Positions 1 to 64,000 of a DNA stretch of 64,000 nt are shown here, in pieces. The stretch covers positions 62,001 to 126,000 of the forward strand of contig NZ_ASGZ01000028.1 of assembly GCF_000495475.1 (NCBI RefSeq), in the 5' to 3' direction. Made by a program: the position numbers and the translations under genes. Origin of the DNA: Candidatus Halobonum tyrrellensis G22 (GTDB lineage Archaea > Halobacteriota > Halobacteria > Halobacteriales > Haloferacaceae). Under the pieces are notes generated by a model. The model had not been told where the DNA came from, searched no databases, and saw only the letters and a list, made by a program, of their open reading frames with translations. The first letter of the stretch is position 1; every line of letters starts with the position of its first letter.

Positions 1-1017
1 GACGACGTCGCCCGCTCCCCACGTCGACGAGAGCCGCGCCTTCTCGTCGGGGAACGTCCCCTCGTTCGCGATGGTCGCGCCGACGCGCGCCCCCTTCGCG
101 ACGGTGATCACGTCGGGTTCGATCGCGTAGTGATCGGACGCCCACATCTCGCCGGTCCGACCGAGTCCCGCCTGTATCTCGTCGGCGATCAGGTTGATGT
201 CGTAGTCGGCACACACCGACGCCACCTCCTCCATGAACGCATCCGAGGGGAAGCGGTAGCCGCCCTCGCCCTGGACGGGTTCGATGATGATGTACGACAG
301 TTCCTCGGGGTCGACGTGGCCGTGTTCGGAGTCGAGCTTCCGTCTGAGCACCGACGTCTCGCCGCCGTCGACGAAGAAGCCGCACGAACACGACGCGGGG
401 TCACAGCCCGCGTCGTCGCAGAACGGCACGTCGTCGATCCCCGAAATCTCGGGGAACTCGCTCCGGTACACCGACTTCGAGCGGTTGAGCGAGAGCGCCC
501 CGAGCGTCCGCCCGTGGAACCCGCCGTCGAACGTCACCCCGTACTTCCCGCCGCCGGTGTCGTCGTAGCAGATCTTGATCGCGTTCTCCACCGCCTCCGC
601 GCCGGAGTTACAGAGGAAGACGGTGTCGAGTCCGTAGTGGTCGGTGAGGTCGGTCAGCCGGTACATCAGTTCGGTCGGCCCGGGGAACGTCGACTCGCCG
701 GGCGGCGACCCGTCGGAGACGTAGAAGTCCTGACCGGCGATCTTGAGCGGGTCGACCATGTCGAACTCCGCCAGCCGGTCCATCACCTTCGGGTTGTTGT
801 ACCCCAGCGGCGCCGCCGCGACGTGGGAGGTGAAGTCGAGCAGGACGTTGCCGTCGACGTCGGTCACGAACGGCCCCTCCGCGTCCTCGGTGATGTCCCA
901 GACGAAGTCGTAGACGTACGTGGAGGTGGCGGCGACGTCGCGGTGGTGTTGCGCCCACTCTCGCGCGCGTTCGCCCGGCATGAGCGACACGTCGGGCTCG
1001 GCGGTGTCCCGGTTCAT
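1..1017 (-). CDS. Class III (GABA/ornithine-type) aminotransferase, C-terminus cut by window edge
   Basis: This is a PLP-dependent class III transaminase. 339 codons are visible and the stop lies beyond base 1. Translation from the ATG at 1015-1017 begins MNRDTAEPDVSLMPG and carries family motifs in order: an early FTSHVAAAPLGYNNP segment, CNSGAEAVENAIK (phosphate-binding turn), FHGRT, IIEPVQGEGGY, the IADEIQ motif (Asp that contacts the PLP pyridine), and AKGARVGA, where the Lys should form the Schiff base. An unusual feature is a Cys-rich insert, CDDAGCDPASCSCG. The family includes 4-aminobutyrate, ornithine and diaminobutyrate transaminases, and the substrate cannot be decided here. Its upstream neighbour on the same strand is the DUF4010 gene, about 105 bp away. 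Confidence 0.9.
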   Translation of the reverse strand, partial: MNRDTAEPDVSLMPGERAREWAQHHRDVAATSTYVYDFVWDITEDAEGPFVTDVDGNVLLDFTSHVAAAPLGYNNPKVMDRLAEFDMVDPLKIAGQDFYVSDGSPPGESTFPGPTELMYRLTDLTDHYGLDTVFLCNSGAEAVENAIKICYDDTGGGKYGVTFDGGFHGRTLGALSLNRSKSVYRSEFPEISGIDDVPFCDDAGCDPASCSCGFFVDGGETSVLRRKLDSEHGHVDPEELSYIIIEPVQGEGGYRFPSDAFMEEVASVCADYDINLIADEIQAGLGRTGEMWASDHYAIEPDVITVAKGARVGATIANEGTFPDEKARLSSTWGAGDVV

Positions 1018-1122
1018 ATCAATCGGAGGGAACCCCCCCAAATAAACTCCGTGGTGAGACTCCACACGACCTGTCGGCCGGCTCACGTTCTCGCGGTCCG
1101 GTCGCGTCGTCTCCCGCCGCCG

Positions 1123-2415
1123 TCACAGCATCGTCGCCAGCCCGGTGAGTACGCCCGAGACGGCGAGCACGAGTACGCTCCACCCGGCGACCCGGCGGGC
1201 GAACGCGCTCGGTCCCGCCGCGGCCAGTACCGCCTTGACTATCACGCTCGACGCCGTCGCCAGGAGCACGACGACCACGGCCGCCGTCTCGTCGATGGTG
1301 CCGCCCCGGTAGAGCAGGACCGCCGAGGTGGTCGCGCCCGCCGACGACACCAGCCCCGAGAGCGCACCCGAGACGTACAGTCCCGCGGTGCCGAACGAGG
1401 CTTGCGCGAGCGTGCTCCCCGTGAGGATGAGCAGGAACACCGACCCGAACGCCAGCGCGTTCCGCAGCGAGAACGGCGACTCCAACTCCACGTCGACGTG
1501 TTCGCGCCAGTCGGCGCTCACCGCCGCCACCGCGAACCCGGCGAGTACGATGGTTCCCAGCGGCACCACCACCCCGAGGAGGGGGGCCGACGACCCGAGC
1601 GTAAAGGCGAGCGCGATGGCGAGGTTGCGCACCGCCATCGCGGCGTCCGCCAGCAGGATGGCGGCCACCGCGTACGACACCGCGTCCTCGCGCCGGGAGA
1701 CGTGGTCGAGCATCGTCCCGACCACCGCCGTCGAGGAGGCCAGCCCGCCGAAGAACCCCGTCACCGCGATGCCGCGGCCGCCGTAGCCGCGGACCAGCGC
1801 GTAGTTGACGATGCCGATGCCGGCGACGGTCACGACCATCAGCCACGCCACCCGCGGCTCGAACGGCACGCCGTACACCGTCCGCTCGCCCGCCGGGAGG
1901 ACCGGGTAGACGACGAACGCGAGGATGGCGAACTCCGTCGTCGACCGTATCTCCGCCCGCGAGAGGTTCCCCGCGAACGAGTGGAGTTCCCGCTTCAACA
2001 CCAGAAGCGCCGCCGAGACGAACGCGACGGTCACCCCTTCGAGGACGAACCCCGCGGCGACGAGCGCCCCCACCCCGTACGCCGCGAGCAGCGAGACGGA
2101 CGTGGTGAGCGACAGCGACGGCTCCTCCGCCTCGTCGCGCAGCCCCCGGACGGCGAGTAGCGCCCCCTGGACGACGACGAGTACGGCCCCGACGGCGAGT
2201 AACGCCTCCCCGAGGAACTCCCGTTCGGCGAGGTGGGTGAACACCGCGGCGACCAGGCTCGTCAGCGAGAACGTCCGGATGCCCGCCGACTTCCGCGACC
2301 ACTCGCGTTCGAGCCCCATGAACAGCCCCAAAAGCGCCGCGAGCACCAGCCGGACCACCGGCTCCGAGAGGGGGGCGTCGACGAGGGTGCTCTGGGCCGG
2401 CTGGAGCGGGACCAC
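1123..2415 (-). CDS. MgtC/SapB-DUF4010 family membrane protein
   Basis: The product is a 430-residue, almost entirely hydrophobic protein with about a dozen predicted membrane segments. The N-terminal part, LLGLFMGLEREWSRKSAGIRT, matches the MgtC/SapB signature (L-G-x-x-x-G-x-E-R followed by a glycine-rich region that reaches the TFSLTSL stretch). The rest resembles DUF4010. Members are membrane proteins of unclear role, and MgtC itself is linked to magnesium limitation. The start is GTG at 2413-2415. A TATA-like TTAAATAG on the minus strand (2442-2449) lies about 28-34 nt upstream, which supports a leaderless transcript from this codon. It is divergent from the AI-2E permease, with 116 bp between the starts. 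Confidence 0.85.
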   Translation of the reverse strand: MVPLQPAQSTLVDAPLSEPVVRLVLAALLGLFMGLEREWSRKSAGIRTFSLTSLVAAVFTHLAEREFLGEALLAVGAVLVVVQGALLAVRGLRDEAEEPSLSLTTSVSLLAAYGVGALVAAGFVLEGVTVAFVSAALLVLKRELHSFAGNLSRAEIRSTTEFAILAFVVYPVLPAGERTVYGVPFEPRVAWLMVVTVAGIGIVNYALVRGYGGRGIAVTGFFGGLASSTAVVGTMLDHVSRREDAVSYAVAAILLADAAMAVRNLAIALAFTLGSSAPLLGVVVPLGTIVLAGFAVAAVSADWREHVDVELESPFSLRNALAFGSVFLLILTGSTLAQASFGTAGLYVSGALSGLVSSAGATTSAVLLYRGGTIDETAAVVVVLLATASSVIVKAVLAAAGPSAFARRVAGWSVLVLAVSGVLTGLATML

Positions 2416-2531
2416 GGTCGAGATATTGCGTACTCAATAGGGCTATTTAACTATCGGGCTTGCGGGTCACGGTCCTGTCGGCGGGCGAGCGCCCACGGTA
2501 GGTTTTTGTCGGTGCCCGGTCCGTAGACGGT

Positions 2532-3713
2532 ATGTCCCTCCCTCGCGTGAACCGCTCGCGTGCGGCGTGGTGGGCGCTCGGGCTCGCACTCGCCGTCGCC
2601 GTCGTCTACGTCCTCTACTCGTTCGTCGGGACGTTCGTCTTCGGCTTCTTCATCTACTACGCCACCCGGCCCGTCTACCGGCGGATCCGGCGGCGGATCC
2701 CCCAGCCGAGCGTCGCCGCCGCCGTCGCCATCTTCGCGCTCGCGCTCCCGGCGTTGGTGTTGGTGGCGTACGCGCTGCTCATCGTCGCCGCGCAGGTCAC
2801 GGCGCTGACCGACAACGGCGTGTTCGACCCGACGCGGCTCCCGGGCGTCACGCCGGAACTGGTCGCCACCCTCTCGAACCCCGAGCGACTGCTCGCGGTC
2901 GACTGGAGCCGGTATCTCACCTCGGAGGTGCTCGACGGCGTCTCGAACTCGCTGTCGGGCGCGTTCGGCGCGGTGGCGTTCTTCGGCACGGCGCTGCTCC
3001 ACCTGTTCGTGATGCTCGCGCTCGCGTTCTACCTGCTCCGCGACGGCGCGCGGCTGAGCCGGTATCTCACCGCCCGGTTCGCCGACCACGACGGCGTGCT
3101 CGAGGCGTACGGTCTCGCCGTCGACAACGACTACCGCAACATCTTCTTCGGCAACATCCTCAACGCCATCGTCACCGGTACCATCGGGGTGATCAGCTAC
3201 TCGCTGCTCAACGTCGTCGCGCCGCCCGACTCGGCCATTCCCGCCGCCGCGCTGGTCGGCCTACTCGCGGGCGTGGCGAGCCTGATACCGATCGTCGGCA
3301 TGAAACTCGTCTACGTCCCCGTCGCGGCGTTCATGGCCGTCAGGACCGTGGTGATGGGTACGGGCGCGACGCTGTGGTTCGTCGCGCTGTTCGTCGTCGT
3401 CTCGTTTCTCGTCGTCGACACCATCCCCGACCTGGTGCTCCGGCCGTACGTCTCCGGTCGGTCGCTCCACGTCGGCGCGGTGATGTTGGCGTACACGCTG
3501 GGACCGCTGCTGTTCGGCTGGTACGGCATCTTCCTCATGCCGATGCTCCTGGTCCTCGTCGTCCACTTCGTGCGGGTCGTCCTCCCCGAACTCGTCGAGG
3601 GGACGCCGATCCGACCGTACGCGGTCGACCCCTCCCACTTCACCCACGAGGGACCGTTCCTCCCCGACCCGGGTCGGAACCCGGACCCGGACGGGGAGGC
3701 GAGCGAGGAGTGA
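2532..3713 (+). CDS. AI-2E family transporter (UPF0118 permease)
   Basis: This is a 393-aa integral membrane protein with about eight membrane helices. It has the typical layout of the AI-2E/TqsA/PerM family: two N-terminal helices with a basic PVYRRIRRRI loop, a long soluble segment (about residues 90-140), and a C-terminal bundle with GLLAGVASLIPIVG and PYVSGRSLHVG. In bacteria, members export autoinducer-2 or act as Na+/H+ or Na+(Li+)/H+ antiporters; the archaeal substrate is unknown. The acidic C-terminal tail is typical of halophiles. The ATG at 2532 has a T-rich TAGGTTTTTG element roughly 27 nt upstream. Confidence 0.88.
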   Translation: MSLPRVNRSRAAWWALGLALAVAVVYVLYSFVGTFVFGFFIYYATRPVYRRIRRRIPQPSVAAAVAIFALALPALVLVAYALLIVAAQVTALTDNGVFDPTRLPGVTPELVATLSNPERLLAVDWSRYLTSEVLDGVSNSLSGAFGAVAFFGTALLHLFVMLALAFYLLRDGARLSRYLTARFADHDGVLEAYGLAVDNDYRNIFFGNILNAIVTGTIGVISYSLLNVVAPPDSAIPAAALVGLLAGVASLIPIVGMKLVYVPVAAFMAVRTVVMGTGATLWFVALFVVVSFLVVDTIPDLVLRPYVSGRSLHVGAVMLAYTLGPLLFGWYGIFLMPMLLVLVVHFVRVVLPELVEGTPIRPYAVDPSHFTHEGPFLPDPGRNPDPDGEASEE

Positions 3714-3770
3714 ACCGGCGGGGGTGGCCGTCCGGACCCGGTTCCTCCGATTCGGCGCCGACGCGGCCCG

Positions 3771-4061
3771 TCAGTCGGCGTCGGTTTCCACGTCGACGTA
3801 GCCGTCCTCCCACTCGCGGCGCGCGTCGATCTCGCGGCGACCGCGGCGGGTCAGGGTGTAGTAGTTGGTCCGCCGGTCGCGCTGGCCCTTCTCCACCAGC
3901 CCCTTGTCGACCAACGTGTCGAGGTTGGGGTACAGCCGACCGTGGTGGATCTCCTTCTCGTAGTAGTTCTCCAGTTCGTCCTTGATGGCGAGTCCGTGTG
4001 GCTCCTCTTGCCCACCGATGACGTAGAGGAGGTCGCGTTGGAACCCGGTTAGGTCGTACAT
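3771..4061 (-). CDS. PadR family transcriptional regulator
   Basis: The product is 96 residues and is a single winged-helix domain. It begins MYDLTGFQRDLLYVIGGQ and contains the PadR hallmarks HGLAIKDELE, HHGRLYPNLDTLVDKGLVEK (recognition helix region) and TNYYTLTRRGRREI (wing). Such proteins usually repress their own gene or a neighbour. Two AT-rich stretches lie upstream on the minus strand, at 4082-4087 and 4096-4103; either could be the TATA box. It is divergent from the amphi-Trp gene and convergent with the AI-2E transporter, so the regulated target is not clear from position alone. Confidence 0.9.
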   Translation of the reverse strand: MYDLTGFQRDLLYVIGGQEEPHGLAIKDELENYYEKEIHHGRLYPNLDTLVDKGLVEKGQRDRRTNYYTLTRRGRREIDARREWEDGYVDVETDAD

Positions 4062-4170
4062 CGGTAATGTCCGAGGTGTAGTTATTGTCGGATCGAAATA
4101 AAGATGTCGTCCTCGGCGCGAACGACCGTGGATTCGGGGGGCACGGCCTGCGTTCGCCCGACGGGCGAGA

Positions 4171-4204
4171 TATAACCCGTTTGGGAGGTACCGCCGAACG
4201 GTAC
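4171..4204 (+). promoter_or_regulatory. TATA element followed by a 6-bp inverted repeat upstream of the amphi-Trp gene
   Basis: TATAAC at 4171-4176 is a good archaeal TATA element for the plus strand. Transcription would start near 4200, giving a leader of about 68 nt before the ATG at 4268. A perfect inverted repeat, GTACCG (4188-4193) and CGGTAC (4199-4204) with a 5-nt spacer, sits between the TATA element and the inferred start site. That is where a repressor could block initiation. The regulatory role is inferred, but the PadR gene is a plausible nearby source of a regulator. Confidence 0.4.
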
Positions 4205-4267
4205 TGTTGGTCGGACGACACTGGCGGGTCAGTCGAACGTACGCTCCGCGGACGCGTACGGGGACGT

Positions 4268-4549
4268 ATGCCGGAGGAAATCCCGTTCTCGACGGAGTCG
4301 AACCGCTCGCGCGCCGACGTCGCGGCGCTGGTGGGCGACGTGGCCAACAGTCTCGACGACGACGGCGAACTCACCCTCGCCGGGGGCGGGGACTCCCCGA
4401 CGCTCGCGGTGCCCCCGGCGGCCGAGTTCGAGGTCACGGCGGAACGGGAAACCGGCGACGGCGCACCCGAACTCGGCGTGGAGTTCGAACTCGAGTGGGA
4501 CGAGGCTACGGACGGAGCCGGCGGCTCCGACGAGGTACGGGTCGAGTGA
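4268..4549 (+). CDS. Amphi-Trp domain protein
   Basis: The product is 93 residues, starting MPEEIPFSTESNRSRADVAA and ending in an acidic tail. The layout matches the small amphi-Trp family common in haloarchaea: a short beta strand, the SRADVAALVGDVANSL helix, a GELTLAGGGDSPTLAVPP strand-loop region, then EFEVTAERE and LGVEFELEWDE strands. The conserved Trp sits in the last strand (LEWDE). No biochemical role is established. The ATG at 4268 was chosen because the domain begins there; the frame is open further upstream but that sequence is not family-like. Confidence 0.8.
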   Translation: MPEEIPFSTESNRSRADVAALVGDVANSLDDDGELTLAGGGDSPTLAVPPAAEFEVTAERETGDGAPELGVEFELEWDEATDGAGGSDEVRVE

Positions 4550-4581
4550 GAAACGACCGTCGCGTCGCTCGCGAATCGTGA

Positions 4582-4670
4582 GACAAAGGGGCGCGCCGCG
4601 AAAACCGCGGCGCGTGCCGCCCTTGAATTGGTCCCCGCTGACGCTTCGGCCCTCCAGACGAAGCGTCACC
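4582..4670 (-). ncRNA. Candidate structured noncoding RNA, two 9-bp hairpins
   Basis: Read on the minus strand, an archaeal TATA element ATCTTTAAGT lies at 4691-4700. Transcription would then start close to 4670. The next 90 nt contain two perfect 9-bp stems. Stem 1 is GACGCTTCG/CGAAGCGTC (plus positions 4640-4648 with 4659-4667, 10-nt loop). Stem 2 is CGCGCCGCG/CGCGGCGCG (4592-4600 with 4606-4614, 5-nt loop). Stem 2 is followed by CCCCTTTG, compatible with a transcript end. A GTG at 4667-4669 opens a frame, but after about 35 codons that frame is only the antisense of the amphi-Trp gene, so an RNA product seems likelier than a protein. No known RNA family was recognised. Confidence 0.4.
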
Positions 4671-4734
4671 AGTATCTATCGGTGAGAACGACTTAAAGAT
4701 ACCGGCACGGTCGCGGCCGCGTGTTGCCCCTCGC

Positions 4735-4881
4735 TCACATGTGTTCCTCCTCCAGCACCCACCCGAGCGCGCGCTTGTAGTGGGTGAACAGTTCCCTCAC
4801 TCCCTCGTGACGCATCTCCTCGGAGTCGAGTTGGTCGGCCAGGAACTCGTACTGCTCGCGGACCTCTGTCTCGTCGCGCAC
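4735..4881 (-). CDS. Small conserved haloarchaeal-type protein, 48 aa
   Basis: A short minus-strand frame runs from GTG (4879-4881) to TGA (4735-4737). The product begins VRDETEVREQYEFLADQLDS and continues through an HEGVRELFTHYKRALGWVL helix to a Glu-rich end. It is predicted to be all helical and strongly acidic, with no cysteines and no signal. Similar tiny proteins occur in haloarchaea, but no function is known to me. No other in-frame ATG, GTG or TTG was found upstream before the end of the plausible coding region. A TTCAAG-like element lies about 25 nt upstream. It is downstream of coxB on the same strand, 84 bp away. Confidence 0.6.
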   Translation of the reverse strand: MRDETEVREQYEFLADQLDSEEMRHEGVRELFTHYKRALGWVLEEEHM

Positions 4882-4965
4882 GCCGGTCGCTACGTTCGGG
4901 GAGAACTTGAATCTCGGACGGCGGGGGAAAGGGGAACTCGGAACGTGAACGCGGGTCGCCGGCAG

Positions 4966-5817
4966 TCAGGCGCCGACCACGGACCCGCTGGGGGTCGACG
5001 TGGCGTTCGCGCTCGTGGCGTTAGTGGACGCCGACTCCGAGGAGGCGGCCGCCGCCTCGCTCATCAGCCGGTCGTAGGTGTCCTGTTCGACCACGACCAC
5101 GTTGAAGTACATCTGCGAGTGGCCGCTCCCGCAGTACTCCGCGCAGTACCCCTGGTAGACGCCCACCTCGAGCGGTCGCGTCTTGATCGTGTTGTTCTGG
5201 TTGGGCATCGAGTCCTGCTTCAGTCCCAACTCGGGCACGTGGAACGCGTGGATCACGTCCTCGGAGGTGGTGGTGATGTAGACGTCTTGGCCGCGCGGTA
5301 ACACGAGTGTTGGCCCACTCACGTCCTCGGTCTCCGAGGTGGGGAGTTCGTCGACGGTCGAGAGGTTGAGGTCGCTCGCCGTCAGCCCGGTGACGCCCTC
5401 GTTGGTGTAGTTCATCCGCCAGTTCCACTGGTAGGCGGTCGCCGTCACCTCGACGTCGCCCTGACCGGGGTCGGGCTGTGCCATCGCGCTGGTGTACGTC
5501 ACGTTCGGGTTCGCCAGCGCGCCGTAGGAGGCGACGCCGACGAACACGAGGATGATGGCGGTCGCGATCGTCCACGTGATCTCCAGCCGGCGGTTCTCGC
5601 GGGTCGGCTTCGCCTCGTCGGAGTCTTTGAACTTCAGGACGGTGTAGATGAGGATGACCTCGACGAGGATCGTGATCGGGACCGCGATGTAGAGGAGCTT
5701 CCCGTTCAGCCCGTTGATCAGCCCCGCGGTCGTGGAGGGCTGTGCGGCCGCCGTACCGACGAACGCCGTCAGCCCCACCACCGCCGCGAAGAAGGTTCCG
5801 AGGCGCTTTGCCGTCAT
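4966..5817 (-). CDS. coxB: Cytochrome c oxidase subunit II (CuA subunit)
   Basis: The protein is 283 aa and carries the binuclear CuA centre of a heme-copper oxidase. It has an N-terminal signal-like segment ending near TAAAQPS, two transmembrane helices (about 40-62 and 82-102) and an extracytoplasmic cupredoxin domain. The CuA ligands are visible: HAFHVPELG (His), then C225-x3-C229-x3-H233-x2-M236 in GYCAEYCGSGHSQM. The tail has NAT sequons. The ATG at 5815-5817 is supported by TATTTA about 28 nt upstream; the frame stays open above this but that part is promoter. Catalytic subunit I is not encoded nearby, so it must lie elsewhere. It is divergent from the heme O synthase fusion gene. Confidence 0.95.
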   Translation of the reverse strand: MTAKRLGTFFAAVVGLTAFVGTAAAQPSTTAGLINGLNGKLLYIAVPITILVEVILIYTVLKFKDSDEAKPTRENRRLEITWTIATAIILVFVGVASYGALANPNVTYTSAMAQPDPGQGDVEVTATAYQWNWRMNYTNEGVTGLTASDLNLSTVDELPTSETEDVSGPTLVLPRGQDVYITTTSEDVIHAFHVPELGLKQDSMPNQNNTIKTRPLEVGVYQGYCAEYCGSGHSQMYFNVVVVEQDTYDRLMSEAAAASSESASTNATSANATSTPSGSVVGA

Positions 5818-5841
5818 GTATCCGCGGTTGGCACAGCCGAC

Positions 5842-5849
5842 GTAAATAC
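5842..5849 (-). promoter_or_regulatory. TATA box of coxB
   Basis: On the minus strand, GTATTTACG lies 25-32 nt upstream of the coxB ATG. This is the spacing expected for a leaderless or nearly leaderless haloarchaeal transcript, and it decides the start at 5817 over longer versions of the frame. Confidence 0.6.
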
Positions 5850-5934
5850 CTACTGTTGTGCCCCCGATCGGTCGACCGCCGTGCGGTTTTCCGGGTGGGA
5901 AGCGTCGGGTTGATATGCGCCCGTCGGGTAGTGG

Positions 5935-7404
5935 GTGACAGTGCACTCGAACCGGTTCCCCGCGCTGCTGGCGGCCACCGCGATGGGGGTGTACCTCCTA
6001 CTCGTGGTCGGCGCGACCACGGCGGTCACGGACGCCGCGGCCGCCTGCGCGGCCTGGCCGGCCTGCGGGGGCGGGTTCGCGCTCCCGTCGTCGCCCGCGG
6101 GCTGGGTCGCGCTCGGCCACCGGACGGTCGCGCTCGTCGTGGGTCTGCTGGTCGTCGCCACCGCCGTCGCGGCGGTCCGGCAGCGGCCCCCGACGCGCGT
6201 CTGGACCGCGCTCGCGCTCGCCGTCCTGCTCTACCCCGTCCAGTCGGTCCTGGGCGCGTACGTCGCCGTCGCCGGCGCCGGCGCGACCGTCACCGTCGCG
6301 GGTGTGGCCCTCACCGCCTCGGCGCTCCACCTGGTCGGCGGGCTGTGTCTGTTCGCCGGCCTGGTGGCCGCGCTCGGCTGGGAACTCGAGGCGGAGACCG
6401 GCGACCCCGACGAGTCGCCGTCCGCGGCTCCCCTCTCGGAGACGGAGTCGGCTCCGGAGCCGACGGCGGTCGACGCGGGGGCGTCGCCGTCGGTTCCGGC
6501 GTGGCGCGACGCGCCGCTCGCGCGCGCCCGCCTGACCGCGACGGCGTACTTCCGGCTGACGAAGCCGCGGCTGATGTGGCTCCTCTGTCTCGTCGCCAGC
6601 GCCGCGATGGCGCTCGCGGGCGCGAACGCCGCCGGAGCGGGGTCGGAGCTCACGCCCGAAGTCGTCGCCGCGACGCTTGCCGGTGGCGCACTCGCCATCG
6701 GCGCGTCGGGCACGTTCAACCACGTCCTCGAACGCGACGTCGACCGGCGGATGCAGCGGACCAGCGACCGCCCGCTCGCGGTCGATCTGGTGTCGGTGCG
6801 CAACGCCGTCGCGTTCGGGCTCTCGCTCACGGTCGCCTCGCTCGCGCTGTTCGCGTGGGTCAACCTGCTGTCGGCGGTGCTGGGGCTGGTCGCCATCCTG
6901 TTCTACTCGGTCGTGTACACGCTCGTGCTCAAACCGAACACGGTCCAGAACACGGTCGTCGGCGGCGCGGCGGGCGCGCTCCCGGCGCTCATCGGCTGGG
7001 CCGCCGTCACCGGGACGGTCGGGCTGGGCGGCGTCGCGCTCGCGACGCTCATCTTCCTGTGGACGCCCGCGCACTTCTACAACCTCGCGCTCGCGTACAA
7101 GGACGACTACGAGCGCGGCGGCTTCCCGATGATGCCCGTCGTCCGCGGCGAGACCGTCACTCGCCGGCACATCGTCTGGTACTTCGGCGCGACGCTCGCC
7201 GTCGGCGCCGCGATGGTCGGGCTGGGCGCACTGGACTGGCTGTACGCGCTCGCGGGCGCCGGCGTCGGCGCGGTGTTCCTCTGGACCATCGTCCGCCTCC
7301 ACTACGAACGGGACGAACCCGCCGCCTTCCGCGCGTTCCACGCCTCGAACGCCTACCTCGGCGCGGTCCTCCTCGCCGTGGTGGTGGACGCGCTCGTCGT
7401 CTGA
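5935..7404 (+). CDS. ctaB: Fusion of a heme A synthase-like domain and protoheme IX farnesyltransferase (heme O synthase)
   Basis: The protein is 489 aa in two parts. Residues 1 to about 155 hold four membrane helices resembling half of a CtaA/COX15 heme A synthase, including CAAWPACGGGF, GHRTVALVVG and the histidine-bearing ALHLVGG helix. A Ser/Pro/acidic linker (about 155-190) follows. The rest is the UbiA-type CtaB domain, with FRLTKPRLMWL, NHVLERDVDRRM (first Asp-rich motif), RTSDRPL and YKDDYERGG (second Asp-rich motif). CtaB adds a farnesyl group to heme b to make heme O for heme-copper oxidases. The start is GTG at 5935 or 5941. Its partner coxB is divergent, and a membrane protein follows after 17 bp. 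Confidence 0.92.
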   Translation: MTVHSNRFPALLAATAMGVYLLLVVGATTAVTDAAAACAAWPACGGGFALPSSPAGWVALGHRTVALVVGLLVVATAVAAVRQRPPTRVWTALALAVLLYPVQSVLGAYVAVAGAGATVTVAGVALTASALHLVGGLCLFAGLVAALGWELEAETGDPDESPSAAPLSETESAPEPTAVDAGASPSVPAWRDAPLARARLTATAYFRLTKPRLMWLLCLVASAAMALAGANAAGAGSELTPEVVAATLAGGALAIGASGTFNHVLERDVDRRMQRTSDRPLAVDLVSVRNAVAFGLSLTVASLALFAWVNLLSAVLGLVAILFYSVVYTLVLKPNTVQNTVVGGAAGALPALIGWAAVTGTVGLGGVALATLIFLWTPAHFYNLALAYKDDYERGGFPMMPVVRGETVTRRHIVWYFGATLAVGAAMVGLGALDWLYALAGAGVGAVFLWTIVRLHYERDEPAAFRAFHASNAYLGAVLLAVVVDALVV

Positions 7405-7421
7405 GCCCACGCGTACGACCA

Positions 7422-8120
7422 ATGAGCACCGCCTCCCTCACCGTCGCCGGCCGCGACCTCACCCTCTCGCGGCGCGACCTGCTGGTCGCCACGCTCGCGT
7501 TCAACCTCGAACTCGCGGCGGTGGTCGCCTACTTCGGGCTCACGAACGCGACGATGACCTCGCCGCTGTTCACGCTGTACGGACTCGTCTGGGTCGACGT
7601 CGCGCTGTTCGTGTTCGCGCGGTACGACCCGCCGTCGGTCGACGCCGCGACTCGCCGTCGCGCCGCGGCGGCGGCGGTCGGCTACGCCGTACTCCTGGCG
7701 TACTTCGGCGGTCTCGTCGGCGCGGCGGCGCCCACGACGCCGTCGGGGCTGGGCGTCGCGCTCCTCCCGCCCGGGTGGGGACCCGCGGTGACGTACGGCG
7801 GGAGCGCCCTCGCGTTCGTACTCATGCCCGCGAAGGTGCTCGGCTACGCCGCGCTGGCGTACCTGCTGTACGGCGCGCTCGTGGCGGCGTCGGGCGCGGG
7901 CGTCGCGGGCGTACTCGGGCTGTTCTCGTGTGTCTCGTGTTCGTTCCCCATCGTCGCGGGGGCGGCCGCCTCGCTGCTCGGCGGCGGGTCGACGCTCGCG
8001 GCGGCCGCCGCGGGGATCGGCTACGGTCCCTCGACGGCCGTCTTCCTCCTCACCGTCGGACTGCTGTGGTGGCGCCCCGGGTTCGATGCGCTCTCGCGGC
8101 TCCGCGAGTCGGCGAACTGA
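7422..8120 (+). CDS. Haloarchaeal integral membrane protein linked to oxidase genes
   Basis: The product is 232 residues with about six membrane helices and short loops. It follows ctaB by 17 bp and probably shares its transcript. A conspicuous element is FSCVSCSFPIVAGAAASLLGG near residue 165, a Cys-x2-Cys pair inside a membrane helix followed by a Pro and Gly-rich stretch. The pattern suggests metal binding or redox activity at the membrane, which would suit an oxidase assembly factor, but this is inference. I did not recognise a characterised family. The start ATG at 7422 follows the ctaB stop closely and no better start is visible. Confidence 0.8.
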   Translation: MSTASLTVAGRDLTLSRRDLLVATLAFNLELAAVVAYFGLTNATMTSPLFTLYGLVWVDVALFVFARYDPPSVDAATRRRAAAAAVGYAVLLAYFGGLVGAAAPTTPSGLGVALLPPGWGPAVTYGGSALAFVLMPAKVLGYAALAYLLYGALVAASGAGVAGVLGLFSCVSCSFPIVAGAAASLLGGGSTLAAAAAGIGYGPSTAVFLLTVGLLWWRPGFDALSRLRESAN

Positions 8121-8236
8121 CCCTGCTCCGGGTCGCCGAGCGGTCCCGCCGGCCGCCGCCCGCCGGTCGCGATACCGGCGGCCCCCTCTGGCGACCGGTG
8201 GTTTATGCCCGCTCGGCCGCACGTTCCTCACGAACC

Positions 8237-8479
8237 ATGACAACAGTCGAGATCGAGTACTGCGTTCCCTGCGGGATGTTGGACCGTGCACAGGACGTCC
8301 AGGGCGCGATCCTTGAACGGTACGGTCGGGAGGTCGACCGGGTCGCGCTCGTCACCGGCGACGACGGCGTGTTCGAGGTCCGCGCCGACGGCGACGTCCT
8401 CTTCGACAAGGAGTCGGACGAGTTCGACGTCGACGCCATCGTCGACTCCGTCGAGTCGTACGTCGGCGCGACGGCGTAA
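8237..8479 (+). CDS. SelT/SelW/SelH-type (Rdx) thioredoxin-fold protein
   Basis: An 80-aa protein that starts MTTVEIEYCVPCGM, with the redox pair C9-x2-C12 directly after the first beta strand. The remainder (AILERYGREVDRVALVTGDDGVFEV, then FDVDAIVDSV) fits the small SelW-like Rdx fold, in which vertebrate homologues use selenocysteine in place of the first or second Cys. The function of the archaeal members is not established; a thiol redox role is expected. TTTATG at 8202-8207 is a good TATA element upstream of the ATG. It follows the oxidase cluster on the same strand but probably has its own promoter. Confidence 0.85.
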   Translation: MTTVEIEYCVPCGMLDRAQDVQGAILERYGREVDRVALVTGDDGVFEVRADGDVLFDKESDEFDVDAIVDSVESYVGATA

Positions 8480-8503
8480 CCCGACCGCCGTCGCGGCCGG
8501 CCG

Positions 8504-9208
8504 TCAGCGCTCGCGTTTTTCGGCAGTCAGAAACAGCCAGCCGCCGCCGTCCTCGCCGTCCTCGTCGGCTTCGCTATCTTCACTACCTTCGCCGTCACCG
8601 TCGTCGGCGAGTTCGTCGGGGACGTACGCCTCGTCGGTCACGCGAAACCCCGCCTCGCCGAGTCGCTCGCGGGTCGTCTCGACGCCCGGAAACGACCACT
8701 CCATGCGGACGCCGCTCCCCAGCCAGTCGTCGTTCGCGCCCGTCCACGGCCCGGTGCCGGCGGTGACCAGCAGGCGCGCGCCCGGCCGGGTGACCCGCGC
8801 CACCTCCGCGAACACCGCGGGCTGTTGGGCGTCGGGCACGTGGATCAGCGAGTGGAGCGCGGTCACCGCGTCGACGCTCGCGTCCGCGACCGGCAGCGCC
8901 GTCAGGTCGCCGCGGACGAGCGCCGCGTCGGTCACGCCGCGGGCGCGCCGCAACTGCTCGACCGAGAAGTCGACGCCGACGCCCGCGACGCCGGCAGGAA
9001 GCCGGTCGAGCACCGGCGTCCCCTGCCCGCAGCCCGCGTCGAGCAGCCGGCTTCCGGCGGACAGGTCGGCGAGGAACGACTCGACTAGCGGCGCCTCCGG
9101 CGGGTCGCGCGACTTCCCGTACGCGTCGGCGAGCGCGTCGTAGCCGTCGCGCACCCGGCGTCGCCGTGCGCGGTCCGAGTCCGCGTCGAACTCGTCGGCG
9201 TCGGTCAC
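8504..9208 (-). CDS. Class I SAM-dependent methyltransferase
   Basis: The protein is 234 aa. Motif I, LLDAGCGQGTPVLD, marks the SAM-binding loop. VDFSVEQLRRARG follows (motif II acidic end), then RGDLTALPVADASVDAVTALHSLIHV and FAEVARVTRPGARLLVT, which complete a Methyltransf_11-like Rossmann fold. The C-terminal quarter is a run of Asp, Glu and Ser (about residues 205-225) typical of haloarchaea. The methyl acceptor is unknown. The GTG at 9206-9208 was chosen over longer options because a TTACT-type TATA element lies about 25-30 nt upstream and the domain begins just after it. Confidence 0.87.
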   Translation of the reverse strand: MTDADEFDADSDRARRRRVRDGYDALADAYGKSRDPPEAPLVESFLADLSAGSRLLDAGCGQGTPVLDRLPAGVAGVGVDFSVEQLRRARGVTDAALVRGDLTALPVADASVDAVTALHSLIHVPDAQQPAVFAEVARVTRPGARLLVTAGTGPWTGANDDWLGSGVRMEWSFPGVETTRERLGEAGFRVTDEAYVPDELADDGDGEGSEDSEADEDGEDGGGWLFLTAEKRER

Positions 9209-9326
9209 TGCCGGCTGGTCCCGGCGGTCGAGTAAGTGCGTTCGGGTGGTGTGACACCGCGACCCGCGGACGGGGCGGTCGGGCGGTCGCCCCGCTCTCT
9301 GGCCGCTCGCGTGCCGCTCGTTCCGT

Positions 9327-9484
9327 GGGCGGTTCGTCTGCACCATCGCCGCGGTTTCGCCACGGACTCGTTCGCTCCGTTCAGTCGCTCACTCGTCCTC
9401 GCTTTGCTCTACTTCTATGGGCGGCTCGGCAACCTCGCCGCCGTTTGCCGAGGACTCGTTCGCTCGCTCCCTACGGTCGCTCGC
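9327..9484 (-). repeat. 3'-end-associated GC-rich repeat, copy A (two units)
   Basis: The repeat begins at the base after the stop codon of the aldo/keto reductase gene and reads in the same sense. Unit 1 is 9419-9484. It shares two core pieces with the other copies, ACGGCGGCGAGGT and GCCGAGCCGCCCA, though a short stretch between them is missing. Unit 2 (9327-9418) is a diverged version, with a nearly repeated flank (the ACTCGTTCGCTC stretch occurs at 9366 and again at 9454). The CTCGGC/GCCGAG and GGCGGC/GCCGCC pairs allow hairpins in the transcript. No coding signal is visible. The remainder of the gap up to the methyltransferase promoter shows nothing else clear. Confidence 0.7.
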
Positions 9485-10495
9485 TCACTCGTCCTCGCCT
9501 TCCTCGCTTTCCTCTCGCGCTTCGGTGATCCGCTCGCGCTGGTCGTCCGAGAGTTCGATCTCCACCGCGCCGAGGTTGTCCTCCAACTGCTCGACCGTCC
9601 GCGCGCCGACGATGGGTACGCAGGTGTAGTCGGGCCGCTCGATCAGCCACCGGAGCGCGACCTGTGCGGGCGTCGCGTCGAGTTCCTCGGCGGTCTCCCT
9701 GATGGCGTCGAGCACGTCCCAGCTCCGCTCGTTGACGTACGCGTCCTGGAAGTACTCCACGAGGTCCGCACGCGACCCCTCCGGACCCACGGCTTGGCCG
9801 TCGTCGCCGCGCTCGTACTTCCCGGTGAGGAACCCGCCCGCCAGCGGCGAGTACGGACAGACCGCCAGGTCCTGGTCGGCACACACGTCGAGGTAGTCCT
9901 CGGTCTCGCGGTACGCCGCGTGGAACATCGGCTGGGTCACCTCGAACCGTTCGAGGTCCTCGACGTCGCTCTCCCACAGCATCCGCGTGAGCTGCCACGC
10001 CGCCATCGACGACGCGCCGAGGTAGCTCACGCGGCCGTCCTCGACCAACCCGTCGAGCGTTCGCAGCGTCTCCTCGACGGGCGTCTCCTCGTCGAACCGG
10101 TGGATGTAGTAGACGTCGAGGTGGTCGGTGCCGAGTCGGTCGAGCGTCCCCTCGATCTGACGGCGGATGTGGGTGCGCGACAGCCCCGACCCGTTCGGGT
10201 TGTCGGGGTCGAACCCGAAGTACACCTTCGAGGCGAGCACGTAGTCCGCGCGGTCCCGGCCCGCGAGCCAGTCGCCGATGTACTCCTCGGCGGTGCCGTT
10301 CGGGTCGCCGTACACGTTCGCGGTGTCGATGAAGTTGCCGCCCGCGTCGGCGAACGCGTCGAGCAACTCGTGGGCGTCGTCTCGCCCGGTCTCGACGACG
10401 CCGCCCGACTTCATCCCGAAACGCCACGTGCCGAAACAGAGGCTCGACACCTTCGTTCCGGTCGACCCCAGCCGCCGGTAGTCCATCTCTGCCAT
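9485..10495 (-). CDS. Aldo/keto reductase
   Basis: A 336-aa member of the NADP(H)-dependent AKR superfamily (TIM barrel) that reduces carbonyl compounds. Seen in order: MDYRRLGSTGTKVSSLCFG at the start, GGNFIDTANVYG (catalytic Asp and Tyr), VLASKVYFG (catalytic Lys), YYIHRFDEE (catalytic His region), YLGASSM, and VALRWLIERPDYTCVPIVGAR, which includes the cofactor-binding loop. The substrate is unknown. A poly-T TATA element about 29 nt upstream supports the ATG at 10493-10495. A second, related AKR is encoded at 49779-50756, and the 3' side of each lies near a copy of the same repeat family. Confidence 0.92.
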   Translation of the reverse strand: MAEMDYRRLGSTGTKVSSLCFGTWRFGMKSGGVVETGRDDAHELLDAFADAGGNFIDTANVYGDPNGTAEEYIGDWLAGRDRADYVLASKVYFGFDPDNPNGSGLSRTHIRRQIEGTLDRLGTDHLDVYYIHRFDEETPVEETLRTLDGLVEDGRVSYLGASSMAAWQLTRMLWESDVEDLERFEVTQPMFHAAYRETEDYLDVCADQDLAVCPYSPLAGGFLTGKYERGDDGQAVGPEGSRADLVEYFQDAYVNERSWDVLDAIRETAEELDATPAQVALRWLIERPDYTCVPIVGARTVEQLEDNLGAVEIELSDDQRERITEAREESEEGEDE

Positions 10496-10625
10496 ACCCG
10501 GCCGCTCGACCGCCCGCACCAAAAAACCGTGACAGTCGGCGAACCACGCGGCGTTCTCCGGGCGGCGACCCGACCGGGTCGACCCGCGTTCGGGCGCTCT
10601 ACGCGCTCACCGCTCCGGGACTCGA

Positions 10626-10659
10626 CGACGGGCGAGGATCCCCGACGGGCGAGAATCCG
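10626..10659. repeat. Tandem 17-bp repeat in the 315-bp gap before the HTH gene
   Basis: Two abutting 17-bp units, each starting CGACGGGCGAG (10626-10642 and 10643-10659), differ at two positions. They lie in the intergenic region 10496-10810 between divergently transcribed genes. The rest of this gap has moderate AT content from about 10660 to 10790, with possible promoter elements, but no gene or stable RNA was recognised there. A regulatory role is possible but unproven. Confidence 0.4.
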
Positions 10660-10810
10660 ACAGTTCGTGATTGGTCATGGGCAAATGACTGTGGTATTCA
10701 CGGAGTAATCCGGGCTTGATACGTGATGCCGACAGAACTGGGAAACGTGACCGACTAGCATATGACAACCGATCCGTAACGGTGATGCCCGGCCGGGCGA
10801 ACCCACTACC

Positions 10811-11530
10811 GTGCGCGAGTTCGAGTTCGTGGTTCGGTTCGACGAGGGCGTCGACGACCTGATGGACGTGTTCCGGGCGTACCCGTCGCTGTCGGCGCGC
10901 ACCTCCGTCTGCGTCTGCACCGAGGAGACGATGTGGCGCGTCGACCACCTGAAGGGACCCGCGGAGGGGTTGGAGGCGGTCGAGGAGGTGTTCCTCGACG
11001 AGTCGCGGTGTAACGAGTGTCTCGACGCGCCCGACTGCGAGACGAGCCGGTGGTACCAGGTGCTCGACCGACAGTCGAACGCGCTGACGGTGTACACCCG
11101 CCGGCGGGAGGTGTCCGACTGCCGGTCGGTGCCGTACATCGTGGTCGACCACCTCGGCGACGGCGTCCTCTTCGAGGCGCGCCGGACCGGCGCGGAGTAC
11201 CGCTGGAAGGTGCTCTACCCCGAGGACGGTCCGGTCGGCGCGCTGTACGACGCCATCGAGGCGGAACTCCGGCCGGGGCTCGAACTCGAAGTCTCGCACC
11301 TCCGGACGGCGGGCAACTGGGACGTGGAGTCGAGCGCGGGCGCGCGGCTCTCGCACGACCACTGGGAGGTGCTGGAGGCGGCGTACGAGGCGGGGTACTA
11401 CGAGCGCCCCCGCGAGGTGACCGTCACCGAACTCGCCGAGGAGTTGGGCGTCCCGCGCTCGACCGTCCAGTACCGCCTCCGAACCGCCGAGGACACCGTC
11501 CTCAGCCGGTTCATCGAGCGGTCGCTCTGA
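10811..11530 (+). CDS. Bacterio-opsin activator-type helix-turn-helix regulator
   Basis: The protein is 239 aa. The C-terminal 55 residues hold the HTH_10 domain found in haloarchaeal bacterio-opsin activator proteins: HWEVLEAAYEAGYYERPREV, then TVTELAEELGVPRSTVQYRL as the helix-turn-helix. The N-terminal two thirds has alternating strands and helices and several Cys residues (VCVCTEE, CNECLDAPDCE), which may bind a metal or sense redox state; this is inference. The GTG at 10811 starts directly at the conserved REFEFVVRFDEG segment. The neighbouring ABC transporter genes start 54 bp downstream on the same strand and are possible targets. Confidence 0.85.
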   Translation: MREFEFVVRFDEGVDDLMDVFRAYPSLSARTSVCVCTEETMWRVDHLKGPAEGLEAVEEVFLDESRCNECLDAPDCETSRWYQVLDRQSNALTVYTRRREVSDCRSVPYIVVDHLGDGVLFEARRTGAEYRWKVLYPEDGPVGALYDAIEAELRPGLELEVSHLRTAGNWDVESSAGARLSHDHWEVLEAAYEAGYYERPREVTVTELAEELGVPRSTVQYRLRTAEDTVLSRFIERSL

Positions 11531-11584
11531 CTCCCCCGTCCCGGCTTCGGTAGCCTTACGGCCGGCAGGAGCCGAGCCGTTCGT

Positions 11585-12667
11585 ATGAGCGACGAGCCGG
11601 TTGTACGCGCCACGGACGTGCGGAAAGCGTACGGTGATACGGTCGCGCTCGACGGCGTCTCGCTCTCGCTGGACGCCGGCGAGGTGTTCGGACTGATCGG
11701 ACCCAACGGCGCGGGCAAGACCACGCTCGTGCGCGCGCTCACGGGGACGACCGACGTCGAGGGGGAGGTGCGGGCGTTCGGCCGCCCGCCGGCGGCGGCG
11801 GACGAGGCGCTCGTCGGCCTGCTCCCCCAGGAGTTCTCCCCGCCCGCGCGGCTGACCGCCCGTGAACTGGTCGACTACTACGGCGGCCTCTACGACGACG
11901 CCCGCCCCACCGACGACGTGCTCGCGGACGTGGGACTGGCCGACGACGCCGACACGTGGTACGAGGAGCTGTCGGGCGGCCAGAAGCGCCGCGCCTGCGT
12001 CGGACTCACGCTGGTGAACGACCCCGACGTGCTGTTCCTCGACGAACCGACCACCGGTATCGACCCCGCGGGCCGGCGCGCGCTGTGGGGACTCCTCGAC
12101 GACCTGGCCGCCAGCGGCACCACCGTCTTCCTGACGTGCCACTCGATGGACGAGGTCCAGCGGCTCTCCGACCGGGTCGGCCTGCTCCGCGACGGCGCAC
12201 TCGTCGCGGTCGGTACGCCGCCGGAACTCGTCGCCGAGTACGGCGGCGCCGCTCGCCTCGTCGTGGGCTTCGGCGGCGAGGGGGCGACGGCGGCGGCGCG
12301 GACGGCGGCCGCGACGCTCCGCGAGGCGGGCTTCTCCGTCGAGGAGGGGGCCGACGAGGCCGTGGTCGAGGGGGTGACGCCCGCAGACATCGGCCGGGCG
12401 GTCGCCGCCCTCGACGGCACCGACGCCGCCTACGAGTCGCTGACGTGGACGGAGCCGACGCTCGAAGACGTCTACCTCCGGCTGACGGGCGAGACGTTCG
12501 AGGGGACGTACACCCCCGGCGCGAGCGTCGTGGGAGCGGAGGCGGACGCCGGGTCCGGCGCGGACGCGGCGTCGGAGGCGGACGCCGGGTCCGGCGCGGA
12601 CGCGGCGTCGGAGGCGGACGCCGGGACGGACCCGACGTCCGAGGCGGGCGCGGGGGCGGGTCGGTGA
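11585..12667 (+). CDS. ABC transporter ATP-binding protein (ABC-2 export type)
   Basis: A 360-aa ATPase with Walker A GPNGAGKTT, Q-loop LLPQEFSP, signature LSGGQKRR, Walker B VLFLDEP and switch His in FLTCHSMDE. A beta-rich domain of about 90 residues follows, common in drug and antibiotic exporters of the ABC-2 class. The last roughly 50 residues are a low-complexity Ala/Gly/Asp/Glu tail made partly of a duplicated 12-residue block. Its permease overlaps by 4 nt. The start ATG at 11585 comes 54 bp after the HTH regulator. Confidence 0.92.
   Translation: MSDEPVVRATDVRKAYGDTVALDGVSLSLDAGEVFGLIGPNGAGKTTLVRALTGTTDVEGEVRAFGRPPAAADEALVGLLPQEFSPPARLTARELVDYYGGLYDDARPTDDVLADVGLADDADTWYEELSGGQKRRACVGLTLVNDPDVLFLDEPTTGIDPAGRRALWGLLDDLAASGTTVFLTCHSMDEVQRLSDRVGLLRDGALVAVGTPPELVAEYGGAARLVVGFGGEGATAAARTAAATLREAGFSVEEGADEAVVEGVTPADIGRAVAALDGTDAAYESLTWTEPTLEDVYLRLTGETFEGTYTPGASVVGAEADAGSGADAASEADAGSGADAASEADAGTDPTSEAGAGAGR
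12542..12628 (+). repeat. In-frame 36-bp tandem repeat in the ABC ATPase tail
   Basis: Two identical 36-bp units (12542-12577 and 12578-12613) and the beginning of a third (from 12614) encode repeated ADAGSGADAASE blocks. The period is a multiple of three and the reading frame is kept. This is probably replication slippage in a disordered acidic tail, so length may vary between strains. Confidence 0.75.
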
Positions 12668-13440
12668 GCCGCCTCCGCCGGATCGAGAGCGAGGCGGTCG
12701 CGGCCGCGCGGTCGTTCCTCCGACGGCGGACCGCCGTCTTCTTCACGTTCTTCTTCCCGGTCATCCTCGTCGTCATCTTCGGCGTCCTCGTCCGCACACA
12801 ACCCGGCGGCGGCGGCCTGTTCTCGCGGGCGGACGCCTACTACGTGCCGGGCTACCTGGCGACGGTCGTCCTGTTCACGCCGCTGTCGCGCGTCGGCAGC
12901 GAGATAGCGCGCCACCGCGACGGCCACCGGTTCGAGAAGCTGGCGACGACGCCGCTGACCCGCGGGGAGTGGCTGTTCGCGCACACCCTCGTCAACGTCG
13001 GCGTCATCGGCGCGGCGTCGCTGCTCATCCTCGGGCTGGTCGTCCTCTCGACGGGCGCCGAGATCGCGGTGACGCCCGGACTCCTCCTCTTGGTGCCGTT
13101 CGTCCTGCTCGCGGTGGTGCTGTTCTGCGGGTTCGGCGCGATACTCGGGAGCGTCGCCGACTCACAGGACGGCGTGATCGCGGCGTCGAACTCCATCGCG
13201 CTCCCGCTGCTGTTTCTCTCGGACACGTTCGTCTCGGGCGACCTGCTCCCCGACTGGTTCAGTATCGTCGAGTTCGCCTCGCCGCTGACCTACTTCGCGC
13301 GCGGCGTCCGGACGCTGGTGTACGCGCCCGCCGGCGGCTACGCGCCGCCGCTCGGCACCTACGGCAACCTCGCGGTGCTCGCGGCGCTCTCGGTCGGCTT
13401 CTTCCTCGTCGGCGCGTACGCGGTGCCGCGGAGCGCCTGA
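12664..13440 (+). CDS. ABC-2 type transporter permease
   Basis: The protein is 258 aa with six membrane helices. Family signs include the first helix FFTFFFPVILVVIFGVLV, the cytoplasmic RHRDGHRFEKLATTPLTRGEW segment, and VADSQDGVIAASNSIALPLLFLSDTFV followed by EFASPLTYFARGVRTLVY near the end, as in DrrB/ABC-2 exporters. The GTG start overlaps the ATPase stop (GTGA), so the two are translationally coupled and form one exporter. The exported compound is unknown. Confidence 0.9.
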   Translation: MSRLRRIESEAVAAARSFLRRRTAVFFTFFFPVILVVIFGVLVRTQPGGGGLFSRADAYYVPGYLATVVLFTPLSRVGSEIARHRDGHRFEKLATTPLTRGEWLFAHTLVNVGVIGAASLLILGLVVLSTGAEIAVTPGLLLLVPFVLLAVVLFCGFGAILGSVADSQDGVIAASNSIALPLLFLSDTFVSGDLLPDWFSIVEFASPLTYFARGVRTLVYAPAGGYAPPLGTYGNLAVLAALSVGFFLVGAYAVPRSA

Positions 13441-13641
13441 GTCTCGGCCGTCACCCGAGAACGCCCGGCGCTCGCACATTCGAGCGGAGTAGACCCGACT
13501 CGTCCGGTAACCCCCCGTTACGCCGGAACACGGCGGGGCGACCGAACGGGCGTACGCCTTCCATATCCCCCTCGCCGGTGTCGAACGATCACCTCGATAT
13601 TAGCACACGACCACGGATACGTTACTCGGTGACACTAACCA

Positions 13642-15174
13642 ATGACCCGATACGACCGGCTGACACGACGACGAACGCTCCGGGCGGGCGCCGCGGCGGC
13701 GGGCCTCCTCGGGGTCGGAACCGGCGTCGGGGCGGCCCGCGCCGACGGCGACTGCGCCTACCAGGTCGACTTCGTCGCGGGCGATCCGATCGAGGCGTTG
13801 GGTGAGGACGGCGGCGGCTTCTACGGCCGGCAGAACCGGCTGATCCGGTACCTCCACGGCGACGCGACGGGGGCGACGAGACGCGACGGGTGGATCAACT
13901 CGCTCGACCCCGCGACCCGCGCGGCCGTCACCGCCGACCCGATCCGACTCGACGGCGCCAGTGCGTCCGTCGGGTTCCGGGTCGCCGAGGGAGCGGAACT
14001 GACGCTCTCGTTGGTCGTCTACACGCTCTCCGACGGCGGGTTCTCGTTCGCGAGTGCGGACGAACAGGACCTCGTCGACGCGGCGACGGGGACGTTCGGG
14101 CCGGGCACCCACCGGCTGGAGGCGGAACTACCGTGTGCGGCGGGCGACGGGGCGACCCGGGTCGTGGCGGACGGGCTCGACGCCGGCGACGAGTTCGGGA
14201 GCGCGGTCGCGCTCGACGGGTCGACGCTGCTCGTCGGGGCGGCGGGCACCGACGACGAACGCGGCGCGGCCCACGTGTTCACCCGCGGCGACGACGGCTG
14301 GACGCGGACCTGGCGGCTCGCTGGCCCGCCGGTGCCGTCGGAGTTCGACGACCCCACCATCGGTCCCCGGTTCGGCGGCGGCGTCGCCGTCGACGGCGAC
14401 ACCGCGTTCGTCTCGGCGCCGGGCTACCCGACGGCTCCGGTGTCCGCGTACGGCGCGGTGTTCGTCTACGAGCGCGAGTCCGGCGACGGGTGGGCCCGCC
14501 GACACCGGTTCGACCTGGGGCCGAACCTCGGCGGCGGCGCGGTCGTCGTCGACGGGGCGACGGGCATCGCGACGGACAGCGGGGGAACCGTCTACGTGTT
14601 CGAGCGGCGCGGCGGGGGGTGGGAGCGGACCGAGGGGTTCGCCGCGGGCTCGGACGAGTACGCCGCGGTCGCGGCCGACCTCTCGGGGGGGACGGTCGTC
14701 GTGGGGTCGTACACCGACCGGGAGGCGTACGTGCTCGAGCGCTCGGCCGCCGGCGAGTGGGAGGCGGTCGCGCGGTTCACACCCGACGCGGGACTCGACC
14801 ACCTGTCGCTGTTCGCCATCTCGGTCGCGGTCGACGGCGACCGCATCGTCGTCGCGGACCCGACGAAGCCCGCCGACGACGACGGCGTGGTGTACGTCTA
14901 CGAGCGGTCGGCGTCGGGGTGGGAGCCGACGACGAGACGGCCGCTCGCGGAGGTCGGGGGGACCGGCTGGTCACTCGAACTCCGGGGCGACCGACTCGTC
15001 GTCGGTGGGTCGGAGGCGACGCTCCTGTACGAACTCCGCGACGGGACCTGGACCCACGAGCGGGCGGTCGACCACGTGGGGTCGGTCGCGTTCGACGGCT
15101 CGCGACTCGCGGTCGGGGTCGCCGAGTACGACCGGGGGGACGAGACGGGCGAGGTGTACGTCGTCGACCTCTGA
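13642..15174 (+). CDS. Tat-exported beta-propeller-like (FG-GAP repeat) protein
   Basis: The protein is 510 aa. Its N-terminus, LTRRRTLRAGAAAAGLLGVG, is a likely twin-arginine export signal. Residues about 35-150 form an unassigned domain with a YQVDFVAGDPIE start. From about 170 onwards, similar blocks recur, for example GDEFGSAVALDGSTLLVGA, FGGGVAVDGDTAFVSAPG, ISVAVDGDRIVVADP and SVAFDGSRLAVGVAEYD. Each pairs an 'AVDGD' turn with a 'VYVYER'-type strand, as in FG-GAP/integrin-like propellers. It is probably secreted or surface-bound, and the function is unknown. GTTACTC about 20-25 nt upstream may be the TATA element. Confidence 0.8.
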   Translation: MTRYDRLTRRRTLRAGAAAAGLLGVGTGVGAARADGDCAYQVDFVAGDPIEALGEDGGGFYGRQNRLIRYLHGDATGATRRDGWINSLDPATRAAVTADPIRLDGASASVGFRVAEGAELTLSLVVYTLSDGGFSFASADEQDLVDAATGTFGPGTHRLEAELPCAAGDGATRVVADGLDAGDEFGSAVALDGSTLLVGAAGTDDERGAAHVFTRGDDGWTRTWRLAGPPVPSEFDDPTIGPRFGGGVAVDGDTAFVSAPGYPTAPVSAYGAVFVYERESGDGWARRHRFDLGPNLGGGAVVVDGATGIATDSGGTVYVFERRGGGWERTEGFAAGSDEYAAVAADLSGGTVVVGSYTDREAYVLERSAAGEWEAVARFTPDAGLDHLSLFAISVAVDGDRIVVADPTKPADDDGVVYVYERSASGWEPTTRRPLAEVGGTGWSLELRGDRLVVGGSEATLLYELRDGTWTHERAVDHVGSVAFDGSRLAVGVAEYDRGDETGEVYVVDL

Positions 15175-15240
15175 TCTCGGCTCGTACGCCCCGCCCGCCT
15201 CCGCGCACAGTTTCTTGTCGCCGCCGCCCGCAGGGTCCCC

Positions 15241-16524
15241 ATGACCAGAGAGGAACTCGTCGACGTCGCCGTCGTGGGATGCGGGCCGGGCGGCGCGGTC
15301 CTGAGCTACCTGCTCGCGCGCAGCGGCGTCGACGTGGCGCTCGTCGAGCACGAGGGGTCGTTCGACCGCGAGTTCCGCGGGTTCGGCTGGAGCCCCGGCG
15401 TCGTCGACCTGTTCGACCGGATGGACCTGCTCGGCGACGTGCTCGACCTCGACCACGAGACGACGACGACCGGCGAGGTGGTGCTGTACGGCGACCGCGT
15501 CGAGGCGTTCGACTTCGGGACGCTCGATACGCCCCACCCGTACGCGCTGTTGATGGAACAGCCGCCGCTGCTCGAACTGCTGGTCGAGCGCGCGAGCGCG
15601 TACGACGAGTTCTCCTTTCACCCCGCGACCACGGTGGAGGGGCTCCGGACCGCCGACGGCGCGGTCGTCGGCGTCGACGCCCACGACCGCCGCGTCGACG
15701 AGGACGTGACGCTCCGCTCGCGGGCGGTGGTCGGCGCGGACGGCCGCTACTCGACGGTCCGCTCGGCGGCGGGCATCGACGCCGGGCTGTTCGACTCGCC
15801 GCTCGAACTCGTCTGGTTCAAGCTCCCGAGCGGTGCGGTCGACGCCCGCGCGCAGGGCCACGTCGGCGATGAGGGCGTCCTGCTGTACTTCGGGCTGGGC
15901 CGCGGCGAGGTGCAGGTCGGCTGGCTGCTCGAGGCGGGCACCTACCCCGACGTTCGAGCCGCGGGTATCGAGGCGTTCCGCGAGCGGCTCGCGCGCGTGG
16001 ACCCGCGGCTCCGCCCCGCGCTCGACGACCAGCCGACCGACTTCGACGACTGCTCGCTGCTCGACGTCGCGCCGGGGCTGGCGCCCCAGTGGACCCGGCC
16101 GGGGATGCTCCTCCTCGGCGACGCCGCCCACGTCGCCTCCCCCATCGGCGCGCAGGGGAACGCGCTCGCGGTCGGCGACGCCGCCGTCGCCCACGACGTG
16201 CTCTGTGACGCGCTGGGTCGCCGCGGCGACGCGGACGCGAGTAGCAGGGAGTTCGCGCTGCCCGCGTCGGCGCTCGTCGCGTTCGAGTCGCGCCGCCGGC
16301 CGGAGGTGGAGCGGACCCTCGCGCTCCAGCGGCGGGCCGAGCGGGCGCTCGCGGGGCTGGTGCGCGACGGTGACCGACTCCCCGCGCGGGCGCTCACCGC
16401 CGCCGCGCGCGTCGGCGGACCGCTCGTGTTTCGGCTCCCGTTCGTCGGGCGCGCCGTCGACCGGTTCGCGCTGGGTCCCGCGCCGGGCGTGGCGACCGAG
16501 CGGTTCGTCCACCCGCGCCACTGA
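15241..16524 (+). CDS. FAD-dependent oxidoreductase/monooxygenase (PHBH or geranylgeranyl-reductase-like fold)
   Basis: The protein is 427 aa. It opens with a Rossmann FAD-binding loop, VAVVGCGPGGAVLSYLLA, and the second acidic strand end VALVEHEG. DGRYSTVR is the DG motif that contacts NAD(P)H and FAD, and LLLGDAAHVASPIGAQGNALAVGDA is the GD motif binding the FAD ribityl chain. This is the p-hydroxybenzoate hydroxylase-like group, which includes aromatic hydroxylases and the geranylgeranyl reductases that saturate archaeal lipids; the substrate is not evident. The basic C-terminal region (residues about 345-420) is unassigned. It follows the exported propeller gene after 66 bp. Confidence 0.85.
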   Translation: MTREELVDVAVVGCGPGGAVLSYLLARSGVDVALVEHEGSFDREFRGFGWSPGVVDLFDRMDLLGDVLDLDHETTTTGEVVLYGDRVEAFDFGTLDTPHPYALLMEQPPLLELLVERASAYDEFSFHPATTVEGLRTADGAVVGVDAHDRRVDEDVTLRSRAVVGADGRYSTVRSAAGIDAGLFDSPLELVWFKLPSGAVDARAQGHVGDEGVLLYFGLGRGEVQVGWLLEAGTYPDVRAAGIEAFRERLARVDPRLRPALDDQPTDFDDCSLLDVAPGLAPQWTRPGMLLLGDAAHVASPIGAQGNALAVGDAAVAHDVLCDALGRRGDADASSREFALPASALVAFESRRRPEVERTLALQRRAERALAGLVRDGDRLPARALTAAARVGGPLVFRLPFVGRAVDRFALGPAPGVATERFVHPRH

Positions 16525-16579
16525 CCCGTCAGTCGTGTCCGTCTGTCGCGCCACCGACCCGGCTGGCGCGACCCGCGCG

Positions 16580-16585
16580 TTTATG
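16580..16585 (+). promoter_or_regulatory. TATA box of the KDPG aldolase gene
   Basis: TTTATG lies 25-30 nt upstream of the ATG at 16610, the standard spacing for a leaderless transcript. It rules out the longer in-frame starts inside the preceding gene. Confidence 0.55.
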
Positions 16586-16609
16586 AGGCGTCCGAATCTG
16601 GACTCGCGT

Positions 16610-17263
16610 ATGAGTACGCCAGGAACGCAGGCGACGTTCGAGCGGGTGCGCGACTGCGGCGTCATCGCGGTCATGCGCGGCGCCGAGTCCGAGACGGTCG
16701 TCCGAACCGCCGAGGCGCTGGTCGACGGCGGCGTCGACGTGTTAGAGGTGACCGCCGACACGCCCGGGTCGGCCGAGATGATCCGGACGCTCTCGGAGGA
16801 ACTCGACGACGCGGTGTCGGTGGGCGCGGGCACCGTCCTCGACGCGGAGACGGCGCAGGCGGCCATCGCCGCCGGCGCGGAGTTCGTCGTCTCGCCGTCG
16901 TTCCACCGCGACGTGGTCGAGACGTGCAACCGATACGGCGCGCTGGTCGCGCCGGGGATCATGACGCCCACGGAGGCTATCGAGGCGTTCGAGGCGGGCG
17001 CGGACGTGGTGAAACTGTTCCCCGCGGCGACGGTCGGCCCGGGGCACGTCTCCGCGCTGAAGGGACCGCTCGAACAGATACCCGTGGTGCCGACGGGCGG
17101 CGTCTCGCCCGACAACTGCGGCGACTACATCGAGGCCGGCGCGACCGCAGTTGGCGCGGGGTCGGCGCTGGTCGACCGCGACGCGGTCGACGCGGGCGAG
17201 TTCGAGCGGATAACGGAGAACGCCGAAGCGTTCCGCGACGCCGTCGAGGCCGCCCGCGAGTAG
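16610..17263 (+). CDS. eda: 2-dehydro-3-deoxy-phosphogluconate (KDPG) aldolase, EDA family
   Basis: A 217-aa class I aldolase with a TIM-barrel fold that cleaves KDPG to pyruvate and glyceraldehyde-3-phosphate in the Entner-Doudoroff route. It shows VIAVMRG at strand 1, VLEVTADTP (catalytic Glu and substrate contacts), VGAGTVLDAE, VSPSFHRDVV, ADVVKLFPAATVGPGHV with the Schiff-base Lys, and VPTGGVSPDN (phosphate-binding loop). Haloarchaea use a semi-phosphorylative pathway, and this bacterial-type aldolase is one of the enzyme types found in them. It has its own TATA box. The symbol refers to the enzyme family, not to a verified orthologue. Confidence 0.88.
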   Translation: MSTPGTQATFERVRDCGVIAVMRGAESETVVRTAEALVDGGVDVLEVTADTPGSAEMIRTLSEELDDAVSVGAGTVLDAETAQAAIAAGAEFVVSPSFHRDVVETCNRYGALVAPGIMTPTEAIEAFEAGADVVKLFPAATVGPGHVSALKGPLEQIPVVPTGGVSPDNCGDYIEAGATAVGAGSALVDRDAVDAGEFERITENAEAFRDAVEAARE

Positions 17264-17482
17264 AGCGAGGGCTGTCGTCGCCGGCCGCGGCCAGCGACGA
17301 GACGCTCGGTGACGGGACGCTCGGCGGCGAACGCGGCCGTCTGCCGTCCTCGGGAGCGGCCGCGGACCGGGGCGGGCGCTCGCGGGACGTACACCTCCAC
17401 ACGGGGCCGCGTGAGCGGCGAGGTGACTCGGCACCGTCGGGTCGTGCCGACCGGGGACCCGCGCTCGCCCCGCCAGGTGGAG

Positions 17483-17488
17483 TTTATA
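17483..17488 (+). promoter_or_regulatory. TATA box that fixes the VOC gene start
   Basis: TTTATA sits 25-30 nt upstream of the GTG at 17513. The reading frame is open for some 200 nt further upstream, but that part reads as intergenic sequence, so this element decides the start. Confidence 0.6.
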
Positions 17489-17512
17489 CGCCCCGGCGCC
17501 GAACGCCCGGTC

Positions 17513-17863
17513 GTGTCGGGACTCGTCTTCTTCCGCACCCGGGCGCGCGAACGGGTCGTCGAGTGGTACACCGAGGTGGTCGGCGCGGACGTGTGGCTCG
17601 AACAGCCGGGCTGTACGATCCTCTCGTTCGAGGGGTTCCGGTTCGGCTTCTGCGACGGCGAGGAGACGGAGGACTGCGGCATCCTCACGTTCGTCTCCGA
17701 CGACCGCGCGGGCGTCGACGCGGCCCACGACCGGGTGGGCGACGCGGCGCGCGAGCGGCCGCACGTCAACGAGGAGTACGACATCTACCAGTTCTTCGCC
17801 GACGACCCCGACGGCCGGACCGCGGAGTTCCAGACGTTCCTCCACGAGACGCCCGACGGCTGA
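17513..17863 (+). CDS. Glyoxalase/VOC superfamily protein
   Basis: A 116-aa single-domain member of the vicinal oxygen chelate fold. It begins VSGLVFFRTRARERVVEWYTEVVGADVWLEQPG. Paired beta-alpha-beta-beta-beta modules follow, with GFRFGFCDGEE, CGILTFVSDD, and the YQFFADDPDGRTAEFQTF strand that in enzymes carries a metal-binding Glu. The product may be a metalloenzyme such as a dioxygenase or lyase, or a binding protein; the substrate is not evident. The 249-bp region before it (17264-17512) shows only this promoter and GC-rich sequence without a gene. Confidence 0.85.
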   Translation: MSGLVFFRTRARERVVEWYTEVVGADVWLEQPGCTILSFEGFRFGFCDGEETEDCGILTFVSDDRAGVDAAHDRVGDAARERPHVNEEYDIYQFFADDPDGRTAEFQTFLHETPDG

Positions 17864-17897
17864 GCCACCGTGGGCGCGGCGCAGTCACGGTCGGTAA

Positions 17898-17925
17898 AAC
17901 GGCTCTTTGACATTTACGAGCCGTT
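17898..17925 (+). promoter_or_regulatory. Perfect 8-bp inverted repeat upstream of the DUF4349 lipoprotein gene
   Basis: AACGGCTC (17898-17905) and GAGCCGTT (17918-17925) form a perfect inverted repeat around a 12-nt AT-rich spacer that contains TTTAC. It could be an operator overlapping the promoter of the gene at 17953, or a hairpin ending the VOC transcript, whose stop is about 35 nt upstream. Confidence 0.45.
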
Positions 17926-17952
17926 AGGTACGGCTGCCGTGTACGGGCGGGC

Positions 17953-18876
17953 ATGGCTCGTACACGAACGACGCTCCTCGCGGTGTGTTGCGTCCTCCTG
18001 CTCGTACTCGCGGGCTGTTCGGGCGGCGGCGACGGCGCGGGCGGCGGGGTGGCCCAGCGGGGCGGGTCGGAGGACCTCGCGGCCACGGCGACCGCCGCGC
18101 CCGAAGACACCGCCGCGGCTGACGCGACCGGCGCCGGCGGCGAGGAGGGTACCGCGGGCGACGCGACGGGAGCGCAGGTCCAACGGCAGGACAGACAGCT
18201 GATCCGGACGGCGACCGTCCGGCTCCGGGTCGACGACTACGAGGCGGCGCGGGCCAACCTGACCGAACTGGCCGCGTCGACCGGCGGCTACGTCTCCGAG
18301 TCGACCGAGAACGTCAACGGCGAGGGCAACCGGACGTGGACCGAGGGACGGGTCGTCCTCCGGGTGCCGGCCGGTAACTACTCGGGCGCGATGGAGGCCG
18401 TGACGGCGCAAGGGGAGGTGGTCAGCCGGACCGAGGGGACGCAGGACGTGACCGAGCAGGTGGTCGATCTGCAGGCGCGGCTCGACAGCCTGGAGGCCGA
18501 ACGCGACCGCCTGCGCGAACTGTACCAGCGGGCGAACGACACCGAGGAGGTGCTCGCGGTCCAGCGGGAGCTATCGGACGTCCAGACCGAGATCGAACGG
18601 GTGGAGGCGCGCCTCCAGAGCCTCCAGCGGCGGGTCACCTACTCCACCATCACGGTCGAGTTGTTCGAGCCGTCGCCCGACTACGAACCGCCCGAGACGA
18701 GCGCGTGGTACGACACGCCGCTGGTCGAGGCGTTCCTCTCGTCGATAGACGGCGTGGTCGTCCTCGCGCGGAGCGCGGTCGTACTCACGGCGTACGCGCT
18801 CCCGTACGCCATCGCCGTCGGCGTGCCGCTGACGCTGCTCGCGCTGCTGTACCGGCGGCGCGCGGACCTGGTGTAG
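17953..18876 (+). CDS. DUF4349-type lipoprotein
   Basis: The protein is 307 aa. Residues 1-22 are a lipoprotein signal with lipobox LAGC (Cys22). A low-complexity linker rich in Ala, Gly, Asp and Glu follows (about 23-75). The conserved DUF4349 core has LIRTATVRLRVDDYEAA, STGGYVSES, VVLRVPAGNYSGAME and EQVVDLQARLDSL. A coiled-coil stretch (about residues 170-230, ERDRLRELYQRANDTEEVLA) comes next. A C-terminal transmembrane helix (about 280-300) precedes RRRADLV. It is therefore likely attached outside the membrane at both ends. The molecular function is unknown. The start is ATG at 17953. Confidence 0.88.
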   Translation: MARTRTTLLAVCCVLLLVLAGCSGGGDGAGGGVAQRGGSEDLAATATAAPEDTAAADATGAGGEEGTAGDATGAQVQRQDRQLIRTATVRLRVDDYEAARANLTELAASTGGYVSESTENVNGEGNRTWTEGRVVLRVPAGNYSGAMEAVTAQGEVVSRTEGTQDVTEQVVDLQARLDSLEAERDRLRELYQRANDTEEVLAVQRELSDVQTEIERVEARLQSLQRRVTYSTITVELFEPSPDYEPPETSAWYDTPLVEAFLSSIDGVVVLARSAVVLTAYALPYAIAVGVPLTLLALLYRRRADLV

Positions 18877-19032
18877 CCGAGCGGACCCGGCGGACCCGTC
18901 GGGTCCCGCACCGCCTGTGTCGTCTGCCCGCCTGCGTCGCCTGCTCCCTGTACCGCCGAGTCGTCGGCGTCCGGATCCGGCCGTCGCGTCCGGCAGGGGA
19001 AGGGATATGGGCCGCCCGCGGCACTCGTTCGC

Positions 19033-21183
19033 GTGAACCGCACGAGCGAACTGCCGACGGATGCGTACTACGACCTCTCGGAGGTGGGCGAGACCGCGCT
19101 GTCGCCGTCGGGCGACCGCGTGGCGTTCACCGTCACCGAGTTCGACCCCGACGAGGACGAGCGGGTCGGCTCGCTGTTCGTCGTCCCGACCGACGGGTCG
19201 CGCGACCCCCACCGGCTCACCCGCGTCGCGGGCGCGTCCAACCCGCAGTGGGGACCCGAGGGCGACCGGCTGGCGTTCCTCGCCGCCCGCGAGGAGGACA
19301 GCGAGCGTCGGGTCGGCCGCGACGCGGACGACGAGGGGACCGACGACGACGAGGACGAGGCGGACGACGAGGGAGCCGACGCCGGCACCGACGACGAGCC
19401 GACCCCGCAGGTGTGGCTGTTCGACCTCTCGCTCGGCGGTGACGCCCGGGAGGTCACCGACTTCGCGGAGGGCGCCTCGTCGTTCGACTGGTCGCCGTCG
19501 GGCGACCGACTCGCGGTGGCCGCGCGCGACCCGACCGACGCCGAGCGGGCGTACCTCGACGACCGCGAGGAGGGAGGGCCGGTCGAGACCGAACGCCTCC
19601 AGCACAAACTCGACGGCGTCGGCTACACCGACACGGTGACGACGTACCTCCACGTCGTCGACGTCGACACCGGCGAGGCCGAGCGACTGGACGGCGCGTA
19701 CGCCGGCGGCGCGTTCTCCGGCCTCTCGGGGCTCCAGCCCGCGTGGGGCGCGTCGGACCGGATCGCGTTCGTCGCCTACCACGGCGACGACGCCGACGAC
19801 ACCACCGCACAGGACGTGTTCACGGTCGACCCCGACGGCGGCGGCCTCCGAAAACTGACCGACGGCGGTCTCTCGGCGAGCGCGCCCGCGTGGTCGCCGG
19901 ACGGCGAGCGGCTGGCGTTCGCGGCGGCCGACCCCGACAACTGGTACGTCCCGACGGCGGTGTACGTCTACGAGGACGGCGCCTACGAGCCGCTGACCGC
20001 GGATCTCGACCGGACGCTCGCGCGCGGCGCGTCGCCCGAGTGGGCCGACGACGAGACGCTGTACGCGGTGATCGCCGACGAGGCGCGGAGCCGACTCGCG
20101 CGGGTCTCGCTCGGCGGGACCGACGGCGTCGACCCGACCGACGCGACGGTCGAGCGCGTCTTCGAGGCGCAGGGCGACGACCGCGCGCTCTCCGGGTTCG
20201 ACCCCGGTGACGACCGCGCGGCGTTCGTCCTCTCGCACCCGAGCGAGGGGCGCGACGTGTACGCCGTCGACACCGCCGACCTCGACGCCGACGCGGAGCC
20301 CGACTCGCTGACGCGGCTGTCGGAGACGAACGCCGACCTGACCGACGACTACCCGATGCCCGACGTCCGCCGGGTGGAGTGGGAGAGCGACGGCCACGAC
20401 ATCTCGGGGGTCGTCTACCACGACCCGAGCGTCGACCCGGCGGACGGCGACCACCCGCTGGTCGTCGCCATCCACGGCGGCCCGATCAGTTACGACGAAC
20501 CCGTGTTCAGCTTCGAGCACGCCGTTCTCACCTCCCGCGGCTACGTCGTGCTCCGCCCCAACTACCGCGGCGGCTCCAGCTACGGTCGCGCGTTCGCGGA
20601 GGCGCTCCGCGGCCAGTGGGGCACCCACGAGGTGGACGACATCGCCGCCGGCGTCGAGTCGCTCGTCGACCGCGGCTGGGTCGACGACGACCGCGTGTTC
20701 GGCTACGGCTTCTCGTACGGCGGCATCTCGCAGGGGTTCCTCGTCACCCAGGAGCCGGACCTGTTCACCGCCGCCGCGCCCGAACACGGCATCTACGACC
20801 TCCGGTCGGCGTACGGCACCGACGACTCGCACGTCTGGATGGACAACGAGTACGGCGTCCCGTGGGAGAACCGCGAGGCGATCGACGCCTCGTCGGCCAT
20901 CACCGACGCGGGCGAGATAGAGACGCCGCTGTTGGTCACGGCCGGCACCGACGACTGGCGCTGTCCGCCCTCCCAGTCCGAACAGCTGTACGTCGCCGCC
21001 AAGAAACAGGGAGTCGACGCGCGCTTCGTCCTCTACGAGGACGAACACCACAACGTCGGCGCGCCCGACCGCGCGATCCACCGGTTGGACGAGATCGTCG
21101 CGTGGTACGAGCGGCACGACCCCGCGGTCGACGGCGACGCCGAAGGGGAGTACGACCCCCACGGGCGAAACACCGACGAGTAG
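19033..21183 (+). CDS. S9 family peptidase (acylaminoacyl-peptidase/prolyl oligopeptidase type)
   Basis: The protein is 716 aa. The N-terminal part is a WD40-like (TolB-type) beta-propeller with repeated LSPSGDRVAFTVTE, FDWSPSGDRLAVAA and AWSPDGERLAFAAAD blades. A Glu/Asp-rich insert lies near residues 95-125. The C-terminal alpha/beta hydrolase domain has Ser561 in GYGFSYGG, Asp640/641 in TDDWRCPPSQSE and His672/673 in DEHHNV as the probable triad. Such enzymes cleave small peptides inside the propeller cavity, and no export signal is present. The GTG start is supported by GATATG about 26-30 nt upstream. Confidence 0.92.
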   Translation: MNRTSELPTDAYYDLSEVGETALSPSGDRVAFTVTEFDPDEDERVGSLFVVPTDGSRDPHRLTRVAGASNPQWGPEGDRLAFLAAREEDSERRVGRDADDEGTDDDEDEADDEGADAGTDDEPTPQVWLFDLSLGGDAREVTDFAEGASSFDWSPSGDRLAVAARDPTDAERAYLDDREEGGPVETERLQHKLDGVGYTDTVTTYLHVVDVDTGEAERLDGAYAGGAFSGLSGLQPAWGASDRIAFVAYHGDDADDTTAQDVFTVDPDGGGLRKLTDGGLSASAPAWSPDGERLAFAAADPDNWYVPTAVYVYEDGAYEPLTADLDRTLARGASPEWADDETLYAVIADEARSRLARVSLGGTDGVDPTDATVERVFEAQGDDRALSGFDPGDDRAAFVLSHPSEGRDVYAVDTADLDADAEPDSLTRLSETNADLTDDYPMPDVRRVEWESDGHDISGVVYHDPSVDPADGDHPLVVAIHGGPISYDEPVFSFEHAVLTSRGYVVLRPNYRGGSSYGRAFAEALRGQWGTHEVDDIAAGVESLVDRGWVDDDRVFGYGFSYGGISQGFLVTQEPDLFTAAAPEHGIYDLRSAYGTDDSHVWMDNEYGVPWENREAIDASSAITDAGEIETPLLVTAGTDDWRCPPSQSEQLYVAAKKQGVDARFVLYEDEHHNVGAPDRAIHRLDEIVAWYERHDPAVDGDAEGEYDPHGRNTDE

Positions 21184-21202
21184 GCGGCCCCCACCGCCGA
21201 CG

Positions 21203-21511
21203 ATGGACCGCGACCCCGACCTTGGTCCCGACTCGACCGACGCCGATGCCGACCCCGTCTCCGCGTCCGCCTCGGCGCCGACCGACGCCGGCTCCGAATC
21301 CGACTCGGATCCGCTCGCCGACGCGCCGGCGGTCTGTCCGGTCTGCGAGACGGCGTACGACTCGGTGTCGGTCCACGACCGCGGGCTACTGGTGAACCTC
21401 ATCGACAACGAGCGCTACCGCCGGGTCTGTTTCGAACCGGTCGCGGGCGCCGACGGCCCGCTGGTGCGGTTCTACCACCACACCCACGAGCAGGTCGGCG
21501 CGCGGGAGTGA
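21203..21511 (+). CDS. Small CxxC-containing haloarchaeal protein
   Basis: The product is 102 residues. The first 45 or so are a Ser/Asp/Ala-rich flexible region. The conserved part runs from VCPVCETAYDSVSVHDRGLLVN to LVRFYHHTHEQVGARE. The C-P-V-C pair and the two His residues near the end may bind zinc; a further Cys is in RRVCFEP. I do not recognise a characterised family. It begins 20 bp after the S9 peptidase and is probably co-transcribed with it. Confidence 0.7.
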   Translation: MDRDPDLGPDSTDADADPVSASASAPTDAGSESDSDPLADAPAVCPVCETAYDSVSVHDRGLLVNLIDNERYRRVCFEPVAGADGPLVRFYHHTHEQVGARE

Positions 21512-21537
21512 GCGGCGCGGTCGGCGTCCGAGAGCGG

Positions 21538-21837
21538 TCAGACGGGACAGGCGCTAAACACGCAGTCGAACCGCGATACGACCAGCAGCACCGCACCGAC
21601 GACGAGGACGGTCCCGAATACGACCGCCGGCCGGGCGAGCGCCGGCGGGTCGTCGCGGTACGCGACCAGCAGGCTGCCGGCGAACATCGCCACCCACCCG
21701 ACGAATAGAACGACGGTGCCGGCGTACCCCAGCGCGTACGACGGGTCCTCGAACCCGTTCCCGGCGACCACGTCGAGCAGCGGTACGGCGGCGACGACGC
21801 CGACGCCGAGCGTGACCGCGGTGGTGCTCCCTCTCAC
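21538..21837 (-). CDS. Small three-helix membrane protein
   Basis: 99 residues with three predicted membrane helices (about 6-24, 36-60 and 68-88). The middle loop is charged (YRDDPPALARP) and the C-terminus ends with FDCVFSACPV, containing two Cys. The start GTG at 21835-21837 has AAGCTTACC about 25-32 nt upstream on the minus strand, a likely TATA element. It is divergent from the old-yellow-enzyme gene and convergent with the CxxC protein. Function unknown. Confidence 0.75.
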   Translation of the reverse strand: MRGSTTAVTLGVGVVAAVPLLDVVAGNGFEDPSYALGYAGTVVLFVGWVAMFAGSLLVAYRDDPPALARPAVVFGTVLVVGAVLLVVSRFDCVFSACPV

Positions 21838-21922
21838 GACGGTCGCCGCTCATCGGCGACCGAGGGTAAGCTTTCTCTCGGAGGGCGAGCCTTCATGCCC
21901 GCGAGCGTCCAAGCGCGGGCCG

Positions 21923-23266
21923 ATGCCCGCGCTCGAAGACCCGCTCGATATCGGCGGCGTGACCCTCCCGAACCGGCTGTACCGCGCGCCGCTTTTGGAG
22001 TGTGCGGGGAACGGTCCCGACGCGGTCGACACGCTGATCGAGGATCTCGAACCCGCGGCGGCGGCGGGCGCGGGGCTGGTCTGTCAGGGGGCGACCGTCG
22101 TCCGCCCGGAGGGGGGCTGTGCCGCGCCGGGGATGACGCGGGTGTCCGACCCCGACTTCGTCGCGGAGCTCTCGCGGCTGACCGACGCGGTCCACGCCCA
22201 CGGCGGGAAGATAGCGATCCAGTTGGAGCACGGCGGCCTGCGCTCGATGGAGACGTGGCACGCGGGCTACCGCGAGGCTCACCCCGGCCTCCAGCAGTTG
22301 GCCGTCTCCCGGCCGCCGCGGCTCCTCCGCGCGCTCGACCGGGCGGGGTTCCTCTCGTACGACGCGCGCGTGCTCTCGACCGACGAGGTGTACGACCTCG
22401 CGGCGGACTTCGGCCGCTCGGCCGCGTACGCGGTCGACGCGGGCTACGACGCGGTCCACGTCGCCGGCGCGAACATGGGTATCGTCCACCAGTTCCTCTC
22501 GCCGTTCTACAACCGTCGTGACGACGAGTTCGGCGACGGCGTCCGCTTCCTCGAACTCCTGGCGGCGGAGGTTCGCGAGCGCGCGGGCGACGTCCCCCTG
22601 CTGACGAAGGTGCCCGCCGAGACGGAGGCGCCGCCCGTGGTCCGCCGGCGGCTTTCGGCGGCGGACTGCGTCCGGACGTGCCAGCGGCTCGAATCGGCGG
22701 GGTACGACGCGCTCGTCCCGGTGAACGGCTCCGTCTTCTGGGACCTGAGCATCGTCCGCGGCGAGTTCCCCGGGCGGTCGTGGCGCGACGACCGGTTCCG
22801 CGAGGGGTACGCCGCGGCGTTCGGGTCGCGGGCGCGCGCCGCCGTCGTCGCGGCGGCCAACTGGGTCGAGTCGCTCGCGTACGACTTCGAGTCGGCGTGG
22901 AACGCCGACCTCTGCGGACGCGTCCGCCGGCGCGTCGACGTGCCCGTGCTGTGTGAGGGAGGGGTCAGGGAGCGTTCGACCGTCGACCGCCTGCTCTCGG
23001 ACGGTCCCGCGGGCCGCGCCTGTGACGCCGTCGGGATGGCCCGCCCCTTCTACGCGGAGCCGCGGCTCCCGGCGCGCCTGCTCGGGCGGGGGGCGGCCGG
23101 CGCGCGCGTCGCCTGCGAGAACTGCAACAACTGCGTCGTCCCGCAGGCCGCGGGCGAACCCGGCGTCTGTCGCACTCCGTCGGTGCTCCGGCGGACCGGC
23201 GCCCTCCGCGAGCAGGGGGCGTACGAGCGCCCGGACGCCGCAGACGCCGACGCGGGCGGGGACTGA
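21923..23266 (+). CDS. NADH:flavin oxidoreductase, old yellow enzyme family
   Basis: The protein is 447 aa and begins MPALEDPLDIGGVTLPNRLYRAP, the FMN-binding barrel start. Further motifs are IAIQLEHGGLR (Gln and His contacts), the insert DARVLSTDEV, YDAVHVAGANMGIVHQFLSPFYNRRDDEFGDGVRFLELL and VPVLCEGGVRER. VGMARPFYAEP is the FMN phosphate region. Near the C-terminus, C-x2-C-x2-C-x11-C (CENCNNC, then C in GVCRTP) resembles the 4Fe-4S site of trimethylamine dehydrogenase and dienoyl-CoA reductase. The C-terminal FAD/NADPH domains of those enzymes are absent. The substrate is unknown. Start ATG at 21923. Confidence 0.88.
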   Translation: MPALEDPLDIGGVTLPNRLYRAPLLECAGNGPDAVDTLIEDLEPAAAAGAGLVCQGATVVRPEGGCAAPGMTRVSDPDFVAELSRLTDAVHAHGGKIAIQLEHGGLRSMETWHAGYREAHPGLQQLAVSRPPRLLRALDRAGFLSYDARVLSTDEVYDLAADFGRSAAYAVDAGYDAVHVAGANMGIVHQFLSPFYNRRDDEFGDGVRFLELLAAEVRERAGDVPLLTKVPAETEAPPVVRRRLSAADCVRTCQRLESAGYDALVPVNGSVFWDLSIVRGEFPGRSWRDDRFREGYAAAFGSRARAAVVAAANWVESLAYDFESAWNADLCGRVRRRVDVPVLCEGGVRERSTVDRLLSDGPAGRACDAVGMARPFYAEPRLPARLLGRGAAGARVACENCNNCVVPQAAGEPGVCRTPSVLRRTGALREQGAYERPDAADADAGGD

Positions 23267-23346
23267 CCGCCGGACGGCGCGGGCGGCGGTCGACGCCGTC
23301 CGTCGGGTCCCCTCGGCGTCTCGGAACAGCGCTCGCGTCCGGCGTC

Positions 23347-25299
23347 TCAGAGCCGCGCGCGCACCGACTCGAACACCGGGAGTTCGAGGTCGAGCGTCTC
23401 CGCGAGCGCCGCCGCCGCCCCCGAGAGCCACTCCGCGCGCTCGACGCTCGATTCGAGGTCGCCCGGGCCGATCCGGTACGCCTCGACCAGGTCGTCGAGG
23501 CTCTCGCCCTCCACCCAGTCGGCGAGCACGCGCGCGGTCTTGACCGCCTCCAGCCACGACTCGAACTCGTCGGTGTCGCCCATCGACGTGGTGAGTTCGT
23601 CCGCGTGAGTGCGCGCGAACTGGTACATCGCCGCCCGCTCCTCGCCGCGGAGGTAGCCGTTCTGGATGTCGGGGGTGTCACACACCACCTCGAAGGCGGT
23701 GAGCGGCGTGACGTCGCGTTCGTCCATCGCCGCCATCCGCCGGAGTCCGGCGACGAGGCGCGCGCCCGTCTCGGGCGTGACGTACTGCCGGGACACCTGC
23801 GCGCCCAGCGGCGTCGCCTCGATGCCGCCATTCGCGCGTCCGCCGCCGGCGGGCGCGAGCATCCCCATCTCGATCAGTTCCCCCACCACGTCGCCGACCA
23901 CTCCCCCGAGGTCCGGGTCGCGCGTCCGGTAGGCGTAGAACGTGTCGCCGAGGACGTCGAGCACCTCGGCCTGCGACGAGGCGAACCCCGTGGCCACCAG
24001 CGCGAGCGTGTGGGTGCGGAGGGCGGCGCGGTCGCGGAGTTTCGACTCCACCGCCTCGGGGTCGGCGTCGACGTACCGCTCCTCCAACTCCGCGCGCTCG
24101 TCGTCGTCGCCGACGAGTACCGCCTCGCCGTACGGGTCAAGCCCCGGGCGGCCGGCCCGCCCGCACATCTGGTGGACTTCGAGGACGGGGAGCCACTCCA
24201 TCCCCTCGCCGTCGTAGCGCTGTTGGTCGCGGACCACCACCCGCCGGGCGGGGACGTTCACGCCCGCCGCGAGCGTCGGCGTCGCGCAGATGACCGCCAG
24301 CCGGCGCTCGCGGAACGCCCGTTCGACGACCGCGCGGTGGGCCGACCGCAGGCCGGCGTGGTGGAACGCGACGCCCCACGCCGCACACTCCGCGAGCCGT
24401 TCGCCCGTCTCGGTGCCGCCCGCCTCGCGGACGGCCTCCGCGGTCTCGGCCGCGGGCATGCCCATATCCGCGGCCTCCGCCAGCCCCTCGTCGGTGAGTC
24501 GGTCGGCCAGCGCCTCCGCCTCGCGGCGCGAGCGGACGAACGCGAGCGCCTGCCCGCCGCCCGCGACGGCGTCGGCGACCAGCGCCGCCGTCGCCTCCGT
24601 CCGCGCGTCGACGTCGGGGTCGGCGGCGTCCAGCACCTCGACGGAGAAGCCCGTGCCGTCGTCGAACGCGACGTGCCCCCCGGCGCACACCCCGGTCCGG
24701 AGGTCGACCGGCCGCCACGTCGATTCGACGAGTTCGGCGTCGAGCCAGCCGGCTATCTCGTCGGGGTTGGCGACCGTCGCCGACAGCGCCACCACCTGCG
24801 CGCCGCGGGTGCGCCGGCGGAGCGTCGACAGCGTCACCTCCAGGGTCGGTCCGCGGCCGGTCGCGCCGAGCAGGTGGACCTCGTCGACGACGACGCACGC
24901 CAGGTCGTCGACCCACGCCGCGCCGTTGCGGATCGCCGAGTCCACCTTCTCGCTCGTCGCCACCACCACGTCGTGGCCGGCCAGATCCGCGGCCGCGGAG
25001 TCGTAGTCGCCCGTCGAGATGCCCACGTCGACGCCGGGGAGCGCGTCGAACTCCTCGTACTTCTCGCGGGCGAGCGCGCGGAGCGGGCAGATGTACAGCC
25101 CGGGTCCGCCGGCCGTAAGCAGCGCGAGCTCCGCGACGAACGTCTTGCCCGAGGCGGTCGGGATGGCGGCGACGACGTTCTCCCCCGCACAGACCCCCGC
25201 CTCGACCGAATCCGCCTGCGGCGGGTACAGTTCCTCGATCCCCGCCGCCTCGAAGTGCTCGACGTGGGCGGTGTCGAGGGGGAGGTCGCTGACGCGCAT
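23347..25299 (-). CDS. Short Hel308-like superfamily 2 helicase
   Basis: The protein is 650 aa. Helicase motifs are clear: Q-motif region YPPQADSVEAG, motif I PTASGKT, Ia PLRALAREKY, motif II DEVH, motif III LSATVANPDEI, motif IV ALAFVRSRREAEALAD, motif V ATPTLAAGVNVPARRV and motif VI QMCGRAGRPG. A winged-helix and ratchet region follows. It is about 100 aa or more shorter than usual archaeal Hel308, and I see no obvious C-terminal helix-hairpin-helix domain. Hel308 acts on stalled replication forks; this shorter paralogue may have another DNA or RNA substrate. A TTTTTA element 27-32 nt upstream supports the ATG. Confidence 0.9.
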   Translation of the reverse strand: MRVSDLPLDTAHVEHFEAAGIEELYPPQADSVEAGVCAGENVVAAIPTASGKTFVAELALLTAGGPGLYICPLRALAREKYEEFDALPGVDVGISTGDYDSAAADLAGHDVVVATSEKVDSAIRNGAAWVDDLACVVVDEVHLLGATGRGPTLEVTLSTLRRRTRGAQVVALSATVANPDEIAGWLDAELVESTWRPVDLRTGVCAGGHVAFDDGTGFSVEVLDAADPDVDARTEATAALVADAVAGGGQALAFVRSRREAEALADRLTDEGLAEAADMGMPAAETAEAVREAGGTETGERLAECAAWGVAFHHAGLRSAHRAVVERAFRERRLAVICATPTLAAGVNVPARRVVVRDQQRYDGEGMEWLPVLEVHQMCGRAGRPGLDPYGEAVLVGDDDERAELEERYVDADPEAVESKLRDRAALRTHTLALVATGFASSQAEVLDVLGDTFYAYRTRDPDLGGVVGDVVGELIEMGMLAPAGGGRANGGIEATPLGAQVSRQYVTPETGARLVAGLRRMAAMDERDVTPLTAFEVVCDTPDIQNGYLRGEERAAMYQFARTHADELTTSMGDTDEFESWLEAVKTARVLADWVEGESLDDLVEAYRIGPGDLESSVERAEWLSGAAAALAETLDLELPVFESVRARL

Positions 25300-25420
25300 T
25301 CTACTCCGTCTGCGCCGTCACGACGTAAAAACCCTCCCGCGGGGTCGGACCGCCCGACGGCGCCGCCGCCCCGTCGCCGTGTCCACGCGCCGGCCGTCGG
25401 GTCGACCGGCCGGCCGACGG

Positions 25421-26107
25421 TCAGTCGACCCGCTCGTACGCCGCCGCGGCGGCCGCGAGGGCCGCCACGGCGGCGACGGCCGACAGGAGGGGACGCTCGG
25501 CGACCAGGTCCCGCGTCACCTCGAACGCCACGTCGTACACCGACCGCTCGCCGTCGCCGCCGAACGCGAGCGCACCCACCGCGAGGTTGAACAGGAGGCC
25601 GCCGCCCGCCGAGTAAGCGGTGAACCGCGCGAGGCCCATGCCGGCGAACCCCGCCGGGATCGAGACGACCGACCGGAGGAACGGCAACAGCCGTCCCCAG
25701 AACACCGACCACTCGCCGTAGCGGCGGAACGTCGCCTTCGCCCACCGTCTCTCGCGGTCGGAGACGCGCACCAGCGGGCCGCAGCGCTCGACCACCTCCT
25801 CGCCGCCGCGGCCGAAGACGTAGTAGGCCACGACGCTGCCGACGACGACGCCCGCCGTGGTGGCGACGACGAACAGCGCGAGCGAAATGGGGTCGCCGAC
25901 GAGCAGCACCGCCGCGAACGGGAGCACCACCTCGCTGGGGAGGAGCGGAAACAGCAGCGACGATTCGAGGAAGGTGAAACAGCACACCGCGAGGTAGCCG
26001 TACTGAACTAGCAGGGTCTGGGCGGTCGCGACCAGGCCGCTCCCGAGCAGGTTGCCTCCGACGAGGAGCGGCCCCACGACTCCCTCCCCGAGTAACAGCG
26101 TTGCCAC
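25421..26107 (-). CDS. DedA family (VTT domain) membrane protein
   Basis: The protein is 228 aa. The VTT/SNARE-associated domain is recognised by FTFLESSLLFPLLPSEVVLPFAA (helical hairpin with an acidic residue), GSVVAYYVFGRGG and KATFRRYGEWSVFWGRLLPFLRSVVSIPAGFAGM, which contains the conserved GR-x-x-P-x-x-R motif. Bacterial members help flip phospholipids or maintain the proton-motive force. The start is GTG at 26105-26107, with GGTTTACC about 24-30 nt upstream. It stands between the helicase and the aminotransferase, all on the minus strand. Confidence 0.9.
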   Translation of the reverse strand: MATLLLGEGVVGPLLVGGNLLGSGLVATAQTLLVQYGYLAVCCFTFLESSLLFPLLPSEVVLPFAAVLLVGDPISLALFVVATTAGVVVGSVVAYYVFGRGGEEVVERCGPLVRVSDRERRWAKATFRRYGEWSVFWGRLLPFLRSVVSIPAGFAGMGLARFTAYSAGGGLLFNLAVGALAFGGDGERSVYDVAFEVTRDLVAERPLLSAVAAVAALAAAAAAYERVD

Positions 26108-26231
26108 GGGTGCGGCTACTCGGGTCGAGGGGTAAACCCCGGCGGCCGAGCGGGGCTGCCGGGCGACCGGGTCGGACGCCGGCGGCCGGCATCCCGGGCG
26201 GGTCGACTCCGCAGTCGCGTCGACTCCCGCC

Positions 26232-27422
26232 TCAGTCGAAGTCGAAGAAGCCGCCGTCGGACAGCCGCTCGACCCCCTCGCGGAGGCGTTCCTCGCTGGC
26301 GGCGTAGCTGATCCGGGCGTACCCCGGCGCGCCGAACGCGTGACCGGGGACCGTCGCGACGTGCGCCTCCTCGATGGCCTCCTCGGCCCACGTCGCGTCG
26401 TCGTCGGCGACGCGCATCATCATGTAAAAGGCGCCGTCGGGTTCGGGGGCGCGGACGCCCTCGTCGGCGAGCAGGTCCGCCACGAGGTCCTTGCGCGCCT
26501 CGAACGCCTCGACCATCTCGTCGACGGCCTCTTCGGTGTTCGACAGCGCCTCGATCCCCGCCCGCTGGACGAAGTTGGCGGCCGACGACACCGAGTGGCT
26601 GTGGAGTTTCCCCGCCTGCTCGACGAACTCGCCGGTGGCGTGGAGGTAGCCCAGCCGCCAGCCCGTCATCGAGTACGCCTTCGAGAAGCCGTTGACGGTG
26701 ACCGTGCGGTCGGCCATCCCGTCGAGGCTCGCGAGGCTGGTCGGCTCGACGCCGTACGTGATCTCCTCGTATATCTCGTCGGAGATGACCGGCACGTCGT
26801 GGTCGACGACGACGTCGCGGACGCCTTCGAGCGCGGCGTCCGAGAACACCGCGCCGGTGGGGTTGGCGGGCGAGTTGACGACCACGAGCGCGGTGTCGTC
26901 GTTCACCGCGTCCGCCAGGTCGTCGAGTGCGGGTTCCAACTGGAACCCGTGGTCGGTCAGGTCGACGCGTTCGAGCGTGCCGCCCGCGAGCTTCACCATC
27001 GCCTCGTACGACACCCACGCGGGGTCGAGCAGGACCACCTCGTCGCCGTCGTCGACGAGCGTCTGGACCGTCTCGTACAGCGCCTGCTTCGCGCCGGGCG
27101 TGACGATGACCTCCTCGGCGTCGGCGTCGACGTCGTCGTCGCGGAGCTTCGCGGCGACCGCCTCCTTGAGTTCGGGGACGCCGTTCGAGGAGGTGTAGCC
27201 GGTGTGGCCCGCCTCCATCGCGTCGACGCCCGCCGCGACCACGTTCTCGGGCGTGGGGAAGTCGGGTTCGCCCACCGAGAGGTCGACCACGTCCTCCCCT
27301 TGCGCTTCGAGCCGCGAGGCGGCGTCGCTGATCGCGAGCGTCGCCGACGGCTCGACGCTCCCGATCCGGTCGGTGAACTCGTACTCGTAGCCGTGGTCGG
27401 GGCCGGAGTCGGAGTCGGTCAC
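26232..27422 (-). CDS. PLP-dependent class I/II aminotransferase (aspartate aminotransferase-like)
   Basis: A 396-aa fold-type I transaminase of the Iγ/AspC-like group. The evidence is the GEPDFPTP substrate loop, GYTSSNGVPELKEAVAAKL, VTPGAKQALYE, VNSPANPTGAVFSD (PLP Asn), VISDEIYEEITYG (Asp and Tyr contacts), NGFSKAYSMTGWRLGY with the Schiff-base Lys, and GYARISYAASEERLREG with the carboxylate-binding Arg. It probably transfers the amino group of aspartate or a similar amino acid. The start GTG (27420-27422) overlaps the last bases of ribH by 4 nt, so the two are translated in tandem. Confidence 0.93.
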   Translation of the reverse strand: MTDSDSGPDHGYEYEFTDRIGSVEPSATLAISDAASRLEAQGEDVVDLSVGEPDFPTPENVVAAGVDAMEAGHTGYTSSNGVPELKEAVAAKLRDDDVDADAEEVIVTPGAKQALYETVQTLVDDGDEVVLLDPAWVSYEAMVKLAGGTLERVDLTDHGFQLEPALDDLADAVNDDTALVVVNSPANPTGAVFSDAALEGVRDVVVDHDVPVISDEIYEEITYGVEPTSLASLDGMADRTVTVNGFSKAYSMTGWRLGYLHATGEFVEQAGKLHSHSVSSAANFVQRAGIEALSNTEEAVDEMVEAFEARKDLVADLLADEGVRAPEPDGAFYMMMRVADDDATWAEEAIEEAHVATVPGHAFGAPGYARISYAASEERLREGVERLSDGGFFDFD

Positions 27423-27841
27423 GCCGCCACCCCCGACAGCTCCTCGGCCATGTCGATGGCGGCGGTGACGGCCTCGGCGCCCTTGTCGACCCGCTCGCGC
27501 GCCTCGGCGCCGCTCTGGCCCGGACCGGCGACGCCGAACGTGACGGGTGTGTCGCGGTCGAGGCTCACGTCGGTCAGCCCCGAGGCGGCCGCCCGCGCGA
27601 TCACCTGGTCGTGGTCGGTGTCGCCCGAGACGATGGTGCCGACGACCGCGACGGCGTCGACGTCGTCCCGGCGGGCGAGTCGGTCGGCCGCCAGCGGCGT
27701 GTCGTACGCGCCCGGCACGTCGAGCGCCTCGACGACGGTCGCGCCGCGTTCGGCCGCGGTCTCGCGTGCGGTCTCCTCCATCCGCTCGGCGATCGACGCG
27801 TAGTAGCGCGCCACCACCAGTCCCAGTGCGGTCTCACTCAT
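27419..27841 (-). CDS. ribH: 6,7-dimethyl-8-ribityllumazine synthase
   Basis: A 140-aa enzyme for the penultimate step of riboflavin synthesis, joining ribityl-aminouracil with dihydroxybutanone phosphate. Key parts are VARYYASIAERM, VVEALDVPGAYDTPLAADRLA (substrate loop), VAVVGTIVSGDTDHDQVIARAAASGL (the phosphate-binding region with the catalytic His of the family) and DTPVTFGVAGPGQSGAEARERVD. The product usually assembles into pentamers or icosahedra. A CCTTTCACT element upstream on the minus strand (about 27864) may be the TATA box. It overlaps the aminotransferase gene by 4 nt. Confidence 0.95.
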   Translation of the reverse strand: MSETALGLVVARYYASIAERMEETARETAAERGATVVEALDVPGAYDTPLAADRLARRDDVDAVAVVGTIVSGDTDHDQVIARAAASGLTDVSLDRDTPVTFGVAGPGQSGAEARERVDKGAEAVTAAIDMAEELSGVAA

Positions 27842-28006
27842 GCCCGGCCGGTCGGCGCGGCCAGTGAAAGGCGTACCGCTCGGGGCCGATGTCGCGGTGG
27901 CGCCGGGACCGCGACGCGCCGGCGCCGCGACCCGAGGACGACCGGCGCGCGGGGGCGTGGCCCGTGATCACAAAAGTTGTAACCGGTGGCGAGCGAGGGA
28001 GGGGCA

Positions 28007-30214
28007 ATGAGCCACCCACCGCCCTCCGCGTCCCCCGCCGACGGGGGGGACGACCCCGGGGGCTCCCGGTCGCCCGCCGACCGCTCGGACCCGGCGGTTC
28101 CGTCCGACCCCGCGGACGACGGCGGCTCGGCGGACGACGGCGACTCGGGGGAGGACCCCGGCCCGGGGGAGGACTCCGGCCCGGGAGACGACTCCGGATC
28201 GGGGGACGATTCCGGCTCGGACGGTGACGGTCCCGCCCGAGACGGCGGTCCGTCCGACGGCTCACTCCCCGGACGCCGCCGGGTCACCGACCGGCTCCCG
28301 TGGTCGCCGGCGACGCTCGCCGTCCTCCTCGTCACCGCCCTCGCGGTCGCCGTCCGCGTGGTCGGTCTCGGCGAGCGGATCTTCCACTGGGACGAGGGTC
28401 GGGTCGGCTACTGGGTGCTCCGATTCCAGGAGACGGGGGAGTTCTTCTACCGCCCGATCATCCACGGGCCGTTCATCCCGGTCGTCGACAACGCGCTGTT
28501 CGGGCTGCTCACCGCGTCGGACTTCGCGGCGCGGCTTCCGGTCGCGGTCGTCGGGGGGCTGCTCCCGCTGGCGGCGCTGTGTTTCGTCGACCGACTGCGC
28601 GGCCGCGAGCGGGTCGCGCTCGCGCTCGTACTCGCGGCCGACCCACTCTTGGTCTACTACGGGCGGTTCATGCGCTCGGACGTGCTCGTCGGGTCGTTCT
28701 GCTTCGGCGCGTTCGCGCTGACGGTGTACGCGCTCGACCGCCGGCGGACGCTCCCGCTGTTCGGGGCGGCGGCGCTGCTGGCGCTCGGGTTCACCGCGAA
28801 GGAGAACGCGCTGGTCTACCTCGCGTGTTTCGCCGGGGGGTCGTTCCTCGTGGTCGACCACGTGCTCGTACGGACCGCCGCGCGGACGGGGTCGCCGCTC
28901 GACGCGGTCGTCGGCGGGGCGGTGTCGGTCGTCCACGCCGCCGACGAGTGGACCGCGGGAGGCCGGACCCGCCGGCACCTCGCGTCCGACCGCGAGTGGG
29001 ACCCCGGCGCGGCGCTCGCGGGCCACCTGGCGGTGTGGGTGCCGCTGACGGCGGTCGGGCTGGCGGCGACGTTCGTCGCCGTCGCGGCGTTCTTCTACGC
29101 GCCCCGGCCCGACCTGTGGAACGCCCTCGCCGGGACGGCCGACCCGGTTCGCGTGCTGGAGGCGGGGACGATAGACGCCGCAGAGCGGTTCTACGGGACG
29201 TGGGCCGCGGGGAGCCACTCCGACCACCCCTACGTCCCGTACCTCCACGACCTCGCGGAGACGCTGGCGTACGGGTCGGGCGTCACGGTCGTGCTCGCGG
29301 TCCTCGGCTTCCTCGCGGACGGCTACGGCGACCTGCGCCACCGCTCGCTCGTCGCGTTCGCCACCTACTGGGGGGCGGCGTCGCTGCTCGGTTACCCCGT
29401 CGCGACCGACATCGAGGCGCCGTGGGCGGCGGTCCACGTCGTCCTCCCGCTGGCGATACCCGCGGCCGTCGGGGTGGCGTACGTCGTCGACTCGTTCGAG
29501 GTGTCGATCGCGCGCGACGACGCGGTCAGCGCCGGCATCGCGGCGCTTCTGGTGTTCGCGGCCGTCGGCGGCGTCGCCGCGGCCAACGCCGACTACTGGA
29601 ACTCCGCGGCCGAGGAGGACAAGCAGGTGCTCCAGTGGGCGCAGCCCGAGAACGACCTCAAGGGAGTGCTCGGGGACGCGGGCGCCGTCAGCCGGGTCAA
29701 CGAGGGGACGGACGTGCTGTTCGTCGGCACGGAGGCGAGCGGCGACGTCCGGTTCTACGTCTCGAGCGAGAGCAGCGTCGACCGGATGCCGCCGGGCGGG
29801 CCGGCGTGGCACACGCGGCTCCCCCTGCCGTGGTACTTCGAACTGCACGACGCGGAGGTCGACTCCACCCCGCCCGACGCCCGCTTCGACGGGCTTCCCG
29901 AGGAGATGCCGCCGGTCGTCGTCGCCAAGCCGTGGGACGCCGACGAACTCGCCGAACGCCTCGACGGCTACGAGCGGCACCAGCACAAGTTCCGCCTGTG
30001 GGGCGAGGACGTCGTGGTGTTCGTCGACCGCTCGGCGCTCCGGGAGGCCCGCGCGGCCGGCGTCGACGCCGGCGCGGGCGCGGACCGGCCCGCGCTATCG
30101 GCGGCGCGGTCGGCCGCGCCGACGCGACCCGACTCGACTCAGCCCCGACCGTCGCAGTCCGGCGGGGCTGAGGTACCGGACCGACCGCCGCGACGGGGAC
30201 CCGCACTCGGGTAG
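28007..30214 (+). CDS. Flippase activity-associated protein Agl23 (TIGR03663 family)
   Basis: A 735-aa GT-C-like membrane protein. The first about 90 residues are a Ser/Pro/Asp/Gly-rich disordered cytoplasmic region. The first membrane helix is followed by FHWDEGRVGYWVLRFQETGEF and PIIHGPFIPVVDNALFG; this acidic DE motif in the first outer loop is typical of PMT/OST-type GT-C enzymes. About ten more helices and a soluble C-terminal domain follow. Named family members are associated with lipid-linked sugar flipping in haloarchaeal protein N-glycosylation. ACAAAAGTTGTAA about 27-37 nt upstream is AT-rich and may be the promoter. No other N-glycosylation genes are next to it. Confidence 0.87.
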   Translation: MSHPPPSASPADGGDDPGGSRSPADRSDPAVPSDPADDGGSADDGDSGEDPGPGEDSGPGDDSGSGDDSGSDGDGPARDGGPSDGSLPGRRRVTDRLPWSPATLAVLLVTALAVAVRVVGLGERIFHWDEGRVGYWVLRFQETGEFFYRPIIHGPFIPVVDNALFGLLTASDFAARLPVAVVGGLLPLAALCFVDRLRGRERVALALVLAADPLLVYYGRFMRSDVLVGSFCFGAFALTVYALDRRRTLPLFGAAALLALGFTAKENALVYLACFAGGSFLVVDHVLVRTAARTGSPLDAVVGGAVSVVHAADEWTAGGRTRRHLASDREWDPGAALAGHLAVWVPLTAVGLAATFVAVAAFFYAPRPDLWNALAGTADPVRVLEAGTIDAAERFYGTWAAGSHSDHPYVPYLHDLAETLAYGSGVTVVLAVLGFLADGYGDLRHRSLVAFATYWGAASLLGYPVATDIEAPWAAVHVVLPLAIPAAVGVAYVVDSFEVSIARDDAVSAGIAALLVFAAVGGVAAANADYWNSAAEEDKQVLQWAQPENDLKGVLGDAGAVSRVNEGTDVLFVGTEASGDVRFYVSSESSVDRMPPGGPAWHTRLPLPWYFELHDAEVDSTPPDARFDGLPEEMPPVVVAKPWDADELAERLDGYERHQHKFRLWGEDVVVFVDRSALREARAAGVDAGAGADRPALSAARSAAPTRPDSTQPRPSQSGGAEVPDRPPRRGPALG

Positions 30215-30224
30215 GCACGACCCT

Positions 30225-30250
30225 CGAATGGGCACGAACGTGTCCATTCG
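30225..30250 (+). promoter_or_regulatory. 11-bp inverted repeat upstream of the purK promoter
   Basis: CGAATGGGCAC (30225-30235) and GTGTCCATTCG (30240-30250) pair with one G-T mismatch around a GAAC spacer. The element is between the agl23-family stop (30214) and the purK TATA box (30269). It could be an operator controlling purK-purE or the terminator of the upstream gene. A 10-of-11 match with a 4-nt spacer is unlikely to be chance. Confidence 0.5.
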
Positions 30251-30268
30251 TCGCCGCGTGAGGCAAGG

Positions 30269-30274
30269 CTTATG
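30269..30274 (+). promoter_or_regulatory. TATA box that fixes the purK start
   Basis: CTTATG lies 25-30 nt upstream of the GTG at 30299. An in-frame ATG at 30272 falls inside this element, so it cannot be the start of a transcript made from it. Confidence 0.6.
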
Positions 30275-30298
30275 CACCGAGTTGGCGAAGTCGCGGTC

Positions 30299-31564
30299 GT
30301 GACGCCAACGTGTCCCGCCCCGACGCTCGGCGTCGTCGGCGGCGGTCAACTCGGCCGGATGCTGGCCGAGGCGGCCGCCCCCCTCGGCGTCGACGTCGTC
30401 GTCCTCGACCCGACGCCCGACTGCCCCGCCGCCCGGGTGGCCGACCAGGTGGAGGGCGCCTTCGACGACCCCGACGCGGTCCGCGAGTTGGCCGCGCGCG
30501 CGGACCTCCTCACCCTGGAGATCGAACTCGCCGACCCCGACGTACTGGAGGAGGTACACGCCGAGTACGACGTCCCGGTCCACCCCGACCCCGACACGCT
30601 CCGGACGATCCAGGACAAACTCGTCCAGAAGCGGACGCTCGCCGACGCGGGCGTGCCCGTCCCCGAGTTCGTCGCCGTCGACGACGCCGCGGAGCTCGAA
30701 GCCGCCGCCGAGCGGTTCGGCGGCGTGATGTTGAAGGCTCGGACCGGCGGCTACGACGGCCGCGGGAACCTGCCGGTCGACCCCGGCGACGACTACGCAG
30801 CCGCCCTAGACGAGGTGGGCGCTCGCGCGGGCGGCGCGATGGCCGAGGCGTTCGTCGACTTCGACCGCGAGGTGTCGGTGATCGGCGTCCGCGGCGACGG
30901 CGAGACGGACGCGTTCCCCCTCGGCGAGAACCTCCACGAGGCGGAGATCCTCCGCGAGACGGTCGTCCCCGCTCGGAGCGACCCCGCCGTGGCGGCGCGG
31001 GCGCGGGAGGTCGCACTCGACACGCTCGCGGAACTCGACGGCCGCGGCGTGTTCGGCATCGAACTGTTCGAGCGGGACGGTGAGATCCTGCTCAACGAGG
31101 TCGCGCCCCGACCGCACAACTCCGGCCACTGGACCATCGAGGGGGCGGTCACCTCCCAGTTCGAACAGCACGTCCGCGCGGTCCTCGGCTGGCCGCTCGG
31201 CGCGACCGACGCGCGCGCGCCGACCGTGAGCGCGAACGTCCTCGGCACCGTCGACGAGTCGCGCCCCGCGCGCCTGGAGGGCGTGGGGTCGACCCTCGCC
31301 GCGGGCGACGCCCACCTCCACTGGTACGGCAAACGGGAGGTGCGCCCGCTCCGGAAGATGGGCCACCTGACGCTGTGCGGGTCGGCCGACGCGACCGCCG
31401 CGGACGAGGCTGCGGACGCGGGTGACGGCGACGCGACCGCGGCGACCGACGACCTGCTCGCGCGGGCGCGAGACCTGCGCGACGACCTCTCGTTCGGGCG
31501 CGTCGAGGAGACGGCCGACGGTGCCGACGCGACCGCGGCGACCGACGGGGAGGCGGACCGGTGA
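30299..31564 (+). CDS. purK: N5-carboxyaminoimidazole ribonucleotide synthase
   Basis: The protein is 421 aa. It makes N5-CAIR from AIR, ATP and bicarbonate in purine synthesis. It has an ATP-grasp fold: GVVGGGQLGRMLAEAA at the N-terminus, PDTLRTIQDKLVQKRTLADAGVPVPEF, GVMLKARTGGYDGRGN (ATP-binding loop), EAFVDFDREVSVI and LLNEVAPRPHNSGHWTIEG (metal and carboxylate site). Two Ala/Asp-rich stretches in the last 50 residues are extra. PurE overlaps by 4 nt and takes the product onward. Confidence 0.95.
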   Translation: MTPTCPAPTLGVVGGGQLGRMLAEAAAPLGVDVVVLDPTPDCPAARVADQVEGAFDDPDAVRELAARADLLTLEIELADPDVLEEVHAEYDVPVHPDPDTLRTIQDKLVQKRTLADAGVPVPEFVAVDDAAELEAAAERFGGVMLKARTGGYDGRGNLPVDPGDDYAAALDEVGARAGGAMAEAFVDFDREVSVIGVRGDGETDAFPLGENLHEAEILRETVVPARSDPAVAARAREVALDTLAELDGRGVFGIELFERDGEILLNEVAPRPHNSGHWTIEGAVTSQFEQHVRAVLGWPLGATDARAPTVSANVLGTVDESRPARLEGVGSTLAAGDAHLHWYGKREVRPLRKMGHLTLCGSADATAADEAADAGDGDATAATDDLLARARDLRDDLSFGRVEETADGADATAATDGEADR

Positions 31565-32175
31565 CCGACGTCGCGGAGTTGATCGACCGCCTCGAATCCG
31601 AGGCAACCGCCGACGCCGACGCGGAGACGACGCCCGACGTTGGCGTGATCATGGGGTCGGACTCGGACCTGGACACGATGCAGGGGGCGTTCGACGCGCT
31701 CGCGGAACTCGGGTTCGCCGAGCAGACCGACTTCCACGCGCCCCCCGACGCGCGGTACACGTACGAGACGTACGTGGTGAGCGCCCACCGGACGCCCGAC
31801 CTGATGTACGCGTACGGCGAGACCGCCGAGGCGCGGGGACTCGACGTGGTGATCGCGGGCGCGGGCGGCAAGTCCGCGGACCTGCCCAACATGACCGCGA
31901 GCATCGCCTACCCGCTGCCGGTGATCGGCGTCCCGGTCCAGGAGAAGTCGGTCGACTCGGTGATCGGGATGCCGACGGGCGCGCCCATCGTCGCGGTCGA
32001 CGCGGGCAAGTCGTTCAACGCGGCGCTCTCCGCCGTGCAGGTGCTCGCGCGCGAACACGGCGAGTTGCGCGACCGACTCGTCGACTACCACGACGACCTC
32101 CGGGCGGGCGTGGCCGACACCTCCCTGGCGCTCCACGACCGCGGCGTCGACGGCTTCCGCGACGCCCGCGAGTGA
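31561..32175 (+). CDS. purE: N5-CAIR mutase
   Basis: The product is 204 aa, about 35-40 residues longer than typical class I PurE because of an N-terminal helix and C-terminal extension. The core has VGVIMGSDSDLDTM (CO2/CAIR-binding Ser-Asp-Ser), VVSAHRTPDLMYAY with the catalytic His, IAGAGGKSADLPNMTAS, PLPVIGVPVQEKSVDSV and GMPTGAPIVAVDAGKSFNAALSAVQVL. It converts N5-CAIR to CAIR. The GTG start overlaps the purK stop (GTGA), as expected for a translationally coupled pair. Confidence 0.95.
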   Translation: MTDVAELIDRLESEATADADAETTPDVGVIMGSDSDLDTMQGAFDALAELGFAEQTDFHAPPDARYTYETYVVSAHRTPDLMYAYGETAEARGLDVVIAGAGGKSADLPNMTASIAYPLPVIGVPVQEKSVDSVIGMPTGAPIVAVDAGKSFNAALSAVQVLAREHGELRDRLVDYHDDLRAGVADTSLALHDRGVDGFRDARE

Positions 32176-32320
32176 GACGGCGGCCGCGGAGGGTCCCGCC
32201 CGAGCGAGCGGGTGTCCACCCGGCGGGCCGGCCGGCGGACCCCGGTGCGTACGCGCGGACGCGTAAGTGAAGCGCTTATGTAGCGGGGTCTCAAACCCAC
32301 GGACGATACGGAGACCCGGC

Positions 32321-32737
32321 ATGAATCAATGGATAGCAGTCGGCGCCTTGGCGCTGATGGGCGTGGGCATCCCGCTGGGGATGATAGCGGTCTCCTCGCT
32401 CATCCGACCGAGCGTGCCCGAACAGGGGAAGAGTTCCACCTACGAGTCCGGTGAGATCCCCACGAAGTCGGCGATCGGCATCCAGTTCAACATTCAGTAC
32501 TACATGGTGGCGTTGCTGTTCGTCGTCTTCGACATCGAGACCGTCCTGCTGTTCCCGTGGACGGTCATCTACCAGCCAGCGCTCGAATCCGGCGTGGGAC
32601 TGATGACGCTGCTGTTCCCGATGCTCGTCTTCATCGGGGTGCTGGTGATCGGACTCGTGTGGGCGTGGCGGCAGGGCGCCGTCAAGTGGGCGCGGAGCGA
32701 GGCCGCGACCCGGCGGAAGACCGAACACAACTCATGA
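32321..32737 (+). CDS. nuoA: Complex I subunit A (NuoA)
   Basis: A 138-aa membrane subunit with three helices. The first loop, SVPEQGKSSTYESGE, is the conserved region that faces the quinone channel (E. coli NuoA has a similar Y-E-x-G motif), and VALLFVVFDIETVLLFPW is the signature second helix with its Asp and Glu. It is the first gene of the nuo operon. CTTATGTA at about 32273-32280 is the likely TATA box, giving a leader of roughly 15-20 nt. The C-terminus is basic and cytoplasmic. The next gene overlaps by 4 nt. Confidence 0.95.
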   Translation: MNQWIAVGALALMGVGIPLGMIAVSSLIRPSVPEQGKSSTYESGEIPTKSAIGIQFNIQYYMVALLFVVFDIETVLLFPWTVIYQPALESGVGLMTLLFPMLVFIGVLVIGLVWAWRQGAVKWARSEAATRRKTEHNS

Positions 32738-33435
32738 GTAGCGACAACAGGCCGTTCATCACGGACGACTCGAAGGTACTGACCGACACGCGCGACGCCC
32801 GGATGGCCGGGCAGGGCGACCGTTTCAACTCGAAGCTCCGTGAGGCGTTCGGGTCGTCGCCGTTCATCCTCACCAAGTTCGACAAGTTCATGAACTGGGT
32901 GCGGGGGTCGTCGATGTTCATGCTGCAGTTCGGCATCGCGTGTTGCAGCATCGAGATGATGCACACCTACTCGGTGAAACACGACCTCGACCGGTTCCAC
33001 GCGGGCGTCCCCCGCGCGTCGCCGCGACAGGCCGACGTGATCATCGTGCCGGGCACCATCGTCTCGAAGTTCGCCCCGCGGATGAAGCGCGTGTACGACC
33101 AGATGCCCGAACCCAAGTTCGTCGTCGGCATGGGGTCGTGCACCATCTCCGGCGGGCCGTTCCAGGAGGGGTACAACGTCGTCAAGGGCGCCGAGGAGGT
33201 CATCCCCGTCGACATCCACGTCCCCGGCTGCCCGCCGCGGCCGGAGGCGCTGGTGTACGGCGTCGCCAAACTCCAAGAGCGGATCGCCAACGGCGAGTCG
33301 TCGCCGGTGACGGTGAAGCCGTACGAACTGGAGCAGTTCTCCGACCTCGACCGCGACGAGGTGGTCCAGAAGCTCGCCGACCAGATCGACGAGGACGACC
33401 TCGTCATGCGGTACAACTGGTCTGATTCGCCATGA
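32734..33435 (+). CDS. nuoB: Complex I subunit B (NuoB), N2 iron-sulfur cluster
   Basis: The protein is 233 aa. It binds the terminal 4Fe-4S cluster N2, which passes electrons to quinone. The ligands are visible: the tandem Cys pair in FGIACCSIEMM, one Cys in GMGSCTISGG and one in HVPGCPPRPEAL. The N-terminal 60 residues and the acidic C-terminal 50 residues extend beyond the bacterial core. Its ATG overlaps the stop of nuoA (ATGA), and the next gene overlaps again, indicating tight translational coupling. Confidence 0.97.
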   Translation: MSSDNRPFITDDSKVLTDTRDARMAGQGDRFNSKLREAFGSSPFILTKFDKFMNWVRGSSMFMLQFGIACCSIEMMHTYSVKHDLDRFHAGVPRASPRQADVIIVPGTIVSKFAPRMKRVYDQMPEPKFVVGMGSCTISGGPFQEGYNVVKGAEEVIPVDIHVPGCPPRPEALVYGVAKLQERIANGESSPVTVKPYELEQFSDLDRDEVVQKLADQIDEDDLVMRYNWSDSP

Positions 33436-35105
33436 GCCTCGAACGCCCGGACGAACGCGAGGAGGAGACCGCCGTCGAGGAGCGCTCGGCGGACGAGATC
33501 GGCGAGTTGCTCGGCGACAACGTGATCGGTCGGGAGGAGCACATCAACGCGCCGGCGTACGTGATCCGGCCGGACGCGGTCCAAGAGACGCTCTCGACGC
33601 TGAAGAGCGAGGCGGGGTACGACCACCTCTCGTGTGTGACCGCCCAGGAGTACGAAGACCGGTACGAGTCGATCTACCACCTCAAGAAGTACGACGACCC
33701 CACCCAGGAGGTGAGCGTCGTCGTCCCCACCGACCGCGAGAACCCCGTCTCCGAATCCGCCGAACCGGTGTTCCGCACGGCCGACTGGCACGAACGGGAG
33801 GCGTACGACCTGGTCGGCATCGAGTACGACGACCACCCCGACCTCCGACGGATCCTCCTCCCCGACACCTGGCAGGGACACCCGCTGTCGCGCGACTACG
33901 ACCAGAACCGACCCCAGGTCGTCACGCTCCGCGAGCACGCCAACCCGCTACAGGAGGACTACAAGGCGGGCGGGCAGGACAGCGACACGATGCTGCTCAA
34001 CATCGGGCCGCACCACCCGGCGACCCACGGCGTCCTCCACGTCGAGACGGTGCTCGACGGCGAGCAGGTCGCCAACATCGACCCGGACATCGGCTACCTC
34101 CACCGGTGTGAAGAGCAGATGTGTCAGAACGGCACCTACCGCCACCAGATCATGCCGTACCCCGACCGCTGGGACTACACGGCCAACATGCCCAACGAGT
34201 GGGCGTACGCGCGCGCGGCGGAGGCGCTCGCCGACATCGACGTGCCCGAGTACGCGCAGGTGCTCCGGACGATGGGGTCGGAGCTCAGCCGGATGACGGG
34301 CCACTTCCTCGCGCTCTCTACGTTCGCGCTCGACGTGTACGGCGACTTCTCCGCCATCTTCATGTACGGGATGCGCGACCGGGAGAAAGCACAGAACATC
34401 CTCGAGGACCTCACGGGCCAGCGGATGATGTACAACTACTTCCGGCTCGGCGGGGTCGTCTGGGACCTCCCGGAACCCCGCGAGGAGTTCTTCGAGAAGA
34501 CGCGCGACTTCCTCGAAGACCTGCCCCAGGCGCTCGAAGAGTACCACGACCTGATCTCCGCCAACGAGATCCTCCAGATGCGGACGGTCGATACGGGCGT
34601 CCTGCCGCCGGAAGTGGCGAAGGAGTACGGTGCGACCGGGCCGGTCGCGCGCGGGTCGGGGGTCGACTACGACCTCCGCCGGGACGACCCGTACGGCTAC
34701 TACGACGAACTCGACTGGGACGTCGTCACCGAGGACGGCTGTGACAACTACAGCCGCCTGCTGGTCCGGATGCGCGAGGTCGAGGAGTCAGCGAAGATCG
34801 TCGGCCAGTGTATCGACCTCTTAGAGGAGTGGCCGGAGGACGACCGCACGATCCAGTCGAACGTCCCCCGGACGCTCAAGCCCGACGACGACACCGAAGT
34901 GTACCGGGCCGTGGAGAACGCGAAGGGCGAACTCGGCGTCTACATCCGCGCGGACGGCACCGACAAGCCCGCGCGGTTCAAGATCCGCAGTCCGTGTTTC
35001 TCCAACCTCCAGACGCTCCCGGAGATGTCCACCGGCGAGTACGTGCCCGACATGATCGCCTCGCTCGGCAGCCTCGACGTCGTCCTCGGTGAGGTGGACC
35101 GGTGA
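33432..35105 (+). CDS. nuoCD: Complex I subunits C and D fused (NuoCD)
   Basis: The protein is 557 aa. Residues about 45-165 match NuoC: YESIYHLKKYDDPTQEVSVVV, the ADWHEREAYDLVGIEYDDHPDLRRILLPDTWQGHPL signature, then RDYDQNRP. From about residue 180 the NuoD part follows: MLLNIGPHHPATHGVLHVE, IGYLHRCEEQMCQN (quinone-site region), MGSELSRMTGH, and SLGSLDVVLGEVDR at the end. This 49-kDa-type domain, related to the [NiFe]-hydrogenase large subunit, forms the quinone pocket with NuoB; the Ni-binding Cys pairs are absent as expected. The C-D fusion occurs in several lineages. The start overlaps nuoB by 4 nt. Confidence 0.96.
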   Translation: MSLERPDEREEETAVEERSADEIGELLGDNVIGREEHINAPAYVIRPDAVQETLSTLKSEAGYDHLSCVTAQEYEDRYESIYHLKKYDDPTQEVSVVVPTDRENPVSESAEPVFRTADWHEREAYDLVGIEYDDHPDLRRILLPDTWQGHPLSRDYDQNRPQVVTLREHANPLQEDYKAGGQDSDTMLLNIGPHHPATHGVLHVETVLDGEQVANIDPDIGYLHRCEEQMCQNGTYRHQIMPYPDRWDYTANMPNEWAYARAAEALADIDVPEYAQVLRTMGSELSRMTGHFLALSTFALDVYGDFSAIFMYGMRDREKAQNILEDLTGQRMMYNYFRLGGVVWDLPEPREEFFEKTRDFLEDLPQALEEYHDLISANEILQMRTVDTGVLPPEVAKEYGATGPVARGSGVDYDLRRDDPYGYYDELDWDVVTEDGCDNYSRLLVRMREVEESAKIVGQCIDLLEEWPEDDRTIQSNVPRTLKPDDDTEVYRAVENAKGELGVYIRADGTDKPARFKIRSPCFSNLQTLPEMSTGEYVPDMIASLGSLDVVLGEVDR

Positions 35106-36163
35106 CGCCGCTCCAGGTCCAGACGTTCCCCGAGGCCATCGCGGCGATGCTGCCGTGGAGCGGGCTGTGGGTGGACGTACTGAGCGCGCTCGTCGGCACG
35201 TTCCTCGTCGCCAACTTCCTGCTGCTCAACACCGCCGTCGCGGGACCGTGGGCCAAACGGAAGATCACGGCGGCGTTCACCGACCGCATCTCGGTCAACC
35301 GGATGGGCCCCGCGGGGATCTTGACCATCCCGGCCGACGCGGTCCGCCTGCTGTCGAAAGAGCAGATCATCCCCGAGGGCGTCGACCGCCCCGCGTGGGA
35401 CATGGGGCCGATCCTGATCCCGTTTTCGGCGCTGCTCGGCTTCGCGGTCATCCCGATGGGGAGCGGTATCCAGGTGGCCGACCCCGAGGTGGGGATCGCG
35501 TTCGCGTTCGCCGCCTCGTCGATCGCGTCGCTCGGGCTGATCATGATGGGGTACGCCTCGAACAACAAGTACTCGCTCATGGGCGGGCTGCGCGCGGTGG
35601 CGTCGAACATCGCCTACGAGATCCCGCTGGTCGTCACCGGCGTGTCGGTGATCCTCTTCACCGGGTCGCTCCGGACGAGCACCATCGTCGCCGAACAGGC
35701 GCAGCCGCTGGTGACGCTGTGGGGGGTCTCGATCCCGCAGTGGTTCGCGTTCGTCAACCCGTTCGCGTTCGCGCTGTTCACGGTGGCGAACCTCGCGGAG
35801 GTCGGCCGCAACCCGTTCGACATCCCCGAGGCGCCGACGGAACTCGTCGCGGGGTACCAGACGGAGTACAGTTCGGCGTACTTCGTGCTGATCTACCTCG
35901 GCGAGTTCATCCACATCTTCCTCGGCGGCGCGATCGCGGCGACGCTGTTCCTCGGCGGTCCCGCGGGGCCCGGCCCGGCGGCGCTCGGCATCGTCTGGTT
36001 CACCGCGAAGATCTGGGCGTTCTACCTGTTCACCCAGTGGGCGCGGTCGGCGATCCCCCGGCTCCGGGTCGACCAGTTCATCGAGATCGGCTGGAAGGGC
36101 ATGCTCGTGCTCTCGTTCGCAAACCTCGTCCTCACGGCGGTCATCGTGGGGGTGCTCGCGTAA
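35102..36163 (+). CDS. nuoH: Complex I subunit H (NuoH)
   Basis: A 353-aa membrane subunit with about eight helices, which links the quinone cavity to the proton path. Motifs include DRISVNRMGPAGILTIPADAVRLLSKE (conserved Arg-Gly-Pro region of the first cytoplasmic loop), YASNNKYSLMGGLRAVASNIAYEIPL (conserved family loop) and NPFDIPEAPTELVAGYQTEYSS with its Glu residues. The GTG start overlaps nuoCD by 4 nt, and nuoI follows after 6 bp. Confidence 0.96.
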   Translation: MTPLQVQTFPEAIAAMLPWSGLWVDVLSALVGTFLVANFLLLNTAVAGPWAKRKITAAFTDRISVNRMGPAGILTIPADAVRLLSKEQIIPEGVDRPAWDMGPILIPFSALLGFAVIPMGSGIQVADPEVGIAFAFAASSIASLGLIMMGYASNNKYSLMGGLRAVASNIAYEIPLVVTGVSVILFTGSLRTSTIVAEQAQPLVTLWGVSIPQWFAFVNPFAFALFTVANLAEVGRNPFDIPEAPTELVAGYQTEYSSAYFVLIYLGEFIHIFLGGAIAATLFLGGPAGPGPAALGIVWFTAKIWAFYLFTQWARSAIPRLRVDQFIEIGWKGMLVLSFANLVLTAVIVGVLA

Positions 36164-36169
36164 CTGACA

Positions 36170-36631
36170 ATGATCGGACTACTCAAAGGCATGGCGACGA
36201 CGATGAAGCACGCATTGGACGGGACGACGTTCACGGTGGAGTACCCCGACGTCGCGCCCGAGGTGAGCCCCCGGTTCCGCGGGGTGCACAAGTTCTCACA
36301 GGAGCGGTGCATCTGGTGTCGCCAGTGTGAGAACGTCTGTCCGAACGACACGATCCAGATCGTCCAGGACGAACAGCGGAACGGCGAGCAGTACAACCTC
36401 CACATCGGCCAGTGCATCTACTGCCGGCTGTGCGAGGAGGTGTGTCCGGTCGACGCCATCCTGCTCACGCAGAACTTCGAGTTCACCGCCGACACGAAAG
36501 ACGAGTTCGTGTACAACAAAGAGCAGTTGAAGAACGTCCCCTGGTACAAGGAGATCGACCCGCTCAACGCGCGCGAACCCGACCGCGGCGCGTGGGTCGG
36601 CGAGGGCGAGGGCGAAGTCGACTACCAGTAG
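36170..36631 (+). CDS. nuoI: Complex I subunit I (NuoI), two 4Fe-4S clusters
   Basis: A 153-aa ferredoxin-type subunit. Two C-x2-C-x2-C-x3-C-P motifs are present, CIWCRQCENVCP (about residue 45) and CIYCRLCEEVCP (about residue 84), which bind clusters N6a and N6b. They pass electrons to NuoB. The usual NADH module that feeds it (NuoE, F and G) is not in the operon, so the donor must be different or encoded elsewhere. It is followed by a 223-bp gap, the only long gap inside the operon. Confidence 0.96.
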   Translation: MIGLLKGMATTMKHALDGTTFTVEYPDVAPEVSPRFRGVHKFSQERCIWCRQCENVCPNDTIQIVQDEQRNGEQYNLHIGQCIYCRLCEEVCPVDAILLTQNFEFTADTKDEFVYNKEQLKNVPWYKEIDPLNAREPDRGAWVGEGEGEVDYQ

Positions 36632-36686
36632 TCGGCTCGCCGGGTTTCGCCCCACAGCCGGGTCTCCACCGCGTTTGCTCCCGTCT

Positions 36687-36728
36687 CCGGTCGTCCGACG
36701 AGGCAGTTCCTCGCCGGTCGTCCGACGA
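36687..36728 (+). repeat. 15-bp direct repeat in the gap between nuoI and nuoJ1
   Basis: CCGGTCGTCCGACGA occurs at 36687-36701 and again at 36714-36728, a 27-bp period, inside the 223-bp gap 36632-36854. An AT-richer element, CCTTCAAAC (about 36823-36831), lies 25-32 nt before nuoJ1 and may be an internal promoter. The gap contains no convincing gene. Confidence 0.45.
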
Positions 36729-36854
36729 CCCGCCCGGGGGACGAACGACTATTCGGTTCCGAGTTCCGGCCGCACGCGCGCCGGGGCCGCGTTCGCGACG
36801 ACGCGCGGGCGAGTCTCGAAACCTTCAAACGCCCTCCGACGGGACGTTCGGGTA

Positions 36855-37130
36855 ATGGTTGTAGAGACTATCGCGTTCGCGCTGTTCGCCCTCGTCACGG
36901 TGGGCTGCAGCCTGGGCGTCGTCCTCATGGAGGACGTGTGGCACTCCGCACTCCTCCTCGGCGGCGCCCTGTTGAGCGTCGCGGTGCATTACGTGATGCT
37001 GCAGGCGGAGTTCCTCGCCGCCATGCAGATCCTCGTCTACGTGGGCGGGGTGATCGTCCTCATCACGTTCGCCGTCATGCTCGTGCGAACCGAAAGTGCG
37101 GACGCGGACACGGAGGCGATGCGCACGTGA
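36855..37130 (+). CDS. nuoJ1: Complex I subunit J, N-terminal half (NuoJ1)
   Basis: The protein is 91 aa and has three helices: ETIAFALFALVTVGCSLGVVLME, DVWHSALLLGGALLSVAVHYVML, and the MQILVYVGGVIVLITFAVML segment that is the key helix of NuoJ (the NuoJ/ND6 pi-bulge helix). In bacteria this is one protein of about 180-200 aa with two more helices; haloarchaea split it, and the remaining part is encoded by the next gene. ATG at 36855, possibly with its own promoter. Confidence 0.92.
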   Translation: MVVETIAFALFALVTVGCSLGVVLMEDVWHSALLLGGALLSVAVHYVMLQAEFLAAMQILVYVGGVIVLITFAVMLVRTESADADTEAMRT

Positions 37131-37178
37131 GCACCGTCGGTGCACCCCCGAACACGCGCGTCTCGGGGGGTGGCTGTC

Positions 37179-37805
37179 GTGGTTGACGACGACCGGGAGA
37201 CTTCGACGCCCAGTCTGGACCTCGGCTCGCACCTCGCGCCGGGGCTGGTCGCGGTCGCGCTGTTCGTCGTGATGGCCGCCGTGTTCGTGGGCGCCTCGTT
37301 CGGCACCGCCGCGGGCTTCGAGGCGTACCACGTCGCGGACAACGTCACCGTGACCTCGGACACGAGCGCGAACGTCTCGATGGCGGTAGAGGGTGGGGCG
37401 ACGGTCGCGGTCGTCAACGGGACGGACGGGAGCGAGACCGTGTCGGTCTCGGACGACCCGAACGCCAACGTGAGCCTCGTCGAACAGAACGGCGAGTTGA
37501 TCGCGCAGGTCGTCGAGCCGACGAGCGTGACCGCGAGTCTGGGGTACGCGATGTTCAACCTCGACGGTCACATCGACGCGGAGGGGTTCCTGGTCGCGTT
37601 CGAACTGATCGACATCGTGCTCGTCGCGGCCATCGCCGCGGCGGTGATGCTCGGCCGGTCGGAGCCGGGCACGCGGGTCTCTCGGGGCCTGACCGGTGAG
37701 GGCGGACTCACCGACGGCGGCCGCGAGACCCGCGAGGCCGGCCCGGCGACCGACAGCGGGCGGGACGGAACCGCGGGCGACGACCGCCGGGAGGGTGACG
37801 ACTGA
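37179..37805 (+). CDS. nuoJ2: Complex I subunit J, C-terminal half (NuoJ2), with a large extra loop
   Basis: The protein is about 208 aa. It has one helix near the N-terminus (LVAVALFVVMAAVFVGASFG) and one near residue 145 (GFLVAFELIDIVLVAAIAAAVMLG), as expected for the last part of NuoJ. Between them is a Thr/Val/Ser-rich insert of about 65 residues (HVADNVTVTSDTSANVSM onward) with four N-X-S/T sequons. A charged tail of some 45 residues follows the second helix. The GTG at 37179 was chosen because GGGGGGTGG eight bases upstream resembles a Shine-Dalgarno site; GTGs at 37140 and 37170 are alternatives. Confidence 0.85.
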   Translation: MVDDDRETSTPSLDLGSHLAPGLVAVALFVVMAAVFVGASFGTAAGFEAYHVADNVTVTSDTSANVSMAVEGGATVAVVNGTDGSETVSVSDDPNANVSLVEQNGELIAQVVEPTSVTASLGYAMFNLDGHIDAEGFLVAFELIDIVLVAAIAAAVMLGRSEPGTRVSRGLTGEGGLTDGGRETREAGPATDSGRDGTAGDDRREGDD

Positions 37806-38107
37806 TGGTTCCAGCCGAGTGGTACCTGATCCTCGCGGCGGCGGTGTTCTGCATCGGCGTGTTCGGCCTGCTCACGCGGCAGAACGCCCTGCTGTTCCTG
37901 ATGTCGGTCGAACTCATGTTGAACGCCGCGAACATCAACCTCGCCGCGTTCTCCTACTACTGGGGGAACGTGACGGGCCAGACGTTCGGGCTGTTCGTGA
38001 TGGCGCTCGCGGCCGCGGAGGTCGCGGTCGGCATCGGCATCATCCTGGTACTGTACCGTAACTTCAGCGCCGTCGACGTCACCGACGCGACGACTATGAG
38101 GTGGTAA
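37805..38107 (+). CDS. nuoK: Complex I subunit K (NuoK)
   Basis: A 100-aa subunit with three helices. The conserved pieces are FGLLTRQNALLFLMSVELMLNAANINL, which carries the buried Glu of the proton channel, and MALAAAEVAVGIGIILVLYRN with the second essential Glu. Its ATG shares one base with the nuoJ2 stop (TGATG). Confidence 0.96.
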   Translation: MVPAEWYLILAAAVFCIGVFGLLTRQNALLFLMSVELMLNAANINLAAFSYYWGNVTGQTFGLFVMALAAAEVAVGIGIILVLYRNFSAVDVTDATTMRW

Positions 38108-38110
38108 CGT

Positions 38111-40177
38111 ATGGCTGCATTCGACTACGCGCCGGCGATCGTGCTCCTACCGTTCGTGTCGTTCCTCGTCTCGTTGGGGGCGGCGCTGTACGGCGACGAC
38201 GTGCTCCCGAAGGGCGGCGCCCTCGCGGGCATCGTCGCGACCGCCGGCTCACTGATCCTCTCGCTGTGGGTGTTCTTCACCGTCAGCGCTGGTAACGTCT
38301 ACAACCAAACCATCTACACGTGGACGACCGGAGCGGGTGCCGCGGGCGAGGAGGCGCTCGAACTCACGTTCGGGCTGCTGCTCGACCCGCTGTCGTCGAT
38401 GATGCTTATCATCGTCTCGCTGGTCGCGCTCCTCGTCCACGTCTTCTCGCTCGGCTACATGAACGACGAGGGCGAGACCGGACTGCCGCGCTACTACGCC
38501 GGTCTCGGGCTGTTCTCGGCGTCGATGCTCGGATTCGTCGTCGCGCACAACATCCTGATGGCGTTCATGTTCTTCGAACTGGTGGGGCTGTGCTCGTTCC
38601 TCCTCATCGGCTTCTGGTTCCGCGAGCCCGGCCCGCCGTCGGCGGCGAAGAAGGCGTTCCTCGTCACCCGGTTCGGGGACTACTTCTTCCTCGTCGGCGT
38701 CGTGGCCATCTTCGCGACGTTCGGCACCGGTCGGTTCGCGGGCGCCGAGTCGTTCCCGGTGCTCGCCGAGGAGGTGCTCGCGGGCGAAGTCGCGGTCAAC
38801 ACGTTCGGGTTCGCCCCGACGACGTGGTTCACCGTCGTCGGACTGCTCGTCCTCGGCGGGGTCATCGGCAAGTCGGCGCAGTTCCCGCTGCACACGTGGC
38901 TCCCCGACGCGATGGAGGGTCCGACGCCCGTCTCCGCGCTCATCCACGCGGCGACGATGGTCGCGGCCGGCGTCTACCTGGTCGCGCGGATGTACGGCTT
39001 CTACGCCGTCTCGCCGACCGCGCTCGCGGTCATCGCGCTCGTCGGCGGGTTCACGGCGCTGGTGGCGGCGACGATGGGCGTCGTCAAACGCGAGATCAAG
39101 CAGGTGCTCGCGTACTCCACCATCTCGCAGTACGGCTACATGATGCTCGCACTCGGCGCGGGCGGCTACGTGGCCGCGACGTTCCACCTGCTCACCCACG
39201 CGTTCTTCAAGGCGCTGCTGTTCTTGGGCGCCGGGTCGGTGATCATCGCGATGCACCACAACGAGAACATGTGGGACATGGGCGGGCTGAAAGACCGGAT
39301 GCCAGTCACCTACTGGACGTTCCTCTCGGGGTCGCTCGCGCTTGCGGGCATCATCCCCTTCGCGGGCTTCTGGTCGAAAGACGAGGTGCTCTACGAGGCG
39401 CTCGTCCACGGCCTGGGGACCGACGGCGGTCTCGGGACGATATTCCTCGTCGCGTACGCGTTCGGTCTCCTGGCCGTCTTCTTCACCGGCTTCTACACCT
39501 TCCGGATGGTGTTTCTCACCTTCCACGGCGACGCCCGGACCGGCCAGGCGCGCGACCCGGAGGGGGTCGGCTGGAACGTGAAGGGGCCGCTCGCGGTGTT
39601 GGGCGTGCTCGCGGCGGTCACCGGCTTCGTCAACATGACGCCCGTCGCCGACCTGTTCGACCTCGACATCGAGTACCTCCACCGGTGGCTGGAAGGACCG
39701 GAGGGTGTCGAGTTCATGAGCGCGCTGTCGGCCCACCACTACCTCGAACTGCTCGAGAGTGACGTGACCGGCATCCACGCCGCGGAACTCGACCCGCTGA
39801 TCCCCGGCGGCGTCTCGCTGCTGTTGGCGCTCGCGGGGGTCGGTCTCGCGTACGCGCTGTACGGCCGCGGCGAACCCGAGGAGTACACCGCGAAACTCGG
39901 CGGCGTACAGGACCTGCTGTACAACAACTACTACCAGGACGAGTACCAGGTCGCCATCGCCGAGCGGGTCGTCCTCCCGCTGTCGCGTGCGGCGGACAAG
40001 TTCGACCAGAGCGGGGTCGACGGCGTCGTCAACGGCGTCTCCAGCGTGAGCCTGTTCTCGGGGTCGCGCGTCAGGCGCGTCCAGACGGGTCTCGTGAGTA
40101 ACTACGCGGCGCTCGTGACGCTCGGGCTGACGGTGTTGCTCGTGGCGTTCGGCATCTACGGAGGCTGGTTACTGTGA
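38111..40177 (+). CDS. nuoL: Complex I subunit L (NuoL), antiporter-like
   Basis: The product is a 688-aa proton-pumping subunit of the Mrp antiporter type. Conserved stretches include FMFFELVGLCSFLLIGFWF (helix 5 Glu), LHTWLPDAMEGPTPVSALIHAATMVAAGVYL (with the channel His region), KREIKQVLAYSTISQYGYMMLA (with Lys) and the FSKDEVL-type loop as FWSKDEVLYEALV. A long C-terminal stretch after about residue 490 probably forms the lateral helix and last membrane segment. It begins 3 bp after nuoK stops and overlaps nuoM by 4 nt. Confidence 0.96.
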   Translation: MAAFDYAPAIVLLPFVSFLVSLGAALYGDDVLPKGGALAGIVATAGSLILSLWVFFTVSAGNVYNQTIYTWTTGAGAAGEEALELTFGLLLDPLSSMMLIIVSLVALLVHVFSLGYMNDEGETGLPRYYAGLGLFSASMLGFVVAHNILMAFMFFELVGLCSFLLIGFWFREPGPPSAAKKAFLVTRFGDYFFLVGVVAIFATFGTGRFAGAESFPVLAEEVLAGEVAVNTFGFAPTTWFTVVGLLVLGGVIGKSAQFPLHTWLPDAMEGPTPVSALIHAATMVAAGVYLVARMYGFYAVSPTALAVIALVGGFTALVAATMGVVKREIKQVLAYSTISQYGYMMLALGAGGYVAATFHLLTHAFFKALLFLGAGSVIIAMHHNENMWDMGGLKDRMPVTYWTFLSGSLALAGIIPFAGFWSKDEVLYEALVHGLGTDGGLGTIFLVAYAFGLLAVFFTGFYTFRMVFLTFHGDARTGQARDPEGVGWNVKGPLAVLGVLAAVTGFVNMTPVADLFDLDIEYLHRWLEGPEGVEFMSALSAHHYLELLESDVTGIHAAELDPLIPGGVSLLLALAGVGLAYALYGRGEPEEYTAKLGGVQDLLYNNYYQDEYQVAIAERVVLPLSRAADKFDQSGVDGVVNGVSSVSLFSGSRVRRVQTGLVSNYAALVTLGLTVLLVAFGIYGGWLL

Positions 40178-41700
40178 TAATCGAAGCACTCATCGGATTC
40201 ACGTTCCTCGCCGCGCTGGTGGTCATGCTCGCTCCCGACGAGTACGCCGGGCGGCTGGCGTTCGGCCTCAGCCTGCTCCCGGTCGTCGGGAGCCTGTACA
40301 TGTGGTCGCAGTTCGACGCGACGGGCAACGCCCTGCTCGAGGGCGGGTCGCTCGCGTTCGAGACGCAGGTGCCGTGGCTCACCGCCGCCGGCTACCAGAT
40401 CCAGTGGTTCGTCGGCGTCGACGGCATCAGCCTCCCGCTGATCGTCCTCGCGACGGTGCTGTCGTCGCTCGCCATCCTCTCGGCGTGGACGCCGATCGAC
40501 AGCCGGCAGAGCCAGTTCTTCGGGCTGATGCTGTTCATGGAGGCGAACCTGCTGGGCGTGTTCACCGCGCTCGACTTCTTCCTCTGGTTCGTCTTCTGGG
40601 AGGCGGTGTTGGTCCCGATGTACTTCCTGATCGCCATCTGGGGCGGTCCCCGGCGGAAGTACGCCGCGATCAAGTTCTTCGTCTACACGAACATCGCGAG
40701 CCTGATCATGTTCATCGGGTTCATGGCGCTGGTGTTCAACCTCGACGTGAACACGTTCGGCCTGCCCGCCGTCGCGGTGGCGTTGCGCTCGGGCGGGCTG
40801 TCGGGCGCGTTCGGTCTCTCGCCGACGGCGCTCAAGACCGCCGCGTTCGCCGCGATGTTCCTCGGGTTCGCGGTGAAGGTGCCGGTCGTCCCGTTCCACA
40901 CGTGGCTGCCCGACGCCCACGTCGAGGCGCCGACGCCGGCGTCGGTGATGCTCGCGGGCGTCCTGCTGAAGATGGGGACGTACGCGCTGTTGCGGTTCAA
41001 CTTCACGATGCTCCCCGACGTGGCGACCCAGTACGCTGGGGTCATCGCCATCTTCGCCGTGGTGTCGGTCATCTACGGCGCGCTGTTGGCGCTCGCCCAA
41101 CAGGACCTCAAGCGGATCGTCGCTTACTCGTCGGTGTCGTCGATGGGGTACGTCATCCTCGGACTGGTCGCGTACACCCAACTCGGCGTCGGCGGCGCGA
41201 CGTTCCAGATGGTCGCACACGGTCTCATCTCGGGGCTGATGTTCATGGCGGTCGGCGTCATCTACAACGTCACCCACACGCGGATGGTCGGCGACATGTC
41301 CGGCATGGCCGACCGGATGCCCGTGACGGTGGGCATCCTCGTCGCGGGCGCGTTCGGCTACATGGGCCTGCCGTTGATGGCCGGCTTCGCGGCGGAGTAC
41401 TTCATCTTCCAGGGCGCGTTCGCCTCGTCGGTGATCCCGGTCGCGCCGCTGTTCACCGCCGTCGCCATGTTCGGTATCGTCATCGTCGCGGGCTACCTGC
41501 TGCTCGCAATGCAGCGCACGCTGTTCGGTCCGTTCCGGCTGGAGACCGACTACGAGGTGACACGGGCTGAACTCCACGACACGCTCCCGCTGATGGTGCT
41601 GCTGCTGTGTACCATCGCGCTCGGTGTCGCACCCGACATCTTCTTCACCATGATCAAAGAGGCCGTTACCCCGATCCTCGCCATCGGAGGTGGTGCCTGA
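40174..41700 (+). CDS. nuoM: Complex I subunit M (NuoM), antiporter-like
   Basis: A 508-aa proton-pumping subunit. FFLWFVFWEAVLVPMYFLI contains the helix 5 Glu, VVPFHTWLPDAHVEAPTPASVMLAGVLLKMG carries the conserved Lys/His region, and QQDLKRIVAYSSVSSMGYVILG is the broken-helix signature of NuoM. The start is GTG overlapping the nuoL stop, and the stop shares a base with the nuoN ATG. Confidence 0.96.
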   Translation: MIIEALIGFTFLAALVVMLAPDEYAGRLAFGLSLLPVVGSLYMWSQFDATGNALLEGGSLAFETQVPWLTAAGYQIQWFVGVDGISLPLIVLATVLSSLAILSAWTPIDSRQSQFFGLMLFMEANLLGVFTALDFFLWFVFWEAVLVPMYFLIAIWGGPRRKYAAIKFFVYTNIASLIMFIGFMALVFNLDVNTFGLPAVAVALRSGGLSGAFGLSPTALKTAAFAAMFLGFAVKVPVVPFHTWLPDAHVEAPTPASVMLAGVLLKMGTYALLRFNFTMLPDVATQYAGVIAIFAVVSVIYGALLALAQQDLKRIVAYSSVSSMGYVILGLVAYTQLGVGGATFQMVAHGLISGLMFMAVGVIYNVTHTRMVGDMSGMADRMPVTVGILVAGAFGYMGLPLMAGFAAEYFIFQGAFASSVIPVAPLFTAVAMFGIVIVAGYLLLAMQRTLFGPFRLETDYEVTRAELHDTLPLMVLLLCTIALGVAPDIFFTMIKEAVTPILAIGGGA

Positions 41701-43208
41701 TGGTCGTCTACCCCGACTGGGCGGCGCTCGCCCCCGCGCTGGCGCTCGCGGTCACGGGTCTGGTACTGCTGCTCATCGACAGCGTCGACCCCGACGACTC
41801 CCGGCCCGGCCTGCTCGCCGGCACCGCCGTCGTCGGCACGCTGGTGTCGCTCGGCTACGCGGGCTGGTTCCTCGCGTCGGGCACCGGTCAGGTCGACGGC
41901 GGCACCGGCGCCATCTCGCTGTACCGCGACGCGCTGGTCGTCGACGGCATGGCGCTGTTCTTCCAGGCCGTCTTCGCGGTCGTCACGGCGCTGGTGTGTA
42001 TCGCGAGCTACGACTACCTCAAGGAGCGCGCCTACCAGGCCGAGTTCTACAGCCTCGTCATGTTCGCGGCGACGGGGATGGCGGTGATGGCGACGGCGAA
42101 CTCGCTCGCCACCGCGTTCATCGCGCTCGAACTCGCGTCGCTGCCGTCGTACGCGCTGGTGGCGTTCCTCAAGCACAACCGCGGGAGCGTCGAGGCCAGC
42201 CTGAAGTACTTCCTCATCGGCGCGCTGTCGTCGGCGGTGTTCGCGTTCGGCATCTCGCTGGTGTACGCCGCGACCGGGAGCCTCCTGCTCGCGGACGTGG
42301 CGTCGGCGCTGTCGGCGCTCGACGGCGGGCTGACCGGCGTCGCCGCCATCGGCGTGCTGATGGTCGCGGGCGGGTTCGCGTTCAAGACCGCCTCCGTCCC
42401 GTTCCACTTCTGGGCGCCCGAGGCGTACGAGGGCGCGCCCGCCCCCATCAGCGCGTTCCTCTCGTCGGCGTCGAAAGCCGCCGGGTTCGCGGTGCTGTTC
42501 CGCGTGTTCACCACGGCGTTCCCGCTGGACGCGGCGGGCGTCGACTGGATGCTGCTGTTTCAGGTGCTCGCGGTCGTCACGATGACGCTCGGCAACTTCG
42601 CCGCCGCGACACAGGAGACGGTCAAGCGGATGCTGGCGTACTCCTCGATCGGACACGCGGGCTACGCGCTCATCGGACTCGCCGCGTGGAGCGGCGGCGC
42701 CCCCGGCAGCGTCGAGAACGGCGCGGTGCTGGGCGCGTCGATGGCGCACCTGCTCGTCTACGGGTTCATGAACACCGGCGCGTTCCTGTTCGTCGCGCTC
42801 GCCGAACAGTGGGACGTCGGCCGCACCTTCGAGGACTACGCGGGGCTGGGGAGTCGCGCCCCGATGGCGTCCGTCGCCATGACCGTGTTCATGTTCTCGC
42901 TCGCGGGCGTCCCGCCGTTCGGCGGCTTCTTCTCGAAGCTGTTCCTGTTCGCGGGCGCCGTCGACGCCGGCTTCTGGTGGCTCGCCGCGGTCGGCGTCGT
43001 CAACAGCACGCTGTCGCTGTACTACTACAGCCGGGTCGTCAAGGCGCTGTGGGTCGACGACCCCGTCGGCGAGTTCGAACTCGGCGGGACGCCCACGGGG
43101 CTGTACGTCGCGGTGGTGTTCGCGGCGGTCGGCACCCTGCTGTTGTTGCCCGGGTTCGCGCCGGTCATCGAGACGGCGCAGTCGGTCGCGGCGGCGCTCG
43201 TCCCGTAA
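41700..43208 (+). CDS. nuoN: Complex I subunit N (NuoN), antiporter-like
   Basis: A 502-aa membrane subunit and the last gene of the operon. FIALELASLPSYALVAFLKHNRGSVEASLKYFLIGALSSAVFAFG is the signature of NuoN, with its helix 5 Glu, Lys and downstream Ser/Leu-rich helix. VPFHFWAPEAYEGAPAPISAFLSSASKAAGF and TVKRMLAYSSIGHAGYALIGL complete the proton path. GVPPFGGFFSKLFLF is another family motif. No NADH-module genes follow; the next genes are unrelated and begin divergently. Confidence 0.96.
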   Translation: MVVYPDWAALAPALALAVTGLVLLLIDSVDPDDSRPGLLAGTAVVGTLVSLGYAGWFLASGTGQVDGGTGAISLYRDALVVDGMALFFQAVFAVVTALVCIASYDYLKERAYQAEFYSLVMFAATGMAVMATANSLATAFIALELASLPSYALVAFLKHNRGSVEASLKYFLIGALSSAVFAFGISLVYAATGSLLLADVASALSALDGGLTGVAAIGVLMVAGGFAFKTASVPFHFWAPEAYEGAPAPISAFLSSASKAAGFAVLFRVFTTAFPLDAAGVDWMLLFQVLAVVTMTLGNFAAATQETVKRMLAYSSIGHAGYALIGLAAWSGGAPGSVENGAVLGASMAHLLVYGFMNTGAFLFVALAEQWDVGRTFEDYAGLGSRAPMASVAMTVFMFSLAGVPPFGGFFSKLFLFAGAVDAGFWWLAAVGVVNSTLSLYYYSRVVKALWVDDPVGEFELGGTPTGLYVAVVFAAVGTLLLLPGFAPVIETAQSVAAALVP

Positions 43209-43298
43209 GGCGGCGTCGCTGGCCGTCGTTCCGTTCGTCCGTCTCTCCGCTCCTCGCTTCCGTGTTCCCGTCCACCGTCCTCGTGTCCGTCGGTCGCC

Positions 43299-43493
43299 TC
43301 ACCCCGCCCGGTACCACTGGACGGCCGAGAGGAGACACGCGACGAGGAGTCCGGCCGCCGCCACCGCCGCGTACACGCCGGCGTCCGGGACGGACGCGTA
43401 CCGATACGCCTGGACGACGCCCACGAGGCCCGTCACGACGGCCACGGCCATCGGCCGCCAGCGGTCGGCCTCGGAGTCGGGTTCGGTGGCCAC
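43299..43493 (-). CDS. Small two-helix membrane protein
   Basis: 64 aa from GTG at 43491-43493. It has a short acidic N-terminus (VATEPDSEADRWRP), then two hydrophobic helices separated by RYASVPDAGVY, and ends VQWYRAG. It is convergent with nuoN and divergent from the DHH gene. AT-content upstream is low, but an AAGAACTACG stretch about 27-35 nt upstream may be a promoter. The function is unknown; similar tiny membrane proteins exist in haloarchaea. Confidence 0.65.
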   Translation of the reverse strand: MATEPDSEADRWRPMAVAVVTGLVGVVQAYRYASVPDAGVYAAVAAAGLLVACLLSAVQWYRAG

Positions 43494-43518
43494 GGTGTCG
43501 GGTCGGACGGGTGACGCG

Positions 43519-43568
43519 TAGTTCTTCCCCCGCGTCCGCCCGGAGTACGGTAGGTTCTTCCCGCGCGG
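43519..43568 (+). repeat. Direct repeat of GTTCTTCCC-type motif between divergent genes
   Basis: TAGTTCTTCCCCCGCG (43519-43534) and TAGGTTCTTCCCGCGCGG (43551-43568) are similar 16-18-bp motifs in the same direction, about 32 bp apart, in the 93-bp space between the small membrane protein and the DHH gene. They overlap the positions where both promoters should be, so a shared operator is possible. Confidence 0.4.
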
Positions 43569-43586
43569 TCCCCCACGAACGCTGTA

Positions 43587-45050
43587 ATGCGTCGGCTCGT
43601 GCTCGGTTGCGGGACCATCGGCCACGACATCGTCGAGTCGCTGGTCGGGCGGCCGGGCGACCTGCTCGTCGTGACCGACGACAGCGGCCGCGTGACGGCG
43701 CTCCGCGATAGCACCGTGACCGCGACCGAGGCCGACCCGACCGACCCCTCGAACTACCCCGAGTTCGTCGACATGGTCGTCGTCGGCGGCGACGACGCGA
43801 CGACGAACCTGACGGCCGCCGACCGCGCGCGCGAGCGCTACCCCGACGCGTTCGTCTTGGCGTACGCCGGCACGAACGCCGACGAGGCGGACATTCGGGC
43901 GATGGAGGAGCTCGCCGACCGGGTGATCGACCCGGTGAGCGTGGCGGCCGACCGGGTGCTCGGGGCGGCTGTCGGCGACCACGCCGAGCGGATGGGTCGA
44001 CTGCTGCGGGCGCTCCGGAGCGTCGAGGGGACGCTCGCGGTCGTCGCCCACGACAACCCCGACCCCGACGCCATCGCCTCGGCGGTCGCGCTCGTCCGGA
44101 TCGCCGACTTCGCGGGCGTCGACGCCGAGGCGTGCTACTTCGGCGACATCTCCCACCAGGAGAACCGCGCGCTGGTCAACCTGCTCGACCTGCGGATGCG
44201 CAACCTCGAACCCGGCGAGGACCCCCGCGAGGAGTACGGCGGGTTCGCGCTGGTCGACCACTCCCGGCCGAGCGTCAACGACAGCCTGCCCGACGATATC
44301 GAACCGGTGGTGGTGATCGACCACCACCCCCCGCGGGCGCCGGTCGACGCGCGGTTCGTCGACCTGCGGTCGGACGTGGGCGCGACGTCGACGCTCATGA
44401 CGGACTACCTCCACGGGTTCGGGGTCGAACTCGACGGGCAGGTGGCGACCGCACTGCTGTACGGCATCCGGATCGACACGCGCGATTTCACTCGCGAGGT
44501 GTCCGAGGACGACTTCGACGCCGCGGCGCTGTTGCTCGCGCGGGCGGACGCGAGCGTGCTCGACCGGGTGGAGTCGCCGACCGTCGGCCCGGAGGTGTTC
44601 GACACGCTCGCGCGTGCGATCGGCGAGCGCGAACAGCGGGGGAGTACCGTGGCGTCGTGCGTCGGCGAGATACGCGACCGGGACGCGCTCGCGCAGGCGG
44701 CCGAGCAGTTGCTCAACATGGAGGGGGTAACCACCACCCTGGTGTACGGCTACCGCGACGCCACCGTCTACGTCTCCGGGCGGACCCGCGGGGCGGACAT
44801 CGACCTCGGGGAGACGCTGCGCGACGCCCTCGACCAGATCGGGTCGGCCGGCGGGCACGCCGACATGGCGGGCGCGCAGGTGCCGCTGGGCATCCTCTCG
44901 GAGGTGGACGAGGCGTCGAAGGAGACGCTGACGGACGTGGTCCGGGACATCATCGCCGGCCGCTTCTTCGAGACGCTCGAGACCGCCCCGCGCCCGCCCG
45001 CGTTCGACTCGTCGCCCGCCGCGTTCCCCCCCGAGCGAGCGGAGGAGTGA
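43587..45050 (+). CDS. TrkA-N/DHH family phosphoesterase
   Basis: The protein is 487 aa. The N-terminal about 130 residues are a Rossmann TrkA-N/RCK-type domain, LVLGCGTIGHDIVESLVG with the G-x-G-x-x-G loop and a following DLLVVTDDSGRV. Next comes a DHH phosphoesterase domain with HDNPDPDAIASAVAL (metal-binding DxD), ALVDHSRP and VIDHHPPRAP (the DHH triad). The C-terminal DHHA1 domain ends with GSAGGHADMAGAQVPLGI (the GGGH-type motif). Members cleave phosphodiesters such as cyclic dinucleotides or short RNA. The combination suggests nucleotide sensing linked to ion or redox regulation, but this is inference. Confidence 0.9.
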   Translation: MRRLVLGCGTIGHDIVESLVGRPGDLLVVTDDSGRVTALRDSTVTATEADPTDPSNYPEFVDMVVVGGDDATTNLTAADRARERYPDAFVLAYAGTNADEADIRAMEELADRVIDPVSVAADRVLGAAVGDHAERMGRLLRALRSVEGTLAVVAHDNPDPDAIASAVALVRIADFAGVDAEACYFGDISHQENRALVNLLDLRMRNLEPGEDPREEYGGFALVDHSRPSVNDSLPDDIEPVVVIDHHPPRAPVDARFVDLRSDVGATSTLMTDYLHGFGVELDGQVATALLYGIRIDTRDFTREVSEDDFDAAALLLARADASVLDRVESPTVGPEVFDTLARAIGEREQRGSTVASCVGEIRDRDALAQAAEQLLNMEGVTTTLVYGYRDATVYVSGRTRGADIDLGETLRDALDQIGSAGGHADMAGAQVPLGILSEVDEASKETLTDVVRDIIAGRFFETLETAPRPPAFDSSPAAFPPERAEE

Positions 45051-45136
45051 CCGACCGCGGCGGGCCGTCGAACGGACGAACGGGCGTGCGAGCGCGCACA
45101 CAACGGCTTTCCCGTCGGGGAGCGAACCCGCGGGCC

Positions 45137-45943
45137 ATGAGCGACGCGCGCGACGCGTTCGGGAAGGCGGCGGTCAAGGAGTACATGACCCGCGACGTGA
45201 CGACCGTCTCCCCGGACGACACCGTCGGCGGGGTGGCCGAGCGCATCGCCGAGAGCGACCACAACGGCTTCCCCGTCACCGACGGCCGGACGGTCGTCGG
45301 CTTCGTGAGCGCGCGCGACCTGCTGTTGGAGGACGCCGACGCGCCGCTGTTCACCGTGATGAGTGAGGACATCATCGTCGCCCACCCCGACATGAACGTC
45401 AACGAGGCCGCTCGCGTCATCCTCCGGTCGGGGATCCAGAAGCTCCCGGTCGTCGACGACGCGAGCAACCTCGTGGGGATCATCTCGAACACCGACGTGA
45501 TCCGCAGCCAGATCGAGCGCGCGACGCCCGAGAAGGTGGGGAAGCTGATGCGCACGCTCGAAGAGATCCACGGGATCGACGTGAGCCAGGAGCGGCGGAC
45601 CGTCGCGCTCGTCGACCTGATGCCGACGCAGGCGCGGGTGTACGCCGACGAACTGGAGGGGCGGCGGTACGAACTCGACCGCGGGCTCTCGGAGCCGCTC
45701 GTGGTGATCGACAACGGCGGGCGACTCGTGCTCGCGGACGGCCACCACCGCGTGAAGGCGGCCGACCGCCTCGACGTCGACGAGATGGACGCGTACGTCA
45801 TCGTGATCGACGACCGGGTCGACCTCGGGATGGAACGCACCGCGAGCAAGGAGGGGCTCGAGACCATCGCCGACATCGAGGTGGTCGACTACGCCCGCCA
45901 CCCGCTGGTGGAGACGACCAAGCGGTTCCAGCACGACGAGTGA
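45137..45943 (+). CDS. CBS-domain protein with ParB-like C-terminal domain
   Basis: The protein is 268 aa. Two CBS motifs fill residues about 10-130: VKEYMTRDVTTVSPDDTVGGV with HNGFPVTDGRTVVGFVSARDLL, then VMSEDIIVAHPDMNVNEAARV with KLPVVDDASNLVGIISNTDVI. Such pairs bind adenosyl nucleotides. The C-terminal half contains RRTVALVDLMPTQARVYADELEGRRYELDRG and VLADGHHRVKAADRL, a ParB/sulfiredoxin-type DGHHR motif that in related proteins handles nucleotides. A regulatory or kinase-like role is possible. It lies 86 bp after the DHH gene. Confidence 0.88.
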   Translation: MSDARDAFGKAAVKEYMTRDVTTVSPDDTVGGVAERIAESDHNGFPVTDGRTVVGFVSARDLLLEDADAPLFTVMSEDIIVAHPDMNVNEAARVILRSGIQKLPVVDDASNLVGIISNTDVIRSQIERATPEKVGKLMRTLEEIHGIDVSQERRTVALVDLMPTQARVYADELEGRRYELDRGLSEPLVVIDNGGRLVLADGHHRVKAADRLDVDEMDAYVIVIDDRVDLGMERTASKEGLETIADIEVVDYARHPLVETTKRFQHDE

Positions 45944-46016
45944 CGGACGGCTCGCGAGCGACGGGCGGTCGACGAGCGACGGGCGGTCGAGGGACCGCCG
46001 ACGCTCCGGGGCCGCC

Positions 46017-46787
46017 TCAGCCGCCGCTCGCCGTCGGACTCCCGTCCATCTCGGCGGGGTTGCCCATCCCCTCCTTGACGCCGACGTGGATCAGCGCGGC
46101 GTTGACGGGGTAGGCGGCGACGAACCCCAGCGTGAGCGAGAACAGCAGGGCGGTCCAGAACAGCGGCGTGGTCCACCCCGCCCTGCCCGCCAGCAGGAGG
46201 TCGGTGCCGACGGCGACTACCTCCATGACCGTGATGCTCGGCGTCTCGCTCCACAGGGCATCGTTCATCGCCTCCCCGAACCCGGTCCCCTCCTGCATCA
46301 GTGGGGCGACGGTCAGCGCGAACCCCGCGACGTACGCGAGCGCGAACGTGGTCACCGTGACCCACAGCGTCGAGAAGCCGAGGATGATGGTGGCGGCGGT
46401 GATGCCGACTACCTCGCCCAGCCCACAGCCCGAGTAGCAGTGGGAGGTCGAGCGGAACCCCCGCTTCCACAGCGAGTCGTGGTCCATCTGGGTCCGCCCG
46501 GCGTACCAGTAGATAGCCAACCCGAGCGGCCCGGAGTAGGCGACCGACAGCGTCCAGACCAGCTTCATCGTCGAGGGGATGTTCCCGTTTTTCGACCGGA
46601 CGTCCCACCGGAGGACGCCGAGCGAGACGAGGTTGAGGCCGAGCCACAGTCCGAGCGTCCACCAACTGTCGAGCGCCGGTTCGAGCACCGACCGGACCGG
46701 TGTGAACGCCGCTTCGACCGCGTGTACGACCCCGCCGTTCCCCGCCTGTAACGCGGCGAGCGAGACGTCGGTAGCGACAGCAGTCAT
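46017..46787 (-). CDS. DUF4396-type membrane protein
   Basis: The protein is 256 aa with about six membrane helices. The conserved block is SLWKRGFRSTSHCYSGCGLGEVVGITAA, with a Cys-x3-Cys pair in the H-C-Y-S-G-C-G-L-G motif that fits DUF4396, followed by GFALTVAPLMQEGTG. The function of the family is unknown; the Cys and His residues in a membrane helix could bind a metal. An AGTAAAAGCC element about 25-32 nt upstream on the minus strand supports the ATG at 46787. It is divergent from an ABC exporter. Confidence 0.8.
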   Translation of the reverse strand: MTAVATDVSLAALQAGNGGVVHAVEAAFTPVRSVLEPALDSWWTLGLWLGLNLVSLGVLRWDVRSKNGNIPSTMKLVWTLSVAYSGPLGLAIYWYAGRTQMDHDSLWKRGFRSTSHCYSGCGLGEVVGITAATIILGFSTLWVTVTTFALAYVAGFALTVAPLMQEGTGFGEAMNDALWSETPSITVMEVVAVGTDLLLAGRAGWTTPLFWTALLFSLTLGFVAAYPVNAALIHVGVKEGMGNPAEMDGSPTASGG

Positions 46788-46942
46788 CCGTCGAACCGTA
46801 CTGCTCCCGGCTTTTACTCCGTTGTGGCCCCGAACCCCGGTCCGCTCGCTCGGTTTCGGGATCGAAACCCGCCGCGACCCGCGACCGGTTCGGTCTCGCG
46901 GGCGTCGGGGAGGTTATTGGGGTCGCCCCGCTCGTGACGGTC

Positions 46943-48001
46943 GTGAGCGACCCGACGCGAGCGGCGGCGGGGGAGCGCGGATCGGACGCCGACGGTGTCG
47001 GTTCCGCGGGCGCGGCGGCCGGGACCGGCGCGGTTCGGAGCGACGCGGCGGCCGACGCGGACCCGGCGGTCGTCGTCCGCGACCTGGCGAAGACGTACGG
47101 CGACGACGTGCGCGCGCTCGACGGCGTCTCGTTTACGGTCGACCGCGGCGAGGTGGTCGGCCTGCTCGGGCCGAACGGCGCGGGCAAGACCACCTGCATC
47201 AAGTCCGTTCTGGGGCTGGTGCTCCCCTCGTCGGGGTCGGTCGAACTCGCGGGCGTCGACGCGCACGCCGACACCCGGCGGGCGCACCGCCGCGTCGGCG
47301 CGATGCTGGAGGGGGCGCGCAACGTCTACTGGCGGCTGACGGTCCGCGAGAACCTGGCGTTCTTCGCGGGGCTGGCGGGCCGTTCGCCGGCCGCGCTCCG
47401 CGAGCGACACGACGCGCTGCTCGACCGGTTCGGTCTCGCGGAGTGGGCCGACACGCCCGTCCGCAACCTCTCGCGCGGGATGAAACAGAAGGTGGCGCTG
47501 GCGTGTACCCTCTCGCGGGACGTCGACGTGGCGTTCCTCGACGAGCCGACGCTCGGACTCGACGTGGAGAGCTCCCGCGACCTCCGCTCGGAGCTCCGGA
47601 CGCTCGCCCGCGAGGAGGGGCTGACGGTCGTCCTGTCGAGTCACGACATGGACGTCATCGAGGACCTCTGCGACCGGGTGGTGATCCTCTCGGCGGGGCG
47701 TGTCGTCGCCGACGACTCGGTCGAGACGCTGCTCGACGTGTTCCGCACCCAGACGTACCGCGTCGTCGTCGACGGGGCACCCGACGGACTCCGCGACCGC
47801 CTGGCCGCCGAGTACGACCTGACCGAGTGGACGACCGACGGGGGGCGGACCCGCTTCGAGGTGACGCTCGCGTCGGGCAACCGGGTCGCCGACCTGACCC
47901 GGACGCTCGTCGACGCGGGCTGTGCGATCCGCTCGGTCGACACCGCCGAACCCGACTTGGAGGAGGCGTTCGTCCGCCTGACGCGGGGTGACGACCCGTG
48001 A
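46943..48001 (+). CDS. ABC transporter ATP-binding protein
   Basis: The protein is 352 aa (from GTG at 46943; a GTG at 46934 is an alternative). The first 40 residues are a low-complexity Ala/Gly/Asp leader. Walker A is GPNGAGKTT, signature LSRGMKQK (a variant of LSGGQ), Walker B VAFLDEP, switch LSSHDMD. A C-terminal 90-residue domain follows. GGTTATTG at about 46912-46919 is the promoter, and its spacing favours the second GTG. The permease overlaps by 4 nt. Confidence 0.9.
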   Translation: MSDPTRAAAGERGSDADGVGSAGAAAGTGAVRSDAAADADPAVVVRDLAKTYGDDVRALDGVSFTVDRGEVVGLLGPNGAGKTTCIKSVLGLVLPSSGSVELAGVDAHADTRRAHRRVGAMLEGARNVYWRLTVRENLAFFAGLAGRSPAALRERHDALLDRFGLAEWADTPVRNLSRGMKQKVALACTLSRDVDVAFLDEPTLGLDVESSRDLRSELRTLAREEGLTVVLSSHDMDVIEDLCDRVVILSAGRVVADDSVETLLDVFRTQTYRVVVDGAPDGLRDRLAAEYDLTEWTTDGGRTRFEVTLASGNRVADLTRTLVDAGCAIRSVDTAEPDLEEAFVRLTRGDDP

Positions 48002-48891
48002 GCGCGGACGGAACCGACGGCGGCGACGCGACCGGGACGGCGGAGGCGAGTGCGACCCCCGCCGCGGTCGGGGAGGGAGAGAGTCGATACGACCGAGAGG
48101 AGACGGTCGCCGGGGAGGCCCGCGCCAGCGTGCGGCTGTTCGCCGCCCTGCTCCGCAAGCGAGCGGTCCTGCTCGCGCGCTACCCGGTGGACACGCTCGG
48201 CGCCGTCGCGGGCGCGTTCGGCTTCTTCGTGCTCATCTTCCTCGGCGGCCGGTCGGTCGGCGGCGCGGCGTTCGACGACTCGCTCGGCGGGCTGATCGTC
48301 GGCTACTTCGTCGTCACGATGGCGATCGCGGCCTACCAGAGCCTCGCGGGGAGCGTCACCCGCGAGGCGCAGTGGGGAACGCTCGAACAGTTGTACATGT
48401 CGCCGCTGGGGTTCGGCCGCGTGATGGTGTTTCAGGCCGTCGTGAACGTCCTCTACAGCTTCCTGTGGGGAATCCTGATCCTCCCGCTCATGCTGGTCGT
48501 GACGGGGGAGTCGCTCGCGGTGGACCTGCTCACGGTCGCCCCGCTCGCGCTGTTCGCGGTGCTTTCGGTGATGGGCGTCGGCTTCGTCTTCGGCGGCGCC
48601 GCCATCGTCTACAAGCGCGTGGGCAACGTGTTCAACCTGCTCCAGTTCGGCCTGATCGGACTCGTGGCCGCGCCGGTCGAGTCGTACCCCCGGCTCCGCT
48701 ACCTGCCGCTCGTCCAGGGGAACGCCATGCTCGGCCGCGCGATGCGCGAGGGCGTCCCGCTGTGGCGGTTCCCGCTCGCCGACGTCGCGCTCCTGGTCGG
48801 GGTGGGAACGGGCTACTTCGTCGCCGGCTTTCTGGTCTTCCGGCTGTTCGTCCGGCGGGCGCGCCGCGCGGGCAGCCTCGGCGACTACTGA
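47998..48891 (+). CDS. ABC-2 type transporter permease
   Basis: A 297-aa membrane protein. A soluble 45-residue Ala/Gly/Glu-rich N-terminus precedes six membrane helices. GSVTREAQWGTLEQLYMSPLGFGRVMVFQAVVNVLYSFLWG is the ABC-2 signature region, where the E-x-x-x-G-T-L-E-Q-L-x-x-(S/T)-P loop contacts the ATPase. Its GTG overlaps the ATPase stop, so the two form one exporter. The cargo is unknown. Confidence 0.9.
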   Translation: MSADGTDGGDATGTAEASATPAAVGEGESRYDREETVAGEARASVRLFAALLRKRAVLLARYPVDTLGAVAGAFGFFVLIFLGGRSVGGAAFDDSLGGLIVGYFVVTMAIAAYQSLAGSVTREAQWGTLEQLYMSPLGFGRVMVFQAVVNVLYSFLWGILILPLMLVVTGESLAVDLLTVAPLALFAVLSVMGVGFVFGGAAIVYKRVGNVFNLLQFGLIGLVAAPVESYPRLRYLPLVQGNAMLGRAMREGVPLWRFPLADVALLVGVGTGYFVAGFLVFRLFVRRARRAGSLGDY

Positions 48892-48920
48892 GTCCGCGAC
48901 CGCCGGCCCGACCCGGGTCC

Positions 48921-49151
48921 CTACTCGGCGACGTCGAACGCATCGCGCCACTCGGCCGCGAGCGCTTCGGCGGCCTCGCGGTCGGGTGCGGTCTCGCGCC
49001 GGTAGGCCGATCCTTCCGGCGCCTGCGTCAGCCTGTCGAGGCGGACGACGAACCCGCCGTCGGTCCGCTCGCGCAGCCGTATCGTCGCGTGACCGTCCTC
49101 GCGCTCCCACTCGTCGCCCGCGGCGTCCGTCTCGGCGCGCTCCCAGCCCAT
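48921..49151 (-). CDS. Small acidic haloarchaeal protein, 76 aa
   Basis: The protein begins MGWERAETDAAGDEWEREDGHATIRLRE and contains GGFVVRLDRLTQAPEG. Two or three beta strands and a C-terminal helix (DREAAEALAAEWRDAFDVAE) are predicted. There are no cysteines. The ATG at 49149-49151 has a GATTCACG element about 25-32 nt upstream. I do not recognise a characterised family; it looks like a conserved small protein of haloarchaea. It ends just downstream of the ABC permease on the opposite strand. Confidence 0.65.
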   Translation of the reverse strand: MGWERAETDAAGDEWEREDGHATIRLRERTDGGFVVRLDRLTQAPEGSAYRRETAPDREAAEALAAEWRDAFDVAE

Positions 49152-49344
49152 ACCGCCCGTCGGTGCCCGACCGCCGTGAATCGGCCGGTTTCCGCCGACC
49201 GCGACCGGGGACCGAGCCGACGGTCGGCCGGCCCACCGCGCTCCCCTGGCCGACCGCGCCGGAGCGGCGGTCCCGCCCCGCCTCCGCGAGGACTGCGCTG
49301 GCGGCCGGACCGGTAGCCCGTTGGCTCGGGTTTGTTCTCTCGGT

Positions 49345-49497
49345 GGGTGCACGGCTCGCGCCGCGGTTCGTGACCGCCGTCCTTCCGAGGCCTCACTCGC
49401 TTCGCTCTCGAATTCGCTCTTTCGGTGGGCGGCTCGGCCCGCAGACCTCGCCGCCGTGCTCCGAGGCCTCACTCGCTCCGCTCGTTCGGCCTCGCTC
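49345..49497 (-). repeat. 3'-end-associated GC-rich repeat, copy B (two units)
   Basis: The repeat begins at the base after the stop codon of the zinc-finger gene at 49498 and reads in the same sense. Unit 1 (49427-49497) carries the core: positions 49426-49458 are identical, on the opposite strand, to 55305-55337 in copy C over 33 nt. Unit 2 (49345-49426) is a diverged second copy 82 bp away, with the flank CCGAGGCCTCACTCGCT at 49385 and again at 49461. The remainder of the gap 49152-49344 holds the promoter of the 76-aa protein and no gene. Confidence 0.7.
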
Positions 49498-49635
49498 TCA
49501 CTGCCTGACGCGCGCCTCGTACCCTCGGCAGTCGGGACAGACCGCGAATCCGACGCCGTCGCCGACGCGGTCGCTCGCGGGCGTGCCCGCACCGCACGCC
49601 GCACACTGGCGTTGGCCCACCCAGATGAATCCCAT
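49498..49635 (-). CDS. Small zinc-finger protein, 45 aa
   Basis: The protein begins MGFIWVGQRQCAACG. Two knuckles, C11-x2-C14 and C33-x2-C36 (AVCPDCRGY), make a four-Cys zinc-binding site. Very small CPxCG-type zinc-finger proteins are numerous in haloarchaea, and some influence swarming or biofilm formation; this protein's role is unknown. The ATG at 49633-49635 has TTCATTACTA upstream on the minus strand at about 49664-49673, a good promoter. Confidence 0.7.
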   Translation of the reverse strand: MGFIWVGQRQCAACGAGTPASDRVGDGVGFAVCPDCRGYEARVRQ

Positions 49636-49778
49636 GTGCGTGCCGACGGGACGCCGGCCGGTAGTAATGAACGAGATACCGGACGGTACGGTGCGGGTAC
49701 GCGGTCGAACGTCCCGACGACCGCCGACGGGTGCCGCCGGTGTCGCGCTCCGCCGCGTCCCGGTGGTTTCGCGCTCGG

Positions 49779-50756
49779 TCAGTCGTGCCCCGAGACGGGG
49801 TTCGGCTCGTACGGCTCCTCCAGGTACTCCACGTCGCTGTCGGACAGCGAGATGTCGAGCGCCTCCACCGCGTCTTCGAGGTGTTCGACGCTGGTCGTCC
49901 CGACGATGGGCGCGTCGACGGCGTCCTTCGAGAACAGCCACGCGAGACCGATCTGCGCCATCTTCACCCCCTCCTCGGCGGCGAGTTCCTCGACGCGCTC
50001 GTTCACCTCGCGCCCGCCGTACTCCAGGTACGGGTGTCGACCCTCGGCGGACTCGGACTGCCCGCGTGCGGTGTCTTCGAGTTCCTCGTGCGGGCGGGCG
50101 AGGTAGCCCCGCGCGAGCGGACTCCACGGGACGACGCCGACGTTCTCCTCCTCGCAGAACGGGAGCATCTCGCGTTCCTCCTCGCGGTAGACGAGGTTGT
50201 AGTGGTTCTGCATGGTGGCGAACCGCTCTAGCCCCAGACGGTCGCTGGTGTGGAGCGCCTCGGCGAACTGGCGGGTCCACATCGAACTCGCGCCGAGGTA
50301 GCGCGCCTTCCCGCGGCGGACGGCGTCGTCGAGCGCTCGCATCGTCGTCTCGACGGGCGTGTCGTCGTCCCAGCGGTGGATCTGATACAGGTCGACGGTG
50401 TCCATCCCCAGCCGCTCTAAGGAGTTGTCGAGTTCCTGCTCGATACTCTTCCGCGAGAGGCCGCCCGAGTTCGGGTCGCCCTCGCGCATCGGGAAGTACC
50501 CCTTCGTCGCGACCACCTGCTCGTCGCGGTCGTACTCCGAGAGGACGTCGCCGAGCACCCGTTCGGACTCGCCGTTCGAGTACATGTTCGCGGTGTCGAA
50601 GAAGTTGACACCCAGTTCGACGGCGCGTTCGACCAGTTCCTCGCCCGCCTCGGGTTCGAGCACCCAGTCGCGCCAGTCGGGGTCGCCGAAGCTCATACAG
50701 CCGAGACACACCTTCGATACCTCCATCCCGGTGCCGCCGAGGGTGGTGTACTCCAT
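49779..50756 (-). CDS. Aldo/keto reductase
   Basis: A 325-aa NADP(H)-dependent AKR. It has MEYTTLGGTGMEVSKVCLGCMSFG, GVNFFDTANMYSNG (Asp, Tyr), VVATKGYFP (Lys), YQIHRWDDDTP (His), GASSMWTRQFAE and QIGLAWLFSKDAVDAPIVGTTSVEHLEDAVEALD (cofactor site). It is a paralogue of the reductase at 9485. CTTTTTGG about 25-32 nt upstream on the minus strand supports the ATG. Downstream of it are the zinc-finger gene and repeat copy B. Confidence 0.92.
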   Translation of the reverse strand: MEYTTLGGTGMEVSKVCLGCMSFGDPDWRDWVLEPEAGEELVERAVELGVNFFDTANMYSNGESERVLGDVLSEYDRDEQVVATKGYFPMREGDPNSGGLSRKSIEQELDNSLERLGMDTVDLYQIHRWDDDTPVETTMRALDDAVRRGKARYLGASSMWTRQFAEALHTSDRLGLERFATMQNHYNLVYREEEREMLPFCEEENVGVVPWSPLARGYLARPHEELEDTARGQSESAEGRHPYLEYGGREVNERVEELAAEEGVKMAQIGLAWLFSKDAVDAPIVGTTSVEHLEDAVEALDISLSDSDVEYLEEPYEPNPVSGHD

Positions 50757-50996
50757 GCGCGAGGCGTCGACGCGCCGGACCAAAAAGCCGCGTTCGCACG
50801 TCCCGACTCGCCGGTTCGCGGCGGCTTCGGGGACGCCTTGGAATCCGCGTGAGCCTCCGGACGGCTCCCGGCCCGGCGTCCGTCGTGGTGTGCCACATCG
50901 CGTACGTCCGGTCGCGGCCGCCGCCGCGTCCCCCCTCCGCGCCCCCGGCGTTCCCTCCGCCCAAAACTTATGCCGTCGCTCGGAAAATCGTCGTTC

Positions 50997-51218
50997 ATGG
51001 CGAACGCGCCCTCCAACCACGACGACGGCTGCCCGAAGTGCGGTCACACCGACGCCGAGGTGGGGAAGATGTCGACCACCGGCGGCGGGCTCTCCAAGAT
51101 GTTCGACATCCAGACGAACAGCTTCAGGGTCGTCTCCTGTACCAACTGCGGCTACTCCGAACTGTACCGCGACACGGGGTCGACCGGGAGCGACCTGGTC
51201 GACGTGTTCTTCGGCTGA
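50997..51218 (+). CDS. Zinc-ribbon nucleic-acid-binding-type protein (DUF2082-like)
   Basis: The protein is 73 aa. A C12-x2-C15 pair (GCPKCGHTDAEVGKMSTTGGG) and a C48-x2-C51 pair (SCTNCGYSELYR) form a zinc ribbon, with the SKMFDIQTNSFRVVSC stretch characteristic of the family of nucleic-acid-binding zinc-ribbon proteins. CTTATG at 50967-50972, 25-30 nt upstream, decides the ATG at 50997; the in-frame ATG at 50970 is inside that TATA element. It shares one base with the next gene. Confidence 0.85.
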   Translation: MANAPSNHDDGCPKCGHTDAEVGKMSTTGGGLSKMFDIQTNSFRVVSCTNCGYSELYRDTGSTGSDLVDVFFG

Positions 51219-51403
51219 TGCCCGCCGGGAGCCTCCTGTTCGTCGTCCTCGTCCTGTTCGCGCTCGCGGCGCCGTTCGCGCTGTGGTACCTCGTCGAACG
51301 GGAACGGGAGCGCGACGCCGACAACGTCACCGACCGCCGGTCGGCCGAACGGGCGGCGCGGAGGGACACCGACACCGGTTCGGGCCGTGACCGGACCCGG
51401 TAG
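51218..51403 (+). CDS. Single-helix membrane protein, 61 aa
   Basis: The product begins with one hydrophobic helix (LLFVVLVLFALAAPFALWYLV) and continues with a highly charged Glu/Arg/Asp region (VERERERDADNVTDRRSAER) to the end. The ATG overlaps the stop of the zinc-ribbon gene by one base, so it is translated from the same message. Its stop meets the end of the FNR-type gene that runs the other way. Function unknown. Confidence 0.7.
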   Translation: MPAGSLLFVVLVLFALAAPFALWYLVERERERDADNVTDRRSAERAARRDTDTGSGRDRTR

Positions 51404-52117
51404 TCAAGAGTCCTCGGACACCTCGTCGTCCTCCCACCCCTCCGCGTAGACGTTCTCCTCGGGGACGCCCGCCTCCACGATATCCTCCTGCGTCTCGACC
51501 ACCATGTCGGGGACGCCACAGACGTAGACGTCCGTCCCCTCGGGGTCGAGTTCGTCGCCGACGGCGTCGACGACGTGGTGTTGGACGTGGCCGGTCGGCC
51601 CGTCCCACGCCTCGTCCGACAGCGAGAACGTGACGTGGACGTTCTCGTAGCTCGCCTCGAACTGGTCGAGCGTCTCGCGGTAGACGAGGTGTCGCTGGTC
51701 CTTCTCGCCGAAGTAGAAGTGGGCGTCGCCCTCGCCGCGGTCGACGTACTCCTTCAGCATCGCCATCATCGGCGTGATGCCCGTCCCCGTGGCGACGAAC
51801 GCGGCGTCCCGCTCGGGGTCGCGGAGGTGGAGGTTCCCCTCCAGTTCGCCCAACTCCACTTCGTCGCCCCGCTCGCGGTCGTGCATCCACACCGACGCGG
51901 TGCCGTCGTCGTATCGCTTGATGGCGAGCGTCACCTCGTCGGTGCCCGGGAGGCTGGTCGGCGTGTACGGCCGCACCACCTCCTCGCCGTCGTCCTCGAA
52001 CTGGACGGTGGTGTGTTGACCGGGGTCGTACTCGAACGTCCCCTCCGACCGGCGGAGGCGGAACTGCTTGACGTCGGGCGTCATCTGGTGGACGGAGACG
52101 ACTGTCGTCGTGACCAT
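51404..52117 (-). CDS. FAD-dependent oxidoreductase of the ferredoxin-reductase (FNR) family
   Basis: The protein is 237 aa. An N-terminal FAD-binding barrel has EGTFEYDPGQHTTVQ and VRPYTPTSLPG (the RxYS/T FAD motif). The NAD(P)-binding half has ATGTGITPMMAM (glycine loop), FYFGEKDQRHLVYRETLDQF, and YVCGVPDMVVETQEDIVEAGVPEENVYAEGW, which includes the typical C-G-x-P-x-M motif. No 2Fe-2S domain is fused. It transfers electrons between NAD(P)H and an unknown partner. The GTG or ATG at about 52117 has no obvious TATA box. Confidence 0.88.
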   Translation of the reverse strand: MVTTTVVSVHQMTPDVKQFRLRRSEGTFEYDPGQHTTVQFEDDGEEVVRPYTPTSLPGTDEVTLAIKRYDDGTASVWMHDRERGDEVELGELEGNLHLRDPERDAAFVATGTGITPMMAMLKEYVDRGEGDAHFYFGEKDQRHLVYRETLDQFEASYENVHVTFSLSDEAWDGPTGHVQHHVVDAVGDELDPEGTDVYVCGVPDMVVETQEDIVEAGVPEENVYAEGWEDDEVSEDS

Positions 52118-52224
52118 AGAACGGACAGGGCGGGCGGGCGGTTAGGGGTGGTGGCCTCCGGCGGTCGGCGGTGGACCCGGCGCCGACAGCGGCGCCGACG
52201 CCGTCGGTGTCCGCCCCGCCGGCC

Positions 52225-54834
52225 CTACCGGAACCGTCCGAGCAGGCGGTACGCCTCGTCGGGCGAGTAACGGCGGAACAGCAGGCTGTTCGTCAGCACC
52301 GACACCGACGACACCGCCATCGCCGCGGCCGCGAACGACGGCCGGAGCAGTCCGAGCGACGCCAGCGGGATCATCGCGGTGTTGTAGCCGAGCGCCCAAA
52401 ACAGGTTCTGGCGCACCTTCGCGAGCGTCCCCGCGGAGACGTTCATCGCCCGCACCACGTCGGTCGGGTCGTCGCGCATCAGCGTCACGTCCGCCGCCTC
52501 GATGGCGACGTCCGTGCCGCTGCCGATGGCGACGCCGACCGTCGCGGCCGCCAGCGCCGGCGCGTCGTTGACGCCGTCGCCGACCATCATCACGCTCCCC
52601 TCGCTCTCCAACTCCTCGACGACCGCCGACTTCTCGTCGGGGAGTACGCCCGCGCGGACGTTCGACTCGTCGATACCAACCTCGCGGGCGACGGCGCGGG
52701 CGGTCCGCTCGTTGTCGCCGGTCAGCATCCACACCGACACCCCGCGGTCGCGGAGCGCCGCGACCGCCTCCTTCGAACTGGGTTTCACCTCGTCGGCGAC
52801 CCCGAGGACGCCGAGGAGTTCGCCGTCGCGCGCCACCAGCATCGCGGTCTTCCCCTCCGACTCCCACGCCTCCATCGTCTCGCGGGCGGGTTCGGGGTCG
52901 ACCCCCTCCTCCTCCAGGAGGTCGGGCTTGCCGACCACGACCGTGCCGTGGACGGTCCGCGCGCGGACGCCCTTCCCGGTCACGCTCTGGAGCACGTCGG
53001 GTTCCGTCACCTCGACACCCCGCTCGCGCGCGCCGGCGACCACCGCCTGCGCGATGGGGTGGTCGCTGCCCGCCTCGGCGCTCGCGGCGACTGCGAGCAG
53101 GCGCTCGTCGGTCACGCGCTCCCCGCCGCTCTCGTCGGTGGCGCCCGCCGCGTCGGGTCCGTCCGCGTCGGCCGGGACCGCGCCGTCGGTCGCGGGCGTG
53201 ACGACCCGCGCGTCGGTGAGCGTCATCTCGCCTTCGGTGAGCGTCCCGGTCTTGTCGAAGACGACGGCGTCGACGCTCTCGACGGTTTCGAGCACGTCGC
53301 CCCGCCGGAACAGGATCCCGTTGCGCGCGCCGATGGTGGTGCCGACCATCGTCGCCGCGGGCGTCGCCAGCCCCAGCGCGCAGGGACACGCGATCAGGAC
53401 CGCGGAGGCGAACACGACGACGCCGAACTCGAAGGCGCCGACGCTCGCCGGGCCGCCGCCGACCAGTCCCCACAGCGGCAGCCCCGAGACGAAGCCGGCG
53501 AGCGCCTCGGGGAACGCGTACCACACCGTCCCCCACAGCAGGGCGTTGGCGATGACCGCGGGCACGAAGTACGCCGACACGCGGTCGGCGACCCGCTGGA
53601 TCTCCGGCTGGCTGCTCTGCGCCTCCTTCACCGTCTGGACGATCCGCTGGATCGCCGTCTCCTCGCCCACCTTCGTCGCCTCGACGTAGAGGACGCCGTC
53701 CTGGTTCACCGTCGAGCCGACCACCTCGTCGCCCTCGCGTTTGTCGACCGGTACCGACTCGCCCGTGACGTTCGACTCGTCGACCGCCGACTCCCCGCCG
53801 ACCACGACGCCGTCGGTCGGCACCGTCTCGCCGGGGTACACCTTCATGGTGTCGCCCTCCTCGACCGCTTCGAGTTCCACGTCGCGTTCGTCTCCGTACC
53901 CCTCGCGGCCGTCGGCGGGCGTGACGAGGTGGGCCTCGTCGGCTTCGAGTTCGAGCAGGCTTCGGATCGCGTCCCCCGCTTGCGCCTTCGAGCGGGCTTC
54001 GAGGTAGTTGCCGAGCGTGATGAACGTCAGGATGAGCGCGGCCGACTCGAAGTAGAGTCCGCCGACGACCAGCCCCGCCATCACCGCCAGCGAGTAGACG
54101 TACGCGGTGGTCGACCCCAACGCGATCAGTACGTCCATGTTGGCGGTGCGGTTGCGGACGAGCGCCGTGTAGCTGTTCTCGTAGAACTCGCGGCCCAAGA
54201 GGACCTGCACGGGCGTCGCGAGCGCGAGCGCCCACCACTCGCGGCCGACGCCGAGGGGAGTGTCGGGCACCGGCAGGCCGACCAACTCGCCCATCATCAA
54301 CAGCGACAGCGGGACGGACAGCAGCACGCCGACCGCGAGCAGGCGGCGCTGGTGGCGGAGTTCGGCGTCCCGCGCCGACTCGCGGGCTTCCTCGTCCGCC
54401 TCGGCGTCCCCCGACTCCCGGACCGGCGTGTAGCCGGCGTCCTCGATGGCGTCGTACACCGCCCCGCGGTCGGTCCCGGGTGCGTAGCGGACGAGCGCCT
54501 CGTCGGTGGCGAAGTTGGCGTCCACCGCGACGACGCCCGGCACGCCGCCGACCGCCTCCTCGACGGTCCCCGAGCAGTTCGCACACGTCATGTCCGTGAC
54601 GGTGACCGTCGTCGACTCCGTCACCGGGTCGTAGCCGGCGTCCTCGATGGCGTCGTATATCCCGCCCAGACCGACCGTCTCGGGGTCGTACGCGACGGTC
54701 CCCTCGTCGGTGGCGTAGTTGACGTCCACCTCCCGGACACCGTCGAGCGAACCGACTCGCTCCTCGATCGTCTGTGAACAGTTCGCACAGCTCATCCCGC
54801 GTATCTCGACCGTCGTCCGGCGCGGGTCGCTCAT
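52225..54834 (-). CDS. copA: Copper-translocating P-type ATPase
   Basis: The protein is about 869 aa from ATG at 54834 (an in-frame ATG at 54861 gives 9 more). Two heavy-metal-associated domains lead: [13 protein letters not shown] and [14 protein letters not shown], each M-x-C-x2-C. Eight membrane helices follow, with the metal site [14 protein letters not shown] (C-P-C). The soluble core shows [22 protein letters not shown] (phosphorylated Asp), SDHPIAQAV (His of the N domain) and [15 protein letters not shown]. This set is the P1B-type Cu(I) exporter. The CopZ-type chaperone gene is divergent, with the two starts about 240 bp apart. Confidence 0.95.
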
Positions 54835-54902
54835 TGTCGGATGTAGGGGCTCCTCACTCATTGGCCTTTCCGCTGTGAGTCCGGGGGTCGAACGCTGCGA
54901 GA

Positions 54903-54949
54903 GTTTCGATCTCGCGGATCGAGATCGGATCCCACTATCGTATCGAAAC
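54903..54949. promoter_or_regulatory. Nested inverted repeats between copA and the copZ-type gene
   Basis: An outer perfect 8-bp repeat, GTTTCGAT (54903-54910) and ATCGAAAC (54942-54949), encloses an inner perfect 8-bp repeat, CGATCTCG (54907-54914) and CGAGATCG (54920-54927). It lies in the divergent promoter region and is a plausible operator for a metal-responsive repressor or activator that controls both genes. No regulator gene for it is visible in this window. Confidence 0.5.
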
Positions 54950-55072
54950 CGTATGCCGGGGATCGGATCCGGTCGACCGCTCGGTTGGAGGAGCTGGGAC
55001 CGCTCGGCGGCTCCGAGCGCGACCGGTCGCGTAACCGTAACGGGCATGAGTCGCAGCCGTCTACCTCTCCGT

Positions 55073-55273
55073 GTGAGTCAGACGCTCTCCGTCCACGGGA
55101 TGAGTTGTGCCGACTGCGAGGCGACCGTGACCGACGCGCTCGAAGGCGTCGACGGCGTGCGCGACGCCAGCGCGGACCGCGAAAGCGAGACGGCGACCGT
55201 CGAGGGCGACGCCGACACGCTCGACCTCATCGCGGCCGTCGAGGACGCGGGCTACGAGGCCGACTCGGCGTAA
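55073..55273 (+). CDS. copZ: Heavy-metal-associated domain protein (CopZ-like copper chaperone)
   Basis: 66 aa from GTG at 55073. It is a single HMA domain starting [25 protein letters not shown], with the Cu-binding C-x2-C in MSCADC, and ends [26 protein letters not shown]. The protein should carry Cu(I) to CopA. An ATG at 55046 would add nine residues (MSRSRLPLR), but the TATA-like GTAACCGTAAC at about 55031-55041 sits too close to it, so the later GTG is preferred. A repeat array begins at the base after the stop. Confidence 0.85.
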
Positions 55274-55595
55274 GCGAGGCGCGACCGCAGGGAGCGCCTC
55301 GGCACACGGCGGCGAGGTCTGCGGGCCGAGCCGCCCAGAGAGTGTGACCGAGCACCTCGGTCGAACCACCCGGAGCATACGAGCGAGCGCCCTGGTCGAA
55401 TCACCCAGAGAACGCGACCGCAGGGAGCGCCTCGGCACACGGCGGCGAGGTCCGAAGGGCCGAGCCGCCCGGAGCATGCGACCGATCGCCGTGGTCGAAT
55501 CGCCCGGAGGATGCGACCGAGCGCCTCGAAACGACCGCGAGGTCTGCGGGCCGAGCCGCCCGGAGGTGTGACCGAGCGCCGTGGTCGAACCGTCC
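55274..55595 (+). repeat. 3'-end-associated repeat, copy C: seven abutting units in two size classes
   Basis: Immediately after the copZ stop come seven units without gaps: long (55274-55336, 63 nt), short (55337-55371, 35), short (55372-55406, 35), long (55407-55470, 64), short (55471-55505, 35), long (55506-55561, 56) and short (55562-55595, 34). Every unit begins near a GGAG- or AGAG-type sequence and ends with a CACCC, CGCCC or similar block. A long unit is essentially a short unit with an extra stretch of about 28 nt inside it. 55281-55319 and 55414-55452 are identical over 39 nt. The units are not multiples of three, so this is not a protein repeat. Between 55596 and 55650 only the intergenic end of the next gene follows. 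Confidence 0.75.
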
Positions 55596-55650
55596 ACACA
55601 AACCGATCCGCGACCCGGGTTCTCCCGTTCTTTTGCCGACGAACCCGACG

Positions 55651-56271
55651 CTACCGTCCCATTGCGTAGAACTCGTCGTTGGGCCGCCAGTCGGCGAACG
55701 TCGCCAGCCGGTTGCTCAGGTTGAAGAACGCCGCGACCGAGCCGATGTCCCACACCTCCGACTCGCTGTACCCCGCCTCGTACAGCAGGTCGAGGTCGGC
55801 GGTCGTCACCGCGTCCGGCTCCTCGGTCAACGTCACCGCCACCTCTAGCATCGCCAACCGCTCGTCGCTCACGTCCGCCGAGCGGTAGTTCGATATCAGC
55901 TGGTCGGCCAACTGCGGGTCCTTCGCGTAGACGCGCGCGAGCGCGCCGTGGGCGACGTTACAGTAGAGACAGTGGTTCCGCCCCGACACCGCGACCACGA
56001 TCATCTCCACCTCCTCGCGGTCGAGGTCCGTCTCCTCGACGAGCGCGTCGTGGTAGGCGACGAACGCCCGGAAGTGGCTCGGCTTGTACGCGAGCGCGGC
56101 GAACACGTTGGGCGTAAAGCCCGCGCGCTCGGTCTCGTCGGCGATACGCTCGCGCAGGTCCGCGGGCAGGTCGTCGTAGTCGGGCACCGGAAACCGCCGC
56201 TGTGCGTCGGCGTCGAGTTCCGGGGTCGGGCCGTCCGCCGCGCCGTCGGGGTCGTCGTGTTCGTCGCTCAC
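55651..56271 (-). CDS. Peroxidase-related/AhpD-like (carboxymuconolactone decarboxylase) protein
   Basis: The protein is 206 aa. GRNHCLYCNVAHG has the C-x2-C redox pair with following His that is typical of AhpD-like peroxidase-related enzymes, and VALLEV-type helices surround it (ERLAMLEVAVTLTEEPDAVTT, YSESEVWDIGSVAAFFNLSNRLATF). An acidic N-terminal extension of about 25 residues precedes it. The expected role is alkylhydroperoxide or thiol-dependent redox chemistry. The GTG start has AACTTAAC (minus GTTAAGTT) 23-30 nt upstream. Confidence 0.9.
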   Translation of the reverse strand: MSDEHDDPDGAADGPTPELDADAQRRFPVPDYDDLPADLRERIADETERAGFTPNVFAALAYKPSHFRAFVAYHDALVEETDLDREEVEMIVVAVSGRNHCLYCNVAHGALARVYAKDPQLADQLISNYRSADVSDERLAMLEVAVTLTEEPDAVTTADLDLLYEAGYSESEVWDIGSVAAFFNLSNRLATFADWRPNDEFYAMGR

Positions 56272-56425
56272 GCGCCGCGGTTGGTCGGATCGGAACTTAA
56301 CGCTACGCTCCGCCGCGTCGCGGCCGTCGGCTACCCCTCCGTCGAGTCGCGCGGGAGCCGCCCCGCCGACAGGAGCGCGAGCGATCCAGGGCGACGACGG
56401 GTCGATCCCCCGCTCCCCGCCCGGC

Positions 56426-56911
56426 TCACAGCGCGAGGTACGTCGACGCGGCGACGGCGAACACCCCGAGCGCGAACAGCCCGCCGTTCCAGACCCGGCT
56501 GTCGGCGGTGGTGAGCCGCAGGCTCCACGACCGCGAACTCGGCCAGAGGAAGCGCACGCCCATCGGCGTGACGACGTCGCCGAGCAGGTGGGCGAACACG
56601 GAGCCGAACCCGACGAGGAAGCCGAACGCCGCCATCGACAGCCCCGCGGGGGTCGCGACCGACAGCACGCGCGAGAGTCCGCCGGCGACCAGCGCGAACG
56701 CGCCGCCGACGAGCGCCGCGAACGCCAGCGAGTGGGTCGGCCCGCGGTGTGGAATCCCCGGCAGCCGGTGGTCGACGTCGGGCAGCATCGCGAGGTAGCA
56801 CATCGTCGCGGCGGTCACGAACGCGAGCGCCACGAACCCCGCCGACACCAGCCAGTAGCCGACCGGCGCGAACGCGAGCAGCGACACCCCCAGGTGTCCC
56901 GTCCGGTACAC
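56426..56911 (-). CDS. YdjM-type metal-dependent hydrolase (membrane-bound)
   Basis: A 161-aa membrane protein with about four helices. The family motif PDVDHRLPGIPHRGPTHSLAF contains the Asp-x-Asp-His and His-Arg-x-x-T-H-S metal-binding residues, and FAHLLGDVVTPMGVRFLWP carries a further His and Asp. It belongs to the YdjM/LexA-regulated inner-membrane hydrolase group (PF04307). The start was set at GTG 56911 because GGTTATG about 25-30 nt upstream is a TATA element; an ATG at 56938 lies inside that element. Confidence 0.85.
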   Translation of the reverse strand: MYRTGHLGVSLLAFAPVGYWLVSAGFVALAFVTAATMCYLAMLPDVDHRLPGIPHRGPTHSLAFAALVGGAFALVAGGLSRVLSVATPAGLSMAAFGFLVGFGSVFAHLLGDVVTPMGVRFLWPSSRSWSLRLTTADSRVWNGGLFALGVFAVAASTYLAL

Positions 56912-56935
56912 GCCCGCCGGTTCCCCGCCGCCGCA

Positions 56936-56940
56936 CATAA
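56936..56940 (-). promoter_or_regulatory. TATA box that fixes the start of the YdjM-type gene
   Basis: On the minus strand, TTATG lies 25-29 nt upstream of the GTG at 56911 and overlaps the only upstream in-frame ATG. Confidence 0.55.
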
Positions 56941-57152
56941 CCGATGCGGGCCGCGTCTCGGCGCCGATAACCGACCCACCGGCGGGCGCACCGCGGCGGG
57001 TCGCCTCCGCCGCGGCGCGCGTCCAGTCGCCCGCCAGCGCTCGCCCGGGGGTCACGCCGCCGGGTCCACGCACCGTACGGTCCGCGCCGTCGCGCCATCC
57101 CGCCGCCGACCGACAGGCCGAAGGCCGCCGGCCGGGTGGGGGTGACCACACC

Positions 57153-57965
57153 GTGGCGTACCCGTTCAGCTACTACTTCGGCGTCTCCGACGCGCGACGG
57201 CACGGCCGACGGGTCGCCGTCGGGGTCGGCGTCGCGCTCGCCGGGCTGGCGGCGGGGACGCTCGTCGCCACCCGGCCCGCCTTCCTGGTCGGACTGGTCG
57301 CGGTCTTCGTCGGTCTCTGGTACGCCCGCCCGGCGCTCGCGCGGCTGCTGGTGCCCGCGCCCTGGCAGCCCGAGGCGTGGCGGTACGCGCCGCTCCGGCA
57401 CGCGCTCGACCCGGAGGGGGCGGACCGCTGGCTCGACGTCGGGACGGACACCGGACGCTCGCTGGTCGGGGTGGCGACGGCGGGGGCCGCACCGCCCGAC
57501 GACACCCCGCCCGACCCCGAGACGGACCGGGCGGCGGCGCTCGCGGGCGTCCGCGTCACCGCCGTCGACGCGTTCGGGACCACCCTGCGGGGGGACGCCG
57601 CGCGCCTCGCCGAACGGAACGCCGCGGCCGCGGGACTCGACGCCGCGGCCGTCCGCGGAACCGCCGACTGCCTCCCGGTCCGTGCCGACTCTCAGGACGT
57701 GGTGACGATGTGTGGCGCGCTCTCGGACCTGACCGACGGCGCCGAGCGCGCGGTCGCGGAGGCGCGGCGCGTCGTGTGCGACGACGGGCGGGTCGGCGTG
57801 CTCGAACCGGTCGAGGGGGGCGGGCCGTCCGTCGGAACGGGCGGCGACGACCCGCTCGACCGCTGGGCGTCGCTGCTGGCCGACGGCGGGTTCGACGTGA
57901 CCGCCAGCGGCGCCGTGAGCCGCGCCGGATCGCGGTACGTCTACCTCGTCGTCGAACCCGCGTGA
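57153..57965 (+). CDS. Methyltransferase with N-terminal membrane segment
   Basis: The protein is 270 aa. Residues about 20-60 hold two membrane helices (GVALAGLAAGTLVATRPAFLV and following). A Rossmann fold follows, with DRWLDVGTDTGRSLVG (SAM loop variant), VTAVDAFGTTL, RGTADCLPVRADSQDVVTMCGALSDL and ARRVVCDDGRVGVLEPV, resembling Methyltransf_11. GGGGGTGA about 8 bases before the GTG at 57153 is a Shine-Dalgarno-like site, suggesting initiation on a leadered message. The substrate is unknown. Confidence 0.78.
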   Translation: MAYPFSYYFGVSDARRHGRRVAVGVGVALAGLAAGTLVATRPAFLVGLVAVFVGLWYARPALARLLVPAPWQPEAWRYAPLRHALDPEGADRWLDVGTDTGRSLVGVATAGAAPPDDTPPDPETDRAAALAGVRVTAVDAFGTTLRGDAARLAERNAAAAGLDAAAVRGTADCLPVRADSQDVVTMCGALSDLTDGAERAVAEARRVVCDDGRVGVLEPVEGGGPSVGTGGDDPLDRWASLLADGGFDVTASGAVSRAGSRYVYLVVEPA

Positions 57966-58031
57966 GCGGCGCGGGCGGTGCGAGCGACGCGGACGGCCCG
58001 GGGGAGGGCCGGACGCGGACGTCGGCCGGGT

Positions 58032-61000
58032 TCAGTCGTCGGCCGCCTCGGTCTCGCCCTCCTCGCTCTCGCCGGCGGGGGTGCGTGCCACGCCGATGGT
58101 GACGCTCACGCCCTCGACGTCCCACTCCTCGACGAGGTCGAACTGCGGCGCGTCCGGGTCGAACTCGTCGGTGTCGAGGTGGCTCGCGCGGACCTCCTCG
58201 GCGACGTACGCGCGGTGCTCCTCGACGAAGCCGGCGACCCGGTCGTCTTCGACGTCGACCGACACGCGGATGGTCTCGTCCACCTCCAGGTCGAGGTCCT
58301 TCCGCATCTCCTGGACCCGCCGCACCACGTCGCGGGCGTACCCCTCCGACTCGATGTCGTCGGTGAGTTCCGTGTCGACGTACACCGCCCCGCCGCCGTC
58401 GCCGGGCTGGCGCGCGCCGTCGTCGACCGCGGCGCCGTCGAACTCGGCGCTCACGACGCCCTCGGGCGCCTGCGAGTGGAACGTCACCATGCCGTCGTCG
58501 AGTTCGTACGTCTCGCCGTCGACGGCGACCGACAGGCCCTCGCCGGTCTCCAACTCCGCGCGGACGGCTCCCTCGACCGCCTCCATCACCCGCTGGGCGT
58601 CGCCGCCGAACGCCGGGCCGAGCTTCGACATCTCGGGTTCCGCGACCTCGACGAGTTCGCCGTACGACTCGACCACCTCGATCTCGCGGGCGTTCACCCG
58701 GTCGGCGAGCAGGCCGCGGAGGTGTTCGACGGACTCGCGGGTCGCGGCGTCGTCGCTCTCGACGACGACCCGGGTGACGGGCCACCGGAGCTTCCGGCCG
58801 GCGCGCTGGCGCGCGTTCGCGGCCGCCTCCTCGACGCCCCTGAGCACCGCCATGTCGCGCTCCAGTTCCTCGTCGCGGAGCGTCTCGTCCACCTCGGGGA
58901 CCGACAGCTGGTGGACCGTCGTCGCCGCGCCGTCGAGGTGCTGGTACATCCGCTCGGTGAGGTACGGCGCGTACGGCGCGAGCAGGCGGGTCACCTCGTC
59001 GAGCAGGGTCGACATCGTGGCGTACGCGGCGCGCTTGCTCGGCGAGTCCTCCTCCTCCCACATGCGCTCGCGGATCGCCTTCACGTAGAAGCGCGACACG
59101 TCCGCGGTCACGAAGTCGAGCAGCGCGTTGAGCGCGTCGTCGACGCGGTAGTCGTCCCACGCCTCGTCCATCTCGGCTTTCACGCTCTGGAGCCGCGAGA
59201 GCACCCACTCGTCGACCACCGTGAGCTCGCCGTCCCCGAGGTCCGCCTCGGCGGGGTCGTAGCCGTCGAGGTTCATGTACGGCAGCGGGAACCGGAACAC
59301 GTTCCAGAGGATGTTGAGCGTCGACTGGGTCTCGTGGAGTCCCGCCCACTCGAACGCGAGGTCCTGTCCCTGCTGTTCGTGGCTCAGCAGGTAACACCGG
59401 AGCGGGTCGCGGCCCACCTCCTCGATGGCCTCCTGAGGGGTGACGATGTTGCCCCGCGACTTGCTCATCTTGGTGCCGTCGCCGAGCGTGGTGAACCCGT
59501 GCATCAACACCTCGTCGTACGGCGCCTCGCCGAGCGCGGCCGTCCCCATCCCGAGCTGCGACCAGAACCACCCGCGGGTCTGGTCGTGCGCCTCGATGAT
59601 CAGGTCGGCGGGCCACAGTTCCTCGAACGCCGCCTCGTCGCCGGGGTAGCCGATGGTGCCCAGACTCGCCACCGACGAGTCGAACCAGACGTCGAACACG
59701 TCGGGCACGCGCTCGTACCTCGTCCCGTCTTCGGTGATGGTGAGGTCGTCGACCGACGGCCGGTGGAGGTCGATGCTGTCGGGGTCGATATCCTGGTCCA
59801 CCCGCTCGGCGAGTTCCTCCCTGGTCGCGACGACGAGCAGGTCTGCGGCGTCGTAGTTCTCCTGCCCCTCGGGGACCCAGATGGGGAGGGGGATCCCCCA
59901 GTAGCGCTGTCGGGAGATGTTCCAGTCGGGCGCCTCCTCGACGAAGTTGCGGAAGCGGCCGTCCCGGGCGCCCTCCGGGTGCCACTCGCTGGTCCCGATG
60001 TTGGTGAGGAGTTCGTCTTTGATGTCGGTGATCCGGATGAACCACTGGTCGGTCGCGAGGAAGACGATGTCCGTGTCACACCGCCAGCACTGGCCGTAGC
60101 GGTGGCGGTGGGTGCCCGACGCGAGCAGCAGCCCCTTCGCGTCGAGGTCCGCGATGATGTCGTCGTTGGCGTCGCGGACGAACGTGCCCGCGTACTTGCC
60201 CGCTTGGTCGGTGTAGACGCCGTCGCCCCCGACCGGCGAGAACACGTCCAGCCCGAGTTCCCGCCCGCGTTCGAAGTCCTCCTGGCCGTGGCCGGGCGCG
60301 GAGTGGACAAGCCCGGTGCGGTCGGCCTCGACGTAGTCGGCGGTGTACACCTGGCCGGCGCCCTCGAAGTCGGGGTAGTCGGGCACCTCCTCGGCGAGGG
60401 GGAACTCGTACTCCCAGCCGACCAACTCCTCGCCCGAGAACTCGTCGACCACCTCGTAGTCGTCGTACCGACCCTCCTTCAGCGCCCCCTCGACGCACTG
60501 CTCGGCGAGGTACAGCGTCTCCGTCTCGCCGTCGCGTTCGGCGCGGACCTGCTGGTAGGTGAGGTCGGGCGAGACGGCGACGAACGTGTTCGCGGGGACG
60601 GTCCACGGCGTCGTCGTCCAGACGACGAGGTTCCCCTCGCGTTCGCGCAGCGGGAACTTGACGTAGATGCTGGGCGACTCTATCTCGTGGTACTCCACCT
60701 CGTTGTCCGCGATGGCGGTCTCACACCGCGGACACTGCGAGATGGCGCGCTTGCCCTGTTCGACCAGCCCGCGGTCGTGGACGCGCGCGAGCGCCCACCA
60801 CGCCGCCTCCATGTACTCCGGCGAGACGGTGCGGTAGGGGTCGTCCCAGTCCATCCACGCGCCGATGGACTGGAAGTCCTCGTCCATCTTCTGTCGGTTG
60901 CGCTCGGCGAACTCGCGACACTCCTCGATGAACGCCTCCATGCCGAACTCCTCGATGTCACGCTTCGTCTCGAAGCCGAGTTCCTGCTCGACTTTCGTCT

Positions 61001-61280
61001 CGATGGGGAGGCCGTGCATGTCGTAGCCCGGCCGGTCGGTCACGTCGTGGCCCTCCATCCGCGTCCGGCGGATGACGGTGTCCTTGAGGGTCTTGTTCCA
61101 CGCCGTCCCGAGGTGCATCTGGCCCGTGGTGTACGGCGGCCCGTCGACGAAGAAGAAGGAGGGGTCGTCGGCGTGTGCCGCCTTCGCCGCCTCGTAGGCG
61201 TCCGTCTCGTCCCACCGCTCGGAGACGGCGGATTCGACCGCCTCCGGGGCGTACTGGTCCGAGACCTCCTGGTCGTCCAT
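58032..61280 (-). CDS. ileS: Isoleucyl-tRNA synthetase
   Basis: The protein is 1082 aa, a class I synthetase that charges tRNA-Ile. GPPYTTGQMHLGTAWNKTLKD contains the HIGH-type signature (as HLGT), and KMSKSRGN (residues 604-608 for KMSKS) binds ATP. The large insert between them (CP1) should carry the editing domain, with WTTTPWTVPANTFVAVSP and GTHRHRYGQCWRCDTD. The anticodon-binding region follows RRVQEMRKDLDLEVDE. A CPRCETAIADNEVEYHE zinc-ribbon-like pair and the CWRCD pair are also present. The acidic C-terminus is typical of halophiles. Confidence 0.97.
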   Translation of the reverse strand: MDDQEVSDQYAPEAVESAVSERWDETDAYEAAKAAHADDPSFFFVDGPPYTTGQMHLGTAWNKTLKDTVIRRTRMEGHDVTDRPGYDMHGLPIETKVEQELGFETKRDIEEFGMEAFIEECREFAERNRQKMDEDFQSIGAWMDWDDPYRTVSPEYMEAAWWALARVHDRGLVEQGKRAISQCPRCETAIADNEVEYHEIESPSIYVKFPLREREGNLVVWTTTPWTVPANTFVAVSPDLTYQQVRAERDGETETLYLAEQCVEGALKEGRYDDYEVVDEFSGEELVGWEYEFPLAEEVPDYPDFEGAGQVYTADYVEADRTGLVHSAPGHGQEDFERGRELGLDVFSPVGGDGVYTDQAGKYAGTFVRDANDDIIADLDAKGLLLASGTHRHRYGQCWRCDTDIVFLATDQWFIRITDIKDELLTNIGTSEWHPEGARDGRFRNFVEEAPDWNISRQRYWGIPLPIWVPEGQENYDAADLLVVATREELAERVDQDIDPDSIDLHRPSVDDLTITEDGTRYERVPDVFDVWFDSSVASLGTIGYPGDEAAFEELWPADLIIEAHDQTRGWFWSQLGMGTAALGEAPYDEVLMHGFTTLGDGTKMSKSRGNIVTPQEAIEEVGRDPLRCYLLSHEQQGQDLAFEWAGLHETQSTLNILWNVFRFPLPYMNLDGYDPAEADLGDGELTVVDEWVLSRLQSVKAEMDEAWDDYRVDDALNALLDFVTADVSRFYVKAIRERMWEEEDSPSKRAAYATMSTLLDEVTRLLAPYAPYLTERMYQHLDGAATTVHQLSVPEVDETLRDEELERDMAVLRGVEEAAANARQRAGRKLRWPVTRVVVESDDAATRESVEHLRGLLADRVNAREIEVVESYGELVEVAEPEMSKLGPAFGGDAQRVMEAVEGAVRAELETGEGLSVAVDGETYELDDGMVTFHSQAPEGVVSAEFDGAAVDDGARQPGDGGGAVYVDTELTDDIESEGYARDVVRRVQEMRKDLDLEVDETIRVSVDVEDDRVAGFVEEHRAYVAEEVRASHLDTDEFDPDAPQFDLVEEWDVEGVSVTIGVARTPAGESEEGETEAADD

Positions 61281-61474
61281 ATCGGGGGAAATCCCCGCGC
61301 GTACATCAAGTCGGTGGTCTCGCAGAGCGTCTGCCGGGTGAGCGACGCGAACGAGGCGGACGGCACGACGGCGGCGCGGCCCGAGGCCGCGCCGCCCACC
61401 GAGAGTGCGTCCCCGGGACGAGCGACCGGCGGGACCGAGTCGAGCGTCGAGCAGACGAGCGGCCGGCGGCCGGG

Positions 61475-61690
61475 CTACTCGGTGTCGGTCCCGGAGACCG
61501 ACAGTCGGTCGAACACCACGAGGACCGGGTCGGCGAGCAGGTATGACGGGGCGACCACTATCACGAGGAGCGCGACGGCGGACGCGACTCCGGCGAGGAC
61601 GCTCTCGGGGAACGTGAATCGGTTACCGCGATACCGATACTCCCTCGCCGGGTCGAGCGGCCGCTCCGACCGCGCTCCCGACGGCGGGCG
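61475..61690 (-). pseudogene. Membrane-protein-like frame with no visible start codon
   Basis: On the minus strand, a frame ending at TAG (61475-61477) encodes an Arg-rich segment (RPLDPAREYRYRGN), a clear membrane helix (VLAGVASAVALLVIVVAPSYL) and a tail VVFDRLSVSGTDTE. This is the layout of a small haloarchaeal membrane protein. No in-frame ATG, GTG or TTG was found upstream of the helix, up to and into the divergent gene. It may be a decayed gene, a frameshifted one, or use an unusual start. The remainder of the gap 61281-61737 contains GC-rich sequence without other features except the promoter of the next gene. Confidence 0.35.
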
Positions 61691-61737
61691 CCCGCCCCGG
61701 AACGGTATTGTGTGCGGCGGGGGAGATGCGAGTGGAG

Positions 61738-61932
61738 ATGTCCAGCAAGGCCACGTTCGAGTTGTACCGGGACAGAGCCGAGGAGTGGCGGTGGCGACTC
61801 GTCGCCGCCAACGGGAACATCATCGCGGACAGCGGCGAGGGGTACCGGTCGAAACAGGGGGCCAAGCGGGGGATAGCGAGCGTCAAGGCGAACGCCGACG
61901 GGGCCGACGTCCGGGTCGTCGACGACGGGTGA
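61738..61932 (+). CDS. HVO_2922/YegP-type (DUF1508) small protein
   Basis: 64 aa, beginning MSSKATFELYRDRAEEWRWRL and continuing AANGNIIADSGEGY, SKQGAKRGIASVKANADGADVRV. This is a DUF1508 repeat, two of which make a YegP-like fold; here there is one copy, as in the haloarchaeal HVO_2922 family, which is thought to dimerise. No catalytic function is known. The ATG at 61738 is supported by GGTATTGTG 26-34 nt upstream, while the ATG at 61726 is too close to it. Confidence 0.9.
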   Translation: MSSKATFELYRDRAEEWRWRLVAANGNIIADSGEGYRSKQGAKRGIASVKANADGADVRVVDDG

Positions 61933-62147
61933 CCCCCGGGGTGTCGTTTCGCAGGCGGCGCACCGCGTTCGCGCCCCCGCCGGCGAATTCGGCGGTCTCG
62001 GGCCGGGGAAGCGCGGATCGGCGGGTGACCCGGTCGAGCGGCGATCCCGGACACGCAGCGGCTGTCCCCCCGAGAACTGTACGTCTCGCGAATATCTTGT
62101 GTGTTATACGCCGGAGAATCGTGTACGTGGCTGAATGAGGAGCTCAG

Positions 62148-63503
62148 ATGTCAGCGGTTGATCGCTTCCGCCACCCGCTCGTCGCCGTTCTCGTCGCCCT
62201 GGTGTTGACCGTCCCGTGGATCGGGACGTTCCTCTCGTACGGCGGGTACGGAACGGTACACCCCGGGGAGAACGTCACGCCCGTCACGGCCGTCGTCGTC
62301 GCGGGACTCGCCATCTTGGGCGCGGCGTTCCTGCTGGCGTGGGCGGCCGAGACCGCCGAGAAGGACGTCCCGCAGGCGTTCGCGATCGCGGTGCTGGCGG
62401 TGCTGGCGGTGGCGCCCGAGTACGCCGTCGACGCGCTGTACGCGTGGGAGGCCGGCACCGGGTCGATGGAGGCGGCCAACCTCGCGGTCGCGAACATGAC
62501 CGGCGCGAACCGGATCCTCATCGGGTTGGGCTGGTCGGGGATCGCCCTGTTCACGATCTACCGTGCGAAGCGCACCGACGACGCGGCGGTCGAACACCGC
62601 TCGGGATTTCTCGCGGACGTGGTCGGACTCGACCGCAAGATCTCCACGGAGATCGCGTTCCTGCTCGCGGCGACGGCGTACGCGTTCTTCGTCCCCCTCG
62701 GCGGCGGCGTCGGACCGCTCGACACGTTCGTCCTCGTGGGGCTGTACGTGCTCTACCTCCTCGTCATCATCCGCGGCGACGTGGCGGCGTCCGAAGAACA
62801 CGTCGGCGTCCCCGCGTACTTCCAGCAGTGGTCGAAGGTGCCGCGGATCGCCGTCGTCTTGGCCGGGTTCGCGTTCTCGGGTGCGGTCATCTTCACTGCC
62901 GTCCACCCGTTCGCCGAGGGGCTCGAACGGCTCGGACTCCAGTACGGCATCCCTCAGTTCTTCATGATCCAGTGGCTCGCGCCGCTCGCCTCGGAGAGCC
63001 CCGAACTCATCGTCGTCGCCTACCTCGTGAACAAGGCGCGGTCGACGGCGGGGTTCAACGCGCTCATCTCCTCGAAGCTCAACCAGTGGACGCTACTCGT
63101 CGGGACGCTCGCCGTCGTCTACTCGATTTCGGCCGGCGCCGTCGGTACCCTCCCGTTCGACTCGAAACAGGCCGCGGAGATCTGGATCACCGCCGCCCAG
63201 AGCCTCTTCGCGGTCGCGATCCTGACGAACTTCGAGATCAGCGTCCGCGAGGCGGTCGGACTCCTCGTCCTGTTTCTCACACAGGTCCTCGCCGAGTTCT
63301 ACGTGATCCGGACGTACGCCGAACCGGCCGCGACGGAGGTCAGCATGACCATCCTCTACGCGTACACGGCGGTGTACGTCCTCCTCGGCGTCGGGCTGTT
63401 CGCCACCCGCCGGGAGAGTCTCCGCCGACTCGGCAGGCGGACAGCCTCGACCGCTCGGGCGGCCCTCGGGAGCGGCTCCGGATCGGCGGAACGCGTCGAC
63501 TGA
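62148..63503 (+). CDS. Sodium/calcium exchanger-type cation antiporter (CaCA family)
   Basis: The protein is 451 aa with 11-12 membrane helices. The two alpha repeats of the family are seen: VLAVLAVAPEYAVDALYAWEAG with ANMTGANRILIGLGW (helices 2-3), and PLASESPELIVVAYLVNKARSTAGFNALISSKLNQWTLLVG (helices 7-8). The Glu residues inside them bind the cation in the characterised archaeal NCX. An unusual stretch is the charged central loop VEHRSGFLADVVGLDRK. GTTATACG at about 62103-62109 is the TATA box and GAGGAG before the ATG may be a Shine-Dalgarno site. Confidence 0.88.
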   Translation: MSAVDRFRHPLVAVLVALVLTVPWIGTFLSYGGYGTVHPGENVTPVTAVVVAGLAILGAAFLLAWAAETAEKDVPQAFAIAVLAVLAVAPEYAVDALYAWEAGTGSMEAANLAVANMTGANRILIGLGWSGIALFTIYRAKRTDDAAVEHRSGFLADVVGLDRKISTEIAFLLAATAYAFFVPLGGGVGPLDTFVLVGLYVLYLLVIIRGDVAASEEHVGVPAYFQQWSKVPRIAVVLAGFAFSGAVIFTAVHPFAEGLERLGLQYGIPQFFMIQWLAPLASESPELIVVAYLVNKARSTAGFNALISSKLNQWTLLVGTLAVVYSISAGAVGTLPFDSKQAAEIWITAAQSLFAVAILTNFEISVREAVGLLVLFLTQVLAEFYVIRTYAEPAATEVSMTILYAYTAVYVLLGVGLFATRRESLRRLGRRTASTARAALGSGSGSAERVD

Positions 63504-63572
63504 GCGGCGGTGCCGCCCCGCGGTGCGCTCCGGCGACGGTGGCCGGGTCGGGCACGCCCCGACGCGGTTCGG

Positions 63573-64000
63573 CTACTCCTCGGCCGACTCCGCTTCCTCC
63601 CCGTCGAGGAAGCCGTGGTACGGACAGACGTACTCGTCGCGGATTATCTGCTCGTCCATGATCTCCAGTCCGAGTTCGTCGAGGTCCTCGCCGATCCGCG
63701 TCAGGTCGTCGTGGTCGGTTCCGATGGCGTTGACGTACACGTTGCGCTGGCCGGTCATGACCTCCCGGACGGCCGTGACGCCCTCGACGTCGCGGGCGCG
63801 CTTGGCGAGTTCCCCCCGCTCGGAGACGGGGGCCGTACAGATGATCTTGGTGTACAGCGGGTAGCCCGCCCGGTCGTAGTCGATGTCGACGTGGTAGCCG
63901 CGGACGATACCGTTCCGTTCGAGTTCGCCGAGACGCATCCGGACGGTGCTCGACGAGAGGTCGAGTCGCTCCGCGATGTCGCTCGACGACGTGTGACGGG
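63573..64000 (-). CDS. Lrp/AsnC family transcriptional regulator, N-terminus cut by window edge
   Basis: The visible part is about 142 residues. It begins inside the helix-turn-helix (SSSDIAERLDLSSSTVRMRLGELERNGIVRGYHVDIDYDRAGYP) and continues with the RAM ligand-binding domain (TAPVSERGELAKRARDVEGVTAVREVMTGQRNVYVNAIGTDHDDLTRI). The stop is at 63573. Lrp regulators sense amino acids and control metabolic genes. The C-terminus VCPYHGFLDGEEAESAEE is an addition with one Cys and one His. It is convergent with the exchanger gene. Confidence 0.9.
   Translation of the reverse strand, partial: RHTSSSDIAERLDLSSSTVRMRLGELERNGIVRGYHVDIDYDRAGYPLYTKIICTAPVSERGELAKRARDVEGVTAVREVMTGQRNVYVNAIGTDHDDLTRIGEDLDELGLEIMDEQIIRDEYVCPYHGFLDGEEAESAEE

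Follow-up and report, generated by a model that had tools for sequence, protein, structure and literature searches.

The tandem array that directly follows the copZ-like gene in the 64,000-nt stretch of Candidatus Halobonum tyrrellensis G22 analysed here (the window) raises the question of what its units are, how they came to have two discrete lengths, and whether they belong to this locus at all. Cut at GACCG, the array consists of seven abutting units between 55283 and 55604, of 63, 35, 35, 64, 35, 55 and 35 nt (Table 1). The preliminary description thus had the first five lengths and the absence of gaps right, while the last two (given as 56 and 34 nt) needed correction and its end at 55595 fell about 9 nt short. 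The natural left edge lies at 55275 and not at 55281, the CGAGGCGC arm of the first hairpin beginning two bases past the copZ stop codon (55271-55273), and the repeat that the preliminary description reported as 39 nt (55281-55319 and 55414-55452) extends to 40 nt (55280-55319 and 55413-55452). Tandem Repeats Finder returned periods of 134 and 99 nt for the region, and a long-short-short block of 133-134 nt is seen twice in part.

Table 1. Features of the copZ locus and other places in the window carrying the same hairpins (positions are those of the window)
Feature	Position	Strand	Basis and remarks
A+B module 3' of an aldo/keto reductase-like gene	9418-9497	-	Ladder search and covariance model; gene by homology to aldo/keto reductase; A 9449-9497, four rungs; B 9418-9444
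A+B module	49426-49494	-	Ladder search and covariance model; A 49462-49494, two rungs; B 49426-49457
copA-like P-type ATPase gene, divergent from copZ	52225-54834	-	Pfam E1-E2_ATPase, Hydrolase, HMA; synteny
copZ-like copper chaperone gene, 66 aa, HMA domain	55073-55273	+	Pfam HMA E=1.1e-17; gene call
Hairpin A, long unit 1	55275-55301	+	Ladder grammar search; fold
Long unit 1, 63 nt	55283-55345	+	Cut at GACCG
Hairpin B, long unit 1	55306-55337	+	Covariance model, 54.5 bits; fold
Short unit S1, 35 nt	55346-55380	+	Fold and alignment; perfect 7-bp hairpin GACCGAG/CTCGGTC
Short unit S2, 35 nt, degenerate	55381-55415	+	Unit alignment
Long unit 2, 64 nt	55416-55479	+	Fold; B hairpin 55439-55471, model 49 bits
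Short unit S3, 35 nt	55480-55514	+	25/35 identities to long unit 2, one 29-nt gap
Long unit 3, 55 nt, degenerate	55515-55569	+	Decayed B 55531-55562, model 34.3 bits
Short unit S4, 35 nt, final unit	55570-55604	+	Unit alignment
CMD-family protein gene, convergent with copZ	55651-56271	-	Pfam CMD E=8.6e-9
B hairpin, weaker, with GC/GC replacing GA/GA	61368-61398	+	Covariance model, 32.6 bits

Long units 1 and 2 align with the short units at 20-25 identities out of 35 and with a single gap of 28-29 nt, which exceeds the maximum of the shuffled controls (means 12.6-13.4, maxima 19-23 identities) in most pairs, though not in all. The two length classes are therefore related through one inner stretch of about 28 nt, as had been proposed. 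This stretch corresponds approximately to the 3' arm of one hairpin (A) plus the 5' arm of a second (B), and from the alignment the short unit appears to be a fusion of hairpins A and B and not the product of losing one arm. Of the earlier suggestion (loss or stepwise insertion of a hairpin arm in place of slippage) the involvement of hairpins and the rejection of simple short-unit slippage hold, while single-arm loss does not and insertion is not needed. Since A+B is the form found at other loci, the long unit is most likely ancestral and the short unit a deletion product in which the beginning of A is joined to the last part of B, although the direction of length change, like the tandem amplification at copZ, is something we infer. 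Folding the units one by one, a check that had been proposed, gave clean folds for A and B of long unit 1, B of long unit 2 and S1; the array is otherwise partly decayed, and in long unit 2 the left arm of A is gone, such that only B folds as such. A coding repeat was considered and rejected, because a codon-usage gene caller leaves the interval from copZ to the CMD gene empty, which confirms that the units lie outside any coding frame. Unlike in a CRISPR array, the units abut without spacers and are diverged, and neither the window nor seven module loci gave an Rfam match at gathering score.

The long unit is in fact a copy of a dispersed module of two hairpins in fixed order, A then B, both of which combine tandem G·A mismatches with short paired rungs. 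Hairpin A has a stem of about 6-10 bp and varying sequence, followed by GA/GA, at least one 2-bp rung (several rungs being split by GA/GA) and a triloop that is often GNA, with GCGNAGC or CCGNAGG as the core in many cases; the resulting ladder is predicted to alternate 2-bp rungs with tandem sheared G·A pairs under a GNA triloop cap. Hairpin B has a near-fixed GGCGGC/GCCGCC stem, GA/GA, a GG/CC-type rung and a variable loop. At copZ, hairpin A of long unit 1 carries an 8-bp stem (CGAGGCGC/GCGCCTCG), tandem GA/GA, a CC/GG rung and a GCA triloop, and folds as RNA at -19.0 kcal/mol compared to -16.5 for the opposite strand, while its hairpin B reads GGCGGC - GA - GGTC - loop - GGCC - GA - GCCGCC. 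A ladder grammar search of the window found four hairpins in three modules, versus two in ten dinucleotide shuffles together, and a covariance model of B added the fourth, weaker place, 88 nt from an ileS-like start codon and thereby of the promoter-edge class described below. Predicted folds are more stable for the GA-rich strand than for its complement in 93 of 112 modules when taken as RNA and in 86 of 112 when taken as DNA, which makes a single strand the likely working form of the module.

The array is not peculiar to copZ, since its long unit occurs at many other loci. Using the array as a blastn query, more copies were found in the host genome and, above all, in a single genus, Halobaculum. 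The covariance model of B gives 15 matches in the host genome, 5-40 in each of 11 Halobaculum genomes (H. litoreum, H. gomorrense and H. saliterrae included) and no more than one in each of the 159 other genomes searched from the family. Tandem module arrays also exist in one of the Halobaculum genomes (G065; 6 x 78, 4 x 73 and 3 x 69 nt). Six of the 11 module loci in the host genome lie on the contig of the window, which makes up 5.6% of the genome (binomial P ~1e-5, for a contig picked after the data were seen). In an unbiased 400-kb sample of the host genome only five ladders were found, four of them inside genes, which is near background, so that beyond the loci listed this genome has few members of the family; in the Halobaculum genome G067 there are 12 ladders per 400 kb, 11 of which are intergenic. 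Searches of viral contigs and phages gave no match, and among plasmids the only matches were to hairpin A, 30 nt in length, in Halomarina and Salinigranum. A genome-wide pattern scan returned Halobaculum, one Halobacteriales MAG and scattered single matches in GC-rich bacteria, which are taken as chance. A count of the GAGCGNAGCGAG pattern over 117 genomes was discarded, since the reversed pattern used as a control (GAGCGANGCGAG) also qualifies as a ladder. Another genus has a separate tandem array (G015:C2:638232-638674), in which an A-like hairpin, matched by hairpin A, recurs seven times at a spacing of exactly 69 nt.

Several observations show that the fold of the module is conserved. In ladders of two and three rungs, the rungs located by the GA frame alone are complementary in 51 of 78 cases (shuffled mean 21.6, maximum 32) and, in a second set, in 30 of 36 (mean 10, maximum 15). 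Hairpin B has a covariation score of 0.094 versus 0.029 when shuffled, a value reached by none of 500 shuffles and by none of the slid controls, with the proviso that the module sequences are related and the covariation counts are not independent events. Covariation on simple A loops was dropped, the anchor being often out of register. Two genes were traced through 20 genomes, and at both, most Halobaculum species have the module and others lack it; for one of them it is present in the host genome too. Wherever the module occurs at these genes, it starts no more than about 2 nt from the stop codon, and its paired stems differ entirely. In two species B occurs as a fully paired AGCGG/CCGCT variant at a gene where others have CGAGG/CCGAG. 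At a 75-codon gene the stem of A is, depending on the species, CGCGGTTC, CGTCGCC, CGCGGTC or CGAGGCC, in all cases paired and within about 2 nt of the stop codon. Because stem A changes at orthologous genes and yet still pairs, it is the fold, and not the sequence, that is kept in the module, and such rewriting of a whole stem at one gene appears to be the strongest single argument for it. Behind one gene ending in ERYS (L314, G069) several perfect hairpins in a row, unrelated to it in sequence, stand in place of the module. A tandem repeat made by slippage, with perfect stems arising through quasi-palindrome correction in the absence of selection, would explain why the array units are unequal and partly decayed. 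Template correction should, however, also erase the GA/GA mismatches, which persist while the rungs covary, and modules remain at the same genes across species, so that this neutral origin, already disfavoured, is very improbable.

The gene order copA, copZ, CMD is the same in Halobaculum and in a further genus (g17), but the gap between copZ and the CMD gene is 377 nt in the window versus 32-96 nt in nine relatives. None of the 11 relatives compared has a module at this junction, which means that it arrived or arose in the lineage of the window. In G031 and G068 copZ is separated from the CMD gene by an unrelated insert, and two Halobaculum genomes (loci L042 and L050) carry an AT-rich insert of about 0.9 kb where the window has the array. 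A single A+B module would thus have arrived just past the copZ stop codon, would then have been amplified in tandem, and some copies would have lost the 28-29 nt between hairpins A and B, giving the 35-nt class. In this identity and origin of module and array we have considerable confidence.

What the module does may be approached from where it sits. Of the 88 module clusters, nearly all of which are intergenic, 60 stand behind a gene and share its orientation (sense clusters), and 25 are directed away from the start of one; another two fall within predicted genes, and the last could not be assigned. Genes were called here by a simple codon-usage model trained on the window and not taken from annotation. 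Compared to random placement within the same gaps (2000 trials), B starts 30-56 nt past the stop codon in 37 of the 60 sense clusters (7.7 expected, maximum 16), and its distance to the start codon is 75-100 nt in 11 of the 25 others (2.7, maximum 9). With one representative per ortholog group this becomes 21.7 of 33 versus 4.0 for the stop class and 8.2 of 17 versus 1.8 for the promoter class. At both kinds of edge hairpin A always faces the gene, and in the promoter class it often ends, by eye, beside a TATA-like sequence. The stem type depends on the class as well, CGAG being the form seen at stops and CGCGG the one seen at promoters (Fisher P=3e-6, orthologs not collapsed). Such placement at both edges of transcription units, with A towards the gene and a stem type that depends on the edge, would suit a boundary element acting at the level of DNA (a site for a protein or a topoisomerase, or a hairpin that can be extruded, like the REP topological insulators). 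The GA/GA ladder exists on one strand only, though, the one that folds better, and a duplex protein site needs no strand-specific fold, which leaves this reading improbable.

The position of the sense clusters, 3' of a gene, would also suit an intrinsic transcription terminator consisting of a hairpin and a U-tract, and in Haloferax volcanii hairpins are found upstream of transcript 3' ends, one of which was shown to terminate (PMC7237163). A T run of at least 4 nt within 80 nt, however, follows only one of 60 sense clusters, the figure for gene ends of one Halobaculum genome being 40 of 388, which argues against a standard terminator and makes this explanation less probable still than the boundary element. 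The likeness to Haloferax volcanii is thus that of a hairpin near a transcript 3' end in a haloarchaeon; that study deals with hairpins and T-stretch motifs close to 3' ends, and repeats are not mentioned in its text.

The A+B family resembles, and is probably close in style to, the REP and the haloarchaeal PATE/SMR repeats, while a literature search that covered sources outside subscription journals returned no description of the family itself. Like REPs (of which archaeal ones are described as well; PMC3733652, PMC12306157) and BIMEs, the module is short, palindromic, intergenic, lineage-specific, present in tens of copies, located near 3' ends and sometimes grouped in tandem, but it differs from them in its GA-ladder structure and in having two unlike hairpins in fixed order and not in alternating orientation. 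By eye, no REP tag (GTAG or CGTC) is present in the flanks of the aligned B copies, the only hairpin inspected for it. GTAG REPs often supply a stop codon (PMC3733652); at five module loci (L176, L230, L204, L185 and L005) the stop codon apparently lies inside the module, which seems to supply the last residues of the protein. With PATEs, to which the comparison is by published description and not by sequence, the module shares its haloarchaeal host, the lack of a transposase, its palindromes, core deletions that leave fused ends, and an insertion at one point of a palindrome, while it differs in being tied to gene edges. This insertion, element C, is about 54 nt long, with GTTCAC/GTGAAC ends and two inner covarying hairpins. 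It was seen at nine loci (L006, L083, L146, L154, L172, L177, L189, L194 and L225), the first of which is on contig C60 of the host genome, where it directly precedes the B copy at 1637. All 13 copies of element C found occupy the identical point of hairpin B, and no target duplication is seen (most loci searched had been chosen for holding B). It looks like a repeat targeting a repeat, comparable to SMR-A, which inserts into PATE palindromes in Haloquadratum walsbyi (PMC3119063) and is likewise small, with inverted ends and entry into a palindrome without target duplication, albeit at about 110 bp.

These likenesses bear on a serious rival, namely that the module is a mobile repeat without its own transposase, its hairpins being recognised in trans by a single-strand-specific transposase, as for REP/RAYT or for PATEs with IS605-type elements, and that gene edges merely mark harmless insertion sites. 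Species differing in the presence of the module at the same gene, the empty copZ site of relatives, the entry of element C into B in the manner of SMR-A, and loops of the DNA-minihairpin type are all in keeping with mobility. On the other hand, no link to a RAYT or Y1 transposase was found: PF01797 has no match in five of the 11 Halobaculum genomes (G063, G064, G065, G070 and G071), including two of the copy-richest (G065 and G071, which are only 85% and 93% complete), ten Y1 (IS605-type tnpA) loci have no A or B hairpin at their ends, and A abuts the gene edge far more tightly than random insertion would give. Mobility of this kind consequently seems unlikely, serious as it is.

The best explanation would thus be that of a REP-like intergenic module, confined to one lineage, whose two strand-specific hairpins are kept for their single-strand fold, and which arrived at copZ, was amplified and partly deleted, and most likely acts at mRNA 3' ends; to this reading as a whole we assign a probability of about 0.6. 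For modules behind stop codons it is the GA-rich strand that is present in the mRNA, which favours a role at the 3' end, where two stable hairpins would limit 3' decay or read-through. Judged by itself, from position and predicted folds, this RNA role falls somewhat short of even odds. It is countered by the 25 of 85 clusters with the opposite orientation, directed away from a promoter, in which the mRNA strand is not the GA strand. The GNA triloop with two G-C pairs is, moreover, an extraordinarily stable DNA minihairpin (PMC4686876), and the GCGNAGC or CCGNAGG core of many A hairpins, which recalls d(GCGNAGC) but here sits on top of a longer ladder made up of 2-bp rungs and GA/GA mismatches, is a candidate single-strand DNA form and could favour a role in single-stranded DNA. 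A DNA role would also be compatible with the promoter class and with this minihairpin loop. It is also conceivable, if rather doubtful, that the module represents a class of its own among archaeal gene-edge elements, in which selection acts on the single-strand fold of a GA-ladder hairpin pair at both ends of transcription units, with its sequence rewritten and its place kept across species.

Whichever applies, the family offers a testable case for the question whether intergenic hairpin repeats in archaea are selfish DNA or do work at mRNA ends. The presence of the module in some Halobaculum species and its absence from others at the same genes provides natural pairs with and without it, and the strand-specific GA ladder predicts precisely which strand must fold.
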